A stretch of 64,000 bases of DNA, from NCBI GenBank assembly GCA_913058575.1, contig CAJXRF010000008.1, positions 1 to 64,000 of the forward strand. Reading direction: 5' to 3'. A program made the position numbers and the translations under genes. Each line of letters begins with the position of its first letter. Position 1 is the stretch's first letter. This document shows positions 1 through 64,000 of this stretch, piece after piece. The stretch comes from an uncultured Bermanella sp. (GTDB lineage: Bacteria > Pseudomonadota > Gammaproteobacteria > Pseudomonadales > Oceanobacteraceae). The notes beneath the pieces are model-generated. The model saw only the letters and a list, made by a program, of their open reading frames with translations. It had not been told where the DNA came from and searched no databases.

Positions 1-238
1 AATCTCAATCTAAAATGTCGATATAACTTGCAACAATAGGACGGGTCCATATAAGCAATATTTTAGGGTATGCCCAGGGATGGCGGTCATTTAGGGCTGC
101 TGCAAACAGACACTGCCTACGGCCGTGTAGGGGATCTTTATTTTGTTGGGAACAAAAAATAAAGGGTTATGGAAGGTTATTACTGCGATTTTTCCCCCAC
201 CTTCTTCACATTATGACAAATCGATCTTTCTGGTTAGG
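1..238. other. Non-coding start of window, upstream of the first acyl-CoA dehydrogenase
   Basis: I see no open reading frame with family resemblance in this stretch. At about 136-164 an imperfect A/T-rich inverted repeat (CTTTATTTTGTT pairing with AACAAAAAATAAAG) could be a terminator or leader hairpin of a gene left of the window. The recognisable promoter of the next gene starts at 239. Confidence 0.5.
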
Positions 239-267
239 TTGACAGATTTCAATTCTAAACGTATGTT
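239..267 (+). promoter_or_regulatory. Sigma70-type promoter of the first acyl-CoA dehydrogenase
   Basis: TTGACA at 239-244, a 17-nt spacer, then TATGTT at 262-267, about 70 nt before the start codon. The same layout, with the same -35, spacer length and -10, precedes the paralogue at 2546, which argues that both are real. Confidence 0.65.
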
Positions 268-268
268 T

Positions 269-282
269 CAAACAAGTGTTTG
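269..282. promoter_or_regulatory. PsrA-like operator (CAAAC-N4-GTTTG)
   Basis: The palindrome CAAAC AAGT GTTTG starts 1 nt after the -10, so a bound repressor would cover the transcription start. It fits the C/G-AAAC-N2-4-GTTT-G/C motif known for PsrA, the TetR-family fatty-acid sensor of pseudomonads that represses beta-oxidation genes. The site is seen in the sequence; its regulator is inferred. Confidence 0.55.
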
Positions 283-340
283 ATTTGATGATAATGGGTC
301 AAATCTAAGAATTAACGAAAAACCCAAATAGAGGTTCGTC

Positions 341-2146
341 ATGCCAGAATATAAAGCGCCGCTACGTGAATTTAAATTTATCTTGGATGAAGTGCTGGAA
401 ATGCCAGCCCATTATGCCAGCTTGCCAGCCTATGCTGATCTAGCCACCCCAGACATGGTAGATGCCATCATTAATGAAGGGGCCAAGTTCTGTGAAAATA
501 TCATTGCGCCTCTTAACCGCTCTGGTGATATTGAAGGTTGTACTCACCACGCCGATGGTTCTGTTACCACCCCAACGGGCTTTAAAGATGCATATGACAA
601 ATACGTAGAAGCGGGCTGGTGTTCATTGGCCCATGATGAAGAATTTGGTGGCCAAGGTTTGCCTGAATCTTTAGGTTTGGTGATGACCGAAATGGTCAGC
701 ACGGCTAACTGGTCTTGGGGAACATACCCAGGTTTGTCTCACGGTGCTATGAATACGATTCATGCGTGGGGCACACCTGAGCAAAAAGAAACCTACATGT
801 TGCCTTTGGTAAGCGGTGAATGGACCGGCACCATGTGTTTGACGGAATCTCATTGTGGCTCTGACCTTGGCTTAATGAAGTCGAAAGCCGAACCAAATGC
901 CGATGGCTCTTACGCTATTACCGGCAGCAAAATTTTTATTACATCAGGCGAGCATGACGTAGCCGGTAACATTGTACACATTGTATTGGCGCGTATTGCT
1001 GGTGCACCTGCTGGTACAAAAGGCATTTCATTGTTTATTGTGCCTAAGTTTTTGCCTACTGAAAGCGGCGCCATTGGCGAGCGCAATGAAGTGAAATGTG
1101 GCTCTATTGAGCACAAAATGGGTATGCACGGTTCAGCTACTTGTGTCATGAACTTTGACGGCGCTAAAGGCTGGTTAATTGGCCCCGAAAATAAAGGCCT
1201 AAACTGCATGTTTACCTTTATGAATACCGCGCGAATTGGTACTGCGCTACAGGGTGTTTCTACCTCAGAAGGGTCTTTTCAAGGTGCATTAACGTACGCC
1301 AAAGACCGTTTAGCCATGCGTTCTTTAACCGGTGCTAAATTCCCAGAAAAAGCCGCTGACCCAATTATCGTGCACCCAGATGTACGTAAAATGTTGCTAA
1401 CGCAAAAAGCCTTCACTGAAGGTGGTCGTGCATTATTGTATTTAACCGCCAAACAAAATGATTTGGTTAAAGTGGGTAACACTGAAGAAGAGCGTAAAGC
1501 GGCCGATGATCTACTGGGGTTCTTAACGCCCATTGCCAAAGCCTTCTTAACAGAAGCGGGTCTTGAATCTGCTAATTATGGTGTTCAGGTTTACGGTGGC
1601 CACGGCTTTATTCAAGAGTGGGGCATGGAGCAAATTGTACGTGATGCCCGTATCTCTACTTTATATGAAGGCACCACAGGCATTCAGGCCCTTGATTTAC
1701 TTGGCCGTAAAGTGATGATGACGCAAGGTCAGTCTTTGAAGAACTTCACTAAAATGATTCATACTTTCTGCAAAGAAGAAGAAGGCAATGAAGAGCTGGC
1801 CATGTACACGGCTAAGTTAAACGAGCTAAACAAAGAGTGGGGCAACTTAACCACTCAAATTGGTATGGCTGCCATGAAGGACCGTGATGAAGTGGGTTCA
1901 GCGTCAGTTGATTATCTAATGTACTCAGGTTACGTCACCCTTGCTTACATGTGGGCCATTATTGCTCGTGTAGCCCAGAAAAAACTGGCCGAAGGCACCA
2001 CGGAAGAAGACTTCTACAAGGCGAAATTAGTGACAGCGCGTTTCTACTTCACGCGTATCCTTCCTCGTACTCTAACCCATGCTAATACCATGTTGGCAGG
2101 TGCCGATACTTTGATGGATCTAGATGCTGAGCATTTTTCCTTTTAA
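341..2146 (+). CDS. Acyl-CoA dehydrogenase, long FadE1/FadE2-type (paralogue 1)
   Basis: FAD-dependent flavoenzyme predicted to make the first, alpha-beta oxidation step on fatty acyl-CoA, passing electrons to ETF. The 601 residues contain the usual N-terminal, middle and C-terminal ACAD domains plus an extra C-terminal domain (about 470-590) typical of the 600-residue class (Pseudomonas FadE1/FadE2, DmdC). Visible motifs are the middle-domain TES-CGSDLG around 168-177, GGHGF at 419-423 and LYEGTTGIQ at 441-449, where Glu443 matches the catalytic base of MCAD. GAGG at 331-334, 6 nt before ATG, supports the start. It is very similar to the next gene (identical for long stretches, e.g. residues 314-357) but uses a less biased codon set. 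Substrate cannot be told; DmdC-like activity on methylmercaptopropionyl-CoA is the main alternative. Confidence 0.9.
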   Translation: MPEYKAPLREFKFILDEVLEMPAHYASLPAYADLATPDMVDAIINEGAKFCENIIAPLNRSGDIEGCTHHADGSVTTPTGFKDAYDKYVEAGWCSLAHDEEFGGQGLPESLGLVMTEMVSTANWSWGTYPGLSHGAMNTIHAWGTPEQKETYMLPLVSGEWTGTMCLTESHCGSDLGLMKSKAEPNADGSYAITGSKIFITSGEHDVAGNIVHIVLARIAGAPAGTKGISLFIVPKFLPTESGAIGERNEVKCGSIEHKMGMHGSATCVMNFDGAKGWLIGPENKGLNCMFTFMNTARIGTALQGVSTSEGSFQGALTYAKDRLAMRSLTGAKFPEKAADPIIVHPDVRKMLLTQKAFTEGGRALLYLTAKQNDLVKVGNTEEERKAADDLLGFLTPIAKAFLTEAGLESANYGVQVYGGHGFIQEWGMEQIVRDARISTLYEGTTGIQALDLLGRKVMMTQGQSLKNFTKMIHTFCKEEEGNEELAMYTAKLNELNKEWGNLTTQIGMAAMKDRDEVGSASVDYLMYSGYVTLAYMWAIIARVAQKKLAEGTTEEDFYKAKLVTARFYFTRILPRTLTHANTMLAGADTLMDLDAEHFSF

Positions 2147-2151
2147 CTTTT

Positions 2152-2212
2152 AAGGGCCGCAGCGCCCTTTATTGTTAACTAAAAAAGCCATAGCCCTCGG
2201 GTTATGGCTTTT
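2152..2212 (+). terminator. Double hairpin terminator after acyl-CoA dehydrogenase 1
   Basis: AAGGGC (2152-2157) pairs with GCCCTT (2164-2169) and is followed by TTATTGTT. A second, longer hairpin, AAAAGCCATAGCCC/GGGTTATGGCTTTT (2183-2212), follows directly. The latter looks like an intrinsic terminator. Confidence 0.7.
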
Positions 2213-2355
2213 CACATTGTGGCAGGGTGTTTCTTTGAAAAGCCCATAGTTGCTGGGTTTTAGAGTATTTAAGTATATTTATTGCTCAATTAAAGTTACT
2301 TAGAATTATGGCCTATACTAGGTTGATAATTGCACAAATGGATAAATTGCGCCCC
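2213..2355. other. Intergenic spacer between the first two acyl-CoA dehydrogenases
   Basis: The gap between the two genes is 399 nt. It holds the terminator above, this A/T-rich stretch in which I see no gene, and then the promoter and operator of the second paralogue. Confidence 0.5.
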
Positions 2356-2384
2356 TTGACATTGGACGCCGGCAAACGTATGTT
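2356..2384 (+). promoter_or_regulatory. Sigma70-type promoter of the second acyl-CoA dehydrogenase
   Basis: TTGACA (2356-2361), 17-nt spacer, TATGTT (2379-2384). It shares the block ACGTATGTTTCAAACA with the promoter of paralogue 1. The leader is longer here, about 155 nt to the ATG. Confidence 0.65.
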
Positions 2385-2385
2385 T

Positions 2386-2399
2386 CAAACACTTGTTTG
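2386..2399. promoter_or_regulatory. PsrA-like operator (CAAAC-N4-GTTTG)
   Basis: CAAAC ACTT GTTTG, again starting 1 nt after the -10. The half-sites match the copy at 269-282 and only the 4-nt centre differs, as expected for a conserved dimeric repressor site. PsrA is the inferred regulator. Confidence 0.55.
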
Positions 2400-2545
2400 A
2401 AGTGTGCCATTTGGGGCTTTGTTTTAGTACAAAAGACCCATACGAAATTAAGTGCAAGCTCTAGTGATTAGGAGTTTGGCTTCAATATTTAAATTGCTCA
2501 GCTACTGGGTCAAAGTAGTGCTAGAGCACGACAGCAGAGGTCTTC

Positions 2546-4354
2546 ATGCCTGAATATAAAGCTCCCTTACGTGAAATTAAATTTGTAACTGACGAAGTAT
2601 TGGATATGCCTGGCCATTACGCCAGCTTGCCAGCCTTTGCTGACGTTGCTACTCCTGACATGGTTGATGCCATTGTTACGGAAGGTGCAAAATTTTGTGA
2701 AAACGTTCTTTCTCCTCTTAATAAAGTGGGTGATGAAGAAGGTTGTACTCGTAACGACGACGGTACCGTTACTACTCCAACAGGCTTTAAAGCGGCTTAC
2801 GAGCAGTTTGTAGAAGCTGGCTGGCCTTCAATGACTCACGGCGAAGAATTCGGCGGCCAAGGTCTACCTGAATCTTTGGGCATCGTAATGTCTGAAATGG
2901 TGGGTACGGCTAACTGGTCTTGGGGCATGTACCCAGGTCTTTCTCACGGCGCCATGAACACTATTACCCGTTGGGGTTCTGCTGAGCAAAAAGAAACTTA
3001 CCTACACAAATTAGTAAGCGGTGAATGGACCGGTACCATGTGTCTTACTGAGCCAGCTTGTGGTTCTGATTTAGGTATTCTTAAGACTAAAGCTGAGCCA
3101 AATGCTGACGGTTCTTACGCTATTTCTGGTACTAAGATCTTTATCTCTGCCGGTGAGCACGACATGTCTGGCAACATCGTACATATCGTTCTAGCCCGTC
3201 TACCAGGTGCTCCAGAAGGTACTAAAGGTATTTCTTTGTTTATCGTACCTAAGTTCGTTGTTGCTGAAGATGGTTCTTTAGCCTCTGAGCGTAACGATCT
3301 AATTTGTGGTTCTATTGAACATAAAATGGGTATTCACGGTAACTCAACTTGCGTAATGAACTTCGATGGCGCTAAAGGTTGGTTGATTGGTCCTGAAAAC
3401 AAAGGCCTATTGTGCATGTTCACTTTCATGAACACAGCTCGTATCGGTACTGCACTTCAAGGTGTTGCTGCTGCTGAAGGTTCTTTCCAGGGCGCGCTAA
3501 CTTACGCTAAAGATCGTCTAGCCATGCGTTCACTAACAGGTGCTAAATTCCCAGAAAAAGCAGCTGACCCAATTATTGTTCACCCAGACGTTCGTAAAAT
3601 GCTACTAACTCAGAAAGCATTTGCTGAAGGTGGTCGTGCACTTGTTTACTTAACGTCACAGCAAAACGACATCGTTCATCACGGTAACTCTGAAGAAGAG
3701 AAAAAAGCCGCTGACGATATGCTTGGCTTCCTAACGCCTATTGCGAAAGCTTTCCTAACAGAAGTAGGTTTAGAGTCTGCTAACCACGGTGTTCAGGTTT
3801 ACGGTGGTCACGGGTTTATCGCTGAGTGGGGCATGGAGCAAATCGTTCGTGATACTCGTATTTCTACTCTTTATGAAGGCACTACTGGTATTCAAGCGTT
3901 GGATCTATTGGGTCGTAAAGTATTGATGACTCAAGGTCAGTCTTTGAAAAACTTCACCAAATTAGTTCACGGTTTCTGTAAAGAAGAAAGCGAAAACGAA
4001 GAGCTATCTTTGTACACGTCTGCACTAACAGAGTTGAACAAAGAGTGGGGCGATTTGACCATGAAGATCGGCATGACGTCTATGAAAGACCGTGACGAAG
4101 TAGGTTCTGCTTCTGTAGATTACCTAATGTATTCTGGTTACATCACGCTAGGTTACTTGTGGGCCAAGATGGCTAAAGTTGCATTAACTAAGCTAGCTGA
4201 AGGCACCACTGAAGAAGACTTCTACAAAGCTAAGCTAACCACAGCTCGCTTCTACTTCACTCGTATTCTTCCACGTACACGTTCTCACGCTGCTACTATG
4301 CTTGCTGGTTCTGATACGTTGATGGATCTAGATGCTGAACACTTCCAGTTCTAA
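2546..4354 (+). CDS. Acyl-CoA dehydrogenase, long FadE1/FadE2-type (paralogue 2)
   Basis: A 602-residue acyl-CoA dehydrogenase, a close paralogue of the preceding gene with the same domain order, the TEPACGSDLG middle-domain motif and LYEGTTGIQ with the catalytic Glu at 444. GAGG at 2537-2540, 5 nt before ATG, fixes the start. By eye the codon choice is strongly biased (mostly GGT, CGT, TCT, GTT, with many AAC and TTC) compared with paralogue 1. This suggests it is the highly expressed copy. It likely has the same reaction and ETF partner, with a possible chain-length difference. Its promoter carries the same operator as paralogue 1, so the two are probably induced together by fatty acids. 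DmdC-type activity cannot be excluded. Confidence 0.9.
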   Translation: MPEYKAPLREIKFVTDEVLDMPGHYASLPAFADVATPDMVDAIVTEGAKFCENVLSPLNKVGDEEGCTRNDDGTVTTPTGFKAAYEQFVEAGWPSMTHGEEFGGQGLPESLGIVMSEMVGTANWSWGMYPGLSHGAMNTITRWGSAEQKETYLHKLVSGEWTGTMCLTEPACGSDLGILKTKAEPNADGSYAISGTKIFISAGEHDMSGNIVHIVLARLPGAPEGTKGISLFIVPKFVVAEDGSLASERNDLICGSIEHKMGIHGNSTCVMNFDGAKGWLIGPENKGLLCMFTFMNTARIGTALQGVAAAEGSFQGALTYAKDRLAMRSLTGAKFPEKAADPIIVHPDVRKMLLTQKAFAEGGRALVYLTSQQNDIVHHGNSEEEKKAADDMLGFLTPIAKAFLTEVGLESANHGVQVYGGHGFIAEWGMEQIVRDTRISTLYEGTTGIQALDLLGRKVLMTQGQSLKNFTKLVHGFCKEESENEELSLYTSALTELNKEWGDLTMKIGMTSMKDRDEVGSASVDYLMYSGYITLGYLWAKMAKVALTKLAEGTTEEDFYKAKLTTARFYFTRILPRTRSHAATMLAGSDTLMDLDAEHFQF

Positions 4355-4375
4355 TTTGCAGTAAGTGATTTAGTT

Positions 4376-4410
4376 AAAAGCCGTCACTCATAGAGTGGCG
4401 GCTTTTTTTT
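4376..4410 (+). terminator. Intrinsic terminator after acyl-CoA dehydrogenase 2
   Basis: AAAAGCCGTCACTC pairs with GAGTGGCGGCTTTT across a 3-nt loop and is followed by a run of T to 4410. Confidence 0.9.
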
Positions 4411-4708
4411 GTCTTTAAGAAATGCCCTAACATCTTCTAGTAAATCTCCTGAGCTTTTACTCCGTTTACGCCAAATTACTTACTGGGCGGGCCTAACTAA
4501 CATGCCTTGGCTATGCTTTTGCACATGACTGGATCACAGCTTTGCAATTTTGCTTTATTTTGGATCGTGTCATGGCCACATAACTCAGATTGATTGGCGG
4601 AATAAATAGGAATGCGCGCTTATTACTACTGGTTAGTGTAAAATCGCCCGCGAAAAACAGTGCCTGGTGGAAGTAGATATTTCCGCTCATATATATAGAG
4701 GATCGAAC
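4411..4708. other. Leader and promoter region of acyl-CoA dehydrogenase 3
   Basis: The gap after the second paralogue is 354 nt and starts with the terminator. I see no gene in the rest and no PsrA-like palindrome, unlike the two upstream paralogues. A sigma54-like element lies at 4507-4523. Confidence 0.5.
4507..4523 (+). promoter_or_regulatory. Possible sigma54 (-24/-12) promoter upstream of acyl-CoA dehydrogenase 3
   Basis: TTGGC-N6-TTTGCA has GG and GC separated by exactly 10 nt, the sigma54 spacing. It matches the conserved core but lacks the full TGGCACG. It lies about 185 nt before the ATG. I identified no activator site, and a chance match is quite possible. Confidence 0.25.
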
Positions 4709-6493
4709 ATGCCTGAATATACTGCTCCTTTGCGCGATATGCGTTTCTTGTTAAATGAAGTTTTTGAAGCGGATAAGCTGTGGGCGTCTATGCCGCGTTT
4801 AGCTGAAGCCGTTGATCCTGAAACGGCTGATGCCATATTAGAAGAAGCAGGCAAAATTGCGGCGAACGTAATTGCACCACTTAACCGTGATGGTGATGAG
4901 CAAAGCTCACAGTGGAATGACGGTGAAGTAACCGCACCAGATGGCTTTAAAGAAGCTTACCAAACGTACAGCGAAGGCGGTTGGGGCGGTCTTGGTGGCA
5001 GTGCTGAATTTGGCGGCATGGGCATGCCTAAGATGCTGGTTGGCCAAGTAGAAGAAATGATTCAAGGTTCTTGTGTATCATTTGGTTTGGCACCGATGCT
5101 AACCGCCGGCGCTTGCCTTTCTGTTGCAGCACACGCAAGCCAAGAATTAAAAGAGAAATACTTACCTAACATGTACTCTGGCCAATGGGCTGGTGCCATG
5201 GATTTAACCGAGCCTCATGCCGGTACTGACTTGGGTATTATTCGCACCAAAGCTGAGCCAAACGCTGATGGTTCTTTCGCAGTAAGCGGCACCAAAATTT
5301 TCATCACTTGGGGCGAGCATGACATGGCGGAGAACATCATCCACCTTGTACTAGCAAAACTTCCAGATGCACCAGCTGGCCCTAAAGGCATTTCGTTGTT
5401 CATCGTGCCTAAGTTTTTGGTAAACGAAGACGGTTCTCTTGGTGAGCGTAATACACTTTCTTGTGGTTCTATCGAACACAAAATGGGCATTAAAGCTTCA
5501 GCCACCTGCGTAATGAATTTCGATGGCGCTAAAGGCTGGTTAGTAGGCGATGAAAACAAAGGCCTAAACGCCATGTTCACCATGATGAACTACGAGCGTG
5601 TAGCGGTAGGTATTCAAGGCATTGGTATTGCTGAAAATTCTTACCAAAATGCTGTTTTGTACGCCAATGACCGTTTACAAAGCCGTGCGCCAACCGGTAA
5701 GCAAGCCCCTGAAAAAGCCGCTGACCCAATTATTGTTCACCCAGACGTACGTCGCATGTTGTTCACTATGCGTGCGCTAACAGAAGGTGGCCGTGCTTTC
5801 TCTACTTACGCGTCTAAGTGGTTGGATATCTCTAAGTTCTCTGACAACGCGGAAGATAAGAAGCTAGCCGAAGCCATGGTGGCGCTATTAACACCAGTGG
5901 TAAAATCTTTCCTAACCGACACCGCCCATGAAAGTACGGTTGCTGGCCAACAAGTATTTGGTGGACATGGGTTCATTCGTGAATGGGGCCAAGAGCAGCA
6001 CGTACGTGATATTCGTATTACTCAAATTTATGAAGGCACTAACGGCATTCAGTCTCTTGACCTTATTGGTCGTAAGATTGCGGCAAACGGCGGTGCGTTC
6101 TTCAAGTTGTACATTGAAGAAATTAACCAATTCATAGCGTCTCAAGAAGGCAATGCAAAAATGGCCGAATTCATTACGCCATTAAAAGCAGCCGTAGCGA
6201 ATCTTGTAGACCTGACCGATTGGGTAATGGATAAAGCACAAGGCAACGCTAACGAAATCGGCGCGTCTTCTGTTGAATTCTTGCAAGTGTTTGGTTACAC
6301 CTCGTTCTCTTACATGTTTGCCATGAGCTCTGTGGTAGCCCTTGAGAAAGAAGGCAGCGAGCCTTTCTATGCTAACAAGCTAGCAACAGCACGCTTCTTC
6401 ACTAAGCGTTTATTGCCAAGATACATCTCTTTAAGCGAAGCCGTTAAAGGTGGCGCTGATTGCTTGTACGGTATGGAAGCTGATCAGTTTTAA
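4709..6493 (+). CDS. Acyl-CoA dehydrogenase, long FadE1/FadE2-type (paralogue 3)
   Basis: A 594-residue acyl-CoA dehydrogenase of the same long class, more diverged than the first two. It has TEPHAGTDLG in the middle domain, VFGGHGF and IYEGTNGIQ with the catalytic Glu, and ends with the extra C-terminal domain. I chose ATG at 4709 because GAGGAT at 4698-4703 precedes it and because MPEYTAPLR aligns with the N-termini of the paralogues. An in-frame ATG 42 nt upstream (4667) lacks both. The N-terminal third (residues 95-160, rich in Gly/Met/Ala) differs most from paralogues 1 and 2, which suggests another substrate range. The stop codon TAA is also the first three bases of the downstream repeat array. 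Confidence 0.9.
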   Translation: MPEYTAPLRDMRFLLNEVFEADKLWASMPRLAEAVDPETADAILEEAGKIAANVIAPLNRDGDEQSSQWNDGEVTAPDGFKEAYQTYSEGGWGGLGGSAEFGGMGMPKMLVGQVEEMIQGSCVSFGLAPMLTAGACLSVAAHASQELKEKYLPNMYSGQWAGAMDLTEPHAGTDLGIIRTKAEPNADGSFAVSGTKIFITWGEHDMAENIIHLVLAKLPDAPAGPKGISLFIVPKFLVNEDGSLGERNTLSCGSIEHKMGIKASATCVMNFDGAKGWLVGDENKGLNAMFTMMNYERVAVGIQGIGIAENSYQNAVLYANDRLQSRAPTGKQAPEKAADPIIVHPDVRRMLFTMRALTEGGRAFSTYASKWLDISKFSDNAEDKKLAEAMVALLTPVVKSFLTDTAHESTVAGQQVFGGHGFIREWGQEQHVRDIRITQIYEGTNGIQSLDLIGRKIAANGGAFFKLYIEEINQFIASQEGNAKMAEFITPLKAAVANLVDLTDWVMDKAQGNANEIGASSVEFLQVFGYTSFSYMFAMSSVVALEKEGSEPFYANKLATARFFTKRLLPRYISLSEAVKGGADCLYGMEADQF

Positions 6494-6664
6494 TACCATG
6501 GATGGTATGTATCCTGATAGTGTCGGGAACGACTGTCAGGGTAATACCATGGATGGTATGTATCCTAAAAATGCAGGACGCAATTTTTAGGGTAAGTTCA
6601 GGATGGTTTGTATCCTAAAAATGCAGGACGCAATTTTTAGGATGAATTCAAGCTATCCTGATAG
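6491..6664. repeat. Tandem array of ~50-bp palindromic repeats
   Basis: Three units with period 50-51 begin GGATGGTATG/GGATGGTTTG at 6500, 6551 and 6601, with a fourth partial unit (TATCCTGATAG) at 6654-6664. Each full unit holds a 9-10-9 hairpin: CCTGATAGT/ACTGTCAGG (6513-6540) in unit 1, and CCTAAAAAT/ATTTTTAGG in units 2 (6564-6591) and 3 (6614-6641). Units 1 and 2 are also preceded by the palindrome TACCAT-GG-ATGGTA (6494-6507, 6545-6558). The array begins inside the stop codon of the preceding gene. It resembles a REP/MITE-like intergenic element; I cannot name the family. Confidence 0.8.
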
Positions 6665-6680
6665 AACTTATATCTGTGCA

Positions 6681-6710
6681 TAAAAAAACCAGCTTAGGCT
6701 GGTTTTTTTA
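6681..6710. terminator. Intrinsic terminator downstream of the repeat array
   Basis: TAAAAAAACCAGC and GCTGGTTTTTTTA form a perfect 13-bp stem around TTAG. It probably ends transcription from acyl-CoA dehydrogenase 3. The remaining 110 nt to the next gene presumably hold its promoter; I see no clear consensus there. Confidence 0.9.
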
Positions 6711-6843
6711 TGCCTAGTCACTTTTAAAGGAGGCTTTGACTAAAATATTCCACGGATTGAAAAGCCTGTGCTGGGAAACTAAGTCTTTGCGGGCTAACAT
6801 AAGGCCTTTCTGAATTCTGTTGCTGTATAACAAGAGTAATAAA

Positions 6844-8028
6844 ATGGCACTCGTTAAGTATTTACAAGTTTTAGCTAAGCATGATGGATCTGACTTATAT
6901 TTGAGTACCGGAGCGCCGCCCAGTGCTAAATTTCAAGGCACGCTTAAGGCTTTGGGTAAAGAGGCGTTAAAACCTGGGCAGGTTAAAGCATTATTAGATT
7001 CAGTATTGGACGAAGCACAGAAGAAGGAATTTGAAGAGGAGTTAGAATTAAACCTTGCCATCTCAACCCCTGGCGGTGGCCGTTTTCGAATTAATGCCTT
7101 TAAACAGCGTACCGAAGTGTCGGTTGTGGCCAGAAACATCGTGACTAATATTCCCGACTTCGACACGTTAGGGCTTCCTGATGTTTTAAAAGACGTGATT
7201 ATTGCTAAGCGTGGTCTCATTTTATTTGTGGGGGGCACGGGCTCAGGTAAATCTACTTCTCTTGCATCACTGATTGATCACCGTAACAGCACTTCAACGG
7301 GCCATATTATTACCATTGAAGACCCCATTGAATTTGTCCATAAACACAAAGGCTGCATTATTAATCAGCGTGAAGTGGGCGTGGATACTAAAAGCTTTCA
7401 AGCGGCGTTAAAAAATACGTTACGCCAAGCCCCTGATGTGATTTTAATTGGTGAAATCCGTGATCGTGAAACCATGGAACACGCATTAGCATTTGCGGAA
7501 ACCGGCCACCTTGCCATTTCCACTTTGCATGCCAATAACGCTAACCAAGCGTTAGATCGCATTATTAATTTCTTCCCAGAAGAGCGTCACGCGCAAATAT
7601 TGCAAGATCTTGGCTTAAATATGCAGGCTATTATTTCCCAACGTTTGATTCCAACCATTGATAATAAAAGAGTGGCGGCGGTAGAAGTTTTACTGGGCAA
7701 TAAAACCATTCAAGAATTGATCTCTAAAGGAGATACCTCTGGTATTAAAGAGATTATGGCTAAGTCGGAAGGTTTGGGTATGCAAACATTTGATGCGGCG
7801 CTTTTTAAACTGCATGCTGCAGGTAGAATTAGTTTAGATGAAGCCATTAAAAATGCGGATTCGGCCAATAACTTACGCTTGCGTATAAAATTAAATGACA
7901 GTACCAATGGTGCCAGTGAAAATGGCGGCAGCCCCATGTCTTTATCTTTAGAAAAAACATCTGAAGAAATGCGTCACGAAAAAGAGCGAGAAAAAGAAGA
8001 AGCTGAACTAGCTGCACTCAGTCAATAA
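6844..8028 (+). CDS. pilU: PilU-like type IV pilus retraction ATPase (PilT/PilU family)
   Basis: Hexameric secretion-type ATPase predicted to drive or assist retraction of type IV pili at the inner membrane. Counting from ATG 6844 (394 residues): Walker A GGTGSGKST at 130-138, Asp box TIEDPIEF at 157-164, Walker B DVILIGEIRD at 198-207 and His box STLHANNA from 226. The C-terminal part carries TFDAALF and the NADSANNLRLRIKL ending typical of PilU rather than PilT, plus a charged Lys/Glu-rich tail. ATG 6820 is in frame upstream, but MALVKYLQ matches the family N-terminus better. It stands alone, not next to pilT, flanked by fatty-acid genes, so it may be the main PilU or an additional paralogue. 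Confidence 0.85.
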   Translation: MALVKYLQVLAKHDGSDLYLSTGAPPSAKFQGTLKALGKEALKPGQVKALLDSVLDEAQKKEFEEELELNLAISTPGGGRFRINAFKQRTEVSVVARNIVTNIPDFDTLGLPDVLKDVIIAKRGLILFVGGTGSGKSTSLASLIDHRNSTSTGHIITIEDPIEFVHKHKGCIINQREVGVDTKSFQAALKNTLRQAPDVILIGEIRDRETMEHALAFAETGHLAISTLHANNANQALDRIINFFPEERHAQILQDLGLNMQAIISQRLIPTIDNKRVAAVEVLLGNKTIQELISKGDTSGIKEIMAKSEGLGMQTFDAALFKLHAAGRISLDEAIKNADSANNLRLRIKLNDSTNGASENGGSPMSLSLEKTSEEMRHEKEREKEEAELAALSQ

Positions 8029-8046
8029 TAGCGCTATTGTTTTTAT

Positions 8047-8076
8047 AATAAGGCCACTGAATGTGGCCTTATTCTT
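8047..8076. terminator. Bidirectional terminator between pilU and acyl-CoA dehydrogenase 4
   Basis: AATAAGGCCAC (8047-8057) pairs with GTGGCCTTATT (8063-8073), with T-rich sequence on one side and A-rich on the other. It sits between convergent genes. Confidence 0.85.
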
Positions 8077-8086
8077 TTGTCGTTAA

Positions 8087-9877
8087 TTAAAGTACAAATG
8101 CCTCTGCGTTCATTTCCATGATACTCGCGCTTCCCGCTTGAATGGTTTTTTCAAGAGTGGCAGTACGAGGCAGAATTCGATCGAAATAAAACTGCGCAGT
8201 TTGAAGCTTAGCCTGGGTGAAAGGTGTTTGCTTTTCTTTGTCGGCAGCGGCTTGCGCCATGCGCACCCAAAAATAACCAAGCGTTACATAGCCTGAGTAC
8301 ATTAGGTAATCTACAGAGGCTGCCCCTAGGTTGTCAGGGTTTTTCATGGCTGACATGCCTATCTCCATAGTGAGCTCAAGCCATCGTGCGGTGGCAGCTT
8401 GTAATTCATTTGCCATTTTTCCAACCACGCAATGATCTTTATTTTCAGTGCAGAATGAATTTATTTCAGAGGTGAAAATTTTCAGCATTTCCCCTTGGGT
8501 GGCCAATACTTTACGCGCAAGTAAATCCATGGCTTGAATGCCGGTTGTGCCTTCATAAATGGCCGCTGCACGAGAGTCTCTTACAAATTGTTCCATGCCA
8601 TTTTCACGGATATAGCCGTGCCCACCGAAAACTTGTAGGCCATGGTTAACGCTTTCCCAGCCCATTTCGGTATTAAAGCCTTTTAATATGGGGGTTAATA
8701 AATCTAGCAAAGATTGGCACCTTGTTTTACGATCTTCGTCTTGGCTGTAATCCAATTCATCAAATAATTTGGCCACATATAAATTAAAAGCACGTGAACC
8801 TTCAACAAAAGAGCGCTGCGTTAATAATAGGCGGCGAACATCAGGGTGAACAATAATAGAGTCGGCAGGTAAATCTGGATTTTTAGGGCCTGTTAAAGAG
8901 CGAAACTGAATCCTATCTAAGGCATATTGTGCAGCGTTTTGATAAGCCACTGATGCGGCAGCAGTACCTTGTTGGCCTATTAAATAGCGCGAGCGATTGA
9001 CCATGGCAAACATAGCCGCCATGCCTTTATTTTCTTTGCTAATCAAAAAGCCTTTAGCCCCATCATAATTCATCACGCAGGTAGCCGAGCCGTTAAGGCC
9101 CATTTTATGTTCTATGGAGCCTACACTGGTGTGATTACGCTCCCCTAAACTGCCATCATCATTTACTAAAAACTTGGGCACTATGAATAGCGAAATACCC
9201 TTAATTCCATCAGGGGCTCCTGGAATACGGGCTAACACCAGCATAATGCTATTGCTATTTTCAATAAGGTCAGAATCACCACCTGTAATAAACATTTTCG
9301 TGCCTGTTACGCTGTAGCTGCCGTCAGCTTGAGGTTCCGCTTTGGTTTTAATTAGGCCAAGGTCAGAGCCACCTTGAGGCTCTGTCATACACATGGGGCC
9401 TCCCCAAATACCTTCGACCAGCTTTGGTAAATACTTATCTTTAATTTCTTGGGAGGCATTTTTTTCAATGGCGGCTATGGAGCCGTCACGAATACCGTAT
9501 AGTGAAAATGCAGTACAGGCTGATAAATTCATTTCACAAATGGCACCGTTCAATAAATAAGGTAAACCTTGGCCGCCATATTCTGGAGACTCACTCAATT
9601 GCGTCCAGCCTGCATCTATGTATTTTTTCATGGGCTCTTTAAAGCAAGGCGGGGCGATAACCTCACCATTTTCAACACGGCAGCCTTGTTGATCACCCAA
9701 TTGATTGAGAGGTTGAATTTCTTGTTCAGCGAATTTGCCGGCCTCAGATAGAATACTTTCCATTAATTCACGGTTCACATCGCTAAACTGAGGGATGTCT
9801 TTAAAGCAGGTGTAAGTATCTAATACATCGTCAATGATGAAGTTATAGTCTTCAAGAGGGGCTTGATAGATAGGCAT
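8087..9877 (-). CDS. Acyl-CoA dehydrogenase, long FadE1/FadE2/DmdC-type (paralogue 4)
   Basis: Fourth member of the long acyl-CoA dehydrogenase class in this window, 596 residues and on the opposite strand. It has the TEPQGGSDLG middle-domain motif, VFGGHGYIRENG and IYEGTTGIQ carrying the catalytic Glu, and the C-terminal extra domain with YLMYSGYVTLGYFWVRM. It is less like paralogues 1 and 2 than they are like each other; the N-terminus MPIYQAPLEDYNFIIDDVL is distinct. No PsrA-like palindrome is seen upstream. Its substrate is unknown, and DmdC-type or branched/long-chain acyl-CoA activity is possible. Confidence 0.88.
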   Translation of the reverse strand: MPIYQAPLEDYNFIIDDVLDTYTCFKDIPQFSDVNRELMESILSEAGKFAEQEIQPLNQLGDQQGCRVENGEVIAPPCFKEPMKKYIDAGWTQLSESPEYGGQGLPYLLNGAICEMNLSACTAFSLYGIRDGSIAAIEKNASQEIKDKYLPKLVEGIWGGPMCMTEPQGGSDLGLIKTKAEPQADGSYSVTGTKMFITGGDSDLIENSNSIMLVLARIPGAPDGIKGISLFIVPKFLVNDDGSLGERNHTSVGSIEHKMGLNGSATCVMNYDGAKGFLISKENKGMAAMFAMVNRSRYLIGQQGTAAASVAYQNAAQYALDRIQFRSLTGPKNPDLPADSIIVHPDVRRLLLTQRSFVEGSRAFNLYVAKLFDELDYSQDEDRKTRCQSLLDLLTPILKGFNTEMGWESVNHGLQVFGGHGYIRENGMEQFVRDSRAAAIYEGTTGIQAMDLLARKVLATQGEMLKIFTSEINSFCTENKDHCVVGKMANELQAATARWLELTMEIGMSAMKNPDNLGAASVDYLMYSGYVTLGYFWVRMAQAAADKEKQTPFTQAKLQTAQFYFDRILPRTATLEKTIQAGSASIMEMNAEAFVL

Positions 9878-10043
9878 GGGCGTTTTGAACCTTCACTGCA
9901 ATTAGTTGAGTTTCTTCAAATGTACCTGATCGTAGGGCTAGTGAAATTGGTGAGAAGGGTTAAAAGTATTGGCCTAATAATCGCCGAATTTCGTTACGGC
10001 CATATTTAAGAATTGTGAACTTTAGGTTTAAAAGGGATAAAAA

Positions 10044-10067
10044 CTAAACCCAGCAAGGCTGGGTTAG
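10044..10067 (-). terminator. Terminator of the TfpX/TfpZ-like gene
   Basis: On the - strand an AACCCAGC/GCTGGGTT stem with a 3-nt loop is followed by TTTAGTTTTTATCC. It is placed 35 nt after the stop codon of the pilin accessory gene. Confidence 0.75.
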
Positions 10068-10101
10068 AGAAGGTGCGATTTATAATGGGGGCTATAGGGG
10101 G

Positions 10102-10779
10102 CTAAAGTTTTTGAAAGTCACTAAAGGATAGGGTATTTGGGTTAAAGCAGATACTGCCTTCAGAGTTGTAGCTGTGGATATTCTTCTTAATACACGGCGT
10201 TGCTGTTTCTATTTCAAATAATTCTGACAATGATGAAGAGTCCTTTGGAAAGCTTTCCCATAGAGTTGAAATATCCACCGTACCAAGCATTTTATTAACT
10301 GAATGTTGAGCAGCTGCGGTAGGATCTTTAGGTACTCTTTCCAGTATTATTTTTGGATATGAGCCAGAGTATTTATCCAGTAAATTAATTTGAATATTAT
10401 TGCCTTCCAGTTTTTGTGCATCATATATTTGAAAATGATGAGTGTTATATACCACTGCCAATGGGCGCTGCTCATATACAAAGCTCATACCTGCTACTAG
10501 GCAGCTAATTTGAAATAAGGCAATAATAGATAAGTCACGAATCAATTCTTTTCTTGGTTTAGCTATATTGTATATAACCAGTGTTAAAAGCGGCCCTAAG
10601 ATCATATCCACAGCAATCACAATTTTTAAACCGTCTTCGGCTCCACCAGCAAAGGTTAAAGCGCCGGGATACCAGATGAAATAGACTAAAGAAATAATAA
10701 CGAGCAAAAGAATGGCGCTAAAGCCAACGTGAACGGCTGCAGCTCCCCAGCGGGAGGCCGGAAAATGAAAGGTACTCAT
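10102..10779 (-). CDS. TfpX/TfpZ-family type IV pilin accessory protein
   Basis: A 225-residue inner-membrane protein with three predicted membrane segments (about 15-37, 51-72, 83-102), followed by a soluble domain, probably periplasmic. The sequence DMILGPLLTLVIY at 58-70 is the hallmark of the TfpX/TfpZ family. These proteins are needed for surface display of certain type IV pilins and are normally encoded beside the cognate pilin gene. No pilin gene is adjacent here. The PilU-like ATPase lies one gene away, so a loose pilus-related neighbourhood is possible. The family call is confident; the partner pilin is unknown. Confidence 0.8.
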   Translation of the reverse strand: MSTFHFPASRWGAAAVHVGFSAILLLVIISLVYFIWYPGALTFAGGAEDGLKIVIAVDMILGPLLTLVIYNIAKPRKELIRDLSIIALFQISCLVAGMSFVYEQRPLAVVYNTHHFQIYDAQKLEGNNIQINLLDKYSGSYPKIILERVPKDPTAAAQHSVNKMLGTVDISTLWESFPKDSSSLSELFEIETATPCIKKNIHSYNSEGSICFNPNTLSFSDFQKL

Positions 10780-10899
10780 ATTTAACTACTCTATAAAAGA
10801 CAGGGTAATTATGCTTAATTTTAAGCCTTAGTAAAATATTAAATTGGGGAAATTAGAAGCAGTTTTAAATAAGTGTGGGAGTGCTTTCTGGGGAAGTCG

Positions 10900-10929
10900 A
10901 ATGCTCTCTTAAATGTTAAAGAGAGCATT
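10900..10929 (-). terminator. Hairpin downstream of gatB
   Basis: AATGCTCTCTT and AAGAGAGCATT form a perfect 11-bp stem with an 8-nt loop, 25 nt past the gatB stop. It lacks a strong T run, so it may be a processing or Rho-assisted site rather than a classical terminator. Confidence 0.5.
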
Positions 10930-10954
10930 CATTTACTCATTTGTTTAGATTAGG

Positions 10955-12424
10955 CTAGCACTTTTCATCTAGTTTCTGTTTAAGCACTTTATTTACCATG
11001 CCTGGGTTAGCGGAACCCTTGCTGGCTTTCATGACTTGTCCCACAAAGAACCCTACCATTTTACCGCGCTTGTCCGGCTCGGCACTGACGTAGTTTTCAA
11101 CTTGAGAGGCATTGTTGGCCAGTACTTCATCAACAATGGTTTCAATTGCACCAGAGTCACTGACTTGTTTCAAACCTAGACTTTGAATGAGGGAATCTAC
11201 GTTTCCGCCTTTTTGATCCTTCTCTTCTAAATCCCACAGAGCTGCAAAAACCGCTTTAGCGCCTTTTCCTGAGATAGTATTGTCTTTTATACGGGCGACC
11301 ATGGCACCAAGGTCATTGGCACTAATTGGGCTGTTAGTTATATCCACTTCGTTTTTATTTAACGCAGCCGATAGTTCTCCCATTACCCAGTTAGCCGCTA
11401 ATTTATAATCGCCACACTTTTCAGCCACTTGCTCGAAATAACCGGCCAGTTCACGAGTAGCGGTTAATACGCCAGCATCATATTCAGACAGCCCTTGTTC
11501 ATCCATAAGACGCTGTTTTTTCTGATCAGGCAATTCAGGTAGCGTTTTACGAATGGCTTCAATGTAGTCGTCATCAATAACAATAGGCAGTAAATCTGGG
11601 CACGGGAAGTAGCGGTAATCGTTGGCCACTTCTTTTGAGCGCATGGAACGGGTTTCCATTTTATTGGCATCAAACAAACGAGTTTCTTGTGTGATGACGC
11701 CGCCATCTTCAAGAATGTCACGTTGGCGTTCAATTTCAACGTTAATGGCTTGCTCTACAAAACGGAAACTGTTGACGTTTTTAATTTCGGTACGAGTACC
11801 AAACTCCTCTTGGCCTACAGGGCGCAAAGAAACGTTACAGTCACAACGCATAGAGCCCTGTGAAAGGTCTCCGTCACAAATGCCTAAATAGGTGACGATG
11901 CTGTGCATTTTTTTGAAATACGCCACCGCTTCTTTTGCGTTGCGCATTTCAGGCTCGGACACTATTTCAATTAGTGGCGTACCTGCACGATTTAAATCAA
12001 TGCCCGACATGCCGCTGAAGTCTTCATGCAATGACTTACCTGCATCTTCTTCTAGATGTGCACGAGTTACATTTATTGTACGTGTGGTGCCGTCATCAAG
12101 GGTAATGTCAATGGCACCCATGCCCACAATTGGATGGTGCAACTGAGTGGTTTGATACCCTTTAGGCGAGTCAGGATAAAAATAATTTTTACGATCAAAT
12201 ACTGAAACCTTGCCAATTTCAGCGTCAATCGCACAACCAAACTTAACAGCCATGGCCAAAGCTTCGGCGTTAAAAACAGGCAGTACGCCAGGTAAACCTA
12301 AATCTACCAAAGAGGCTTGCGTATTGGCATCAGCACCAAACGCGGTACTTGAACCTGAAAATATTTTAGATTTTGTGGCCAGTTGAGCGTGAATCTCAAG
12401 GCCAATAACAACTTCCCATTCCAT
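10955..12424 (-). CDS. gatB: Aspartyl/glutamyl-tRNA(Asn/Gln) amidotransferase subunit B
   Basis: Subunit B of the GatCAB complex. It binds misacylated Asp-tRNA(Asn) and/or Glu-tRNA(Gln), phosphorylates the side chain and uses ammonia from GatA to make Asn/Gln-tRNA. The 489 residues open with [13 protein letters not shown], the conserved kinase-like cradle start, and include [12 protein letters not shown] and the C-terminal YqeY/tail domain. It is the last gene of gatC-gatA-gatB, with 23 nt between gatA and gatB. Gene order next to divergent mreB is as in Pseudomonas. Confidence 0.97.
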
Positions 12425-12447
12425 GATGGATTCCTATAAATAAAACG

Positions 12448-13908
12448 TTAAATGCCTTGAGGGGCGTCGTTATGATGAGTAGTCACTTGCTGGAATTGGT
12501 GGGCGACATTTAGCATGTCAGCTTCACTCCAGTAGTTGCCAATAATTTGTAATCCAACCGGTAAATCATTTACCTTACCAGCAGGAATAGACATGCCGGG
12601 CAAGCCCGCTAGGTTGGTAGCTATGGTGAAGGCATCTTCAAGATACATGGCCACAGGGTCATTGGTTTTTTCACCTACTTTAAAGGCAGGTGTAGGCGAT
12701 GTTGGCCCCATTACAAAATCCACTTCTTCAAATGCTTTCATAAAGTCATCTTTAATTAAGCGGCGAATTTTTTGTGCTTTTACATAATAGGCATCGTAAA
12801 AACCGGTAGACAGTGCATAGGTGCCGATCATGATTCGACGCTTAACTTCATCGCCAAAACCTTCACCGCGACTGCGACAATAAAGATCACTTAAATCTTT
12901 AGGGTCTTCACAGCGATGTCCAAAGCGCACGCCATCCATGCGAGATAAGTTTGCTGAACATTCAGCTGGCGCGACAACATAATATGCTGGAATAGAAAGG
13001 TGGGTATTGGGTAGGCTAATTTCTTTAATGGTACAGCCGAGTTTTTCGTATTCGCTAATGGCGTCTCGAACGGTTTTAGCCATGGCTGGGTCTAGGTTTT
13101 CAGGGAAGTATTCTTTTGGCAAGCCAATGACTTTACCCTTGATGTCGTTATTCAAGCTGGCAGTGTAATCAGGAATCTCCTGATCAATACTGGTGCTGTC
13201 TTTTTCATCAAAGCTGGCCATGACATTTAGCATCATGGCAGCATCTTCAGCATTACGGGTAATGGGACCTGCTTGATCTAAAGAAGAGGCAAAAGCAATC
13301 ATGCCAAAACGAGAGCAGCGACCATAAGTTGGTTTAAGACCTGTTAAACCACAAAGAGCGGCTGGTTGACGGATCGACCCACCAGTATCCGTGGCGGTAG
13401 CGGCTGGCACTAAGCGAGCTGCCACAGCAGCAGCAGAACCACCTGATGAGCCACCAGGAATTCGGTCTTTATCCCAAGGGTTTTTTACGCCGCCAAAAAA
13501 GGAAGATTCGTTAGAAGACCCCATGGCAAACTCGTCCATGTTGGTTTTACCCAAACAAACGGCCCCTTGTTTTTTAAAGTTATCTACAACGGTGGCGTCA
13601 TAGGGGGGAATGAAATTCCCTAACATTTTAGAGCCACAGGTGGTTAGGGTGCCATCGGTGCAAAAAATGTCTTTATGGGCGAATGGTACGCCTGTCCATT
13701 TGGTGGCGTTGCCGGATGCGCGACGCTCATCGGCGGCCTGTGCATCTTTAAGCGCCAGTTCTTTAGTGACGGTAATGAAGCTATTAATACCGTCGTTTTT
13801 TTGATCAAGTTGTTCAATGCGATCTAAAAAATGCTGTGTAATTTCAACGCTGGTGAAATCGCCTGCTTCAAGGCCGTTAGCAATTTGAGTAAGAGTTAGG
13901 TTATGCAT
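12448..13908 (-). CDS. gatA: Aspartyl/glutamyl-tRNA(Asn/Gln) amidotransferase subunit A
   Basis: Glutaminase/amidase subunit that releases ammonia from glutamine for GatB. The 486-residue amidase-signature protein shows the Ser-cisSer-Lys triad: Lys79 (AHKD), Ser154 in GGSSGGSA (152-159) and Ser178 in TDTGGSIR. These are the same numbers as in the structurally known Staphylococcus GatA. It starts 5 nt after the gatC stop. A full-length, intact catalytic subunit. Confidence 0.97.
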
Positions 13909-13913
13909 GGCTA

Positions 13914-14201
13914 TTAATCGATCACCTTAGGGACAAGGAAAAGGCCGTCTTCCTGAGCAGGTGCACAGGCCATGAATTTTTCACGTTGGTTTGTTTCAGT
14001 CACCACATCAGCGCGTAAACGCTGAACTGCATCAGTAGGGTGTGCTAATGGCTGAACGTCATCGGTATTTACCGCATTCATTTGCTCTACTAATTCAAGG
14101 ATATTACTAAGATCGGATTGATATTGACCAATCTGGTCTTCGGTTAGACTTAAGCGGGCTAATTCCGCAATATTTTTCACATCTGAGCGATCAAGCGCCA
14201 T
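13914..14201 (-). CDS. gatC: Aspartyl/glutamyl-tRNA(Asn/Gln) amidotransferase subunit C
   Basis: Small linker subunit that stabilises GatA-GatB, 95 residues from ATG 14201. The frame is open 51 nt further upstream, but [19 protein letters not shown] is the family N-terminus and a GGTAGAGAG purine-rich site sits just upstream of this ATG. It shows the typical [14 protein letters not shown] helix and the C-terminal LFLVPKVID. It is the first gene of gatCAB, divergent from mreB across about 127 nt that must hold both promoters. Confidence 0.95.
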
Positions 14202-14292
14202 GGTATTCTCTCTACCTTTGAGTGCATCTTTAAAAGGGGTATAAGTTAACACATTTGTGCCTTGCTCAAAAAGCCCGCCGTTGATAGTCTAG

Positions 14293-15369
<1,077 letters not shown>

Positions 15370-15451
15370 TCATTTAATTTAATTAAATGATTGTCCAACA
15401 CAGAAGGTAAACTTGTATCATCTGTGTGGCCATTGAACTAAGGAGCTAGAC

Positions 15452-16330
15452 ATTAAGGGTATCTTTTCTGCTGGGCCAACCCTAGGCTACCGTTTATTCT
15501 TTGCGGTATTTTTATCCTCTGCCCTCATGATTTGCGATAAATACATGGAACCTACCAAGGATGTTCGTAGCGCCTTGGGGTATCTTGTGCTGCCTGTGCA
15601 ATGGGTGTCGAGTTTGCCTGGTCAATTAGGTGTATGGGCAGGTGAATCGGCCATGAGTCACGCAAGTTTATTGGAAGAAAATAATCGTTTACGCTTAGAG
15701 TCACTGGTACTTAAGCAAAAAGTACAGCAAATGATCTCAATTCGCACCGAAAACCATCAACTACGCGAGCTTCTTAATACTTCTGAGCAACTGGACGATA
15801 AAATTCTAGTGGCTGAGCTTATTGGAGTAGATCCCGACCCTTATACTCACCATATTATTCTTAACAAAGGCCAGCAGCATGGCGTATTTGTGGGGCAGCC
15901 CATATTAGATTCGCAAGGGCTAATGGGGCAGGTGATTGAAGTCTTGCCGTATACCAGCAGAGTATTATTGGTGGCTGATAATAATCACGCTATACCTGTT
16001 CAGGTAAACCGTAATGGCGTTAGAGCAATTGCGGTAGGGTCAGGCAAGTTAGATGAATTAATTCTTATATACGTACCAGATACCGCAGATATTAAAGTGG
16101 GAGACCAATTAGTGAGCTCTGGCTTAGGCGGACGCTATCCTAAAGGCTACCCTTTGGGTGAAATAAGTCAGGTATCCCATGATCCTGGGGAGCCATTTGC
16201 CATTGTAAAAGCAACGCCTGCCGCGAGTTTAGACAGAAGTCGTCATGTTCTACTGGTGTTCTCGATGGGCAGCCAGTTACCTAAAACGCCTTTAATTGTA
16301 GAGCCTTCCCAGACTGAGGAAGCACCATGA
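15452..16330 (+). CDS. mreC: Rod shape-determining protein MreC, apparently with an ATT start codon
   Basis: Periplasmic scaffold of the elongasome: an N-terminal membrane segment, a coiled coil (about residues 70-115) and two beta-barrel halves, 292 residues. The first ATG in frame is 15527, but that would cut off KGIFSAGPTLGYRLFFAVFL, which is the conserved MreC N-terminus (KxIFSxGPSLxxRL) plus half of the membrane segment. In frame upstream there is a TGA at 15434, then AAGGAG at 15440-15445, 6 nt, and ATT at 15452. No ATG, GTG or TTG lies between the TGA and 15527. ATT initiation is therefore the best reading. It overlaps mreD by 4 nt (ATGA). Confidence 0.85.
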   Translation: MKGIFSAGPTLGYRLFFAVFLSSALMICDKYMEPTKDVRSALGYLVLPVQWVSSLPGQLGVWAGESAMSHASLLEENNRLRLESLVLKQKVQQMISIRTENHQLRELLNTSEQLDDKILVAELIGVDPDPYTHHIILNKGQQHGVFVGQPILDSQGLMGQVIEVLPYTSRVLLVADNNHAIPVQVNRNGVRAIAVGSGKLDELILIYVPDTADIKVGDQLVSSGLGGRYPKGYPLGEISQVSHDPGEPFAIVKATPAASLDRSRHVLLVFSMGSQLPKTPLIVEPSQTEEAP

Positions 16331-16797
16331 TAAAAGCGTATTTGGTCATTCTACCAACATTTTTTGTGGCGTTTGTTTTTGCCATCTTTCCTTTAGCGAA
16401 ATACTTAGATTATGTTCGCCCTGAATGGGTGGCCATGACGTTGATATTTTGGGTGTTAGTATCCCCTAATCGTGTGGGAATTTTCATGGGGCTATGTATG
16501 GGGCTATTGCTTGATGTATTGCATGGTCAAATATTGGGCTTAAATGCTTTGGCACTCAGTGTATTGGCCTATTTATGTATGCTGCTTCATTCGCGGATGC
16601 GCCTTTATAATACTATTCAGCAAAGTTGTTTGGTTTTTGTGCTGGTGGGCTTGTATTTATTGGTAAGCTACTGGAGTGAGTCTATTGTGGTGGGTCAGGG
16701 GAATATAGCCTTATTATGGCCATCTCTTGGCAGTGCACTCATTTGGCCTGTTTGGTATAACTTGTTATCAGCTGTACGTCGTTACTTTAGGGCTTAA
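16327..16797 (+). CDS. mreD: Rod shape-determining membrane protein MreD
   Basis: Hydrophobic inner-membrane protein of 156 residues with about five predicted membrane segments. It is the third component of MreBCD. The conserved segment YVRPEWVAMTLIFWVLVSP near residue 30 and GLLLDVLHGQILGLNAL are typical of MreD. It overlaps the mreC stop by 4 nt, so translation is likely coupled. Confidence 0.93.
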   Translation: MIKAYLVILPTFFVAFVFAIFPLAKYLDYVRPEWVAMTLIFWVLVSPNRVGIFMGLCMGLLLDVLHGQILGLNALALSVLAYLCMLLHSRMRLYNTIQQSCLVFVLVGLYLLVSYWSESIVVGQGNIALLWPSLGSALIWPVWYNLLSAVRRYFRA

Positions 16798-16829
16798 TTG
16801 GTAAGTGGCCCGTATCTCTATGGAACTAC

Positions 16830-17417
16830 ATGAATAAGCTTATTTTGGCATCGGCTTCACAGCGTCGAAAAGAACTGTTGCAGCAAATAGGGGTCTACTT
16901 TAATTGCATGCCCATGGACATTGATGAAACCAGTTTACCAGATGAAGATGCCCAAGCTTATGTGTTAAGGCTGGCAGAACAAAAAGCGTTAGCAGCATTG
17001 CCCAATTCCAATGGATTACCTGTATTAGGGTCTGATACCTGTATTTTATTGGATGGTGAAATTATGGGTAAACCTAAGACTGAACAAGATGCCATAGATA
17101 TGCTAAGGCGGTTGTCGGGTAGAGATCATCTTGTGAAAACGGCAGTGGCGTTGTGTTGCGAAAAGGATTCAAAAGTTCAGTTATGCTCTGAGGTGGTAGA
17201 GACTCAAGTTAGTTTTGCTGAATTAAGTGATGCACAAATAGTCAACTATGTGAAAACCGGTGAATCCATGGATAAAGCCGGAGCTTACGGTATTCAAGGG
17301 CGAGCTGCCGTTTTTGTAAGTTGCATTAATGGCAGCTATAGCAATGTGGTGGGATTACCTTTGGCAGAAACGGCTCGAATGCTAGAAAAAATGGGTGTTG
17401 AAATCTGGCAATACTAA
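16830..17417 (+). CDS. maf: Maf/YhdE-family nucleoside triphosphate pyrophosphatase
   Basis: House-cleaning pyrophosphatase predicted to hydrolyse dTTP/UTP or modified nucleotides. 195 residues, starting LILASASQRRKELLQQIGV, the Maf signature, with LGSDTCI (catalytic Asp), GKPKT and the GAYGIQGRAAVFV motif. It lies between mreD and rng as in Pseudomonas and Escherichia. The YhdE subgroup is favoured by synteny. Confidence 0.93.
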   Translation: MNKLILASASQRRKELLQQIGVYFNCMPMDIDETSLPDEDAQAYVLRLAEQKALAALPNSNGLPVLGSDTCILLDGEIMGKPKTEQDAIDMLRRLSGRDHLVKTAVALCCEKDSKVQLCSEVVETQVSFAELSDAQIVNYVKTGESMDKAGAYGIQGRAAVFVSCINGSYSNVVGLPLAETARMLEKMGVEIWQY

Positions 17418-17502
17418 ACAGGTATTTAAGCCTATTAGAAGCCTTGGCATCAATAATTGAATTTAACCCGTCTGTTAATAGACACATTAAAGTAGTCGGC
17501 TA

Positions 17503-18978
17503 ATGAATACTGAAATACTGTTAAATGTAACACCCACGGAAACCCGCATGGGGTTAGTGGAAAATGGTGTATTACAGGAAATTTACATTGAACGCAGTAA
17601 TTGCCGTGGCATTGTTGGCAATATTTATAAAGGCAAAGTGGTGCGTGTGTTGCCGGGTATGCAAGCCGCATTTGTTGAAGTGGGTTTAGAGCGCGCAGCA
17701 TTTATTCATGCAGCTGATATTCAAGGGCCTATAAAAACCAGTGAAGCTGCAAGAAAACAACCCGATGCCATTAGTAGCTTACTGCATGAAGGTCAAAGCT
17801 TAGTGGTACAGGTCACTAAAGATCCTATTGGTAGCAAGGGTGCACGGCTCACTACCCATATATCTATACCATCTCGTTATCTCGTATTTATGCCTAATAC
17901 TCAGCACGTGGGCATTAGCCAGAGAATTGAAGATGAAGGGGAGCGCGAACGTTTACGTAACCTTGTTCAAACTTGTATGAAAGAAGAGGGTTTAACCGAT
18001 GAGTGTGGTTTTATCTTGCGCACAGCAGCCGAAGGCGCGGGTGAAGACGAAATTTTAAGTGACACTCGGTATTTACAACGAGTATGGAATAAAGTTCAAG
18101 AACGAATTAAGACCGTGGCTGCACCAGGTAAAATTTATGAAGAATTGCCACTTCACCTTAGAACATTTCGAGACTTTATTCGCCCTGATGTAGATAAGGT
18201 ACTGATTGACTCGAAAGAAAATTACCAAAACTCCCAAAAGTTTGCTCAATTATTTGTTCCTGAAGTCAGTGAGAAACTAGAATATTACCCTGGGGAGCGC
18301 CCCATTTTTGATTTGTATTCAGTAGAAGATGAAATTCAAAAAGCCTTAGGTAAAAAAGTACAGCTTAAGTCAGGCGGTTATTTAATAATCGATCAAACCG
18401 AAGCCATGACAACGGTAGACGTCAATACCGGTGGTTTTGTTGGTCACAGAAATTTAGAAGAAACCATTTTCAAAACCAATCTTGAAGCGGCTACGGTGAT
18501 TGGTCGTCAGCTTAGGCTGAGGAACTTGGGCGGCATCATCATCATTGATTTTATTGATATGGAAGATGTGGAACATCAGCGTCAAGTGTTAAGAATGCTT
18601 GAGAAAGTGCTGGAAAAAGATCATGCAAAAACAAAAATTAGCCAAGTATCTGAGCTAGGCCTAGTTGAGATGACTCGTAAGCGTACTCGCGAAAGCTTAG
18701 GCCAAATGTTATGTGAGCCCTGCACGCATTGTGCTGGTCGGGGTACGGTTAAAACGCCGGAAACTGTTTGTTATGAAATATTCAGGGAGCTTCTTCGTGA
18801 AGCTAGAACCTATGATGTAAACGGCTATCTCATTCTGGCTGCGCAAAATGTAATAGACTTATTGCTTGATGAAGAAAGTCAAAGCTTGGCTGATTTAGAA
18901 AATTTCATAGGTAAAACCATAAAATTGCAAGTTGAACCCATGTACAGCCAAGAGCAGTATGATGTGATTCTTCAATAA
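17503..18978 (+). CDS. rng: Ribonuclease G
   Basis: Endoribonuclease of the RNase E/G family, involved in 16S rRNA 5' maturation and mRNA decay. 491 residues, the usual length for RNase G and lacking the long RNase E scaffold. It has an S1 domain at about 38-120, the DNase I-like catalytic motif DVNTG at 306-310 with the second Asp at 349 (IIIIDFIDM), and Cys404/Cys407/Cys410 in CEPCTHC for the zinc link between dimers. Followed after 4 nt by yhdP. Confidence 0.96.
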   Translation: MNTEILLNVTPTETRMGLVENGVLQEIYIERSNCRGIVGNIYKGKVVRVLPGMQAAFVEVGLERAAFIHAADIQGPIKTSEAARKQPDAISSLLHEGQSLVVQVTKDPIGSKGARLTTHISIPSRYLVFMPNTQHVGISQRIEDEGERERLRNLVQTCMKEEGLTDECGFILRTAAEGAGEDEILSDTRYLQRVWNKVQERIKTVAAPGKIYEELPLHLRTFRDFIRPDVDKVLIDSKENYQNSQKFAQLFVPEVSEKLEYYPGERPIFDLYSVEDEIQKALGKKVQLKSGGYLIIDQTEAMTTVDVNTGGFVGHRNLEETIFKTNLEAATVIGRQLRLRNLGGIIIIDFIDMEDVEHQRQVLRMLEKVLEKDHAKTKISQVSELGLVEMTRKRTRESLGQMLCEPCTHCAGRGTVKTPETVCYEIFRELLREARTYDVNGYLILAAQNVIDLLLDEESQSLADLENFIGKTIKLQVEPMYSQEQYDVILQ

Positions 18979-18982
18979 ACTC

Positions 18983-21900
18983 ATGAAAAAAACAGCTATT
19001 AAGCAAGGCCTAAACGGCCTGAACCTATTGCTGGTGGCAACCTTTTTAGTGTTGGCTCTATACAGTGCAATAGGTCAGCAGATCCTTCCATATATTGGTC
19101 AATACAAATACGATACAGAGCGCTATTTAAGTGAAAAGCTAAAAAGCCCTGTGAGTATTGATTTAATATCTGGGGATATGCAGATGCTAACGCCATCCAT
19201 TCATGTGGAAGGTATCACCCTGCAGGGTGTGGACTCCAAACAAAACCCTATATTAAAAATCTCATCTGTAGATGCAGTTTTAGATTCTAGACTGTCTCTT
19301 GTCAACTTAGCACCTGTCTTTAAATCCATCCGTTTATCTGGTGTTTCATTGACTCTGGATGAAAATATGATCTCTGCTAGTACTGATGACAACAATTCAA
19401 ATAATGCCTTGGTAATTCAAAGCTTTGTTGAAGGTTTGTTGTTGCAACAGCATATTGAGTTTAGCGATGTCAGCATTGAAACGAATATAAAGGATCAAAA
19501 GCAAACCTTATCGTTTGATCAATTGGTAATGACAGGAGATGGGTTTAATCGTCTTATGACTGGCAGTTTAAGTTACGGACAGGAAAATGAGATAAAAACG
19601 GCGATTCGAATATACAGTCAAGGTAGTCCATATAATTTACCTGACTTTTATGCTCGGGGAGTCATGGAGATTCCAAATCTAGACATAGCCTATTGGTTAA
19701 GTAAATTCACAGATAAATCTTCAATTTCTGAAATGCATGCATCAGGTATTCTAGGGTTTGAATTTAAAAGTGGCCTCTTGAATTATGCCAAACTCAATGT
19801 AGTGAGCCCGCAGTTAAGTATTTTAAATAAAGCTCCAATAAAACAGATAAGTACGGAAATCTGGCTTAAGCAAAAAGGCCCTGATAGCTGGGGGTTGTGG
19901 CTGGAAGAAGGGGCTTTTCGTCTAAACGAAAAAAAATGGCAGATTGATAATGTGGGGCTAGAGTTAACAAAAACAGTTGACGGTGCTCGCTGGCATGGCT
20001 TTTTAAAGCATATGGATTTGCAATATTGGCAGCAACTTACGACTGATCTTGCTGTTCTGCCGAGTAACCTATCAGAACTCATTACTGGTCTTAATCCTTC
20101 CGGTGACATTCACAATATAAATCTGATATATCAGCATAAAGAAGAACAAGACCCTGAATTTACCATAGCCGGTGAATTGATTAACGTGTCCACTCAGGCC
20201 AATGAAGGAATACCTAAATTAGTGAATGTAAGCGGTGTGGTGGCTACCAGTCAGGATCGCGGCAGGCTACAGTTTTCATCAGAAAATATGGTGTTATTTT
20301 TCCCTGAAATTTACCAAACCCCCTTTCAAATTAATAAAGGCCAGGGGCAGATAGATTGGTACCTAGAGGAAAAGCAAACAAAACTGGTGGGTAACGGCCT
20401 TAAATTAAATATAGATGGGCTTGAAAGCGTTCAAGGGGGTTTTCAATTGTGGCTGCCAAAAGAAGCAGTGGTGGAACCCGCCCTTGCTTTGAATCTATCA
20501 TTGAATCACGCTAACGTGAATATGCAAAAGGTATTCGTGCCTGAAGTCGTGGATGAGGGGTTAAAGGATTGGCTGAATAATGCATTAATTCAGGGGGCTG
20601 TGGAAAAGGGGAATTTCTTTTTATACACATCTTTGGCTGCAGAAAATTCACAGGCGCAGATGGAGATGTATTTCGATTTTGATAACGTAAATTTAGAGTA
20701 TCTTGATGGTTGGCCAGAGATTGAAAATTCAAAGGGTAAGTTATTCATTGAAAATAACTTAGTCCTTGGCTCTATTAAATCAGCGACGACCTTAGGGGGA
20801 GAGTTAAGTCATGCCCAAGTGGCATTTCAGCAAGACATTAACGAAAATGGCTTTTTGTGGGTTGAAGGTGACTCCCACGGTAATGGCCACGAATTTTTAT
20901 CTTATTTACAAAGTACAGATCTTAAAGAATTAGTGGATAACATTATGGATGATTGGACTTTAACAGGGTCTCATCAAACAAAATTAGGACTTAAAGTCCC
21001 GCTAGATACACCCATTGAAGATATCAAAGTCGATGTAAGCAGCAGTTTAATTAAGTCAGACCTATATATATCCCAGGCTGATTTAACTTTATCGTCATTA
21101 GCTGGGAAAATTAACTACCGTAGTAGTGAAGGACTTACCAGCTCCAGTTTGGCAGCTAACTTATGGGGCCAGCCAATTAATGCTGTGATTAAAAGTCAGG
21201 TAAGTGAGAGTGATTTAAAAGCTGATATTGCCTTCACTGGCGTAGTTGAGGCTAATTATTTAAAGGACTGGCTAAAACTTGGGTTACTAAACCCTCTATC
21301 AGGCAGTTCATTGGTAAGTGGGCATTTTCTAATTGATACTCATGACACAGGTTTTACAGGTCTAAATATAGAGTCCAACCTGAAAGGCTTTACATTGGAC
21401 TTGCCAGAGCCATTTTATAAGAAACCTCAAGATGAAGTGGACTTTAATACCAGTTTGAAAATTGATGAAGGATTAACCTTAAAACTCTCATATGCTGATA
21501 AAGTTAATTTGGCTTTGCGTATGGAGAATGAACTTCTAGCATCAGGGCAGGTATTTCTCGGTGCCACCGAAGCTTATGTGCCAAACACTCAAGGTCTGAC
21601 AATTCAAGGTCACCTGCCTACTATGAATTTAGATGACTGGTTGGTGGTTTGGGAAGGGATTACGGGCCTTAGTGATCGTTATTCATCAATTAAAGATGAC
21701 AATGAGAGCGATAACCTTATTAATAAAATAGTTTTAAGCAGTGATGAGGTGACCATAAAGGATTTAAAATTTGAGCATGTTAAATCTGAAATTAAAAAAA
21801 GTGGTGACGACTGGGTATTGGATGTAGATTCACCAGTGGCAAAGGGCCAGCTTGTTTATAATTTAAATGAGCCTACTTTAATTAACTTAGACTATTTGCA

Positions 21901-22870
21901 TTGGCCCATGCCACAGCAAGAAAATGAAATAGAGGAATCAGACCCACTTGTGAACATTGAGCCTAGTGAATTCCCCTCCTTAGATTTTGATATAAATGAA
22001 ATTTTTGTTGGCCCCACCAACTATGGCCAATGGAAGATGAAACTCAGACCTAGCGCTGAAGGAGCAAGTTTAACCGACATTGTTGGCAATATTAAAAAAC
22101 TAGATGTTAAAGGGACAATTAACTGGAATAAAACATTAAACAGTGAAGATGGACAGTCAACTGGATTTAACCTTTTACTGTCAAGTAAGGATGTAGGGGG
22201 GATTCAAAAAGCTTGGCATAAAAAACCAGCCGTGGAAGCAGAATTTGGCGAAGCAAAAATTGATATTACTTGGCAAGCTAATCCGCTGGACTTTCAGTTT
22301 GAAAGTTTAAATGGCACGTTAGATATTAATTTTAAGGATGGCCGATTCATTGAAACAGGTGATACGGCGGCGCTAAGTGCATTTGGTATTTTGAATTTTG
22401 GAGCGATTGGTAGGCGTCTGCGCTTAGACTTTTCTGATGTTTATCAAAGTGGTTTGCATTTTGACAGCGTAAAGGGAAAGACCAAAATAACAAATGGGCT
22501 TATCAATATTATTGATACCATTGACTTCCAAGGGCCTTCAGCTAATTTTTCAGCTAGTGGCACAGTCAATACTTTGAATAAACAATTAGATCAAGAGCTA
22601 TCAGTGACCTTTCCTGTTTTTAGTACCTTACCCTTGGTAGCGATTCTTGCTGGGTTTGCTCCTCCTATAGCGGCTTCAATTTTTGTGGGTGAAAAATTAG
22701 TGGGGGATGAGATTGAGCGATTCTCCAGTGCAACCTATAAACTTACCGGCACCTGGGATAAACCTGAATTAAATATTATGAAACGCTTTGATAATGATAT
22801 TGAAGGTAAAAAAGAAAAAACCTTTTGGCATAGAATGAAAGATGTATTTGGTATGGGGAGTGATGACTGA
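18983..22870 (+). CDS. yhdP: YhdP-family AsmA-like envelope protein (bridge lipid transport)
   Basis: Very large (1295 residues) inner-membrane-anchored protein with a single N-terminal membrane segment (about 13-35) and a long periplasmic repeat region of beta-taco type. YhdP, with TamB and YdbH, is known in Escherichia to carry phospholipids to the outer membrane. The C-terminal part (SAFGILNFGAIGRRLRLDF, then the VFSTLPLVAILAGFAPPIAA stretch) is the conserved YhdP C-terminus. It sits between rng and a nitrilase-family gene, as in Pseudomonas, and overlaps the latter by 1 nt. Full length, no frameshift seen. Confidence 0.92.
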   Translation: MKKTAIKQGLNGLNLLLVATFLVLALYSAIGQQILPYIGQYKYDTERYLSEKLKSPVSIDLISGDMQMLTPSIHVEGITLQGVDSKQNPILKISSVDAVLDSRLSLVNLAPVFKSIRLSGVSLTLDENMISASTDDNNSNNALVIQSFVEGLLLQQHIEFSDVSIETNIKDQKQTLSFDQLVMTGDGFNRLMTGSLSYGQENEIKTAIRIYSQGSPYNLPDFYARGVMEIPNLDIAYWLSKFTDKSSISEMHASGILGFEFKSGLLNYAKLNVVSPQLSILNKAPIKQISTEIWLKQKGPDSWGLWLEEGAFRLNEKKWQIDNVGLELTKTVDGARWHGFLKHMDLQYWQQLTTDLAVLPSNLSELITGLNPSGDIHNINLIYQHKEEQDPEFTIAGELINVSTQANEGIPKLVNVSGVVATSQDRGRLQFSSENMVLFFPEIYQTPFQINKGQGQIDWYLEEKQTKLVGNGLKLNIDGLESVQGGFQLWLPKEAVVEPALALNLSLNHANVNMQKVFVPEVVDEGLKDWLNNALIQGAVEKGNFFLYTSLAAENSQAQMEMYFDFDNVNLEYLDGWPEIENSKGKLFIENNLVLGSIKSATTLGGELSHAQVAFQQDINENGFLWVEGDSHGNGHEFLSYLQSTDLKELVDNIMDDWTLTGSHQTKLGLKVPLDTPIEDIKVDVSSSLIKSDLYISQADLTLSSLAGKINYRSSEGLTSSSLAANLWGQPINAVIKSQVSESDLKADIAFTGVVEANYLKDWLKLGLLNPLSGSSLVSGHFLIDTHDTGFTGLNIESNLKGFTLDLPEPFYKKPQDEVDFNTSLKIDEGLTLKLSYADKVNLALRMENELLASGQVFLGATEAYVPNTQGLTIQGHLPTMNLDDWLVVWEGITGLSDRYSSIKDDNESDNLINKIVLSSDEVTIKDLKFEHVKSEIKKSGDDWVLDVDSPVAKGQLVYNLNEPTLINLDYLHWPMPQQENEIEESDPLVNIEPSEFPSLDFDINEIFVGPTNYGQWKMKLRPSAEGASLTDIVGNIKKLDVKGTINWNKTLNSEDGQSTGFNLLLSSKDVGGIQKAWHKKPAVEAEFGEAKIDITWQANPLDFQFESLNGTLDINFKDGRFIETGDTAALSAFGILNFGAIGRRLRLDFSDVYQSGLHFDSVKGKTKITNGLINIIDTIDFQGPSANFSASGTVNTLNKQLDQELSVTFPVFSTLPLVAILAGFAPPIAASIFVGEKLVGDEIERFSSATYKLTGTWDKPELNIMKRFDNDIEGKKEKTFWHRMKDVFGMGSDD

Positions 22871-23697
22871 TGTTGTGTTGTGTAGCCCAAATGAACAGTA
22901 AAAAAGATGTGGATGCTAATCTTGCAATGGCTGAGACATTAATTGCTCAAGCTGCAAATAGTGGAGTGAAGCTATTTTTGTTGCCAGAAATGTTTGCATG
23001 TCTAGGGGTCTCAAATCAGTATGAAATGGCAGCCACTCGTTTTACTGAAGAGGATGTATTAGCCACTTTAGCTGGGTGGAGTAAGAAATTTAAAATGTAC
23101 TTAGTGGCTGGATCCATGCCTACGGTAAATTCCGGTAAGGAAGATGTCATACATTCTAATAAAGTGCATGCAGCATGCTTGGTTTTTTCACCAGAAGGAA
23201 AACAAATAGCAAATTATCATAAAATTCATTTATTTGATGTGGATGTGGAGGATGAAAAAGGCAGCTATAAAGAATCTGATACATTTATTGCAGGGCAATC
23301 GCCACAAATTGCTCAATTGGATGATGTAAAGCTAGGGTTAAGTATCTGCTATGATTTACGATTTCCTGAGTTATTCCAGCATTATATGGCCGAAAATTGT
23401 CAAATAATGACAGTACCTTCGGCCTTCACTTACCAAACAGGTAAAGCGCATTGGGAAATTTTACTGCGTGCTAGGGCCATAGAGACTCAGAGCTTTATTC
23501 TGGCGGCTAATCAAGTGGGGGTCCATGAAGATGGGCGCAGAACTTGGGGGCACAGTATGATTGTGGACCCAAGTGGCGAAATATTAGCGCAAGTAACAGG
23601 TGACGAGCCCGGAATAGCCATTGCCGAATTAAATTTTGAGCGCTTGGCACACAGGCGAAAAACAATGCCATTACAGCAGCACAAGCGCTTAAATTAG
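22870..23697 (+). CDS. Carbon-nitrogen hydrolase (nitrilase superfamily, Nit1/YbeM-like)
   Basis: 275-residue amidase of the nitrilase superfamily with the complete Glu-Lys-Cys triad: Glu40 (LLPEMF), Lys118 (YHKIHLFD) and Cys160 (SICYDLRFPE). It closely resembles the Nit1/NitC group, whose known role is deamidated-glutathione repair; omega-amidase activity is an alternative. The start ATG overlaps the yhdP stop (TGATG), so it is translationally coupled at the end of the mre-rng-yhdP operon. In Pseudomonas tldD follows this gene; here the strand switches 2 nt later. Confidence 0.88.
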   Translation: MLCCVAQMNSKKDVDANLAMAETLIAQAANSGVKLFLLPEMFACLGVSNQYEMAATRFTEEDVLATLAGWSKKFKMYLVAGSMPTVNSGKEDVIHSNKVHAACLVFSPEGKQIANYHKIHLFDVDVEDEKGSYKESDTFIAGQSPQIAQLDDVKLGLSICYDLRFPELFQHYMAENCQIMTVPSAFTYQTGKAHWEILLRARAIETQSFILAANQVGVHEDGRRTWGHSMIVDPSGEILAQVTGDEPGIAIAELNFERLAHRRKTMPLQQHKRLN

Positions 23698-23699
23698 AT

Positions 23700-24233
23700 T
23701 TATTCGTAATGGGTTTTTATAAATAAAAACAATTTACGCGCGTCGGTTTTCCCCATCTTCCCTGGAGCATCAGGGTCTTCTTCTTTTAACTTGTGCTCTT
23801 TGACAGCATTGCGAATTAGTTGTCGCAAGTGCTGTACATCTTGCACATTAAACTCTTCGCAAAATTCACTTAGAGCGTCAGAGCCTTGTTCAATTAAACG
23901 ATCACGCCAGCGTTCTTGCTGGTGTAGTACTCGGTTAAATACATCGCTGCTGGGATTCATCTTGTCTAAAGCTAACTGAATGGCGTCAAGGTCTTCTGTG
24001 CGCATAACTTTGCCCACATATTGAAGGTGGCGACGTTTGGCTTCGTTCTTTTTAATGCGAGCCCATTCTTCAATGGCGACCAGTAAAGTATCGGATAGTG
24101 GAAGGTTGGCTCTTTGCTTTTTAGGCAGCTCGCAGATGAATTTTCCTAAATCTTGCAGCGCATGCATTTCTCTTTTAACTTGAGACTTACTAGGCCCTAA
24201 GTATTCATTATCTAACTGATCATCTTCATGCAT
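23700..24233 (-). CDS. darP: YjgA/DarP, 50S ribosomal subunit maturation factor
   Basis: DUF615 protein, known as DarP (YjgA), that associates with pre-50S particles and helps late large-subunit assembly. 177 residues from ATG 24233; the frame also opens with a TTG 12 nt upstream, but GGAAAC 7 nt before the ATG supports the shorter form. The basic helical core (KSQVKREMHALQDLG, then KMNPSSDVFNRVLHQQERWRDRLI) and the LRQLIRNAVKEHK stretch match the family. It is convergent with the nitrilase gene, only 2 nt apart and with no terminator visible. Confidence 0.92.
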   Translation of the reverse strand: MHEDDQLDNEYLGPSKSQVKREMHALQDLGKFICELPKKQRANLPLSDTLLVAIEEWARIKKNEAKRRHLQYVGKVMRTEDLDAIQLALDKMNPSSDVFNRVLHQQERWRDRLIEQGSDALSEFCEEFNVQDVQHLRQLIRNAVKEHKLKEEDPDAPGKMGKTDARKLFLFIKTHYE

Positions 24234-24296
24234 GAGTGTTTCCAAATAGAGCTATAAATTAAGTTAATGAGTTTAGAAACTAATCGTTTCTTAGTG

Positions 24297-25652
24297 CTAA
24301 AAATAAAAGCCAGCGGCTAAACCTAAAAAGGCGAAAAAGCCCACCACATCGGTAATAGTGGTTAATAATACGCTGCCTGCTAGGGCAGGGTCGACTTTAA
24401 TGCGTTTAAGCCAAAGGGGTAAAAATGCCCCTGCCATGACGGCTACAATTAAATTAATAATAATGGCAGCCCCTATGATTAAGGATATTTTAATATCTGA
24501 AAACCAAAAATAGGTAGCGCAAGCCACAACGATGGCCCACAGCAAACCATTGCTAATGCCGACTAAAAACTCTCGACTCAGCAGCCAACGTACATTGCTA
24601 GAATCTATATGGCCAATCGCTTGCCCACGAATGATAAGTGTTAGGGTCTGGCTACCAGCGACCCCTCCCATGCTAGCAACGATAGGCATTAAAACCGCTA
24701 ATGCCACCACTTGATCTATAGTGCCTTGAAATATGCTAATTACGGCACTGGCCAGAAACGCTGTCATTAAATTGATGCCCAACCAGATAGCACGGCGTCG
24801 GCTGGTTTTTAAGGCTGGGGCAAAGGTATCTTCATCTTCATCAAGGCCTGCCATGCTCATTAATGAGTGATCGGCATCTTCACGAATGACGTCAACAACA
24901 TCATCGATGGTAATTCGGCCCAGTAGCTTACCGCTTTTTTCATCAACAACCGGTGCAGAAATAAGGTCGTGACGTTCAAATATTTGAGCAACGCCAGTAT
25001 CTTCCATGGTTGCACGAATAGTAATGATATCTGTGCTCATTATCTCGCGCACAGTGGTGTCTGCATCACTTACCAATATTTTGTTTATAGGTAAGATACC
25101 AATGAATTCATCATGACGATTAACCACCAGTAAATTATCCGTCATTTCAGGTAGGCTGCGATGGCGACGTAAATAACGCAGTACCACCTCAAGGGTAATA
25201 TCAGGCCTTACCGTGACAGTGTCGGTGTTCATCAGACCACCAGCACTGTCCTCAGGGTAGGATAGTACCGCTTCAATGCGAGCCCTATCCTGGCTGTCCA
25301 TGGTGGTTAAAACTTCTTGGGTAACCGTATTGGGTAAGTTTTGTAAGAGATCGGCCACATCATCAGTGTCTAAATCGGTCATGGCGTTTGCCACTTCCTG
25401 AACACTCATTCGGTTTAAAACCCAACTTTGTAATTCGTCACTTAAATTATGTAGGACCTCCCCTTCATTCTCGTCCTCTATTAAATTCCATAATAAATTA
25501 CGTTCTTTAGGAGGAGATGACTCAAGAAGGTGGGCAACGTCTGCAGCTTGTAAATCGCTATTAAGGATGCGGCGCACTTGTGCCAGTGCACCACTTTCAA
25601 GGGCTGCACCAAGGCTTTTAAGTTTTTTTGACTGATGTTGGCCCCGAGACAT
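24297..25652 (-). CDS. mgtE: MgtE-family magnesium transporter
   Basis: Mg2+ channel/transporter of 451 residues. It has the N-terminal superhelical MgtE_N domain (about 30-130), two CBS domains (about 135-255) that sense cytosolic Mg2+, and five membrane segments in the C-terminal 170 residues. The pore-region sequence VASMGGVAGSQTLTLIIRG is clear, and the acidic tail of the channel (ITDVVGFFAFLGLA) is intact. It lies between darP and the npr gene. Confidence 0.95.
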   Translation of the reverse strand: MSRGQHQSKKLKSLGAALESGALAQVRRILNSDLQAADVAHLLESSPPKERNLLWNLIEDENEGEVLHNLSDELQSWVLNRMSVQEVANAMTDLDTDDVADLLQNLPNTVTQEVLTTMDSQDRARIEAVLSYPEDSAGGLMNTDTVTVRPDITLEVVLRYLRRHRSLPEMTDNLLVVNRHDEFIGILPINKILVSDADTTVREIMSTDIITIRATMEDTGVAQIFERHDLISAPVVDEKSGKLLGRITIDDVVDVIREDADHSLMSMAGLDEDEDTFAPALKTSRRRAIWLGINLMTAFLASAVISIFQGTIDQVVALAVLMPIVASMGGVAGSQTLTLIIRGQAIGHIDSSNVRWLLSREFLVGISNGLLWAIVVACATYFWFSDIKISLIIGAAIIINLIVAVMAGAFLPLWLKRIKVDPALAGSVLLTTITDVVGFFAFLGLAAGFYF

Positions 25653-25806
25653 AAACCTATCCTTTTTTACAGGCGCGCAATTGTAACGCCAAAGGTGTAA
25701 ACAGGCTATTAAAGTGTAGTTGAATCGAACAGAAGGGGGCGATGTAGGTTGCTTGGAATTGTATGCTTTGAACTTTTTGGAGAATAGGGGGATTTTTACT
25801 TATTGG
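25653..25806. other. Intergenic region upstream of mgtE
   Basis: A 154-nt spacer between mgtE and npr, both on the - strand. It presumably holds the mgtE promoter. I do not recognise a Mg2+ riboswitch or other structured leader. Confidence 0.4.
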
Positions 25807-26076
25807 TCACTCTTCTTCTTCAAAGCGATTGTTAATAAGGTCAAGAATGGCTTGCATGGCGGTTGTTTCATCCTGACCATCTATTCTTATGGTCAGCGTA
25901 CAGCCTTTGCTAGCGGCCAGCATCATAACCGACATAATGCTTTTGCCATCGACTTCCTTATCGTTAAAGGAAATCTTTATTTTGCTGGAAAAAGAGGAGG
26001 TGGTAGAAACCAGTTTAGCAGCAGCTCTTGCGTGCAGGCCAAGTTTGTTAATGATGGTGGCAGAGTTTTCTAGCAT
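25807..26076 (-). CDS. ptsO: NPr, HPr-like phosphocarrier of the nitrogen PTS
   Basis: 89-residue HPr-family protein of the PTS-Ntr relay (EI-Ntr to NPr to EIIA-Ntr). The phosphorylatable His15 is in LGLHARAA, and the region around MSVMMLAASKG corresponds to the regulatory serine loop. It is last in the rpoN-hpf-ptsN-rapZ-npr cluster, 119 nt after rapZ, as in most gammaproteobacteria. EI-Ntr (ptsP) is not in the window. Confidence 0.95.
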   Translation of the reverse strand: MLENSATIINKLGLHARAAAKLVSTTSSFSSKIKISFNDKEVDGKSIMSVMMLAASKGCTLTIRIDGQDETTAMQAILDLINNRFEEEE

Positions 26077-26195
26077 GCTAAATGTAATTATTAGGGATAA
26101 TCTGCTTACCTTATAACCCTTGGTTGGGGGTGTCTACCTTGGAATTATTATTTTTAATATGTGCTTTATAACATTAGTGTCATCCAGTCTCTAAA

Positions 26196-27053
26196 TTAGC
26201 CATCAAGTTCTCTGTGTCTAAGCTGTACATTGTGGTGAGTATCTTGGTGATGACGAAGTAAGCGTTCAGCCATGTATACACTTCTATGCTGCCCACCGGT
26301 GCAGCCAATGCTGACGGTCATATAGGTTCTATTGTTATCCTGAAATTGTGGTAGCCAGCGGCTTAGAAACTTGGATATATCATGAAACATATCATTCACG
26401 GATTGTTCTTGTTCTAGAAACTCAATGATAGGGCCATCTTGCCCACAGTATTGACGTAACTTGGGATCCCAATAGGGGTTGGGGAGGCAGCGCACATCAA
26501 AAACCAGGTCGCTATCCTTGGGGATACCGTGTTTGAATCCAAAAGATTCGAACAAAAGAGACATTTCATTACCGTGTTTTTGCACCACCCTATTTTTAAT
26601 CATGCTGCGTAATTGGTGCATGGAAAGATGGGTGGTATCCACGGTAAGGTCGGCCATTTCTGCAATATGAGACAGTAAGTTACCCTCGCGCTTTATGGCT
26701 TCCAGTAAAGGCGTGTCAGGACCGGTAAGTGGGTGCTTACGTCGTGTGGCGCTAAAACGAGTTAAAAGAGTGTCGGAGTCGGCATCAAGATAGACGATTT
26801 CCAGCTTGCATTTTGACTGGTCAATTTGATGAATAAAGTCAGCAAAATTAGCCAGATCAGACGGCGTATTGCGGGCATCAATACTGGCTGCTATGTCAGT
26901 GCCTATTTCGCTATTATTGGGGACTTGTTCAATTAGATTGGGCAAAAGCCCAACAGGAAGATTGTCAATGCAGTAGAACCCCAAGTCTTCAAGCACATTT
27001 AACGCGGTGCTTTTACCTGAGCCACTTCGCCCACTGACAATTACAAGTTTCAT
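26196..27053 (-). CDS. rapZ: RapZ RNase adapter / nucleotide-binding protein
   Basis: 285-residue protein with Walker A GRSGSGKS at 8-15 and the VDTTHLS and GCTGGQHRSVYMAERL motifs of the RapZ family. In Escherichia it binds GlmZ sRNA and directs RNase E to it, controlling glucosamine-6-phosphate synthesis. The genomic link to PTS-Ntr genes is conserved here. Whether a GlmZ-like RNA exists in this organism cannot be told from the window. Confidence 0.95.
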   Translation of the reverse strand: MKLVIVSGRSGSGKSTALNVLEDLGFYCIDNLPVGLLPNLIEQVPNNSEIGTDIAASIDARNTPSDLANFADFIHQIDQSKCKLEIVYLDADSDTLLTRFSATRRKHPLTGPDTPLLEAIKREGNLLSHIAEMADLTVDTTHLSMHQLRSMIKNRVVQKHGNEMSLLFESFGFKHGIPKDSDLVFDVRCLPNPYWDPKLRQYCGQDGPIIEFLEQEQSVNDMFHDISKFLSRWLPQFQDNNRTYMTVSIGCTGGQHRSVYMAERLLRHHQDTHHNVQLRHRELDG

Positions 27054-27147
27054 TTGGAAGCCTATTACTGAAAATAAATTGAAATTAACTCAGTTAAAAC
27101 AAGATACTAAGGCAATTATATGACTCAGGTGTTAAAAAACGAGATTA

Positions 27148-27600
27148 TTAGTCTGTGGCAAATTGAAATAATTCTAGATTATTAGACGCCTGACGTAAGT
27201 GATCTCTAAAGCTTTTTTGATTGAATTTTTGTGCCAGCATACTAAGAGTTTGCAAATGCTGCTCAGTGGCTTCAGCAGGCACTAGCAATACAAATACGAT
27301 ATCGACAGGGGCGCGGTCAATCGCATCATAATCAATGGGTTTCTCTAATAAAAATAGCGCACCCAGAGTATTCTCGCATTCAGACAGCCTGCTATGGGGG
27401 ATAGCAATACCTTCCCCAATGCCTGTACTGCCAAGCTTTTCTCTATTGATGAGGCGCTCGTAGATATCATCTGCTTGGGAATCTGGAATTTTGTCGGCTA
27501 AGAAATCAGCAATATGCTGAATTAGGCGTTTTTTACTTGAACATTGCGCACCCAATTGGGTGCGCTCCAAGGTCAAAATATCTGAAATACTGGTGGTCAT
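27148..27600 (-). CDS. ptsN: EIIA-Ntr, PTS nitrogen regulatory protein
   Basis: 150-residue EIIA of the fructose type that acts as a regulatory end point of the PTS-Ntr relay (K+ transport and other targets in enterics). The phosphorylatable His69 is in GIAIPHSRL. It sits 18 nt after hpf and 94 nt before rapZ in a conserved cluster. Confidence 0.96.
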   Translation of the reverse strand: MTTSISDILTLERTQLGAQCSSKKRLIQHIADFLADKIPDSQADDIYERLINREKLGSTGIGEGIAIPHSRLSECENTLGALFLLEKPIDYDAIDRAPVDIVFVLLVPAEATEQHLQTLSMLAQKFNQKSFRDHLRQASNNLELFQFATD

Positions 27601-27618
27601 ATATACTTATGGGTAGCT

Positions 27619-27912
27619 TTAATGACGATGATTACTCATCTTTTCTTTATGTTTGAGTAGCTGACGGTCAAGCTTGTCTGTTAGGCCGTCAATCGCTGCA
27701 TACATGTCATCATTTTCTGAGTTGGCATGTAACTCTGCTCCTGATGCGTGAATGGTAGCTTCGGCTTTTTGTACGAGCTTTTCAACGGTTAATGTCACTT
27801 GTACATTGGTTATGTTATCAAAATGCCGCTCAAGTTTGTCTACTTTAGACTGGACATAGTCCTTGAGTGCTTGAGTAACTTCAACATGGTGGCCGCTGAT
27901 ATTGATTTGCAT
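27619..27912 (-). CDS. hpf: Ribosome hibernation promoting factor, short form
   Basis: 97-residue HPF/YfiA-family protein that binds the 30S decoding region and, with RMF in gammaproteobacteria, forms 100S dimers during starvation. MQINISGHHVEVTQALKDYV is the family N-terminus. The length shows the short form without a C-terminal dimerisation domain. It is placed between rpoN and ptsN as usual. Confidence 0.95.
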   Translation of the reverse strand: MQINISGHHVEVTQALKDYVQSKVDKLERHFDNITNVQVTLTVEKLVQKAEATIHASGAELHANSENDDMYAAIDGLTDKLDRQLLKHKEKMSNHRH

Positions 27913-28037
27913 AGATGGCTCCTACTGTCGGCACTCCCGGATTGGAGTGCATTAATATGCTGGTACCCTAAGTATAGGCTACCGGCTAAAACCGGTGTAA
28001 CGACATATATCAATGTGTTATTAATATTTTCATATTG

Positions 28038-29537
28038 TTAGACTAATCTTTTCCGCTCGTTAGAAGGCGGTATTTGCATGGCTTCTCGATATTTGGCCAC
28101 GGTACGTCTAGCCACTTGAATGCCATCTTCTTCCAATAATGCTGCTATTTTACTGTCACTTAGAGGCTTTTTAGCACTTTCTACCACAATGAGCTTTTTA
28201 ATCATGGCTCGAATGGCGGTAGATGAGCATTCCCCACCACTTGTCGTACTGACGTGACTAGAAAAGAAATATTTAAGCTCAAAGATGCCCCGTGGGGTAT
28301 GCATGTACTTTTGAGTTGTCACCCTAGAAATCGTAGATTCATGCATGCCAACCGCTTCGGCAATATCATGAAGTACAAGGGGTTTCATGGCTTCATCGCC
28401 TTCCTCTAAAAAGCCTTGTTGGTACTCAACAATCTTGTTGGCCACTTTTAATAATGTGTCATTACGTGACTGTAAGCTTTTAAGGAACCAGCGTGCTTCT
28501 TGTAAGTGATCTTTTATAAATGTGTTGTCTGCACTGCTGTCTGCACGTTTTACCATTGAGGCATAGTGGTCGTTGATGCGCAGCTTAGGTGATATATCAG
28601 GGTTAAGCTCAACACGCCACTCATCCTTCACTTTGCGAACCATAACATCAGGAATCACGTATTCGCTGGCTTGGGGCTCAATTTGTGACCCGGGACGAGG
28701 ATTGAGTTCTTGGATGCCGCGAATAACCAGTTTAAGCTCGTCTTCTTTGACTTTTAGTTTGCGCATTAATGCTGCGTAATCTTTAGCGCCTAGAAGGTCT
28801 ATATGGTTATCAATTAATTTGCGAGCAAGGGCTAACCAGGGTGTGTCTTCAGGAAGATGAGATAGCTGTAAAGATAGACACTCTTGTAAATCTCTAGCGC
28901 ATACGCCACTGGGCTCAAATTGTTGAAGGCGGCGTAATACAGCCTGAATCTCATCCATTTCAATATCAAGTTCAGGGTCTAGGCTGTCTAAAATATCTTC
29001 AAGAGTCACTTTTAGGTAGCCATCTGAATCCACCCCTTCCAAGATATTAATGGCGATGATGTGATCATTATTGCTCATAGGCGTGAGATTTAGCTGCCAC
29101 AACAAGTGATCTTGTAGATCATCTGTGCTGCCATTACGTGAATCCATGTCAAAGTCATCACCAGAGCCAGAATGACTCGTGCTGGCAGGTGTTGGGGCAG
29201 CTGAAGCTTGCCATGTGTCATCCCAATCGCTGTCTGTAGACAATTCATCTGGAATGTCTTCATTCCAATCACTGTCTGCCACGGCAGTTTCACTTTCTGT
29301 GTTGCTTTCTTCTTTGCTGGCTTCAGTGGTAGGGGATTCAGCGCTATCTTGATCTTTTTTATCTGCGCTTGGGTTTTCGAACTCTTCGTCTACATCTAAT
29401 AGAGGATTAGAGTCTAATACACTTTGAATTTCTTGTTGTAAGTCGAGTGTTGAAAGCTGTAATAAACGAATGGCCTGCTGCAGCTGAGGAGTCATGGTCA
29501 GCTGTTGACCCATTTTTAATTGGAGCGACGCTTTCAT
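28038..29537 (-). CDS. rpoN: RNA polymerase sigma54 factor RpoN
   Basis: Alternative sigma factor for -24/-12 promoters that need enhancer-binding activators. 499 residues: the Gln/Leu-rich region I (1-48, [20 protein letters not shown]), an acidic region II (about 50-130, Asp/Glu/Ser rich), the core-binding domain, the HTH and the RpoN box [10 protein letters not shown] at 476-485 near the C-terminus. Region II carries long acidic stretches, as is common. It lies upstream of hpf in the conserved cluster. Confidence 0.97.
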
Positions 29538-29706
29538 AAAGTACTTTCTAATCCTGTCACAAAACCAGTTTACAGCGATGTCTAGTGTTGTAAATCCAAT
29601 GGCTGCAGAGTATGCATAAAATATAACTTTATTTAGTTATATAGCTTAATTAATAAAGCCTATTTTCTTTGAGTGTTCTGACGCTTTACTACTTAAATAT
29701 ACAAGA

Positions 29707-30432
29707 TTACAACTTAAAGTCATCACCTAAATATATATCTTTTACTTGCTGGTTTGCTAAGACCTCTTCCGCACTGCCTTCCGCTATAATGTGACCATTG
29801 CCCACGATATAAGCTTTCTCGCATATATCAAGAGTTTCACGGACGCTATGGTCAGTAATTAGCACCCCAAGCCCTCGGTTTTTTAGCTGTTTGATGATAC
29901 TTTTAATGTCACCCACTGAAATAGGGTCTACACCGGCAAAGGGTTCATCCAATAATATGAAAGCAGGGTCAGCCGCAAGAGCCCTGGCAATCTCAACTCG
30001 ACGGCGTTCACCACCAGATAACGCCATGCCCAAACTGTCGCGAATATGCTGAATATGAAACTCATCCAATAAACTCTCTAGCTTCTCTTTACGCAGCGCA
30101 AGTGTTAATTCTTTACGAGTTTCTAGAATGGCTAAAATATTATTGGCTACAGTAAGCTTACGAAATATTGAGGCTTCTTGGGGAAGGTAGCCTATGCCTT
30201 TTCTGGCGCGACCATGCATAGGTAAATCGGTGATGTCTTCGTCGTCAATTAATATGGCTCCTTGGTCGGCATTGACAAGGTTCACTATCATGTAAAAACA
30301 AGTGGTTTTACCTGCGCCATTTGGGCCCAATAAACCGACTATCTGCCCGCTATTAATCGATAGTGAAACGTCTTCTACGACTTGCCGTGGACCATAGCTT
30401 TTGGCGAGATGTTGTGCGCGTAAAGTCGCCAT
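29707..30432 (-). CDS. lptB: LPS export ABC transporter ATPase LptB
   Basis: Cytoplasmic ATPase of LptB2FG, which extracts LPS from the inner membrane. 241 residues with Walker A GPNGAGKT at 36-43, a C-loop [15 protein letters not shown] around 139-153 and Walker [14 protein letters not shown] around 158-170. It starts 2 nt after lptA. LptFG are not in the window. Confidence 0.97.
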
Positions 30433-30434
30433 TA

Positions 30435-30926
30435 TTATTCTTGTTCCTTTTGAGGCTGAATGACCATGATCACTTGGCTATCCGCTTTTATGCGCTGCTC
30501 GCTAATAAGGTAAACAATTTTTTCACCTGAAAATAAATTACCTTGCTTTTCAAGTTCAGCATTATCAATTAAAACTAACTCTTCGCTGGCGGCATGATAA
30601 ATAATAGTATTTCCAGAGGCTTGTGTTTTACCTTCTTTTAAGGATATGACTTGCTCGTAGTGCGCAGGGTTACCCAAAGCCTTTACTTTTTGCAGGCCGT
30701 CATTATTTCGAGTAAGAATAATTTTATCGGCTTGTATGTTAAGAGTACCTTGCGTCATTTTCACATTGCCAGTGTAAATAATGAGTCCCTGAATTTTATC
30801 TAAAGAGGCGCTATCACTGGAAATTTGTATTTCTTGCTGACTGTCTTCAGGTAATGCCCAACTTAATGTGGGCAGTGATAATATTGCCAGTAACGGCAGT
30901 ATCCACTTATTTTGTTTTAGGATCAT
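30435..30926 (-). CDS. lptA: Periplasmic LPS bridge protein LptA
   Basis: 163-residue OstA-fold protein that forms the periplasmic LPS bridge between LptC and LptD. N-terminal signal peptide (about 1-24, cut after SLPTLSWA). The core includes [19 protein letters not shown], the typical repeat of this fold. It overlaps the upstream lptC by 20 nt, in another frame. Confidence 0.95.
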
Positions 30927-31470
30927 GCTGTCCTCTTACTTGAGATGTAAACTGAACCTGTTGAGTGATCATGTTCATATTCATGCCTTTGGAGTGAATC
31001 TTTGTATCAGGACTTTCAATCAGTACATTCTCGCTAGTGTCGGCGATTTGTTTATCTAAGTCTATGGAGATATGTTCAGTCTTTAGGGATAACTCGGTTT
31101 GGCTTCCCTTCATAGGCAGTACTTGAACGTCGCCATTTAGCTCCAAAGTTTGCGTGCCTAAGAGCAGCCCATTTTGTGACTTGACGGACCAAATTGGGTT
31201 TTGCTTATCTCGTAAAATTACGGAAGGCTGAATGAGCTTAGTGGTATCACTAATAGGGAGGTGCTCAGCACTTTCAGCCTCTATTTTGCGGCCCAGCACA
31301 CCATTTTTGTCATAATGCTGTGCTTTCACCCCTTTAATAATATAATCGGGTTCTTGGTTAATCGCGTCAATAACAGATGCATTATCAGGGGCAGTTTGTT
31401 TGTCATCCAATGCTAAGTAACCCACCACCCCAAGTGCGGTTAATATGGTTACAATGTATCGTCTGCGCAT
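30907..31470 (-). CDS. lptC: LPS export protein LptC
   Basis: 187-residue bitopic protein with one N-terminal membrane segment (about 4-21) and a periplasmic OstA-like domain that accepts LPS from LptB2FG and passes it to LptA. GVKAQHYDKNGVLGRKIEAE is the recognisable LptC part. It begins only 40 nt after kdsD; kdsC, which normally lies between them, is absent. Confidence 0.93.
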   Translation of the reverse strand: MRRRYIVTILTALGVVGYLALDDKQTAPDNASVIDAINQEPDYIIKGVKAQHYDKNGVLGRKIEAESAEHLPISDTTKLIQPSVILRDKQNPIWSVKSQNGLLLGTQTLELNGDVQVLPMKGSQTELSLKTEHISIDLDKQIADTSENVLIESPDTKIHSKGMNMNMITQQVQFTSQVRGQHDPKTK

Positions 31471-31510
31471 TAAATATCCCTTCTGCAGTTTTGGCTATCT
31501 TCAATCAAAC

Positions 31511-32482
31511 CTAAATGACACCGGCTCTTAATAAATCGTGCATGTTTAATACACCGACTAATTGGTTCTGATCGATAACGACCAAGGCGTTTATTTTTTT
31601 CTCATCCATAACCTGTAAAGCTTCTGCTGCTAATTTTTCTGGGTGAATGCTAGCACAATTGATGGTCATGACTTCATTTACTGGCGTGTTGTGTAAGTCT
31701 AGGTCTTTATCTAGGGTACGGCGTAAATCACCATCGGTAAAAATTCCCTCTAGATGCCCTAACTCATTGACCACTGTGGTCATGCCTAATCCTTTTTGAG
31801 TCATCTCCATAAGCGCATCTTTAATTGAAGTGCTTGCGGTGACCTGAGGCATTTGACTGCCACAATGCATAATGGTTTTAACTTTTAATAATAATCTTCG
31901 TCCAAGGCTGCCACCGGGATGGCTGAAGGCAAACTCTTCGGCAGTAAACCCTCTGGCTTCCAGTAGGGCAATGGCCAAAGCATCCCCCATTACTAAGGCA
32001 ACCGTTGTGCTTGAAGACGGGGCTAAATCCAGAGGGCAGGCTTCTTTACTGACACCTACGTTTAAGTGACTGTCGGCCGCTTGCGCGAGACTTGAATTAT
32101 CATTTCCGGTTAGAGAAATAAGGGGAATGTTAAGGCGTTTAATTAAAGGCAATAAGGTAATGATTTCACTGGACTCACCTGAATTAGACAGGGCAATGAC
32201 CACATCATTTTCAGTGATCATCCCCATGTCGCCATGAGCGGCTTCGCCAGGGTGCACAAAAAAGCTAGGGCTGCCTGTACTAGCCAGAGTGGCGGCTATT
32301 TTATTACCAATATGACCCGACTTTCCCATGCCAGTGACGACGATTCTACCCTTGCAGTTTATGAGTAGCTCACAAGCAACTTCTAACGCAGAAGTATGTA
32401 AGCGAGACAATAGCTCGGTGACGGCATCACGTTCTGAAGTTATCGTGCGTTTAATAGAAGCTATGAAATCAAATTGGGTCAT
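31511..32482 (-). CDS. kdsD: D-arabinose 5-phosphate isomerase KdsD
   Basis: Converts ribulose 5-phosphate to arabinose 5-phosphate, the first step of Kdo synthesis for LPS. 323 residues: an SIS domain (about 35-170, with VTGMGKSGHIGNKIAATLASTG) and two CBS domains (about 205-320). It sits in the yrbG-kdsD-(kdsC)-lptC order, but the following gene kdsC is missing from this cluster. Confidence 0.95.
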   Translation of the reverse strand: MTQFDFIASIKRTITSERDAVTELLSRLHTSALEVACELLINCKGRIVVTGMGKSGHIGNKIAATLASTGSPSFFVHPGEAAHGDMGMITENDVVIALSNSGESSEIITLLPLIKRLNIPLISLTGNDNSSLAQAADSHLNVGVSKEACPLDLAPSSSTTVALVMGDALAIALLEARGFTAEEFAFSHPGGSLGRRLLLKVKTIMHCGSQMPQVTASTSIKDALMEMTQKGLGMTTVVNELGHLEGIFTDGDLRRTLDKDLDLHNTPVNEVMTINCASIHPEKLAAEALQVMDEKKINALVVIDQNQLVGVLNMHDLLRAGVI

Positions 32483-32576
32483 TAATTAGGTTCTTCATTA
32501 TAAATTGGAGCCAATCTGCACGCGTTAGAGATAAGTAGTTGCGTGCACTTTTACTGTATTTGAACTGAGCAATGTT

Positions 32577-33533
32577 TCAGGCTTGCACTAATAATAAGCC
32601 TAAATAGCTCATGTAGGCCAACAACAATATTCCGCCGGCAGCCCTGCCAATGCGTTTAGAACGGCGGAAAGCATAAATAAAGGCAATTAATAACAAGGTC
32701 AATAACAGCATAGTTCCGTAATCTCGATACAGGGCCATTTCTTGAACTTGTGTATAGGCAATTAGTCCTGGAATGGGCATAACAGCCAGTAAATTAAATA
32801 TGTTTGACCCCACTACGTTACCAATGGCAATGTCATGATGTCCTTTTAAAGCGCTGGTAACACTGGCGGCTAATTCAGGCAGGCTGGTACCAATGGCGAC
32901 TATGGTGAGTCCAATGACCAGTTCGCTAATGCCAAAGAAGCGAGCCACATCAACGGCTCCCCATACCAGCAATTTCGCGCTGATGATAAGGGCAATAAGA
33001 CCTACGGCCATCCAAAAGAGGCTTTGTTTGGTGGTAAGTTTACCCATTGCCTCAGCTTCTTCTTCGTCTAGCCCGCCAATGCCTTCATCTGCACTTTCGT
33101 TAAAAAGCCAGAAAAGCGTTACCACTAAGCAGACCAACATGATGATGCCATCCATGAAGCTAATGCCTAAATCTTGCAATACCAAGCCTGCAATGACCGT
33201 GACTAGCAGAAGAATAGGGATTTCTTTACGCATCATACGGCTTTGAATGGGCAGTGGCGCGATTAAGGCGGTGATACCCAGTACCAAACCAATGTTGGCG
33301 ATGTTTGAGCCCAAAGCATTCCCGATGGCAAGCGTGCCTGCCCCATTTAAAGAGGCGGTGAGGCTGACAAAAATTTCAGGGGCGCTGGTGCCAAGAGAAA
33401 CAATGGTCATACCAATTAAGAGAGGCGACATACCAAAGTGTTTGGCAGTGGCGGCAGCCCCTAACACAAATCGATCAGCACTCCATACCAATACTACAAG
33501 ACCGACAATAATGGCCAGGCAGGGAAGCAACAT
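32577..33533 (-). CDS. yrbG: YrbG-type Ca2+/Na+:H+ antiporter (CaCA family)
   Basis: Inner-membrane exchanger of 318 residues with two inverted Na_Ca_ex repeats, each with its ion-binding signature: GTSAPE at 48-53 and GTSLPE at 215-220. An acidic cytoplasmic loop (about 147-163, Asp/Glu rich) joins them. It is divergent from mlaF across 182 nt, the same arrangement as yrbG-mla in Escherichia, except that there the genes are co-oriented. Confidence 0.92.
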   Translation of the reverse strand: MLLPCLAIIVGLVVLVWSADRFVLGAAATAKHFGMSPLLIGMTIVSLGTSAPEIFVSLTASLNGAGTLAIGNALGSNIANIGLVLGITALIAPLPIQSRMMRKEIPILLLVTVIAGLVLQDLGISFMDGIIMLVCLVVTLFWLFNESADEGIGGLDEEEAEAMGKLTTKQSLFWMAVGLIALIISAKLLVWGAVDVARFFGISELVIGLTIVAIGTSLPELAASVTSALKGHHDIAIGNVVGSNIFNLLAVMPIPGLIAYTQVQEMALYRDYGTMLLLTLLLIAFIYAFRRSKRIGRAAGGILLLAYMSYLGLLLVQA

Positions 33534-33715
33534 AGGTTTAATACTCTGAATAATGAATGCGTGTGCATTTTACAGGCTTTTGGTGGGCTCTCAATAGGCA
33601 GCGTAAATACACAGATAGTGCCATTAATGGCCGACATGAGTTGTGCCAACGTAAGCAGCGTCTATGCTTTGGGTGAAGGAATTTAAAATCTCGTCATTAG
33701 GATAACGACACTCTC

Positions 33716-34510
33716 ATGGAAAACTTCGCCGAGCTTAATGAATTAAGTTTCTCAAGGGACGGCCGGCTCATTTTCGATGGCATTAATTTAAAAATCCCCA
33801 AAGGTAAGGTAACCGCAATATTGGGCCCCAGCGGCACAGGTAAAACCACTCTATTAAGGCTTATAAGCGGCCAGTTGAAGCCCGATAGCGGCGATATACT
33901 GGTAGATGGCTTATCTGTTCCCAGGCTTTCAAGAGGAGATTTGTTTGCACTACGTAAGCGTTTGAGTTTGTTGTTTCAAAGTGGTGCTCTATTTACTGAC
34001 ATGAACGTATTTGAGAATGTGGCTTTTTCTCTTCGTGAACATACCCGTCTTCCTGAGCACATGATTCGAGACTTAGTGTTGCTGCGCTTACAATCAGTGG
34101 GCTTGCGGGGGGCCTGCGAGCACATGCCCTCACAATTGTCCGGTGGCATGGCCCGCCGCGTGGCCTTGGCCCGTAGCATGGCATTAGACCCTGAACTGAT
34201 TATGTACGATGAGCCTTTTACCGGTCAGGACCCTATTTCCATGGCGGTTTTGGTGAAACTCATTCGCTCGCTTAATGACCAGCTATCTTTAACTAGCATC
34301 TTAGTCAGTCATGATGTGGAAGAGGCATTGAGCATTAGTGACCAAGTATATGTGTTGAGCCATGGCCGAGTAATAGGGGAAGGCACTCCAGAGCAAGTCA
34401 GGCAGAGCCAAAATGCTGAACTCAAGCAGTTTTTATTTGGTCATGTGGATGGACCAGTTTCCTTCCATTATCCCTCTAAACCACTTGAACAAGAGGTGCT
34501 GCCATTATGA
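33716..34510 (+). CDS. mlaF: MlaF, ATPase of the Mla phospholipid transporter
   Basis: Cytoplasmic ATPase of MlaFEDB, which moves phospholipids between the inner membrane and periplasmic MlaC to keep outer-membrane asymmetry. 264 residues: Walker A GPSGTGKTT at 37-45, signature LSGGMARRVALARS and Walker B LIMYDEPFTGQDP. First gene of mlaFEDCB and coupled to mlaE by a 4-nt overlap. Confidence 0.96.
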   Translation: MENFAELNELSFSRDGRLIFDGINLKIPKGKVTAILGPSGTGKTTLLRLISGQLKPDSGDILVDGLSVPRLSRGDLFALRKRLSLLFQSGALFTDMNVFENVAFSLREHTRLPEHMIRDLVLLRLQSVGLRGACEHMPSQLSGGMARRVALARSMALDPELIMYDEPFTGQDPISMAVLVKLIRSLNDQLSLTSILVSHDVEEALSISDQVYVLSHGRVIGEGTPEQVRQSQNAELKQFLFGHVDGPVSFHYPSKPLEQEVLPL

Positions 34511-35304
34511 TGGTGAAGGCCTTAATGAACCGCATTGGCTACCTAGGTTTATGGTTTCTTAATATATGTGCAGCAGTAGGGCGTGCGGCTTGGTTTTTTA
34601 CACAGATATTGTCATGGGGGGCAGGTTTTAAAGCCCCTTTTAAGCGTTTATTAATCCAAATTTATCAGTTGGGTGTGTTGTCGTTGCCTATTATCTTGGT
34701 GGCGGGTCTTTTTGTGGGCATGGTGTTGGCACTTCAGGGGTACCATATTTTGGTCAGTTATGGCTCTCAAGAAGCGGTGGGGCAAATGGTGGCTTTATCT
34801 TTATTGAGAGAATTCTCACCGGTCATGACGGCATTGCTATTTGCAGGTCGAGCGGGCTCGGCATTGACCGCAGAAATTGGCCTAATGAAAACAACAGAGC
34901 AATTATCGGCCATGGAAATTATGGGTGTAGACCCTTTTAAGCGTGTGATGGCCCCTCGGCTGTGGGGCGGCATTATTACTCTACCATTGCTTACGCTTAT
35001 GTTTAGTGTGCTGGGCATATATGGCGGGGCTTTTGTGGCCGTGGAGATGCTGGGGATTTACGACGGGTCTTACTGGGGCAACATGCAAAATTCAGTAGAG
35101 TTTTATGAAGACATAGTAAAAGGCGTAGTGAAAAGTGTGGTATTTGCTGTGACAGTGAGCTGGATTGCTATTTTTCATGGCTGGAATGCTATCCCTACTT
35201 CACAAGGTATTAGTCGAGCCACAACGGCTACTGTGGTGCAGGCGTCTTTAGCGATATTAGCATTAGATTTCGTGTTAACGGCCGTCATGTTAGGCGGCTT
35301 TTAG
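34507..35304 (+). CDS. mlaE: MlaE, permease of the Mla phospholipid transporter
   Basis: 265-residue inner-membrane permease of the MlaE/YrbE family, with about five membrane segments and the conserved core FAGRAGSALTAEIGLMKTTEQ. It begins with a double ATG (34507, 34510) overlapping the mlaF stop. Pairs with MlaF, MlaD and MlaB. Confidence 0.96.
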   Translation: MMVKALMNRIGYLGLWFLNICAAVGRAAWFFTQILSWGAGFKAPFKRLLIQIYQLGVLSLPIILVAGLFVGMVLALQGYHILVSYGSQEAVGQMVALSLLREFSPVMTALLFAGRAGSALTAEIGLMKTTEQLSAMEIMGVDPFKRVMAPRLWGGIITLPLLTLMFSVLGIYGGAFVAVEMLGIYDGSYWGNMQNSVEFYEDIVKGVVKSVVFAVTVSWIAIFHGWNAIPTSQGISRATTATVVQASLAILALDFVLTAVMLGGF

Positions 35305-35367
35305 CATGGATTATAAAATAATGAATAGCCTGGATTTAATGGTTTTGTTAGTTAGGTGGGGTGTTGA

Positions 35368-35820
35368 ATGACCAGTAAAAATTTGGAAATTAGTGTAGGG
35401 GCTTTTGTCTTAGTTGGCGTATTGGCATTGGTAGTGCTCGCCTTAAATGTCAGTGGCCTGAGTTACCGAACGAACGATCAAAGTTATTTTTTATTTGCTC
35501 GGTTTGAGAATTTAGCGGGTTTAAGTGAGCGGGCAAAAGTATCCTTGTCAGGTGTGACCATAGGTCGTGTTGTAGAGATTAAATTAGACACAGAAGACTA
35601 TGTGGCAGTGGTGAAAATGGCAATAGATAAAAGCGTACCGCTGACGACAGACACTTCCGCATCCATATTAACCGCAGGCTTATTAGGTGAAAAGTATATA
35701 GGATTAAGCGTGGGGGCAGATGATGAGTTATTGATTAATGCAGACGAAATTGATGACACTCAGTCATCAATTGTATTGGAAGAGCTAATTGGGCAATTTC
35801 TCTTTAGCCGAAGTGAATAG
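35368..35820 (+). CDS. mlaD: MlaD, periplasmic MCE-domain substrate-binding subunit
   Basis: 150 residues: an N-terminal membrane anchor (about 9-28) and one MCE domain (about 38-118, with LFARFENLAGLSERAKVSLSG), forming the hexameric ring on MlaE. The C-terminal ILEELIGQFLF-like helix is the usual lipid tunnel element. It starts 63 nt after mlaE. Confidence 0.95.
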   Translation: MTSKNLEISVGAFVLVGVLALVVLALNVSGLSYRTNDQSYFLFARFENLAGLSERAKVSLSGVTIGRVVEIKLDTEDYVAVVKMAIDKSVPLTTDTSASILTAGLLGEKYIGLSVGADDELLINADEIDDTQSSIVLEELIGQFLFSRSE

Positions 35821-35821
35821 C

Positions 35822-36490
35822 ATGAAATTACTTTGTATTTTTAGTCTGTGTGCTTTCTTTAGTTTTCAGGCCTTCTCTCAAGGCAACCCTGCTGATGCTT
35901 TAGTGATAGTGGATGAAAAAATACATGAATTGCTGGATGAAATTGAAGCGTTAAAAGTTAAGCAAAATTTAGATGAGGAGCAAAAAACACAGGTAGTAGA
36001 AAATGTTTTAGGCGATGTGGTGGACTTTAAACGCATTACCCGAAGGGTGATGGCAAAGTACTATAAAAAAGCTTCAAAACAGCAAAAAAAAGCATTTTAT
36101 GAGGTGTTCAAAGAATCATTGTTGAAGACTTACGCAAAAGGTTTGTGGGAGTTTGAAGATTATAAAATTCGCCTAAAGCCCCTTAAAAGCAGCCATCAAA
36201 ATCAAAGAAACACCTTGGTGGAATTTGAAGTGATTACCTCAAGTGGTCAAATATTTCCGGTAACCCAAAGCCTTTTTTATCATAAGAAGCATAAACGCTG
36301 GATGGTGCAAAATGTTATTATTAGTGGCGTTAACATAGGGCAATTATTTCGAGATCAATTTGCGCGTTTAGTGAATGAAAAGGGCGGTAATTTAGATTTA
36401 GCCATTCAAGCATGGGCGAATGTAATTCAATCTAGTGAGCAAGCGACTGTTACCAAGGGGTTGCATCAGGGTGAAAATACAACGCCTTGA
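35822..36490 (+). CDS. mlaC: MlaC, periplasmic phospholipid-binding protein
   Basis: Soluble carrier between MlaFEDB and the outer-membrane MlaA-porin complex. ATG 35822 gives 222 residues starting with a good signal peptide (MKLLCIFSLCAFFSFQAFSQ). The frame is open 33 nt further upstream, but that would place charged residues before the signal peptide and overlap mlaD. The conserved FKRITRRVMAKYYKKAS helix is present. One nt separates it from mlaD. Confidence 0.93.
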   Translation: MKLLCIFSLCAFFSFQAFSQGNPADALVIVDEKIHELLDEIEALKVKQNLDEEQKTQVVENVLGDVVDFKRITRRVMAKYYKKASKQQKKAFYEVFKESLLKTYAKGLWEFEDYKIRLKPLKSSHQNQRNTLVEFEVITSSGQIFPVTQSLFYHKKHKRWMVQNVIISGVNIGQLFRDQFARLVNEKGGNLDLAIQAWANVIQSSEQATVTKGLHQGENTTP

Positions 36491-36523
36491 ATAGATTATT
36501 CGAATGAAAGTTAAGGATAGGGA

Positions 36524-36823
36524 ATGCGAAATCAGCAAATTGAGAAGCGCAAAATCGGTGAATATGGGGTGATAGGCGACTTGACCTTTGACTCAGTTGT
36601 GGCGGTGGAAAAGGAGGGGTTTGATGCAATTGGTGAATCTGATGGGCAGCTGGAGCTGAATTTAGCCGAGGTGAAGCTATGCTCAAGTGCGGCTTTAGCT
36701 TTACTGTTAAGCTGGAAAAGGCTTGCTCAAAAGCAAGAAAAAGTTCTGCAATTTAAGGATATTCCGCCTGTTTTGTTGGCATTGATTGAAGGGGCCGAAT
36801 TACAAGCTATTCTTGGCGTGTAA
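36524..36823 (+). CDS. mlaB: MlaB, STAS-domain subunit of the Mla transporter
   Basis: 99-residue STAS-domain protein that binds MlaF and stabilises the ABC complex. Segment LNLAEVKLCSSAALALLLSW carries the STAS helix start, with Ser in the anti-anti-sigma position. It follows mlaC by 33 nt. Short and diverged, but its position makes the call secure. Confidence 0.88.
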   Translation: MRNQQIEKRKIGEYGVIGDLTFDSVVAVEKEGFDAIGESDGQLELNLAEVKLCSSAALALLLSWKRLAQKQEKVLQFKDIPPVLLALIEGAELQAILGV

Positions 36824-36949
36824 TTATAGGCGTTATGTGAAAGGCTTAGTATTTGATTGCCGCTGAATCTTAGCTATTTGTCTTGCTTTCCGCTACAATA
36901 TCCGCCTTAAAAATCGCCTGTACATCGCCCTGTAATACTTGGAGACACC

Positions 36950-38481
<1,532 letters not shown>

Positions 38482-38502
38482 CTTTTTGTTTTAAGGATAA
38501 AA

Positions 38503-39144
38503 ATGAGTCAACAGCCTCTAACGATTGCCTTATCAAAAGGCCGAATTCTGGATGATACTCTGCCATTGTTTGCAGAGGCGGGCATTGTGCCAGCAGAAGA
38601 CATTAAAAAAAGCCGTAAGCTTATTTTTGATACCAATCATGAGCACATTAAGTTGGTGGTTATTCGTGCCACCGACGTTCCCACTTATGTGGAATATGGT
38701 GCAGCCGACATGGGTGTGGCCGGCAAAGATGTGTTAATGGAATACAACAGTAAGGATTTATACGAGCCTTTGGATTTAAATATTGCCACATGTCGGTTAA
38801 TGACCTGTGCGTTAAAGGGAGCCGTTGAGCCTAAAGGTCGCATTAAAGTCGCGTCTAAATTTACTGGGTTAACCAAACGTTTTTTTGCTGAACAAGGTCG
38901 CCAAGCCGATATTATAAAATTATATGGCGGCATGGAACTGGCTCCGATTATGGGGCTGGCGGATATGATTGTGGATATCGTCGATACCGGCAATACACTG
39001 AAAGCCAACGGTTTAGAAGAGCGTGATTTAATTGCGCCCATTAGTTCTCGCTTAGTGGTGGGTAAAGCTGCCATGAAAATTAAGCATGAACAGATTCAAT
39101 CTATTATTGAAAAATTGTCCGCTGCGGTAGAGCGTCGCCGCTAG
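38503..39144 (+). CDS. hisG: ATP phosphoribosyltransferase, short form HisG
   Basis: First enzyme of histidine biosynthesis, ATP + PRPP to phosphoribosyl-ATP. 213 residues, so the short HisG-S form that lacks the C-terminal regulatory ACT-like domain and needs HisZ as partner; hisZ is not in this window. The PRPP-binding [14 protein letters not shown] motif is visible. AAGGAT precedes the ATG. Followed 16 nt later by hisD. Confidence 0.96.
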
Positions 39145-39160
39145 GAGTAAGAGGCTACAC

Positions 39161-40465
39161 ATGAGCTTTGAAATACAAAAGTTAAGCACACAAGAAGATA
39201 ACTTTAGCGCTTCTTTGGATAAACTTTTAGCGTGGGAATCTGTGTCTGATCATCAGGTTCAGCAAACAGTGTTAGATATTTTGCATCAAGTGAAAAGCCG
39301 TGGTGATGAAGCGGTTATTGAATACAGTAATCGCTTTGATCATTTGCAAGTGAATAACATTGATCAACTGGAAATTTCTCAGTCTCAATTACTTAAAGCC
39401 TTGGAAGATCTTCCTCATGATCAAAGTAAAGCGCTACTAACGGCCGCTGAACGCGTGCGTCGTTACCATGAACGTCAGCGCAGCGAATCTTGGCAGTACG
39501 AAGAAGAAGATGGCACCATGCTTGGCCAGCAAATCACTCCTATTGATCGGGTTGGAATCTACGTACCCGGCGGAAAAGCATCTTACCCATCTAGTGTGTT
39601 AATGAACGCAATACCTGCCCATGTGGCCGGTGTAAAAGAAATTATTATGGTGGTGCCCACTCCAGGTGGTGAGATTAACCAGCTAGTATTAGCCGCCGCT
39701 GCCGCGGCAGGTGTGAGTCGAGTCTTTACTATTGGTGGCGCTCAAGCCGTGGCAGCTTTGGCTTATGGTACTGAAACGATTCCTAAGGTAGATAAAATAG
39801 TTGGCCCTGGAAATATTTATGTGGCGACTGCCAAGCGTTTTGTATTTGGTGCAGTAGGCATCGATATGATCGCTGGTCCTTCTGAAATATTGGTTGTGTG
39901 TGACGGTAAAACAGATCCAGATTGGATTGCCATGGATTTGTTTAGCCAAGCAGAGCATGACGAAGATGCGCAGGCCATTCTGGTTTCTTGGGATGAGCAA
40001 TTTTTGAAAGATGTTGAAAACAGCATTAATAAGCTACTGCCCACAATGGAGCGCCAAGATATGATACGTGCTTCGTTATCGGGTCGTGGTGCGTTAATTA
40101 AAGTAAAAGATTTAGATGAAGCCATTAGTATCAGTAACCGCATTGCACCTGAACATTTGGAGTTATCAATTGAAGACCCTGTGACGGTTGCCAAGCAAAT
40201 ACGCCATGCAGGGGCGATCTTCATGGGGCGCTATACGGCAGAGGCGCTAGGGGATTATTGCGCTGGGCCTAATCACGTTTTACCCACATCTGGCACTGCG
40301 CGCTTTTCTTCTCCATTAGGAGTGTATGACTTCCAAAAGCGCAGCTCACTGATCATGTGTAGTAGTGATGGGGCTTCAGAATTAGGTAAAGTGGCATCTG
40401 TGTTAGCGCGAGGTGAATCGCTCACCGCGCACGCCCGCAGCGCTGAATATCGAATTAAAGACTAG
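39161..40465 (+). CDS. hisD: Histidinol dehydrogenase HisD
   Basis: Zinc enzyme that makes the last two oxidations from L-histidinol to histidine. 434 residues with [23 protein letters not shown] and [14 protein letters not shown], which contain the conserved nucleotide- and zinc-binding residues, and a C-terminal [18 protein letters not shown]-like segment (here [18 protein letters not shown]). In operon with hisG. Confidence 0.97.
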
Positions 40466-40488
40466 TCGTTGTGTAGAAACGCTAAAAT

Positions 40489-40524
40489 AAAACCCTAAAA
40501 CCGTGACTGGTTTTAGGGTTTTTA
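40489..40524 (+). terminator. Intrinsic terminator after hisD
   Basis: AAAACCCTAAAACC pairs with GGTTTTAGGGTTTT across a 6-nt loop and is followed by T residues. It separates hisGD from hisC, which therefore likely has its own promoter in the A/T-rich 40,560-40,670 stretch. Confidence 0.9.
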
Positions 40525-40670
40525 TGTATTGGATGTACTGAATATCGTGCAGCCCAAGAAAAATAATTGCGTCATGCATTATTTTCATTTTCCATTCTTC
40601 AAGATGGATATGACATAGAGTGATAATACTCTGACTTTAAAAATATATTTATTAAGTAAAGGTTTACAAG

Positions 40671-41759
40671 ATGAGCCGCGTTAAAAAACTCGTTCGCCAA
40701 GAAATTCAAGATCTATCTGCGTACCCTGTGCCTAATTCTGAAGGCATGACTAAGCTTGATGCAATGGAAAATCCTTATACTTGGCCTGCGGTCGCGAAAG
40801 AAGCATGGGCGGAGATGTTAAAAACACTTCCCATTAATCGATACCCTGACCCACAAGCGCAACATGTGAAAAATGAGTTACGTGAAGTCATGGGTGTGGG
40901 TGACGACTTTGATATTTTATTGGGTAATGGCAGCGATGAGCTTATTCAATTGTTAGCTATGGCTTTGGCTAAGCCTGGTGCCACTATATTAGCTCCAGAG
41001 CCTGGCTTTGTGATGTATAAAATGATCGCCACTTTTTGTGGAATGAATTATGTGGGGGTGCCGTTGACTGCTGACTTTGAATTAGATGAAAGTGCCATGT
41101 TGGCAGCGATAAAAGAGCATCAACCGGAACTGATTTTTTTAGCTCAGCCAAACAACCCCACTGGGAATTTGTGGTCACAACAGAGCATAGATAAAATAAT
41201 CGAATTGGCCAGTGGCGTTGTGGTAATTGACGAAGCCTACACCGCTTTTACCGATGCAGACTATCTTGATCTTTTAGAAAAACACGAGCATGTATTAATC
41301 ATGCGCACGCTCTCAAAAGTCGGTTTGGCTGGTTTACGCTTAGGGTTATTAGTGGGAAGAAGTGAATGGCTAAATGAGTTAGAAAAAATCCGTTTACCTT
41401 ATAATATTAATATCTTAACTCAAGCCAGCGCGTTATTTGCACTTGAGCACTACGACATGCTTCTTGTTCAAACTGAGCAAATTCGAGTGGATCGATTATT
41501 ATTAATGAGAGATCTAGATTCTGTAAAAGGTTTAGAAGTATTTCCAAGTGAAGCGAACTTTGTATTGGTTCGTACACCGGCTAATATGGCCAGAAATTGG
41601 TTTGAAGAATTAAAACAAAAAAACATTCTTATTAAGTGTCTTGATGGTGGCCACGAACTACTAAAAGATTGTTTGCGAATTACGGTTGGAACAACAGATC
41701 AAAACGATCAGCTGGTATCAGCCTTAGCTGAAATATCATTGTCGGGTTCTGTTCATTAA
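40671..41759 (+). CDS. hisC: Histidinol-phosphate aminotransferase HisC
   Basis: PLP-dependent class I/II aminotransferase converting imidazole acetol phosphate to histidinol phosphate. 362 residues with LLGNGSDELI, QPNNPTG (159-165), VVIDEAY and the PLP-binding Lys216 in RTLSKVGLAGLRLG. Other aromatic substrates are possible for this family, but its place after hisGD supports the histidine role. Confidence 0.95.
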   Translation: MSRVKKLVRQEIQDLSAYPVPNSEGMTKLDAMENPYTWPAVAKEAWAEMLKTLPINRYPDPQAQHVKNELREVMGVGDDFDILLGNGSDELIQLLAMALAKPGATILAPEPGFVMYKMIATFCGMNYVGVPLTADFELDESAMLAAIKEHQPELIFLAQPNNPTGNLWSQQSIDKIIELASGVVVIDEAYTAFTDADYLDLLEKHEHVLIMRTLSKVGLAGLRLGLLVGRSEWLNELEKIRLPYNINILTQASALFALEHYDMLLVQTEQIRVDRLLLMRDLDSVKGLEVFPSEANFVLVRTPANMARNWFEELKQKNILIKCLDGGHELLKDCLRITVGTTDQNDQLVSALAEISLSGSVH

Positions 41760-41767
41760 AGCGGGTA

Positions 41768-42097
41768 ATGATCATGAATGAAGAAGCGATTTATCAACTG
41801 GCAGATATTGCAGGCGCTGCACAAACTAAAATTCAACAGAATTTTAAAAGTGTCGATCCTATCGTGGGGATCAGTCGTCACATGCGAAAATCAGGTTTTC
41901 CAATTGATGCCATGATGATTGACTGTTTAACCACAGGTAAGCGAATACTGATACTCATCAACGACGATAAGCCCGATGAAGTGTCGTATCAGTTTGGATA
42001 TAAAGACAAAGATCCGGCTCTAGAATTTGACGAGTTACCTATTAAGGATATAACGGAAGAAAAAATCTATAACTGGATTAAGCAATACTTTACCTAA
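41768..42097 (+). CDS. Unrecognised 109-residue protein downstream of hisC
   Basis: I do not recognise a family. The protein is soluble, acidic and without signal peptide or membrane segment. It has a helical start (EEAIYQLADIAGAAQTKIQQNF), a middle part with two hydrophobic strands (MMIDCLTTGKRILILINDD) and an acidic C-terminus ending in NWIKQYFT. It starts 8 nt after hisC, probably co-transcribed, and ends at a strong terminator, which supports that it is real. ATG 41768 and ATG 41774 are both possible starts. Confidence 0.7.
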   Translation: MIMNEEAIYQLADIAGAAQTKIQQNFKSVDPIVGISRHMRKSGFPIDAMMIDCLTTGKRILILINDDKPDEVSYQFGYKDKDPALEFDELPIKDITEEKIYNWIKQYFT

Positions 42098-42135
42098 AGT
42101 ATTTAAGTTGGCTGGATGAATTATCGTTTAGTGAC

Positions 42136-42170
42136 AAATAAAAAGGCGATCAGTGATCGCCTTTTTATTT
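42136..42170. terminator. Bidirectional terminator between the 109-residue gene and puuE
   Basis: Perfect 17-nt arms AAATAAAAAGGCGATCA and TGATCGCCTTTTTATTT around one G, with T and A runs that serve both convergent genes. Confidence 0.92.
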
Positions 42171-42214
42171 GTCTGCCAGTAAGCCTAAGCTTAATGGCTA
42201 TTTATTTATAAAAT

Positions 42215-43117
42215 TTATTTGGCAGGGTGGTTTTCTGCCCAGTGCTTAGCGATGTCTTCGCGACGACAAACCCACACGTCTTCGTGTTGCTGGACGTAAT
42301 CTAAAAAGCGCATCAGGGATGCAGCACGACCAGGTCGACCCACCAAACGGCAATGTAAGCCAACGCTCATCATTTTAGGGGCATCGTTGCCTTCGGCATA
42401 CAACACATCAAAACTGTCTTTAAGGTAATTAAAGAATTGATCACCACTGTTAAAGCCTTGTGGAGAGGCAAATCGCATGTCATTCGCATCTAGTGTATAA
42501 GGCACCACTAAGTGGTCTTTGTTGCCGTCTTTTTCCCAATATGGAAGATCGTCTGCGTAGGAATCGGCATCGTATAGAAGCTTGCCAGTTTCACGAATGA
42601 GCTTCACTGTATTTGGGCTAGTACGACCCGTGTACCAGCCTGCCGGTAAGGAGCCTGTGACACGTTCATGAATTTCTAGTGCTTGCTTAATATGCTCACG
42701 TTCAACTTCTTCAGGTACGTATTGATAGTTAATCCAACGCAAGCCGTGGCAAGCAATCTCCCAGTCTGCCTTAAGCATAGCTTCGACCACGTCAGGGTTA
42801 CGCTCTAATGCCATTGCCACACCAAATACGGTGACTGGCATGTTACGTTCAGTGAACATGCGATGTAGGCGCCAGAAGCCAGCACGACTACCATATTCAT
42901 ATATCGATTCCATACTCATATGACGAACCCCTTCAAGGGCTTGAGCACCAACTATTTCTGATAGGAAAGCTTCAGATGCCTCATCACCATGAAGCACGCA
43001 ATTTTCACCGCCTTCTTCGTAGTTAATAACAAACTGTACCGCTACTTTGGCCTTATTAGGCCACTCAACTTTAGGGGCGTTTTGGCCGTAGCCAATCATG
43101 TCGCGAGGGTAGGTCAT
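42215..43117 (-). CDS. puuE: PuuE-type allantoinase / polysaccharide-deacetylase-fold protein
   Basis: NodB-fold protein of about 300 residues that closely resembles PuuE, the cofactor-independent allantoinase of purine degradation (allantoin to allantoate). Recognisable parts are TYPRDMIGYG at the N-terminus, AVQFVINYEEGGE, SRAGFWRLHR, EIACHGLRWINY and GWYTGRTSPNT. I prefer ATG 43117, since AGGA lies 8 nt upstream. ATG 43126 is also in frame but has its purine stretch too close. No other urate or allantoin gene is nearby, so its pathway context here is unknown. Deacetylase activity on another substrate is the alternative. Confidence 0.8.
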   Translation of the reverse strand: MTYPRDMIGYGQNAPKVEWPNKAKVAVQFVINYEEGGENCVLHGDEASEAFLSEIVGAQALEGVRHMSMESIYEYGSRAGFWRLHRMFTERNMPVTVFGVAMALERNPDVVEAMLKADWEIACHGLRWINYQYVPEEVEREHIKQALEIHERVTGSLPAGWYTGRTSPNTVKLIRETGKLLYDADSYADDLPYWEKDGNKDHLVVPYTLDANDMRFASPQGFNSGDQFFNYLKDSFDVLYAEGNDAPKMMSVGLHCRLVGRPGRAASLMRFLDYVQQHEDVWVCRREDIAKHWAENHPAK

Positions 43118-43419
43118 ATGCTGCATCCTGAGAGTGAATGACTGAATACTAACGAAAAAGTCAAAACCTGACCAGTTGGTTATGATTTAAATAGGGTAAA
43201 TTCATTTCGCTTTATGAGTATGGCGGGCTTTAAGAGGATTTGCCATGTGCTAAAGAGTCTTATTTTAGGTGTTTTTAGCGGTGTTAAAGAACGGCTTGGT
43301 AGAGCGAACACCTTGGAGGGGAAGGGCTTGGCTGGTATAGTGAAGCCCATTTTTTATGCTCATGGTTACTGCACATCAATGAATAATAGCGCAGTAAGAT
43401 TAAACCTAAGGATGTTGTT

Positions 43420-44451
43420 ATGGATATGAAGCAGGCCCTGAATGCAGTGGTGGCTCAGCAAGATTTAACCGAACAGCAAATGTCTGCTGTGATGGAGCAA
43501 ATCATGACAGGCCAAGCCACTGATGCTCAAATAGGCGGTTTTTTAGTGGCCCTTCGCATGAAAGGGGAGTCCATTGATGAAATTACTGGTGCTGCTCGAG
43601 TGATGCGCCGATTGGCATCTAAGGTTGAGATTAATACTGAGAACGTTGTGGATACCTGCGGTACAGGCGGCGATGGCGCTAACATATTTAATGTATCAAC
43701 GGCAGCGGCCTTTGTGGTGGCGGCATCTGGTGGCAAAGTAGCCAAACATGGTAACCGTAGCGTGTCGTCCACTACGGGCAGTGCTGATGTGCTTGAAGCG
43801 GCAGGCGTTAATTTGAGCCTAACTGCAGAACAGGTAGCTCGCGCTGTTGAAGAGATAGGCGTGGGCTTTATTTTTGCGCCAGCTCATCACAGTGCCATGA
43901 AGCACGCCATCGGCCCCCGTAAAGAGTTGGCCATGCGCACTATTTTTAACATGCTAGGCCCTATTACCAACCCAGCCTCTGTGCCTAATCAGGTCATTGG
44001 GGTATTCAATGGTGATTTATGTTTGCCTATTGCAAAAGTGCTGAAGCGCTTGGGCTCTAACCATGTATTGGTGGTTCATGCGCAAGATGGTCTTGATGAA
44101 ATTAGCTTGGCCAGTAAAACTCGCGTAGCGGAATTAAAAGACGGTGTGGTGGAAGAATATTATATTGAGCCTGAAGATTTTGGCATTGCTAGCCAAAGCT
44201 TAATTGGTTTATCAGTGAATGGTGCTGAACAAAGTTTAGCGCTTATTAAAGATGCACTGGGAAAGCGGGAAACAGACAACGGTAAAAAGGCAGCAGATTT
44301 AATTGCGTTAAATGCAGGGGCTGCCATTTATGCCTCTAATGCAGCCCAAACTCTAGCTGAAGGTGTTGCCATGGCCGAAGATGCTGTAAGCACCGGCTTA
44401 GCCCTAGAGAAATTAAATGAATTAGCGGCTTTTTCCCAAGTGTTTTCCTAG
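43420..44451 (+). CDS. trpD: Anthranilate phosphoribosyltransferase TrpD
   Basis: Second step of tryptophan synthesis, anthranilate + PRPP. 343 residues with the PRPP loop [33 protein letters not shown] and the [19 protein letters not shown] segment. AAGGA at 43408-43412, 7 nt before ATG 43420, supports this start. In Pseudomonas trpG precedes it; here the upstream 290 nt hold no trpG. Confidence 0.96.
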
Positions 44452-44514
44452 AAAAACATTAAGAAAGCTCTGCATAATTTATGAAAGTCATACGAATTTA
44501 AGAAAAGTATACAA

Positions 44515-45315
44515 ATGAACACACCGACGATTTTAAAAAAAATCATTGATCGTAAATGGCAAGAAGTAGCCGAGCGTTCAGCTGCGGTATCAATTGCTCA
44601 ATTGCAATCTCAAGCTAAAGCGCAAGATGCTTGTCGAGGCTTTAAGAGAGCGCTTGAAGATAAAATTACCGCAGGTCATGCAGCGGTGATTTCAGAAATC
44701 AAGAAAGCGTCTCCTAGCAAGGGTATTTTACGTGAAAACTTTGTACCCAGTGAAATTGCCATATCTTACGAAAAAGCCGGAGCCGCGTGCTTGTCGGTTT
44801 TAACCGATGTAGATTTTTTCCAAGGGCATGATACGTATTTGCAGCAAGCTCGCGCCGCTTGCTCGCTACCTGTGCTGCGCAAAGACTTTATGGTTGACCC
44901 GTATCAAATTGTAGAGGCTCGTACCTTAGGCGCTGATTGCATTTTATTGATTGTCTCTGCTCTTGAAGATGGGCAAATGAAAGAATTAGATGATTGTGCC
45001 CGCGAATTAGGCATGGATGTGTTGGTTGAGATTCATGATGAAGTGGAATTTGAACGCGCCCTTACTTTACCTTCACCTTTGTTAGGTATTAATAATCGAA
45101 ATTTACATACCTTTGATGTGACGCTAGACACCACGTTCAATTTGTTAGACCGCATTCCAAAAGATACCTTACTGGTGACTGAGAGCGGTATAATGGGAAT
45201 AGAGGATGTTGAATTAATGCGTGAACGCAATGTTCATGGGTTTTTAGTGGGAGAAATTTTTATGCGAGCCGATGATCCTGGCGCTCAGTTAAAAGAGCTT
45301 TTTTTCAAAGGTTAG
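44515..45315 (+). CDS. trpC: Indole-3-glycerol phosphate synthase TrpC
   Basis: TIM-barrel enzyme making indole-3-glycerol phosphate. 266 residues with [40 protein letters not shown] and VTESGI, which hold the catalytic Lys/Glu residues. Monofunctional, not fused to TrpF. It follows trpD after 63 nt. Confidence 0.96.
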
Positions 45316-45330
45316 TATTTAATGAAAAAT

Positions 45331-45354
45331 GCTCTAAACAGTTAGAGCGTTTTT
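45331..45354. terminator. Terminator between trpC and the HD-GYP gene
   Basis: GCTCTAA (45331-45337) and TTAGAGC (45342-45348) with a 4-nt loop are flanked by AAAAAT on the left and GTTTTTA on the right. It suits both convergent transcripts. Confidence 0.8.
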
Positions 45355-45385
45355 ACTTCCGCCTTGTGTGTTTTTCACACTATAT

Positions 45386-46915
45386 TTATTCAGGAAAGGC
45401 ATCACGAATCGCTAAAAAGTCATCTAAGTTTTCATGGAGTATTTCCACTAGCTTAGGGTCAAACTGCTTGCCTTTTTGTTTGTTGATTTCATTTAAAATT
45501 TCTTTCATGGGCCAAGGTTCTTTGTAACAACGCTTGCAGCCTAAAGCATCAAACACGTCGGCTAATGCAGTAATTCTGCCTGCTATATGTATGTCTTCAC
45601 CTTTTAAGTTTTTAGGATACCCCCCGCCTTGCCAGTGCTCGTGATGTTGTGCAGCAATGATGCTGCCCATTTTTAAAACTTGGTTATTTATATTGGGTAA
45701 CATGTCTGCGCCTAGCTGAGCATGGGTTTTCATAATCTCCCATTCTTCAGGTTCAAACTTCCCAGGCTTTTTAAGAATTCTATCTGGGATGCCAATCTTG
45801 CCCACATCATGAAGGGGGCTTGCCAATTTAATTAAGTCCGCCTCTTGGGTGCTTAAGCCGTATTTCAAGGCAAACACATGGCTGAATAAAGCAACCCTTT
45901 TCACATGGCTTCCTGTTTCCTTAGAGCGCTGCTCTACCGCTTCCCCTAATATGTACGCCAATTCTTTTTGGCTGCCCAATACTTCATCTTTAAGTAAAAG
46001 GTTTTCATAAGTGACGGCAACATTACTGGCGTAAATATCCAGTAATTGCCTGTCGACATCATTGAGTTGGTTATCAATGGATACATACAATAGGTTTTCG
46101 CCACCATAGCTGGTGGAAAAATATCCAGTGTAGGAATCCTTTTCAATAAAAGAACTTTTTTCTTTTAATGCTTTTTCAAAAGCGGCTTTTACCAATACTG
46201 GAAGTTCGTCGCGATGCTTGGTTTGAAATTCTTCCATGTCACCAGATGCCGCCAACACGGTAAAATTGTCAGACTCCTCAAGGTCGTCGTTTAAACTGGT
46301 GCAATAGAATATGGCGCCATTCAAATGTAGAAGCGTGCAAATTTGTCTCAATACAGCAGAGGCAAACACTGAAAGCGAACTGGCTTCAAATATTTCAGTG
46401 GAGGCTAAAATGACTTGCTCCAGACTGCGTCTGTGTTGGTCAAGCACGCATATGTCTCGGTAAGAACGTAAGGCCGCATATAATAAGGTGAGCAGTTTAT
46501 TGCTGGTAAGCTCTGTTTTATCCTTGTAGTCATCAATATCGTACTCAAGAATAACTTCTTCTTCTGGGGCCTGACCGGGTTGGCCGGTGCGTAGCACCAA
46601 GCGGGTATAGTGATTTTGTAATTCAGAGCGAATATAGCGCACCAGTTCTAAGCCTGCGTCGTCGGTTTCCATGACCACATCAATGATGGCAAGTGCAATA
46701 TCGTCTTCTTGGTCTATGATTTCTCTGGCTTGCTTAGCGCTGTAGGCATTGCTGACCTTTAATGCGCGGCCATCAAATAGAAAGTCACGCAGAACCATTT
46801 CGGTAACCTGATGAACGCCTTTCTCATCATCCACCAGAAGGATGTGCCAATAAGCATTGCTTTGGCTTACCTCTAGGACTTCTTCCGGCTCATCCGCAAA
46901 TATCGACTCTTCCAT
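45386..46915 (-). CDS. Response regulator with DUF3369 and HD-GYP domains (c-di-GMP phosphodiesterase)
   Basis: 509 residues in three parts: a receiver domain (about 24-150) with phosphoacceptor Asp79 (LAIIDVVM), a DUF3369 middle domain (about 165-310, GAF-like) and an HD-GYP domain (about 320-500). The last has HD at 369-370 (SPLHDVGKIGIPD) and the GYP signature HHEHWQGGGYP at 424-434. The metal-binding residues are all present, so hydrolysis of c-di-GMP is predicted. No partner kinase is adjacent; the RetS-like kinase lies 4 kb away. The gene sits between trpC and vfr, which are adjacent in Pseudomonas. Confidence 0.9.
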   Translation of the reverse strand: MEESIFADEPEEVLEVSQSNAYWHILLVDDEKGVHQVTEMVLRDFLFDGRALKVSNAYSAKQAREIIDQEDDIALAIIDVVMETDDAGLELVRYIRSELQNHYTRLVLRTGQPGQAPEEEVILEYDIDDYKDKTELTSNKLLTLLYAALRSYRDICVLDQHRRSLEQVILASTEIFEASSLSVFASAVLRQICTLLHLNGAIFYCTSLNDDLEESDNFTVLAASGDMEEFQTKHRDELPVLVKAAFEKALKEKSSFIEKDSYTGYFSTSYGGENLLYVSIDNQLNDVDRQLLDIYASNVAVTYENLLLKDEVLGSQKELAYILGEAVEQRSKETGSHVKRVALFSHVFALKYGLSTQEADLIKLASPLHDVGKIGIPDRILKKPGKFEPEEWEIMKTHAQLGADMLPNINNQVLKMGSIIAAQHHEHWQGGGYPKNLKGEDIHIAGRITALADVFDALGCKRCYKEPWPMKEILNEINKQKGKQFDPKLVEILHENLDDFLAIRDAFPE

Positions 46916-47095
46916 AACCCTGCCAGCAACATGACAACCTATTTGAGTATAGACGTAATAACGGTTCTGGCAGGTTAGATTTATTGTTATTTAAAACAAT
47001 ATTTCTAATTAATTTGGATATATACAGTCACGTATTGCTTGAAGGAATAGATCGAATATTTTGAATGAAGAGAGTCTAACATAGGATAAAAATCT
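46916..47095. other. Spacer upstream of the HD-GYP gene
   Basis: About 180 A/T-rich nucleotides between the HD-GYP start and the vfr terminator. I see no gene; it presumably holds the HD-GYP promoter. Confidence 0.4.
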
Positions 47096-47113
47096 AGGGC
47101 CAAAATTGGCCCT
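47096..47113 (-). terminator. Terminator of vfr
   Basis: AGGGCCAA and TTGGCCCT form an 8-bp stem. On the - strand it is followed by AGATTTTTATCC, a U-rich tail. Confidence 0.75.
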
Positions 47114-47136
47114 GAAGGATTTTCAACTATTTTAAG

Positions 47137-47808
47137 CTAGTTTGTTTCACTTCGACTTGGCAGTCTGGCTGTATTACGCGCGCCTAATACCACCATGGTT
47201 TTGCCTTTAACATCCACTAAGCCTTGTTCTTCAAGGACTTTCAGTACGCGGCCTACCATTTCACGAGAGCAACCTACGATACGGCCAATTTCTTGGCGAG
47301 TGATCTTAATTTGCATGCCATCTGGGTGAGTCATTGCATCAGGTTCTTGGCTTAAATCCAGTAACGTTCGAGCCACACGGCCGGTTACGTCAAGGAAGGC
47401 CAAATCGCCCACTTTACGAGTGGTTTTACGCAATCGGCTCGCCATTTGTTCGCCGATAAAGTAAAGAATCCGAGGGTCTTGAGAGCTAATATCGCGAAAT
47501 TTACTGTAGCTAATTTCGGCTACTTCGCATTCAAGCTTAGCTTTAACCCAAGCAGAACGAGGGCTCATTTCATCAAATAAGCCCATCTCACCAAAGAAGT
47601 CTCCTTCATTTAAGTAAGCCATGATCATCTCTCGACCATCATCGTCTTCGATGATAACCGTTACAGAACCTTTTATTATGTAAAATAACGAATCGCTTTT
47701 ATCCCCAGCATATATGATGGTGCTGCGAGCAGGATAACGATGGCGGTGACATTGAGATAAAAAGAAATCCAAATGCTTGTGTTTATCTGCCCTTAACCCT
47801 GTATTCAT
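47137..47808 (-). CDS. vfr: Vfr/CRP-family cAMP-responsive transcription regulator
   Basis: 223 residues, strongly like Vfr and Escherichia CRP. It has a cyclic-nucleotide domain with [15 protein letters not shown] (73-87, containing the cAMP-contacting Glu and Arg-Ser), Thr129-Thr130 in the C-helix where CRP has Thr-Ser, and an [23 protein letters not shown] at 169-188. In Pseudomonas Vfr controls virulence, type IV pili and quorum sensing. Its neighbours trpC and osmC are the same as there. It has an N-terminal region a few residues longer than CRP. Confidence 0.95.
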
Positions 47809-48218
47809 AATGTAAACCTAAACATCAAACCTTGAATTCATTAGTATTTATAGCACCTAAGCACTTAGCAGACCAATTATGCACAGATTGCACTAAATAG
47901 GTGAGCGGCGTTTGGACGAATGGCTCAAAATATCGGGTGAAAACCAAAAATATGGGAACTGTGTCGTACTTGCACCCATGGGTCTAAGGGCTTGCTTACA
48001 TAAAGTTACAATAAACACCCCTTTCTATAGAGTAAAGCCTAGTCATTTTTCGCCTCAATGCCACCTTAATTATAAATGACAGCCTTCTTAATTAAGGGTC
48101 ACTTTAGTAACAATTCTAATTCCTTGCGTAAAGCCTTGGCCAAATGGCTTCGGTCTGATTGTGGGTTTGTGGTAATCTAGCCTCCTTTTAAATTAGTAGT
48201 CATTTTCAGAGTAATAAC
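47809..48218. promoter_or_regulatory. Divergent intergenic region between vfr and osmC
   Basis: 410 nt without a gene. It must hold the promoters of vfr (-) and the OsmC gene (+). I looked for TGTGA-N6-TCACA CRP boxes and found no convincing one, and I see no long hairpin. Confidence 0.4.
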
Positions 48219-48653
48219 ATGAAAGCACGTATTAAATGGGTTCAAGACGCCATGTTTTTAGGGGAGTCGGGTAGCGGTCACTCGGTGGTAATGGATGGTC
48301 CTGAGGATCATGGTGGTCGTAATTTAGGCGTGCGCCCCATGGAAATGTTGTTAATGGGGCTGGGTGGTTGCAGCAGCTTTGATGTCATGAGCATCCTAAA
48401 AAAATCTCGCCAAAACGTAGTGGATTGCGTTGCTGAATTAGATGCCGAGCGTGCGGATGCCGTGCCGAGCGTATTTACTAAAATTCATATGCACTTTGTG
48501 GTGAAGGGTTATAACTTAAAAGAAGCTCAAGTGAAGAGAGCGGTTTCACTATCGGCAGAAAAGTACTGCTCGGCTAGCCTAATGCTGGAAAAGGGTGGTG
48601 TTGAAATTACTCATGACTACGAAATACTAGAACTGACTGATACACAGGCCTAA
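48219..48653 (+). CDS. OsmC/YhfA-family protein
   Basis: 144-residue OsmC-fold protein of the YhfA type. MDGPEDHGGRNLGVRPMEML and GGCSSFDVMSILKK bear the first conserved Cys, and KYCSASLMLEKGGVEI the second, the pair used in peroxide reduction by OsmC/Ohr proteins. The vfr-osmC-speD order is that of Pseudomonas. Whether it acts as a peroxidase is not known from sequence. Confidence 0.9.
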   Translation: MKARIKWVQDAMFLGESGSGHSVVMDGPEDHGGRNLGVRPMEMLLMGLGGCSSFDVMSILKKSRQNVVDCVAELDAERADAVPSVFTKIHMHFVVKGYNLKEAQVKRAVSLSAEKYCSASLMLEKGGVEITHDYEILELTDTQA

Positions 48654-48665
48654 TAGTTAAGGCAG

Positions 48666-48686
48666 GGGGCTTTTTGGCCCCTTCTA
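48666..48686 (+). terminator. Weak terminator-like hairpin after osmC
   Basis: GGGGC-TTTTTG-GCCCC followed by TTCT. Only a 5-bp stem, so tentative. Confidence 0.4.
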
Positions 48687-48915
48687 CTAAAGACTCTTCC
48701 GACGCTTTGTGACTTCTTTGTGTTTTAGCTTTCCCTTTTAAAAATTATTCTAAAAACTGGAGAATTGAACAAAATAAACCTATGTTCAATGGGTCAAGCT
48801 AGGCATAATTGCGCGGCCCAAAAGGCGGTGATTTTTTGGACATCTTTTGTATGTTTTTGGAAATGTAACCTGTTAATGATGCAGATGTTATTTTCTATTT
48901 TTGTGAGGCTGAGAG

Positions 48916-49710
48916 TTGAACACCCATATCAAACTTCACGGTTTTAATAACCTAACTAAGTCTTTAAGCTTTAATATTTATGATATTTGTTACGCCAAGA
49001 CCGAGAAAGAGCGTAATGAATACATCGCTTATATTGATGAAATGTATTCTGCCGAGCGTTTAACTGAAATCTTAACGGATGTGGTTGAGATTATCGGAGC
49101 CAATATTTTAAATGTGGCTCGTCAGGATTACGAGCCCCATGGTGCCTCGGTTACTATGTTAATTGCCGAGCATGACATGCCTTCTTTGCCATCGAATGTG
49201 CAAGAAGCCCCCGGCCCTTTGAAAGACTCGGTGGTGGCACACTTAGACAAAAGCCATGTTACCGTTCATACCTACCCAGAAAGCCATCCAGATAACGGCA
49301 TATCTACCTTTAGAGCAGATATCGATGTTTCTACCTGTGGATTAATCTCACCTCTAAAGGCGTTGAATCATTTAATTCATGCCTTTGATAGTGACATTGT
49401 CATTATGGATTATCGCGTGCGCGGCTTTACTCGTGATATCGAGGGTAAAAAACATTATATCGATCACGAAATTAACAGTATCCAAAACTTCATGTCTGAA
49501 GATACCCGTTTAGATTATCAAATGATGGATGTGAATATTTTCCAAGAAAATACCTTTCACACCAAGATGATTAAAAAAGAGCTTGAGCTAAATGATTACC
49601 TATTTGGTGAAGGCGCAAAAGGCATGAGCACGGAGGGACGAGATGATATCGAGTCACGGCTTCGCAATGAAATGCTAGAAATTTACTATTCTCGTAATAT
49701 GAATAAATAG
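48916..49710 (+). CDS. speD: S-adenosylmethionine decarboxylase SpeD (proenzyme), TTG start
   Basis: Makes decarboxylated SAM for spermidine synthesis. 264 residues of the Escherichia-type, with [20 protein letters not shown] at the N-terminus. The proenzyme cleaves itself between Lys112 and Ser113 ([16 protein letters not shown]) to create the pyruvoyl group; Cys141 in [13 protein letters not shown] is the conserved catalytic cysteine. The start codon must be TTG, because the conserved N-terminus begins within a few residues and no ATG is present. TGAGG lies just upstream. speE is not in the window. Confidence 0.95.
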
Positions 49711-49729
49711 AATCGCCAATATAGACACA

Positions 49730-49760
49730 ACAATAAAGGGGCGTTTAGCCCCTTTATTGT
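49730..49760. terminator. Bidirectional terminator between speD and coq7
   Basis: ACAATAAAGGGGC pairs perfectly with GCCCCTTTATTGT (13 bp) across GTTTA, between convergent genes. Confidence 0.9.
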
Positions 49761-49780
49761 GTGCTTCACCATTGAATTCT

Positions 49781-50419
49781 TTATATTCGATATGTGCTCT
49801 TGGTCATGACCTTTGACATGACCGTCATTCCTTTTTGAAACCAACCAGGAAACACAACCCCGCCAGCCTCTAAAGCCGTGGTGGCATGTTTCAATTCATC
49901 TTCGTGCATGAGGCTTAAGACGGAACGGCTTCGCGCGTCTTGCTCGGGTAGGCTTTTCAAGTGTTCTTCAAGGTGCTTGCAGACCTGATTCTCTGTGGCA
50001 GCCACAAAGCCTAAACTCCACTTATCTCCTAAGGCGCCAGCTAAGGCACCCACTGTATAAGACATGGCATAAAAAGCTGGATTTAAAAGGCTAGTGCGAC
50101 TGTTTAACTCTTCAAGGCGCTGCTCACACCAGACTAGATGATCAATCTCTTCTTCTGCGGCTTCTATCATGGCTTGGCGAATATTAGGCAGTTTAGCCGT
50201 GACCGATTGCCCTTGGTATAGGGCCTGCGCACAGACTTCACCAGTGTGATTAATGCGCATTAGGCCAGCAGAGTGTTGTTGCTCTTGTTCGGTAAGAGTG
50301 GCTTCCTCAAGATGTTTTGCAGGGGACTCACGTTGGGCGCTGGCAGCCTTAGGAGACAGGGTTCTAAGGACATTATCTATGTGGCCAATTACATGATCTA
50401 AACGAGAAAGTGAACGCAT
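49781..50419 (-). CDS. coq7: Ubiquinone biosynthesis monooxygenase Coq7
   Basis: Di-iron hydroxylase of the late ubiquinone pathway (demethoxyubiquinone hydroxylation). About 212 residues; ATG 50419 ([15 protein letters not shown]) is preferred, with an in-frame ATG 9 nt upstream also possible. Metal ligands are visible as Glu in [11 protein letters not shown] and the [11 protein letters not shown] pair (ExxH), repeated in the second half as [11 protein letters not shown] and HEDELKHA. It follows speD, as in Pseudomonas, and is convergent to it. Confidence 0.94.
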
Positions 50420-50486
50420 CGCAGGCATACCTAAGCATAGTTTAAGGGTATTTTACGCAATTCAGCATAGTCCTGCATGTGTTAGA

Positions 50487-52757
50487 TCATTTTTTACCAA
50501 GCTTAAAAACGTTTTTACGCTGAATGTGCTGGGCAAGGGTCTGTTGTAATACTCGGGCACTCACCGGTTTATTAATAACTTGGTGGATACCTGAACTTAA
50601 AACATCTTTATGCTTATTGGAGATGCCTAATCCTGTGAGCATGATCTTTAAAATACCTTGGTTAATTTCTTTATCTTCTTTAATGCGCGTGGCCAGTTGA
50701 AAGCCATCCATAATGGGCATGTTTTGATCGATTAAGATAATGTCATAGGGAGATTTTAAATTGGATTGGCTGCGTAACATGGCCAGCGCTTCTTTGCCGC
50801 TGTAGGTGCAGTCGGCTTGTAATCCCCAGCTTTTGGCATAGCGTTGTATCACTTTTCTGAGAGTGCTGTTGTCGTCCACAATCAGCATGGATAAGCCTTG
50901 TAATAAGTGTACATGGCTTTGGCTTTCCATATCTTGTGTGGCTAAGCGATAAGGCAATGAGAAGCTGAATGTGCTGCCTAGCCCAGGGGTGCTATCCACA
51001 TACATTTCCCCACCCATTAATTTCACAAGGCGTTTGGTGAGCTCAAGACCCAGTCCGCCCAATTGAAAGTTATCTTTTGTGCTTTCATTTTTATCCATAT
51101 TGATAAATAAATTTTTCAATACTTCTTTGCGCATACCATTGCCGGTATCGCGTATGGCAAACAATAAGTTTTGGCCATTATTTTGAGCATCCCAAGTAAT
51201 GCGTAATTCTACTTCGCCATGCTCAGTGTGATGTAAGGCATTTTCCAGTAAGTAATCTATTAAGGTTTGCAGGCGACGCTCGTCAATTACAATAAAATCT
51301 TGAATATCAGGGCTGAGGTTAAGCACTAACTCAATGCCTTTTTGGTTGGCGCCATATTGAAAGCGTTGCATGACGTCTTCGACTAATTGCACGAGATCCA
51401 CTTGGTTCTCTTCAAGTTGCAAGCGCCCAGAAGTAATCTTAGCGTAGTCGCTAATACGATCTGTCATGCGCAAAATATCTTGCCCAGCCATTTGAATGGT
51501 GTCTACATAATCTCTTTGGGTATTACTTAGCGGTGTTTCATTTAATAATTCAGACATGCCAAGTACACCGTTCATGGGGCTGCGTAATTCATGGCTTAAG
51601 TGAGATAAAAATTCACTATTTTTGTTCGAGTGTGATGGAATGGTACGTTGTGATTGACGTTGAAAATAAGGCTGAATCATTGACATACTGGCAAGGAAAA
51701 CACAAAGGCTAGTAGCAAATATTTTAGACAATACATCAGGTGCGGGGATTTTGTCAGGCCAAAATAAATAACACAATTGCCAGCTAATAAAGGCCAGCAG
51801 TGTTAAAGCGCTTAAGAACAGTTGCATGCTGACCACGCGAGCGCGTACTAGGGCAAAAATACATGGAATTAATGCTGCAACTAAAATCGATGTGTACGTT
51901 AAATTAATAAGAATTAAAGTCATTAGAGACAAAACTAAAATGACTAATATGCTGTAGTTGCTTTTTAAACGGGTTTGATACCAATTAGTGTCAAATGACG
52001 AAAGCGCTAATCCGCAGGCCATGGCCCATAAAGTTAAGTTACAAATATTATCAAGCCAAGCCGGCCAATGATTTAAAGGTAGGTGAGATAGTCCGTAAAA
52101 GCAGACTACGCTGGCCAGATAAATAGATAGGTAATGGCGAATGTGATGGTGAAAGCGTAAGGCAATTAAATGCAGCAATGAAATAAATCCCATTAAGGCA
52201 ATCATGGCTCCTAGTAATTGTTGAAGGAAACCTTGGCTTTGAGTGTAATTGGCTAAATCTTGAAGTTTAGGCTCAAGTTTACTGGTTTGGTTGGAGCTGA
52301 TTCTTAAATAAATCCACTGGTCGGTATTATCTTGAAAATTTAATACCATAGCGGTGTGACCGGCCAGTCTATGTTCTTTTTCAAAACCTTCAATACGGGA
52401 CCATTTATTTCCCGTTAAGCGGTAAGCACCTTCAATATTAACCGTGTTATCGCTTAGGGTTAGAGCTAAAGGCAAGGAGTTGTTAAATGGGTTAATGACA
52501 TGGAATCTAAGCCAATAAGTATCTTTATTTTCAACCACAGGACTTAGGTCTAGATTTTCAAACTGCGGTGTTTTTGATAATTGAAGTTGGCCAAGACTGA
52601 AACTATTGTGATCGGCTTTTAACCATTGCAAAGCCCCTTGTAAATTAATATCAATGGGGCCGTCAGCCAAAATGATACTCTGATCATCTGTATTCGCCTG
52701 AAGGTGGCTAATGATAAAAAGGTTTAACAGCAAAAAAGTAATAACAAAGCGAAGCAT
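50487..52757 (-). CDS. Hybrid sensor histidine kinase with 7TMR-DISM module (RetS-like)
   Basis: 756 residues in order: signal peptide (1-21), a periplasmic 7TMR-DISMED2-like beta domain (about 30-160), seven membrane segments (about 178-365), a HisKA domain with His389 (SHLSHELRSPMNGVLG), a HATPase domain with N box LLENALHHTEHG, DTGNGM and GGLGLEL, and one receiver domain (about 622-745) with Asp677 (IILIDQNMP). In Pseudomonas the gene at this position after purD is retS, the kinase that opposes GacS and controls the biofilm/virulence switch. RetS has two receivers; this one has one. It is a RetS-like or RetS-derived protein by architecture and synteny; true equivalence is inferred. Confidence 0.85.
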   Translation of the reverse strand: MLRFVITFLLLNLFIISHLQANTDDQSIILADGPIDINLQGALQWLKADHNSFSLGQLQLSKTPQFENLDLSPVVENKDTYWLRFHVINPFNNSLPLALTLSDNTVNIEGAYRLTGNKWSRIEGFEKEHRLAGHTAMVLNFQDNTDQWIYLRISSNQTSKLEPKLQDLANYTQSQGFLQQLLGAMIALMGFISLLHLIALRFHHHIRHYLSIYLASVVCFYGLSHLPLNHWPAWLDNICNLTLWAMACGLALSSFDTNWYQTRLKSNYSILVILVLSLMTLILINLTYTSILVAALIPCIFALVRARVVSMQLFLSALTLLAFISWQLCYLFWPDKIPAPDVLSKIFATSLCVFLASMSMIQPYFQRQSQRTIPSHSNKNSEFLSHLSHELRSPMNGVLGMSELLNETPLSNTQRDYVDTIQMAGQDILRMTDRISDYAKITSGRLQLEENQVDLVQLVEDVMQRFQYGANQKGIELVLNLSPDIQDFIVIDERRLQTLIDYLLENALHHTEHGEVELRITWDAQNNGQNLLFAIRDTGNGMRKEVLKNLFINMDKNESTKDNFQLGGLGLELTKRLVKLMGGEMYVDSTPGLGSTFSFSLPYRLATQDMESQSHVHLLQGLSMLIVDDNSTLRKVIQRYAKSWGLQADCTYSGKEALAMLRSQSNLKSPYDIILIDQNMPIMDGFQLATRIKEDKEINQGILKIMLTGLGISNKHKDVLSSGIHQVINKPVSARVLQQTLAQHIQRKNVFKLGKK

Positions 52758-52825
52758 GGTTTTTATTATTCTTGATTGAAAGGGGTGACAAGTACTTTAA
52801 TTAAATCAGTCTTGGTCATATAAAT

Positions 52826-52852
52826 ACTCATTAGGGCCCAGCCCTAATGAGT
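52826..52852 (-). terminator. Hairpin downstream of purD
   Basis: ACTCATTAGGGC and GCCCTAATGAGT form a perfect 12-bp stem around 3 nt, 18 nt past the purD stop. The sequence beyond it on the - strand is A/T-rich (ATTTATATGACC), so termination is plausible but not textbook. Confidence 0.65.
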
Positions 52853-52869
52853 AAGGGTGTTACTTTACA

Positions 52870-54162
52870 TTACTTTTGTTCGCGGGCAATGGCACGGTAG
52901 CCAATGTCAGTACGATAAAAGGCATCTTTCCAACTAATTTTCTTGGTCAACTCGTATGCGCGCTGTTGGGCAAGAGTGACTGTTTCCCCTAATGCTGTGG
53001 CGCATAAAACACGGCCACCATTACTGGTGGCAAGGCCTTCTTTATTAAGTTTAGTACCGGCATGGAATACTTTTTCACCTTCCACGTCGCTATCAGGAAT
53101 GCCTGAAATCACATCGCCTTTGGCATACGCTTCAGGATAGCCTCCGGCAGCCAATACCACACCAATGGCAGCGCGAGGATCCCATTGCGCACTTTTACCT
53201 GCTAAACCGTTATCTTCAAGGGCAGCCAAACAAAGTGCCACCAGATCAGATTGCATGCGTAGCATGATAGGCTGTGTTTCAGGGTCGCCAAAGCGGCAGT
53301 TGTATTCAATTACTTTAGGTGTGCCGCTTTCATCAATCATCAGGCCTGCATATAAGAAGCCTGTATAATCGTTACCCTCTTTGGCCATGCCTTCAACGGT
53401 AGGCACAATCACTTCTTTCATAATGCGATCATGAATTTCAGAGGTCACCACAGGGGCGGGAGAATATGCTCCCATGCCGCCGGTATTTGGGCCTGTGTCA
53501 CCATTACCAACACGTTTGTGATCTTGGCTGGTGGCCATGGGTAAAATATTTTTACCGTCTACCATCACAATAAAGCTGGCTTCTTCACCGGCTAAAAACT
53601 CTTCAATCACCACACGACAACCTGCATCACCAAAGGCATTACCTGAAAGCATGTCTTTAACGGCGTCTTTTGCTTGCTCTAAAGTTTCAGCCACAATCAC
53701 ACCTTTACCGGCGGCAAGGCCATCGGCTTTAACAACAATGGGGGCACCCATTTTATCAAGGTAGGCAAGAGCCGGTTCAACTTCGGTGAAGTTACCGTAG
53801 CCAGCAGTAGGAATATTATTACGGGCAAGGAAGTCTTTGGTAAACGCTTTAGAGCCTTCCAATTGTGCGGCGCCTTTTGATGGGCCAAAGCATTTTAGAT
53901 TTTTTGCTTCAAAAAAATCCACAACGCCTTCAACCAGCGGCACTTCTGGGCCAACAATGGTTAAGCCACAGTTATTATCTTGTGCAAATTTTGAAAGATT
54001 TTCAAAATCTAAAACGTCAATGTTAACGTTTTCAAGGTTGTTTTCTAAAGCCGTACCGGCATTGCCTGGTGCAACAAATACTTTTTCAACACCAGCACTT
54101 TGTGCAGCTTTCCAAGCTAGAGCGTGCTCGCGACCGCCTGAACCAATTACCAATACATTCAT
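52870..54162 (-). CDS. purD: Phosphoribosylamine-glycine ligase PurD
   Basis: Second step of purine synthesis, making GAR with ATP. 430 residues with the ATP-grasp fold. MNVLVIGSGGREHALAWK at the N-terminus, APGNAGTALE, VVKADGLAAGKGV and YNCRFGDPETQ are all intact. It follows purH on the same strand after 344 nt, an unusually long gap for this pair. Confidence 0.96.
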   Translation of the reverse strand: MNVLVIGSGGREHALAWKAAQSAGVEKVFVAPGNAGTALENNLENVNIDVLDFENLSKFAQDNNCGLTIVGPEVPLVEGVVDFFEAKNLKCFGPSKGAAQLEGSKAFTKDFLARNNIPTAGYGNFTEVEPALAYLDKMGAPIVVKADGLAAGKGVIVAETLEQAKDAVKDMLSGNAFGDAGCRVVIEEFLAGEEASFIVMVDGKNILPMATSQDHKRVGNGDTGPNTGGMGAYSPAPVVTSEIHDRIMKEVIVPTVEGMAKEGNDYTGFLYAGLMIDESGTPKVIEYNCRFGDPETQPIMLRMQSDLVALCLAALEDNGLAGKSAQWDPRAAIGVVLAAGGYPEAYAKGDVISGIPDSDVEGEKVFHAGTKLNKEGLATSNGGRVLCATALGETVTLAQQRAYELTKKISWKDAFYRTDIGYRAIAREQK

Positions 54163-54187
54163 TTTGTTTCCTTATCGAACTTTGTCT
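54163..54187 (-). other. purD leader, proximal part
   Basis: The 344-nt purH-purD gap contains two imperfect palindromes (54188-54285 and 54389-54469) and no gene. This short piece next to the purD start holds its ribosome binding site (GGAAAC on the - strand). Confidence 0.5.
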
Positions 54188-54285
54188 GTTCGTCCCTAGC
54201 TGCGTTTTTAAAAAGATTTAAACCACTCACGTATAAATATACGCTCTTGGATTTAAACCTTTTTAAGGCCTTGCTAGGAACAAAC
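54188..54285. repeat. Long imperfect palindrome A in the purH-purD gap
   Basis: The arms (about 54188-54229 and 54244-54285) pair along most of their length: GTTCGTCCCTAGC with GCTAGGAACAAAC at the ends, then TTTTTAAAAAGATTTAAACC with ATTTAAACCTTTTTAA. They meet at the palindromic core CGTATAAATATACG (54230-54243). It could fold as a roughly 40-bp imperfect hairpin in the purH transcript. It may be a MITE-like remnant or a leader/attenuator of purD. Confidence 0.65.
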
Positions 54286-54388
54286 ATTCATAAGTTCTTT
54301 TGCAAGGGTAAGCTAGAAAATAAAAAGGCTTTTAAAATTAATCCAAGCCTTAGAAAGTCTTTGTTATATGGGAGAGAGATTTAGTTTT

Positions 54389-54469
54389 CTAGTGAGGTGT
54401 AGGTTCTTTCGACACCCGCAGCTTAGTTTACTAAGTGAGGAGTGGCGAAAGGTTCTACAACAAAGCTAG
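54389..54469. repeat. Long imperfect palindrome B downstream of purH
   Basis: The arms run from CTAG (54389) to CTTAG (54422-54426), and from CTAAG (54431) to CTAG (54466-54469). GTAGG-TTCTTTCG-CAC pairs with GTGGCGAAAGGTTCTAC, joined by a 4-nt loop TTTA. It lies 38 nt past the purH stop, so it may act as an mRNA 3' structure. Without a U run it is not a classical terminator. Confidence 0.6.
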
Positions 54470-54506
54470 AGAATTAAATACTCTTCCAATCTGCGATTTT
54501 TTTAAA

Positions 54507-56096
54507 TTAGTGCCTAAAGTGACGCATGCCTGTGAAGACCATAGCCATGCCCGCTTCATCGGCTGCAGCAATCACTTCTTCATCACGAATGGATCCACCT
54601 GGCTGAATGACAGCAGCAATACCCACTTTAGCCGCATTATCAATGCCATCACGGAATGGGAAAAAGGCGTCACTGGCCATAACAGAACCAGCTACTTCAA
54701 GACCAGCGTGTTCGGCTTTGATGGCCGCGATACGGGCTGAATTAACTCGGCTCATTTGACCAGCGCCCACACCAATGGTTTGGCGGTCGTTGGCGTATAC
54801 AATGGCATTTGATTTAACAAATTTAGCCACTTTCCAAGCAAAGATTAAGTCGTGTAACTCTTTTTCGGTCGGCTGACGTTTAGTGACAACTTTTAAATCA
54901 TCCACTGTAATCATACCGTGATCACGGTCTTGAACTAACAAGCCACCGTTAACACGTTTAAAGTCAAAGGCTGCAGTGCGCTCTTTTGGCCATTCGCCTG
55001 TTTCTAATACGCGTACATTTTTCTTGGCGGCCAATACTGCTTTTGCTTCGCTTGAAACAGAAGGGGCGATGATGACTTCAACAAATTGACGCTCACTAAT
55101 GCTGGTAGCGGTTTCGCCATCTAGCTCGCGGTTGAATGCGATAATGCCGCCAAAGGCTGATTCTGTATCCGTTGCAAAGGCAAGGTCGTAAGCTTCTTTA
55201 ATGCCTTTTTCACTTACCGCCACACCACAAGGGTTAGCGTGTTTAACAATGACGCAAGCGGGTTTAACAAATGACTTTACACACTCAAGGGCTGCATCGG
55301 TATCGGCAACATTATTGAACGACAACTCTTTACCTTGTAATTGCGTAGCAGTAGCAATCGAAGCTTCTTGTTGATTGGCTTCCACATAAAAAGCGGCTTT
55401 TTGATGTGGGTTTTCGCCGTAACGCATGTCTTGCGACTTGATAAACTGAGTATTAAACGTGCGAGGGAATAAACCTTTATTGTCAGTGCTCAACTCTTCG
55501 GCATTTTGATCAATGCGGCCAAGGTAGTTAGCAATCATGCCGTCATAGGCTGCTGTATGTTCAAAGGCTTTAAGGGCAAGGTCAAAGCGAATTTTATCAC
55601 TTAGGCCATTTTGGCTTTCTAGCTCATTTAATACATTGCTGTAATCACTGGCGTTTACCACAATGCCCACGTGAGCATTGTTTTTAGCGGCTGAACGAAC
55701 CATGGTTGGTCCGCCAATGTCGATGTTTTCAATGGCGTTAGCGAGCGTGCAATCAGGATCAGCGGTAGTGGCTTCAAATGGATAAAGATTTACCACTACT
55801 AAGTCGATAGGGTTGATGCCGTGTTCCTGCATAACTGCATCATCTTGACCACGACGGCCTAGTACACCACCGTGAATTTTTGGGTGAAGTGTTTTGACAC
55901 GTCCATCCATCATTTCTGGGAAGCCTGTGTAATCAGACACTTCAACGGCCGCGACATTGTTATCACATAGCAATTTGTAGGTTCCGCCAGTGGACAGAAT
56001 CTCTACATTTTTAGAAGCCAAGGCTTTCGCAAACTCAACAATGCCAGTCTTATCAGAAACGCTGATGAGGGCACGACGTACAGGAGTAATGGTCAT
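54507..56096 (-). CDS. purH: Bifunctional AICAR transformylase/IMP cyclohydrolase PurH
   Basis: Last two steps of IMP synthesis. The N-terminal MGS-like cyclohydrolase (about 1-200, [13 protein letters not shown] and [19 protein letters not shown]) is followed by the transformylase (about 205-529, with KHANPCGVA and the [12 protein letters not shown] active-site region). ATG 56096 gives 529 residues, equal to the Escherichia protein. The TTG three codons upstream is less likely. It lies downstream of fis with a terminator in between. Confidence 0.96.
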
Positions 56097-56133
56097 ATTG
56101 ATCAATCGGTCAGATTTTCAGGGTTTAGAAAAA

Positions 56134-56160
56134 ATTAACGCTGCAAAGAGCAGCGTTAAT
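56134..56160 (-). terminator. Intrinsic terminator of dusB-fis
   Basis: ATTAACGCTGC pairs with GCAGCGTTAAT (11 bp, 5-nt loop), followed on the - strand by TTTTTTC. It is only about 40 nt before purH, so the purH promoter must overlap or follow it, or purH depends partly on read-through. Confidence 0.9.
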
Positions 56161-56175
56161 GATAAACGTTTCGGC

Positions 56176-56478
56176 CTAAAGCATGCCGTATTGTTTAAGC
56201 TTTTTACGCAGGGTTCCGCGGTTCAGCCCTAGTAAAACAGATGCTTTAGTTTGGTTATCCTTGGTGTAGCGCATTACCACTTCTAACAAAGGGGCTTCAA
56301 CTTCAGATAAAACCATGTCATACACTTCTGTAACGGGTTGGCCGTCTAGTTGTGCGAAATAGCTTTCTAAGGCTTTTTCAACGCTGTCGCGTAGAGTTTG
56401 CGTATTTTCTGCTGGTAGCTGTGTAGTGTTGCTCGTATCTACAGGGTTGCTCACCACTGGTGCTTCGTGGATGCTCAT
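56176..56478 (-). CDS. fis: DNA-binding protein Fis
   Basis: Nucleoid-associated protein of 100 residues with the conserved C-terminal HTH at about 74-95 ([21 protein letters not shown]) and the [12 protein letters not shown] dimer helix. It bends DNA, stimulates rRNA promoters and recombination. Coupled with dusB by a 4-nt overlap, the classical dusB-fis operon. Confidence 0.96.
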
Positions 56479-57458
56479 GCCGCTTGTTCCTTCCCCGGTT
56501 GTTCAAAAAAAGTCGTTATAAGTGTTATTTGATCTTCAAGGCTTTCCAGTTGGTTAAACTGTTTGCGTATCGCCCGATGATCACCGTGTGCCTGCAAATA
56601 CCAGCCCACGTGTTTTCTCGCAATTCTTACCCCCATGTAATCGCCGTAAAAGTCGTATAGCGCCTGTAAATGACCTAACAGGGTTTGCTTAACTTCTAAT
56701 AGCGTGGGAGCCGCTAATAACTGGCCGCTTTCTAAGAAATGATTAATTTCTCGGAAAATCCAAGGTCGCCCTTGTGCTGCCCGGCCGAGCATGACGCCAT
56801 CGGCCTTGGTGTAATCCAGAACAAATTTGGCCTGTTGCGGAGTTTGAATGTCTCCGTTGGCCAATACTGGAATGGATACCATCTCTTTAACCAACTTGAT
56901 GGTGTCGTATTCCACTTGTCCTTTATAAGCGCAAGCTCGGGTACGACCATGAATGGCCAATGCCTGAATGCCTGCATCTTGTGCTATTTGTGCCAGTGTT
57001 GGGGCATTTTTAAAATCAGGCGCCCAACCAGTACGCATTTTGAGGGTGACCGGTACATCCACGGCATCCACCACAGCATGCAAAATATCTTTTACCAAAG
57101 CTTCATCTTTCATCAGTGCACTGCCGGCAGCCTTATTACAGACTTTTTTGGCAGGACAACCCATGTTGATGTCGATAATTTGCGCGCCATTGGCCACACT
57201 CATGATGGCTGCTTGAGCCATCATCTCAGGGTCTCCACCGGCTATTTGTACCGATATAGGGCCTGCTTCTCCGGTGTGATCCAATCGGGTTTGAGATTTA
57301 CGGGTATTCCATAAGCTCACGTCCGACGTCACCATTTCACCCACTACCAATCCAGCGCCAAGTTCACGACACAATTGCCTAAAGGGTCTATCTGTCACAC
57401 CTGCCATAGGAGCAAGTACCACAGGAGTTTTAATTTGGTACGGGCCAATTTGAAACAT
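56475..57458 (-). CDS. dusB: tRNA-dihydrouridine synthase DusB
   Basis: FMN enzyme that reduces specific uridines in tRNA to dihydrouridine (position 17 in Escherichia). 327 residues: a TIM barrel with [14 protein letters not shown] at the start, catalytic Cys101 in [27 protein letters not shown] and [12 protein letters not shown]. First gene of dusB-fis. Confidence 0.96.
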
Positions 57459-57646
57459 GTGTGTCGTTTTGGTTGTTTTTTGGTCTGTTAGGGGCGGCTA
57501 TCATACGCGCAAATTAGGGTGGGTAAAAGTCTTGATCGGGTAAGAATTGAGCTATTTTGCATCTATTTAATCGGTTTAATCACCATAGAAAATGTCAATA
57601 CCGCTGAGGCAGAATATTTGCATTTTTTAGCTGCCATTTGGCCCGT
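57459..57646. other. Spacer between the DUF3426 gene and dusB
   Basis: 188 nt with no gene. It presumably holds the dusB-fis promoter. An 8-bp hairpin (TTTGGCCC/GGGCCAAA, 57637-57659) overlaps the stop codon of the DUF3426 gene. Confidence 0.4.
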
Positions 57647-58909
57647 TTAAGGGGCCAAAAAGCGCACTTGATAATTATTGGCGCCTTTGCCTGGGTCGGC
57701 AATTTCCAGTGCAATATGAATTGGGGTGTGAACGGGCATCATGGTCAGCCCAGAGGCTTCGCCTGCCAAATACTCATCAGGTGCAAACAATCGGTGGGCA
57801 ATGACCTTGCCACCAGCATTGCTAAAAGAAAGCTCTAACTTTGGAAAGGGCTGGGTAAATTCGGCACTGTTCATGAATAAAACGTCAATCATGAGGGCAT
57901 TTTTATATTTGGGGTGACTGCTCACTTGTGGGCTAGCAGTGGTGCGTATGCGACCAAGGTCGTAGCTTGAGGGCAGAGTACAGCCTAAAGACTGACAGGC
58001 CAATTTATACCAAGGACGATAGCTGTCTTGGCGGGCCCACTGGTCAAAATTAAAGTAAGCGGTCTGTGCCAGCAGAGCACCAATCATAATGATACAGGCT
58101 AATCCCATTAGGACGGCTTTGTGGCGTTTTTTCCGCTGAGGTAAACTTAAATCAAGAGGAGCCGCTTCAAACTGATCAAAGGATGCGCCAATGGTTTGAT
58201 TTGGAAAAATATCTTTTTTGGGCTGCTTGGGCTTGACCTTGGGGGCTTCTTTAACGGGAGGGGCCTTAGATTTTGGCGCAGACTCAAAATCTTCGCTGTC
58301 ATCTAATAATGCGTGGGCCCAAGACTCATCGTCACTTTCACTGTCTTTAACAGTGGCTTCTAAATCATTTCTCGGGGTGGAAAAGGCCCCGCTTTTGTCT
58401 TCGGTATCTAAGGATAGAAAGTCTTCGTTAAATTCTATTGCTTTAGGCGAGGCCTTTTCGTCCTCAATGAGGCCGTTGTCATCATCAATTAAAAAGTCAT
58501 CATCTATGTGGCCGCTATCATCGATGATGTCGCTAAAATCTAATCTAGGATCAAGGTCATCATCACTGCTTGAGGGTGTCTGCTCACGCTTCTTTTGACT
58601 GGGCTTGTCTATGTAACCGTTATCATCAATTAAACCGCCATCATCGTCTTCAATAAAATCTTCATTAATGACGGTCTGGGTCTCAGCCTTTTTATCATCA
58701 AGGCCTTGGTCATCTGAAAATAAATCCTGAGTGCGATCATCTTGCACGGCAGGGGTCTCTTCAATCACCGTTTGAAAATGTTCGGCTGCCCGAAACACAT
58801 TCAGACACGCACCACAGCGTACTGCTCCATTTGCCACTTTAAGCTGGGCAGGAGTTATTCGGAATGTGGTGTCACACTTAGGGCACTGTGTTATGCGAGT
58901 CTGATCCAT
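57647..58909 (-). CDS. Zinc-ribbon DUF3426 membrane protein with acidic repeats
   Basis: 420 residues in four parts. (1) An MJ0042-type zinc ribbon with Cys9, Cys12, Cys32 and Cys35. (2) A long acidic, low-complexity region (about 45-215). (3) A Pro/Lys-rich stretch and one membrane segment (about 265-286). (4) A C-terminal DUF3426 domain, probably periplasmic. The acidic part contains a repeated DDxG-[LYH]-I-[DE] motif around residues 88-101 and 130-150. Function unknown; the family is usually found between prmA and dusB, as here. With the ribbon in the cytoplasm it could link an envelope signal to RNA or ribosome partners, but that is a guess. Confidence 0.8.
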   Translation of the reverse strand: MDQTRITQCPKCDTTFRITPAQLKVANGAVRCGACLNVFRAAEHFQTVIEETPAVQDDRTQDLFSDDQGLDDKKAETQTVINEDFIEDDDGGLIDDNGYIDKPSQKKREQTPSSSDDDLDPRLDFSDIIDDSGHIDDDFLIDDDNGLIEDEKASPKAIEFNEDFLSLDTEDKSGAFSTPRNDLEATVKDSESDDESWAHALLDDSEDFESAPKSKAPPVKEAPKVKPKQPKKDIFPNQTIGASFDQFEAAPLDLSLPQRKKRHKAVLMGLACIIMIGALLAQTAYFNFDQWARQDSYRPWYKLACQSLGCTLPSSYDLGRIRTTASPQVSSHPKYKNALMIDVLFMNSAEFTQPFPKLELSFSNAGGKVIAHRLFAPDEYLAGEASGLTMMPVHTPIHIALEIADPGKGANNYQVRFLAP

Positions 58910-58941
58910 ACTTTAATTATTATAAATTATCCAAAATTAGC

Positions 58942-58971
58942 AATGCGTCACACTCTGATTAGTGACGCATT
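58942..58971 (-). terminator. Hairpin after prmA
   Basis: AATGCGTCAC pairs with GTGACGCATT (10 bp), 18 nt past the prmA stop. The - strand tail GCTAATTTTGG is only partly U-rich. It lies in the leader of the DUF3426 gene. Confidence 0.6.
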
Positions 58972-58988
58972 AGTCCTTTGTAGACTTT

Positions 58989-59882
58989 CTAAGCCTTTTT
59001 CTGTGCTGTAATTCGCACCCAACCGTCTTCTTCATCTACCCCAAGAATGTCGCATTCACTTTCATAAGCGTCGACCACTTCTTGAGCCTGACTGGCAAGA
59101 ATACCACTTAATGCCAAATGCCCTTTGGGTAACAAGTAAGACAAAATTGGGTCTTTAAGTTCCACTAATGGGCCTGCCAATATGTTTGCTAACACCACTT
59201 CTACTTGAGTGTCAGGTGCATTTTCAGGCAGGTACAGTTCAATATCATCTTTATTGATATTGTTGTGCTCAGCATTCTCATTACTGGCTAGAATGGCTTG
59301 AGGGTCAATATCAATGCCCACCATATGTTTCGCACCCAGCAATAATGCTGCAATGCCTAAGATACCGCTCCCACAACCAAAGTCCACTACGCGTTTGTCG
59401 GTCAGTTCAAACTGATCAAGCCAGCGTAAACATAATGCGGTGGTGGCATGGGTGCCGGTTCCAAACGCTAGGCCTGGGTCTAACTTTAAGTTAACCGCCT
59501 TGCTATCTTCAGGTTCCAGCCAGCTAGGGCAAATCCATAAGCGTTCGCCAAACTTCATGGGCTTGAATGTATCCATCCACTCACGTACCCAGTCTTTATC
59601 TTCTACTAATTCTAATTTGTAACTTGGGAAGTCTTGCTGGTATTCATTTTGATAAAGCTGAGCAAGCTGCGCCATTTGTTCGCTAAGAGGTTGTTCAGCA
59701 TCAAATAAAGCGATTAAGTTTACTTTATCCCACAGAGGGGTGGTGCCCAGAGCGGGTTCATAAATCGGTTGCTCAGCTGCGTCACGCATGGTCACTGCTT
59801 GGGCGCCAATGGCCAACAATAACTCTTCGATTTCTGAAGTTTTCTCAGAATTTACTTCTAATATGGCTTGAATCCAGGACAT
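58989..59882 (-). CDS. prmA: Ribosomal protein L11 methyltransferase PrmA
   Basis: SAM-dependent methyltransferase that trimethylates L11. 297 residues with the N-terminal L11-recognition domain (about 1-115) and a Rossmann SAM domain with motif I VVDFGCGSGILGIAAL and the NILAGPL active-site segment. FGTGTHATTALCL is typical of PrmA. In Pseudomonas accBC lie just upstream; here the 274-nt upstream gap has no gene. Confidence 0.96.
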   Translation of the reverse strand: MSWIQAILEVNSEKTSEIEELLLAIGAQAVTMRDAAEQPIYEPALGTTPLWDKVNLIALFDAEQPLSEQMAQLAQLYQNEYQQDFPSYKLELVEDKDWVREWMDTFKPMKFGERLWICPSWLEPEDSKAVNLKLDPGLAFGTGTHATTALCLRWLDQFELTDKRVVDFGCGSGILGIAALLLGAKHMVGIDIDPQAILASNENAEHNNINKDDIELYLPENAPDTQVEVVLANILAGPLVELKDPILSYLLPKGHLALSGILASQAQEVVDAYESECDILGVDEEDGWVRITAQKKA

Positions 59883-60156
59883 GGCTACTTTGCTAAGTTA
59901 TGGCGGTGGAAGTGGCTACGACACTGCCTTGCGAATATATGAAGGCTAAATGCTGGTATTGGAGAATGGCAATCGCCAATTCGTCCCTTTTAAACATCAT
60001 TTAGTATTGAGCGCTTACCAACAAACGCTTCCATTATAAGTACCTTGTAAAATTAAATAATAGGGCATTTATAAGGGCGCATACTATAGCCACATTGAAG
60101 ACTGGAATCCAGTTAGGTTTTGCGCAGCGCGACCCAACCTCAAAGTGACCGTAAGA
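59883..60156. other. Gap between prmA and aroQ where accBC would be expected
   Basis: 274 nt without a gene. It holds the prmA promoter region and a degenerate REP-like palindrome at 60112-60140. In Pseudomonas accB and accC occupy this place. Confidence 0.5.
60112..60140. repeat. Degenerate REP-like palindrome downstream of aroQ
   Basis: GTTAGGTTTTGCGC-AGC-GCGACCCAACCT: the arms pair imperfectly around the GCGC core. It is like the widespread GGTTGGGTT-GCGC-AACCC palindromes found between genes in many proteobacteria. One copy only in this window. Confidence 0.5.
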
Positions 60157-60600
60157 TTATTTTTTTTCCAATTGGGCCATGGCTGCTTGCAAGGCCAATT
60201 CATACCCCTGAATACCCAGGCCACAAATCACACCTACTGCCACGTCACTAAAATAACTGTGGGCTCTAAATGCTTCACGGGCATGAACATTGGAAATATG
60301 AACTTCAATAAACGGAATGTTTACCCCTAAGATCGCGTCACGAATGGCCACACTGGTGTGGGTGAATGCGGCGGGGTTTATTAAAATAAAATCAATGCCT
60401 TCGCCTCTCGCCTCATGAATACGCTCAATAATTTCGTATTCAGCATTACTTTGAAAAGACAATAAATGGTGGCCTTTGGGTTTAGCAATCGCCATTAATT
60501 TTTTTTGAATATCATCCAATGTATCGGCACCATAAATTTCTGGTTCGCGGGTGCCAAGTAAATTTAAATTTGGACCATTTAATACAAGAATTGAAGCCAT
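60157..60600 (-). CDS. aroQ: Type II 3-dehydroquinate dehydratase AroQ
   Basis: Third step of the shikimate pathway. 147 residues, the type II dodecameric form: [21 protein letters not shown] with the catalytic Arg/Tyr loop, [17 protein letters not shown] and [18 protein letters not shown] with the catalytic His. In Pseudomonas it starts the aroQ-accB-accC-prmA run. Confidence 0.97.
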
Positions 60601-60661
60601 AATAGGTGCACTTAAATAGGAAGTTAATAAACCGCAGTTTGCCTAAAGCCAGACAAACTGT

Positions 60662-62296
60662 CTAGGGAGCCGCTGGGGTGTCATGAATATAAAGTTGAAC
60701 ATTATTGCGCCCTTGGCGTTTTGCTTGGTATAAGGCTTCATCGGCATGTTTAATGATGTGTTCAAAATTATCCCCGGTGAAACTGCAAATTCCGCAAGAG
60801 AAACTCACTTTAAACTCTGTGTCCCCTGCGCTGTGTTCCAATTGGCTGAAAACTTCACGAATTTCATTCATAACATGCAACGCATCTTTGTCCTGTGTGT
60901 CAGCCAGTATCACAGCAAACTCTTCACCACCATAGCGCCCGATACTGTCACTGTGGCGCAGGCGTTGTTTTAAAAATAACGATAAAGCGGAGATAACTTT
61001 GTCTCCCACTGGGTGGCCGTAGCTATCGTTAACCTTTTTAAAAAAATCAATGTCTACCATGGCAAAACACAGAGGTTTGTTATGTTCTTTGGCTTGGCGG
61101 CAAGCTTGCTGTAAGCGGTCGAGAATATGAGTGTGGTTATACAAACCGGTGAGGCTGTCACGAACAATTAAATTATTTAAAACCCGTGCTCTTTCTCCAC
61201 GATTTTGTACCGTAGCAATGAGGTGCTTAGGGTCTATTGGTTTGGTGAGAAAATCGTCTCCCCCTTGTTTCATAGCGCTTAACTGAATATCTCGATCCTC
61301 TTCGCCGGATAAAAACAATATGGGTAAGCGTAAATATTCAGGTTGCTGGCGAATTACGGAGGCTAGTTCGGTACCTGTGCAACCTGGCATGTACATATCC
61401 ATTACAATTATTTCAGGTTGAAAGTCTTCCATGGCATGTAAAATTTCCATGGGATTAGTGACCACGTAGGTCAGCATTCCAACTGAGCTAAACGCTTTTT
61501 CACAAAAGCGAGCTTGGCTTTTAGAGTCATCCATTACCAATACTTTTAATGGGGACAAAGCGGTGGCGCTGTAGAATTTTTCCACGGAGCGAATGAGCTG
61601 TGGTACGGCAGGGCGCACATAGAAATACGTGCCACCTGCTCGGCAGGCGATTAGTCGCTGTTGCAAGGTGGCGCTGTACTCTTCCGTTAAAAATACGACT
61701 TCGGCTTTGCTACTTTTAGTGGTGTGCTGATATTGCATCAAGGCTAGGCCTTGTTCATTTTCGTGGAAGTGAATATCCACAATAAAGGCGCTGGCTTCTT
61801 GCTGTAAGGACTGCTCTTGGAAATGCTTAGGGCTTTCAATGACAATGCTTGGAATATCAAAATGATTTAGTTGTTCTGTTAGTTTATTGGCCAGTTCAGG
61901 TTGTACTAATAAAAGCACCGGTTTTTTATTGGGGATATGTTGGTCTATATCATGGTTTTTATCATTTCGACGTAACGAGAATTGCCCTAAATCATAAATG
62001 GCTTGGTGGACCTCGTGTAGCGCTGGCTTGTCCAGTTTGGTGGTGGTGTTTTGTAAGGCTGTGAGCAGAGTGTCAATTTGATGAGCTTGCTTTAATAAGT
62101 CTTCGGTTTCAAAGCGTTGGGCGTGGCGAATGAGATTTTTGGTGATATGCGCTAATTCGTCAATATTTGAAAGTCTAATGCCGGGCGCTTGCATGGCTCG
62201 CCAACGATTTACTAGCACTCGCACTTGGTTAGTTACCCGATTGGCAAAGTGACGCCTTAAGGCATCGGATTGTGATTCCTGCTCGGTATGGCTCAT
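60662..62296 (-). CDS. Diguanylate cyclase with Hpt-like, degenerate receiver, receiver and GGDEF domains
   Basis: 544 residues. An N-terminal helical domain (about 10-110, Hpt-like) is followed by a receiver-like domain (about 125-240) that has lost most acidic residues, a proper receiver (about 250-370) with phosphoacceptor Asp300 (IIVMDMYMP), and a GGDEF domain (about 378-538) with active-site GGEEF at 456-460. An RxxD inhibitory site, RHSD at 447-450, lies 5 residues before it. It is predicted to make c-di-GMP, with product feedback. It is divergent from lapG-lapD, the c-di-GMP-responding adhesin control genes, so it may feed that system. Confidence 0.88.
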   Translation of the reverse strand: MSHTEQESQSDALRRHFANRVTNQVRVLVNRWRAMQAPGIRLSNIDELAHITKNLIRHAQRFETEDLLKQAHQIDTLLTALQNTTTKLDKPALHEVHQAIYDLGQFSLRRNDKNHDIDQHIPNKKPVLLLVQPELANKLTEQLNHFDIPSIVIESPKHFQEQSLQQEASAFIVDIHFHENEQGLALMQYQHTTKSSKAEVVFLTEEYSATLQQRLIACRAGGTYFYVRPAVPQLIRSVEKFYSATALSPLKVLVMDDSKSQARFCEKAFSSVGMLTYVVTNPMEILHAMEDFQPEIIVMDMYMPGCTGTELASVIRQQPEYLRLPILFLSGEEDRDIQLSAMKQGGDDFLTKPIDPKHLIATVQNRGERARVLNNLIVRDSLTGLYNHTHILDRLQQACRQAKEHNKPLCFAMVDIDFFKKVNDSYGHPVGDKVISALSLFLKQRLRHSDSIGRYGGEEFAVILADTQDKDALHVMNEIREVFSQLEHSAGDTEFKVSFSCGICSFTGDNFEHIIKHADEALYQAKRQGRNNVQLYIHDTPAAP

Positions 62297-62418
62297 TTGG
62301 GCCTCACTGTTATCCCTTATCTGATTCTAGCAAGGATTTATTAAGGTGCTTGGGGGAAGTTCACATTCTTATCTAACCGGTAGCCAGCTATGAAATTACC
62401 GCCATTAGGCTAGCCTGT
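62297..62418. promoter_or_regulatory. Divergent region between the diguanylate cyclase and lapG
   Basis: About 120 nt that must hold both promoters. I see no clear -35/-10 pair. Confidence 0.35.
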
Positions 62419-63162
62419 ATGTATAAGCGCTTTGAAGTAGGGATGATGGCATTGGCGAAGCAAGCAGGTTGGCAGGAGTATGCATACAATGCAGGCTTAA
62501 TTGCGCTAAGTTGTTTGTTGATCATTTGTGTGGTGATTGCCGAAGGGGAATCTAGGCTGGTGACGGCCGAATTAATAGCCAAGGCCAAGCAAACTTTCGG
62601 CGGTAGCATTCAAGAGACTTTAGAGGGGTGGGGGCAATCATTACAGGAGTCGCAGCAAGAAAGTGAGCTGGACAAACTAAGCCAGATTAATAATTACTTT
62701 AACAGACGTATCGCCTTTAAAAGTGATCTTAGCCACTGGAATAAAGAAGACTATTGGGCCACACCCTTGGAAACCCTTGCCAGTTCTGGTGGGGATTGTG
62801 AAGATTACGTCATTGCCAAGTATTTCTCGCTCATTCATGCAGGGGTAGATCAAAAAAAATTGCGCATTACCTATGTTAAAGCCCTTCGCTTAAATCAGGC
62901 ACACATGGTGCTTGCTTATTACCCCAAACCCAAAGCAGATCCCTTAATACTCGATAATCTTATAGGCCAAATTAAGCATGCCTCAAGGCGCCGTGATTTA
63001 TCACCTGTTTACAGTTTTAATGGATATGGTATGTGGCTTGAGCGCATGAAAGGAGGCAGTATAAAAGTAGGGGACCCAAATCGCTTAAACATGTGGACAG
63101 ATTTATTATTGAGAATGGAAGAGCAGGGCTTACAGGTGTTGTTGGCTAACCCCAATCAATAG
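62419..63162 (+). CDS. lapG: LapG-type periplasmic cysteine protease
   Basis: Bacterial transglutaminase-like cysteine protease that cuts large surface adhesins near the N-terminus to release them. 247 residues from ATG 62419: a membrane/signal segment at about 26-41 and the catalytic domain with Cys127 (GGDCEDY), His162 (QAHMVLAYY) and Asp179 (ILDNL). Asp126 and Glu128 match the calcium-binding site of LapG. ATG 62443 or 62446 could also be the start. Followed by lapD after 62 nt. No adhesin gene is in the window. Confidence 0.88.
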   Translation: MYKRFEVGMMALAKQAGWQEYAYNAGLIALSCLLIICVVIAEGESRLVTAELIAKAKQTFGGSIQETLEGWGQSLQESQQESELDKLSQINNYFNRRIAFKSDLSHWNKEDYWATPLETLASSGGDCEDYVIAKYFSLIHAGVDQKKLRITYVKALRLNQAHMVLAYYPKPKADPLILDNLIGQIKHASRRRDLSPVYSFNGYGMWLERMKGGSIKVGDPNRLNMWTDLLLRMEEQGLQVLLANPNQ

Positions 63163-63224
63163 CCTAGGTGTAAACGGATAATTTAACGGATGAAAAAATT
63201 CGCTTCTTTAAAGGTTAAAATAAT

Positions 63225-64000
63225 ATGAGCATTCGTCGGCAACTGGCTGTGTGCATTGGGCTTTTAATGTTGTTTATTATGGGCGGCAATTTGCTTATTA
63301 ATATTAAGCAATTACAAAGTCATTATGAGCAGCAGCTAAAAGCCCGTGCGGACGAAACCGTGACGACGCTGTCTTTGAGCATGACTCAAGCTGCCCAAAC
63401 GGCAGATGATGCTCAACTGAGATCTATGCTTGATGTGGTGTTTGACCGTGGCCATTTTTCTGAAATTCGATTTGATTATGTGGATTCAAATAAGGCTATC
63501 TCTAGAATAGCCCCCCCTGATTTCGCTCCCGATGTGCCTAAGTGGTTTCGAAACTGGATGTCATTGCGGGCAGGAATTGCCAGTGCCCACGTGAGCCAAG
63601 GCTGGCATCAGTTAGGGGATTTAACCGTAAGCTTGCACCCAGGCTTTATGTATCAACAGTTGTGGCAGTTAGTAAAAGCTGAGATTGCTTGGTTTGTAAT
63701 GATGGCTTTCATCGCCATTTATGGGCTGCGATTATTATTAGTTTGGCAATTAAAACCGTTAAAGCAAGTGATTGAATTGGTGGATAAGCTGGCTCAAAAC
63801 CAATTTGTTCACATAACAAAGCAACCTAAGGCTCGGGAATTAAAGTCCCTAGTAAAAAGCATGAACATGTTAAGTGATCGCTTACAAAGCAGTTTCATTG
63901 CCCATGGTGAAACCGTGCGTCAACTGCAAGCAGATAATTTTAACGATGCCCTAACCCAATTGAATAACCGCAAAGGTTGGAACCAATACCTTAATGACCT
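63225..64000 (+). CDS. lapD: LapD-type c-di-GMP receptor, 5' part (runs off the window)
   Basis: The open frame runs from ATG 63225 to the window end, about 258 residues with no stop. Seen so far: an N-terminal membrane segment (about 7-27), a periplasmic LapD/MoxY-type domain (about 28-145), a second membrane segment (about 147-170), a HAMP domain (from LKPLKQVIELVDKL) and the start of a GGDEF domain (DALTQLNNRKGW). Known LapD has degenerate GGDEF and EAL domains; when c-di-GMP binds, it sequesters LapG and keeps the adhesin on the cell. Pairing with lapG supports the call. Confidence 0.88.
   Translation, partial: MSIRRQLAVCIGLLMLFIMGGNLLINIKQLQSHYEQQLKARADETVTTLSLSMTQAAQTADDAQLRSMLDVVFDRGHFSEIRFDYVDSNKAISRIAPPDFAPDVPKWFRNWMSLRAGIASAHVSQGWHQLGDLTVSLHPGFMYQQLWQLVKAEIAWFVMMAFIAIYGLRLLLVWQLKPLKQVIELVDKLAQNQFVHITKQPKARELKSLVKSMNMLSDRLQSSFIAHGETVRQLQADNFNDALTQLNNRKGWNQYLND

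Follow-up and report, generated by a model that had tools for sequence, protein, structure and literature searches.

Where does translation begin in a gene whose conserved N-terminus is headed by none of the codons ATG, GTG or TTG? The mreC locus of an uncultured Bermanella sp. raises this question, and we addressed it in a stretch of 64,000 nucleotides (contig CAJXRF010000008.1, positions 1 to 64,000 of the forward strand; hereafter the window), taken from a genome of 5.7 Mb, and by comparison with the homologous loci of other gammaproteobacteria.

The mreC locus of the window

As expected for the MreC family, mreC (15452..16330, plus strand; 292 codons and a stop) is placed between mreB (14329..15369, plus strand; ATG start; PF06723 and NF010539), the upstream gene of an apparent mreBCD operon, and mreD (16327..16797, plus strand). 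The extent of mreC is given by its open frame, by alignment with E. coli MreC and by profile searches that identified the product with TIGR00219 (196.6 bits against a cut-off of 92.75) and PF04085 (146.6 against 28). The ATG of mreD overlaps the mreC stop (ATGA), so that translation of mreD is probably coupled to that of mreC. The gene order mreB-mreC-mreD-maf-rng-yhdP (14329-22870; families named by profile) is the same in E. coli.

An earlier note on this DNA had proposed that mreC starts with ATT, downstream of an in-frame TGA that leaves only a short stretch with no canonical codon (defined here as ATG, GTG or TTG), and behind an AAGGAG motif spaced by 6 nt. All of these features are borne out by the letters, which read TGA (15434-15436, plus strand; the upstream bound of the open frame), ACT AAG GAG CTA GAC, ATT (15452-15454, plus strand) and AAG GGT ATC TTT TCT, with the Shine-Dalgarno (SD) motif AAGGAG at 15440..15445 on the plus strand. 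None of the five codons between TGA and ATT is canonical, and the first canonical codon of the open frame (15437-16330) is an ATG at 15527..15529 (plus strand), which is codon 26 when counted from ATT. A gene finder that accepts canonical codons alone would place the start at this ATG.

The region upstream of mreC was also inspected for signals and structures. Scanning positions 14200-17000 returned 2 sigma-70 sites versus 6.0 in shuffled sequences and 1 terminator versus 2.8 in shuffles, both below chance. A fusion of mreB and mreC by frameshift was considered and rejected, since the two genes are in different frames and stop codons separate them. Two hairpins are predicted in tandem at 15360-15427, directly 5' of the mreC SD: an AT-rich one running from the end of mreB into the intergenic region (15360..15396, plus strand) and a second at 15398..15427 (plus strand), in the fold of which the SD and the start codon are unpaired in the centroid structure, not in the minimum-energy structure. 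They rise weakly above chance, as the whole 141-nt stretch that was folded has a z of -1.81 and 7 of 200 shuffles were equally stable. For Cupriavidus metallidurans, excerpts of one report mention a large stem-loop located between these two genes, which may be a small RNA (PMC13192273).

ATH codons at the mreC start of gammaproteobacteria

The homologous codon is ATT in all 8 congeners among the matches returned, each with AAGGAG or TAGGAG just upstream. We then collected mreC loci from relatives, from named genome contigs (the best 80 of 96), from a sample of 370 genomes of the class, of which 337 gave a match, and from further loci, mostly one per family; since only the best 150 matches per search were listed, the sample leans to lineages near the window and near E. 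coli and is no census. Removal of 24 duplicates from 350 loci left 326 distinct gammaproteobacterial mreC loci, a set that excludes a second copy of the window, the infC and pcnB loci, the loci from other classes and 25 loci of an apparent Pseudomonas genus (L423-L447), which include two genomes already represented in the 326. For 12 loci we corrected the start manually, moving it one or two codons (7 to a canonical codon, 5 to ATH, that is ATA, ATC or ATT), and 10 of these also stand in the trees used below.

An ATH codon occupies the aligned position in 225 of the 326 loci. In 185 of them there is no in-frame canonical codon back to the upstream stop (ATC in 95, ATT in 69, ATA in 21), which argues that the ATT of the window is no chance event; the other 40 have a canonical codon also upstream in frame (38 loci) or end with their contig (2 loci). 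Canonical starts were found at 37 loci (32 ATG, 3 TTG, 2 GTG). The remaining 64 have another codon at the aligned site (20), could not be placed (41) or have no upstream sequence (3). Among the 61 loci of the first two groups, a canonical codon lies a few codons away at most in 38 and ATH alone does so in 11, so that the true canonical share exceeds 37 of 326. Counted by family code alone, because coded and named family labels cannot be matched, 72 of 170 codes contain ATH-only loci and no canonical one, 29 contain canonical loci and no ATH-only one, 3 contain both and 66 neither. The ATH start of mreC is thus neither universal in the class nor required.

Named genera with ATH include Halomonas, Hahella, Reinekea, Saccharospirillum, Mangrovitalea and Porticoccus. 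Balneatrix and Pokkaliibacter (L043 and L047), with a GTG one codon past the aligned position, are exceptions among the named Oceanospirillales, and at three loci (L162, L203 and L230) translation may begin three codons earlier, at an ATA or ATC. Beyond the class, we compared 20 loci of the same phylum, each from a different family code. All of them have one or more ATG, GTG or TTG codons ahead of the part of MreC that aligns; because their N-termini could not be aligned, all that can be said is that a canonical start is available there.

Translation from the ATH codon and its alternatives

Conservation, SD position and the type of codon substitution agree in placing the mreC start of the window at ATT, and from these comparisons we regard this assignment as near certain. 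Among ten close relatives, codons 2-25 vary at 24 of 24 third positions and 11 of 24 second positions, with 380 synonymous and 432 other codon differences in pairwise comparison, while the ten codons upstream of ATT show 12 synonymous versus 341 other differences and are not coding-like. The N-terminal alignment with E. coli MreC is gap-free and puts the E. coli ATG on the ATT of the window. With mreB as a control, the start was readable in 147 of 210 anchored ATH loci, and in all 147 a canonical codon (ATG in 142) lies no more than 8 codons before or 5 codons after the aligned start.

Three other accounts of the ATT codon were weighed against these data. Translation could begin at the ATG at 15527, the first canonical codon in the mreC frame, leaving the conserved stretch before it untranslated. 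That stretch varies like coding sequence, and E. coli ATG does not align with codon 26, which itself is ATG in 8, TTG in 1 and ATC in 1 of the ten close relatives; moreover, in none of 210 ATH loci does the first canonical codon downstream have a strict SD core (AGGA, GGAG or GAGG at -15 to -4) in front of it. Such a product would also lose much of the membrane anchor, for which the earlier note had expected a loss of half: judged by hydropathy alone, the best 19-residue mean is 1.67 (at residue 10) from the ATT start versus 1.02 from ATG26. A value of 1.67 is itself marginal for a membrane helix by the usual cut-off. On balance, we consider initiation at codon 26 highly improbable.

Equally improbable in our estimate is that ATH encodes an internal isoleucine of a protein begun further upstream by frameshift, read-through or another non-canonical codon. 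A conserved isoleucine would likewise vary among ATA, ATC and ATT alone, and some of the 38 loci with a canonical codon also upstream in frame may start there. This account is opposed by the SD core at start distance from ATH, by upstream codons that show no sign of coding in those ten relatives, by the E. coli ATG in the same alignment column and by the little room that many loci leave, with at most five codons from the upstream stop to ATH in 74 of 175 definite ATH loci and a single codon in 16. Finally, a sequencing or assembly error at 15452-15454, which the earlier note had named as a possible refutation along with an alignment of related genomes as a check, has a negligible chance of being the explanation: ATT and the SD are common to all 8 congeners returned, which excludes a one-off error, and ATH recurs in the related loci described above.

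Shine-Dalgarno strength and start codon type

The SD motif of the window is typical of loci with ATH. The strict SD core was found before 131 of 185 ATH-only starts versus 5 of 37 canonical starts (Fisher p 8e-11 on raw counts), and the mean anti-SD duplex energy was -8.05 kcal/mol for ATH versus -3.74 kcal/mol for canonical starts; windows shifted as a control contained the core in 0 to 22 of about 209 loci. Where the mreB start could also be read (147 ATH loci), the core precedes mreB in 19 and mreC in 103, so it is the weak codon that goes with the strong SD. When SD and start type were compared on independent branches, 5 well-supported pairs were available and the median sign-test p values (0.63 and 0.38) were not significant. 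The trade-off between SD and start codon is thus strong in raw counts and not established on independent branches.

Pseudomonas loci and the published MreC numbering

In the apparent Pseudomonas genus, all 25 genomes have ATH at the mreC start (ATC in 23, ATA in 1, ATT in 1), and 23 of the 25 have no canonical codon upstream in frame. The single ATA occurs at L443, most of its relatives having ATC. The genus is apparently Pseudomonas because the MreC of one of its genomes (G469) nearly matches chain 6ZLV, which we take to be P. aeruginosa MreC, with about six differences in 139 residues by manual count.

Residue numbers for P. aeruginosa MreC have been published by Martins et al. 2021 (PMC8137920, from which excerpts were available). 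Numbering a locus of the apparent Pseudomonas genus (L403) from ATC as codon 1, we found that among offsets from -30 to 39 an offset of 16 alone fits all five residues given in those excerpts. The frame of this locus has its first canonical codon, a GTG, at position 17, and the 14 residues counted from it (VLAVLSVALMVVDA) are short for a membrane helix. In the structural literature, 14 residues are credited with a cytoplasmic part and a membrane helix, which is few for a normal helix. Because only the offset of 16 fits, the published P. aeruginosa MreC appears to begin 16 residues late, at codon 17, judged from the loci of relatives of PAO1. This agrees with the expectation in the earlier note that annotation would truncate MreC, the P. 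aeruginosa numbering in these excerpts fitting a start 16 codons after the conserved ATC of the relatives. Other genomes of the apparent Pseudomonas genus have their first canonical codon at position 11, 13, 16, 17 or 20.

A possible limit on MreC and MreD synthesis

What could such a start be for? We think it likely that a strong SD combined with a weak AUH start, against which IF3 discriminates, limits the output of MreC and of the coupled MreD. The initiator tRNA-Met would initiate mreC at a non-canonical AUH codon (AUU here) placed by the strong SD, which would keep the ribosome bound to the message while AUH delays its commitment. Since IF3 rejects weak codons of this type, mreC initiation would be limited, and synthesis of MreC and of the translationally coupled MreD would lag behind that of MreB, although all three are encoded on one message. 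Because mreD overlaps mreC, a weak mreC start would lower both proteins relative to MreB; the four-base overlap is present in 69 of the 153 ATH loci read, and in the window. The AUH arrangement is kept over many gammaproteobacterial families. Most lineages with AUG, GUG or UUG have no strong core in their SD, a pattern that would suit a fixed low output as the target. The start site and its conservation come from comparison of the loci; that low output is the purpose, that mreD is coupled to mreC and that the start responds to IF3 we infer.

Conversely, the AUH start might be an evolutionary relic, an ancient weak start that persists because a strong SD compensates for it and that has no regulatory use today. 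Neutral compensation also predicts a strong SD with ATH and a weak SD with canonical codons, and mreC has moved between ATH and canonical starts on about 20 occasions or more. Yet ATG is one base away from every ATH, and in trees of 207 rows the third base switched among A, C and T at least 44 times, roughly double the minimum of 20-22 exchanges between ATH and canonical codons. In addition, MreC and MreD dosage matters in E. coli: excerpts of one study report that overexpression of MreC or MreD deforms the cells in rich medium, an effect that nearly vanishes in minimal medium at 28 C, and its authors stress balanced expression there (PMC7793260). We therefore regard a relic as rather unlikely, and return to the start as a limit on output.

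The suggestion that a weak start sets MreC levels, also made in the earlier note, is plausible. It is favoured by the deformation of E. coli cells by excess MreC in those excerpts (PMC7793260) and by an SD core that is common with ATH and rare with canonical codons; it is limited by the facts that E. coli mreC itself starts with ATG and that ATH is not universal. The titles and abstracts of the open-access matches listed (subscription papers and preprints lie outside this scope) contained no paper that links mreC with a non-canonical start, and these open-access matches yielded no protein, ribosome-profiling or IF3 data for an ATH mreC. The mreC start codon is not discussed in the available excerpts of PMC3244453, PMC6212727, PMC13192273 and PMC2170320, which contain mreC together with a start-codon term.

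A further-reaching possibility, which we offer tentatively and consider unlikely as it stands, is that across many gammaproteobacterial families, apparently including Pseudomonas, IF3 sets the synthesis of the elongasome scaffold MreC (and of coupled MreD) through the conserved AUH start and so would tie wall elongation to the translation machinery, MreC and IF3 rising together when free IF3 falls relative to ribosomes. If these readings hold, a rod-shape gene would join infC as AUH-started across many gammaproteobacterial families, database entries of MreC that start at a canonical codon further downstream would be missing part of the membrane anchor, and there would be a concrete link between IF3 and cell shape.

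Comparison with known starts

The closest comparison is with E. coli mreC, which shares the gene, the place in the operon and the N-terminal sequence (MKPIFSRGP) and differs in its ATG start and in the lack of a strict SD core. In E. coli, pcnB, encoding poly(A) polymerase I, has an AUU start and its output is kept low. Among 17 pcnB loci taken as an intended second positive control, 14 with a readable frame, pcnB reads as ATG in the genus of the window (9 loci: L364-L366, L368-L372 and L374), whereas mreC is ATT there.

Streptomyces sigR, whose GTC start is repressed by IF3, as tested experimentally according to excerpts of PMC5472188, resembles mreC as a gene outside infC with a non-canonical start that is mis-annotated in genomes and limits a dosage-sensitive protein, a property that for mreC we propose. 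It differs in its codon, in encoding an oxidative-stress regulator and in its experimental proof, the AUH start of mreC being known from sequence.

According to the same excerpts, infC is among the rare well-characterised genes that start with a non-canonical codon, which in E. coli is ATT (PMC5472188). As a control, we found no canonical codon upstream in 25 of 30 infC loci of relatives, and in 7 congeners infC carries ATA or ATC, one codon and then ATT near its start, the window's own infC not being among the loci. Since pcnB is ATG, of infC, pcnB and mreC only infC (in the 7 congeners) and mreC have ATH here. Like infC, mreC has no canonical codon at its homologous N-terminus, an SD at normal distance and AUH in relatives, and in both genes an AUH start without a canonical alternative is kept in many lineages. 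They part in what they encode: infC, which starts with AUU, AUC or AUA and is autoregulated, encodes IF3, the discriminating factor itself, and hence forms a feedback loop, whereas mreC encodes a cell-shape protein.
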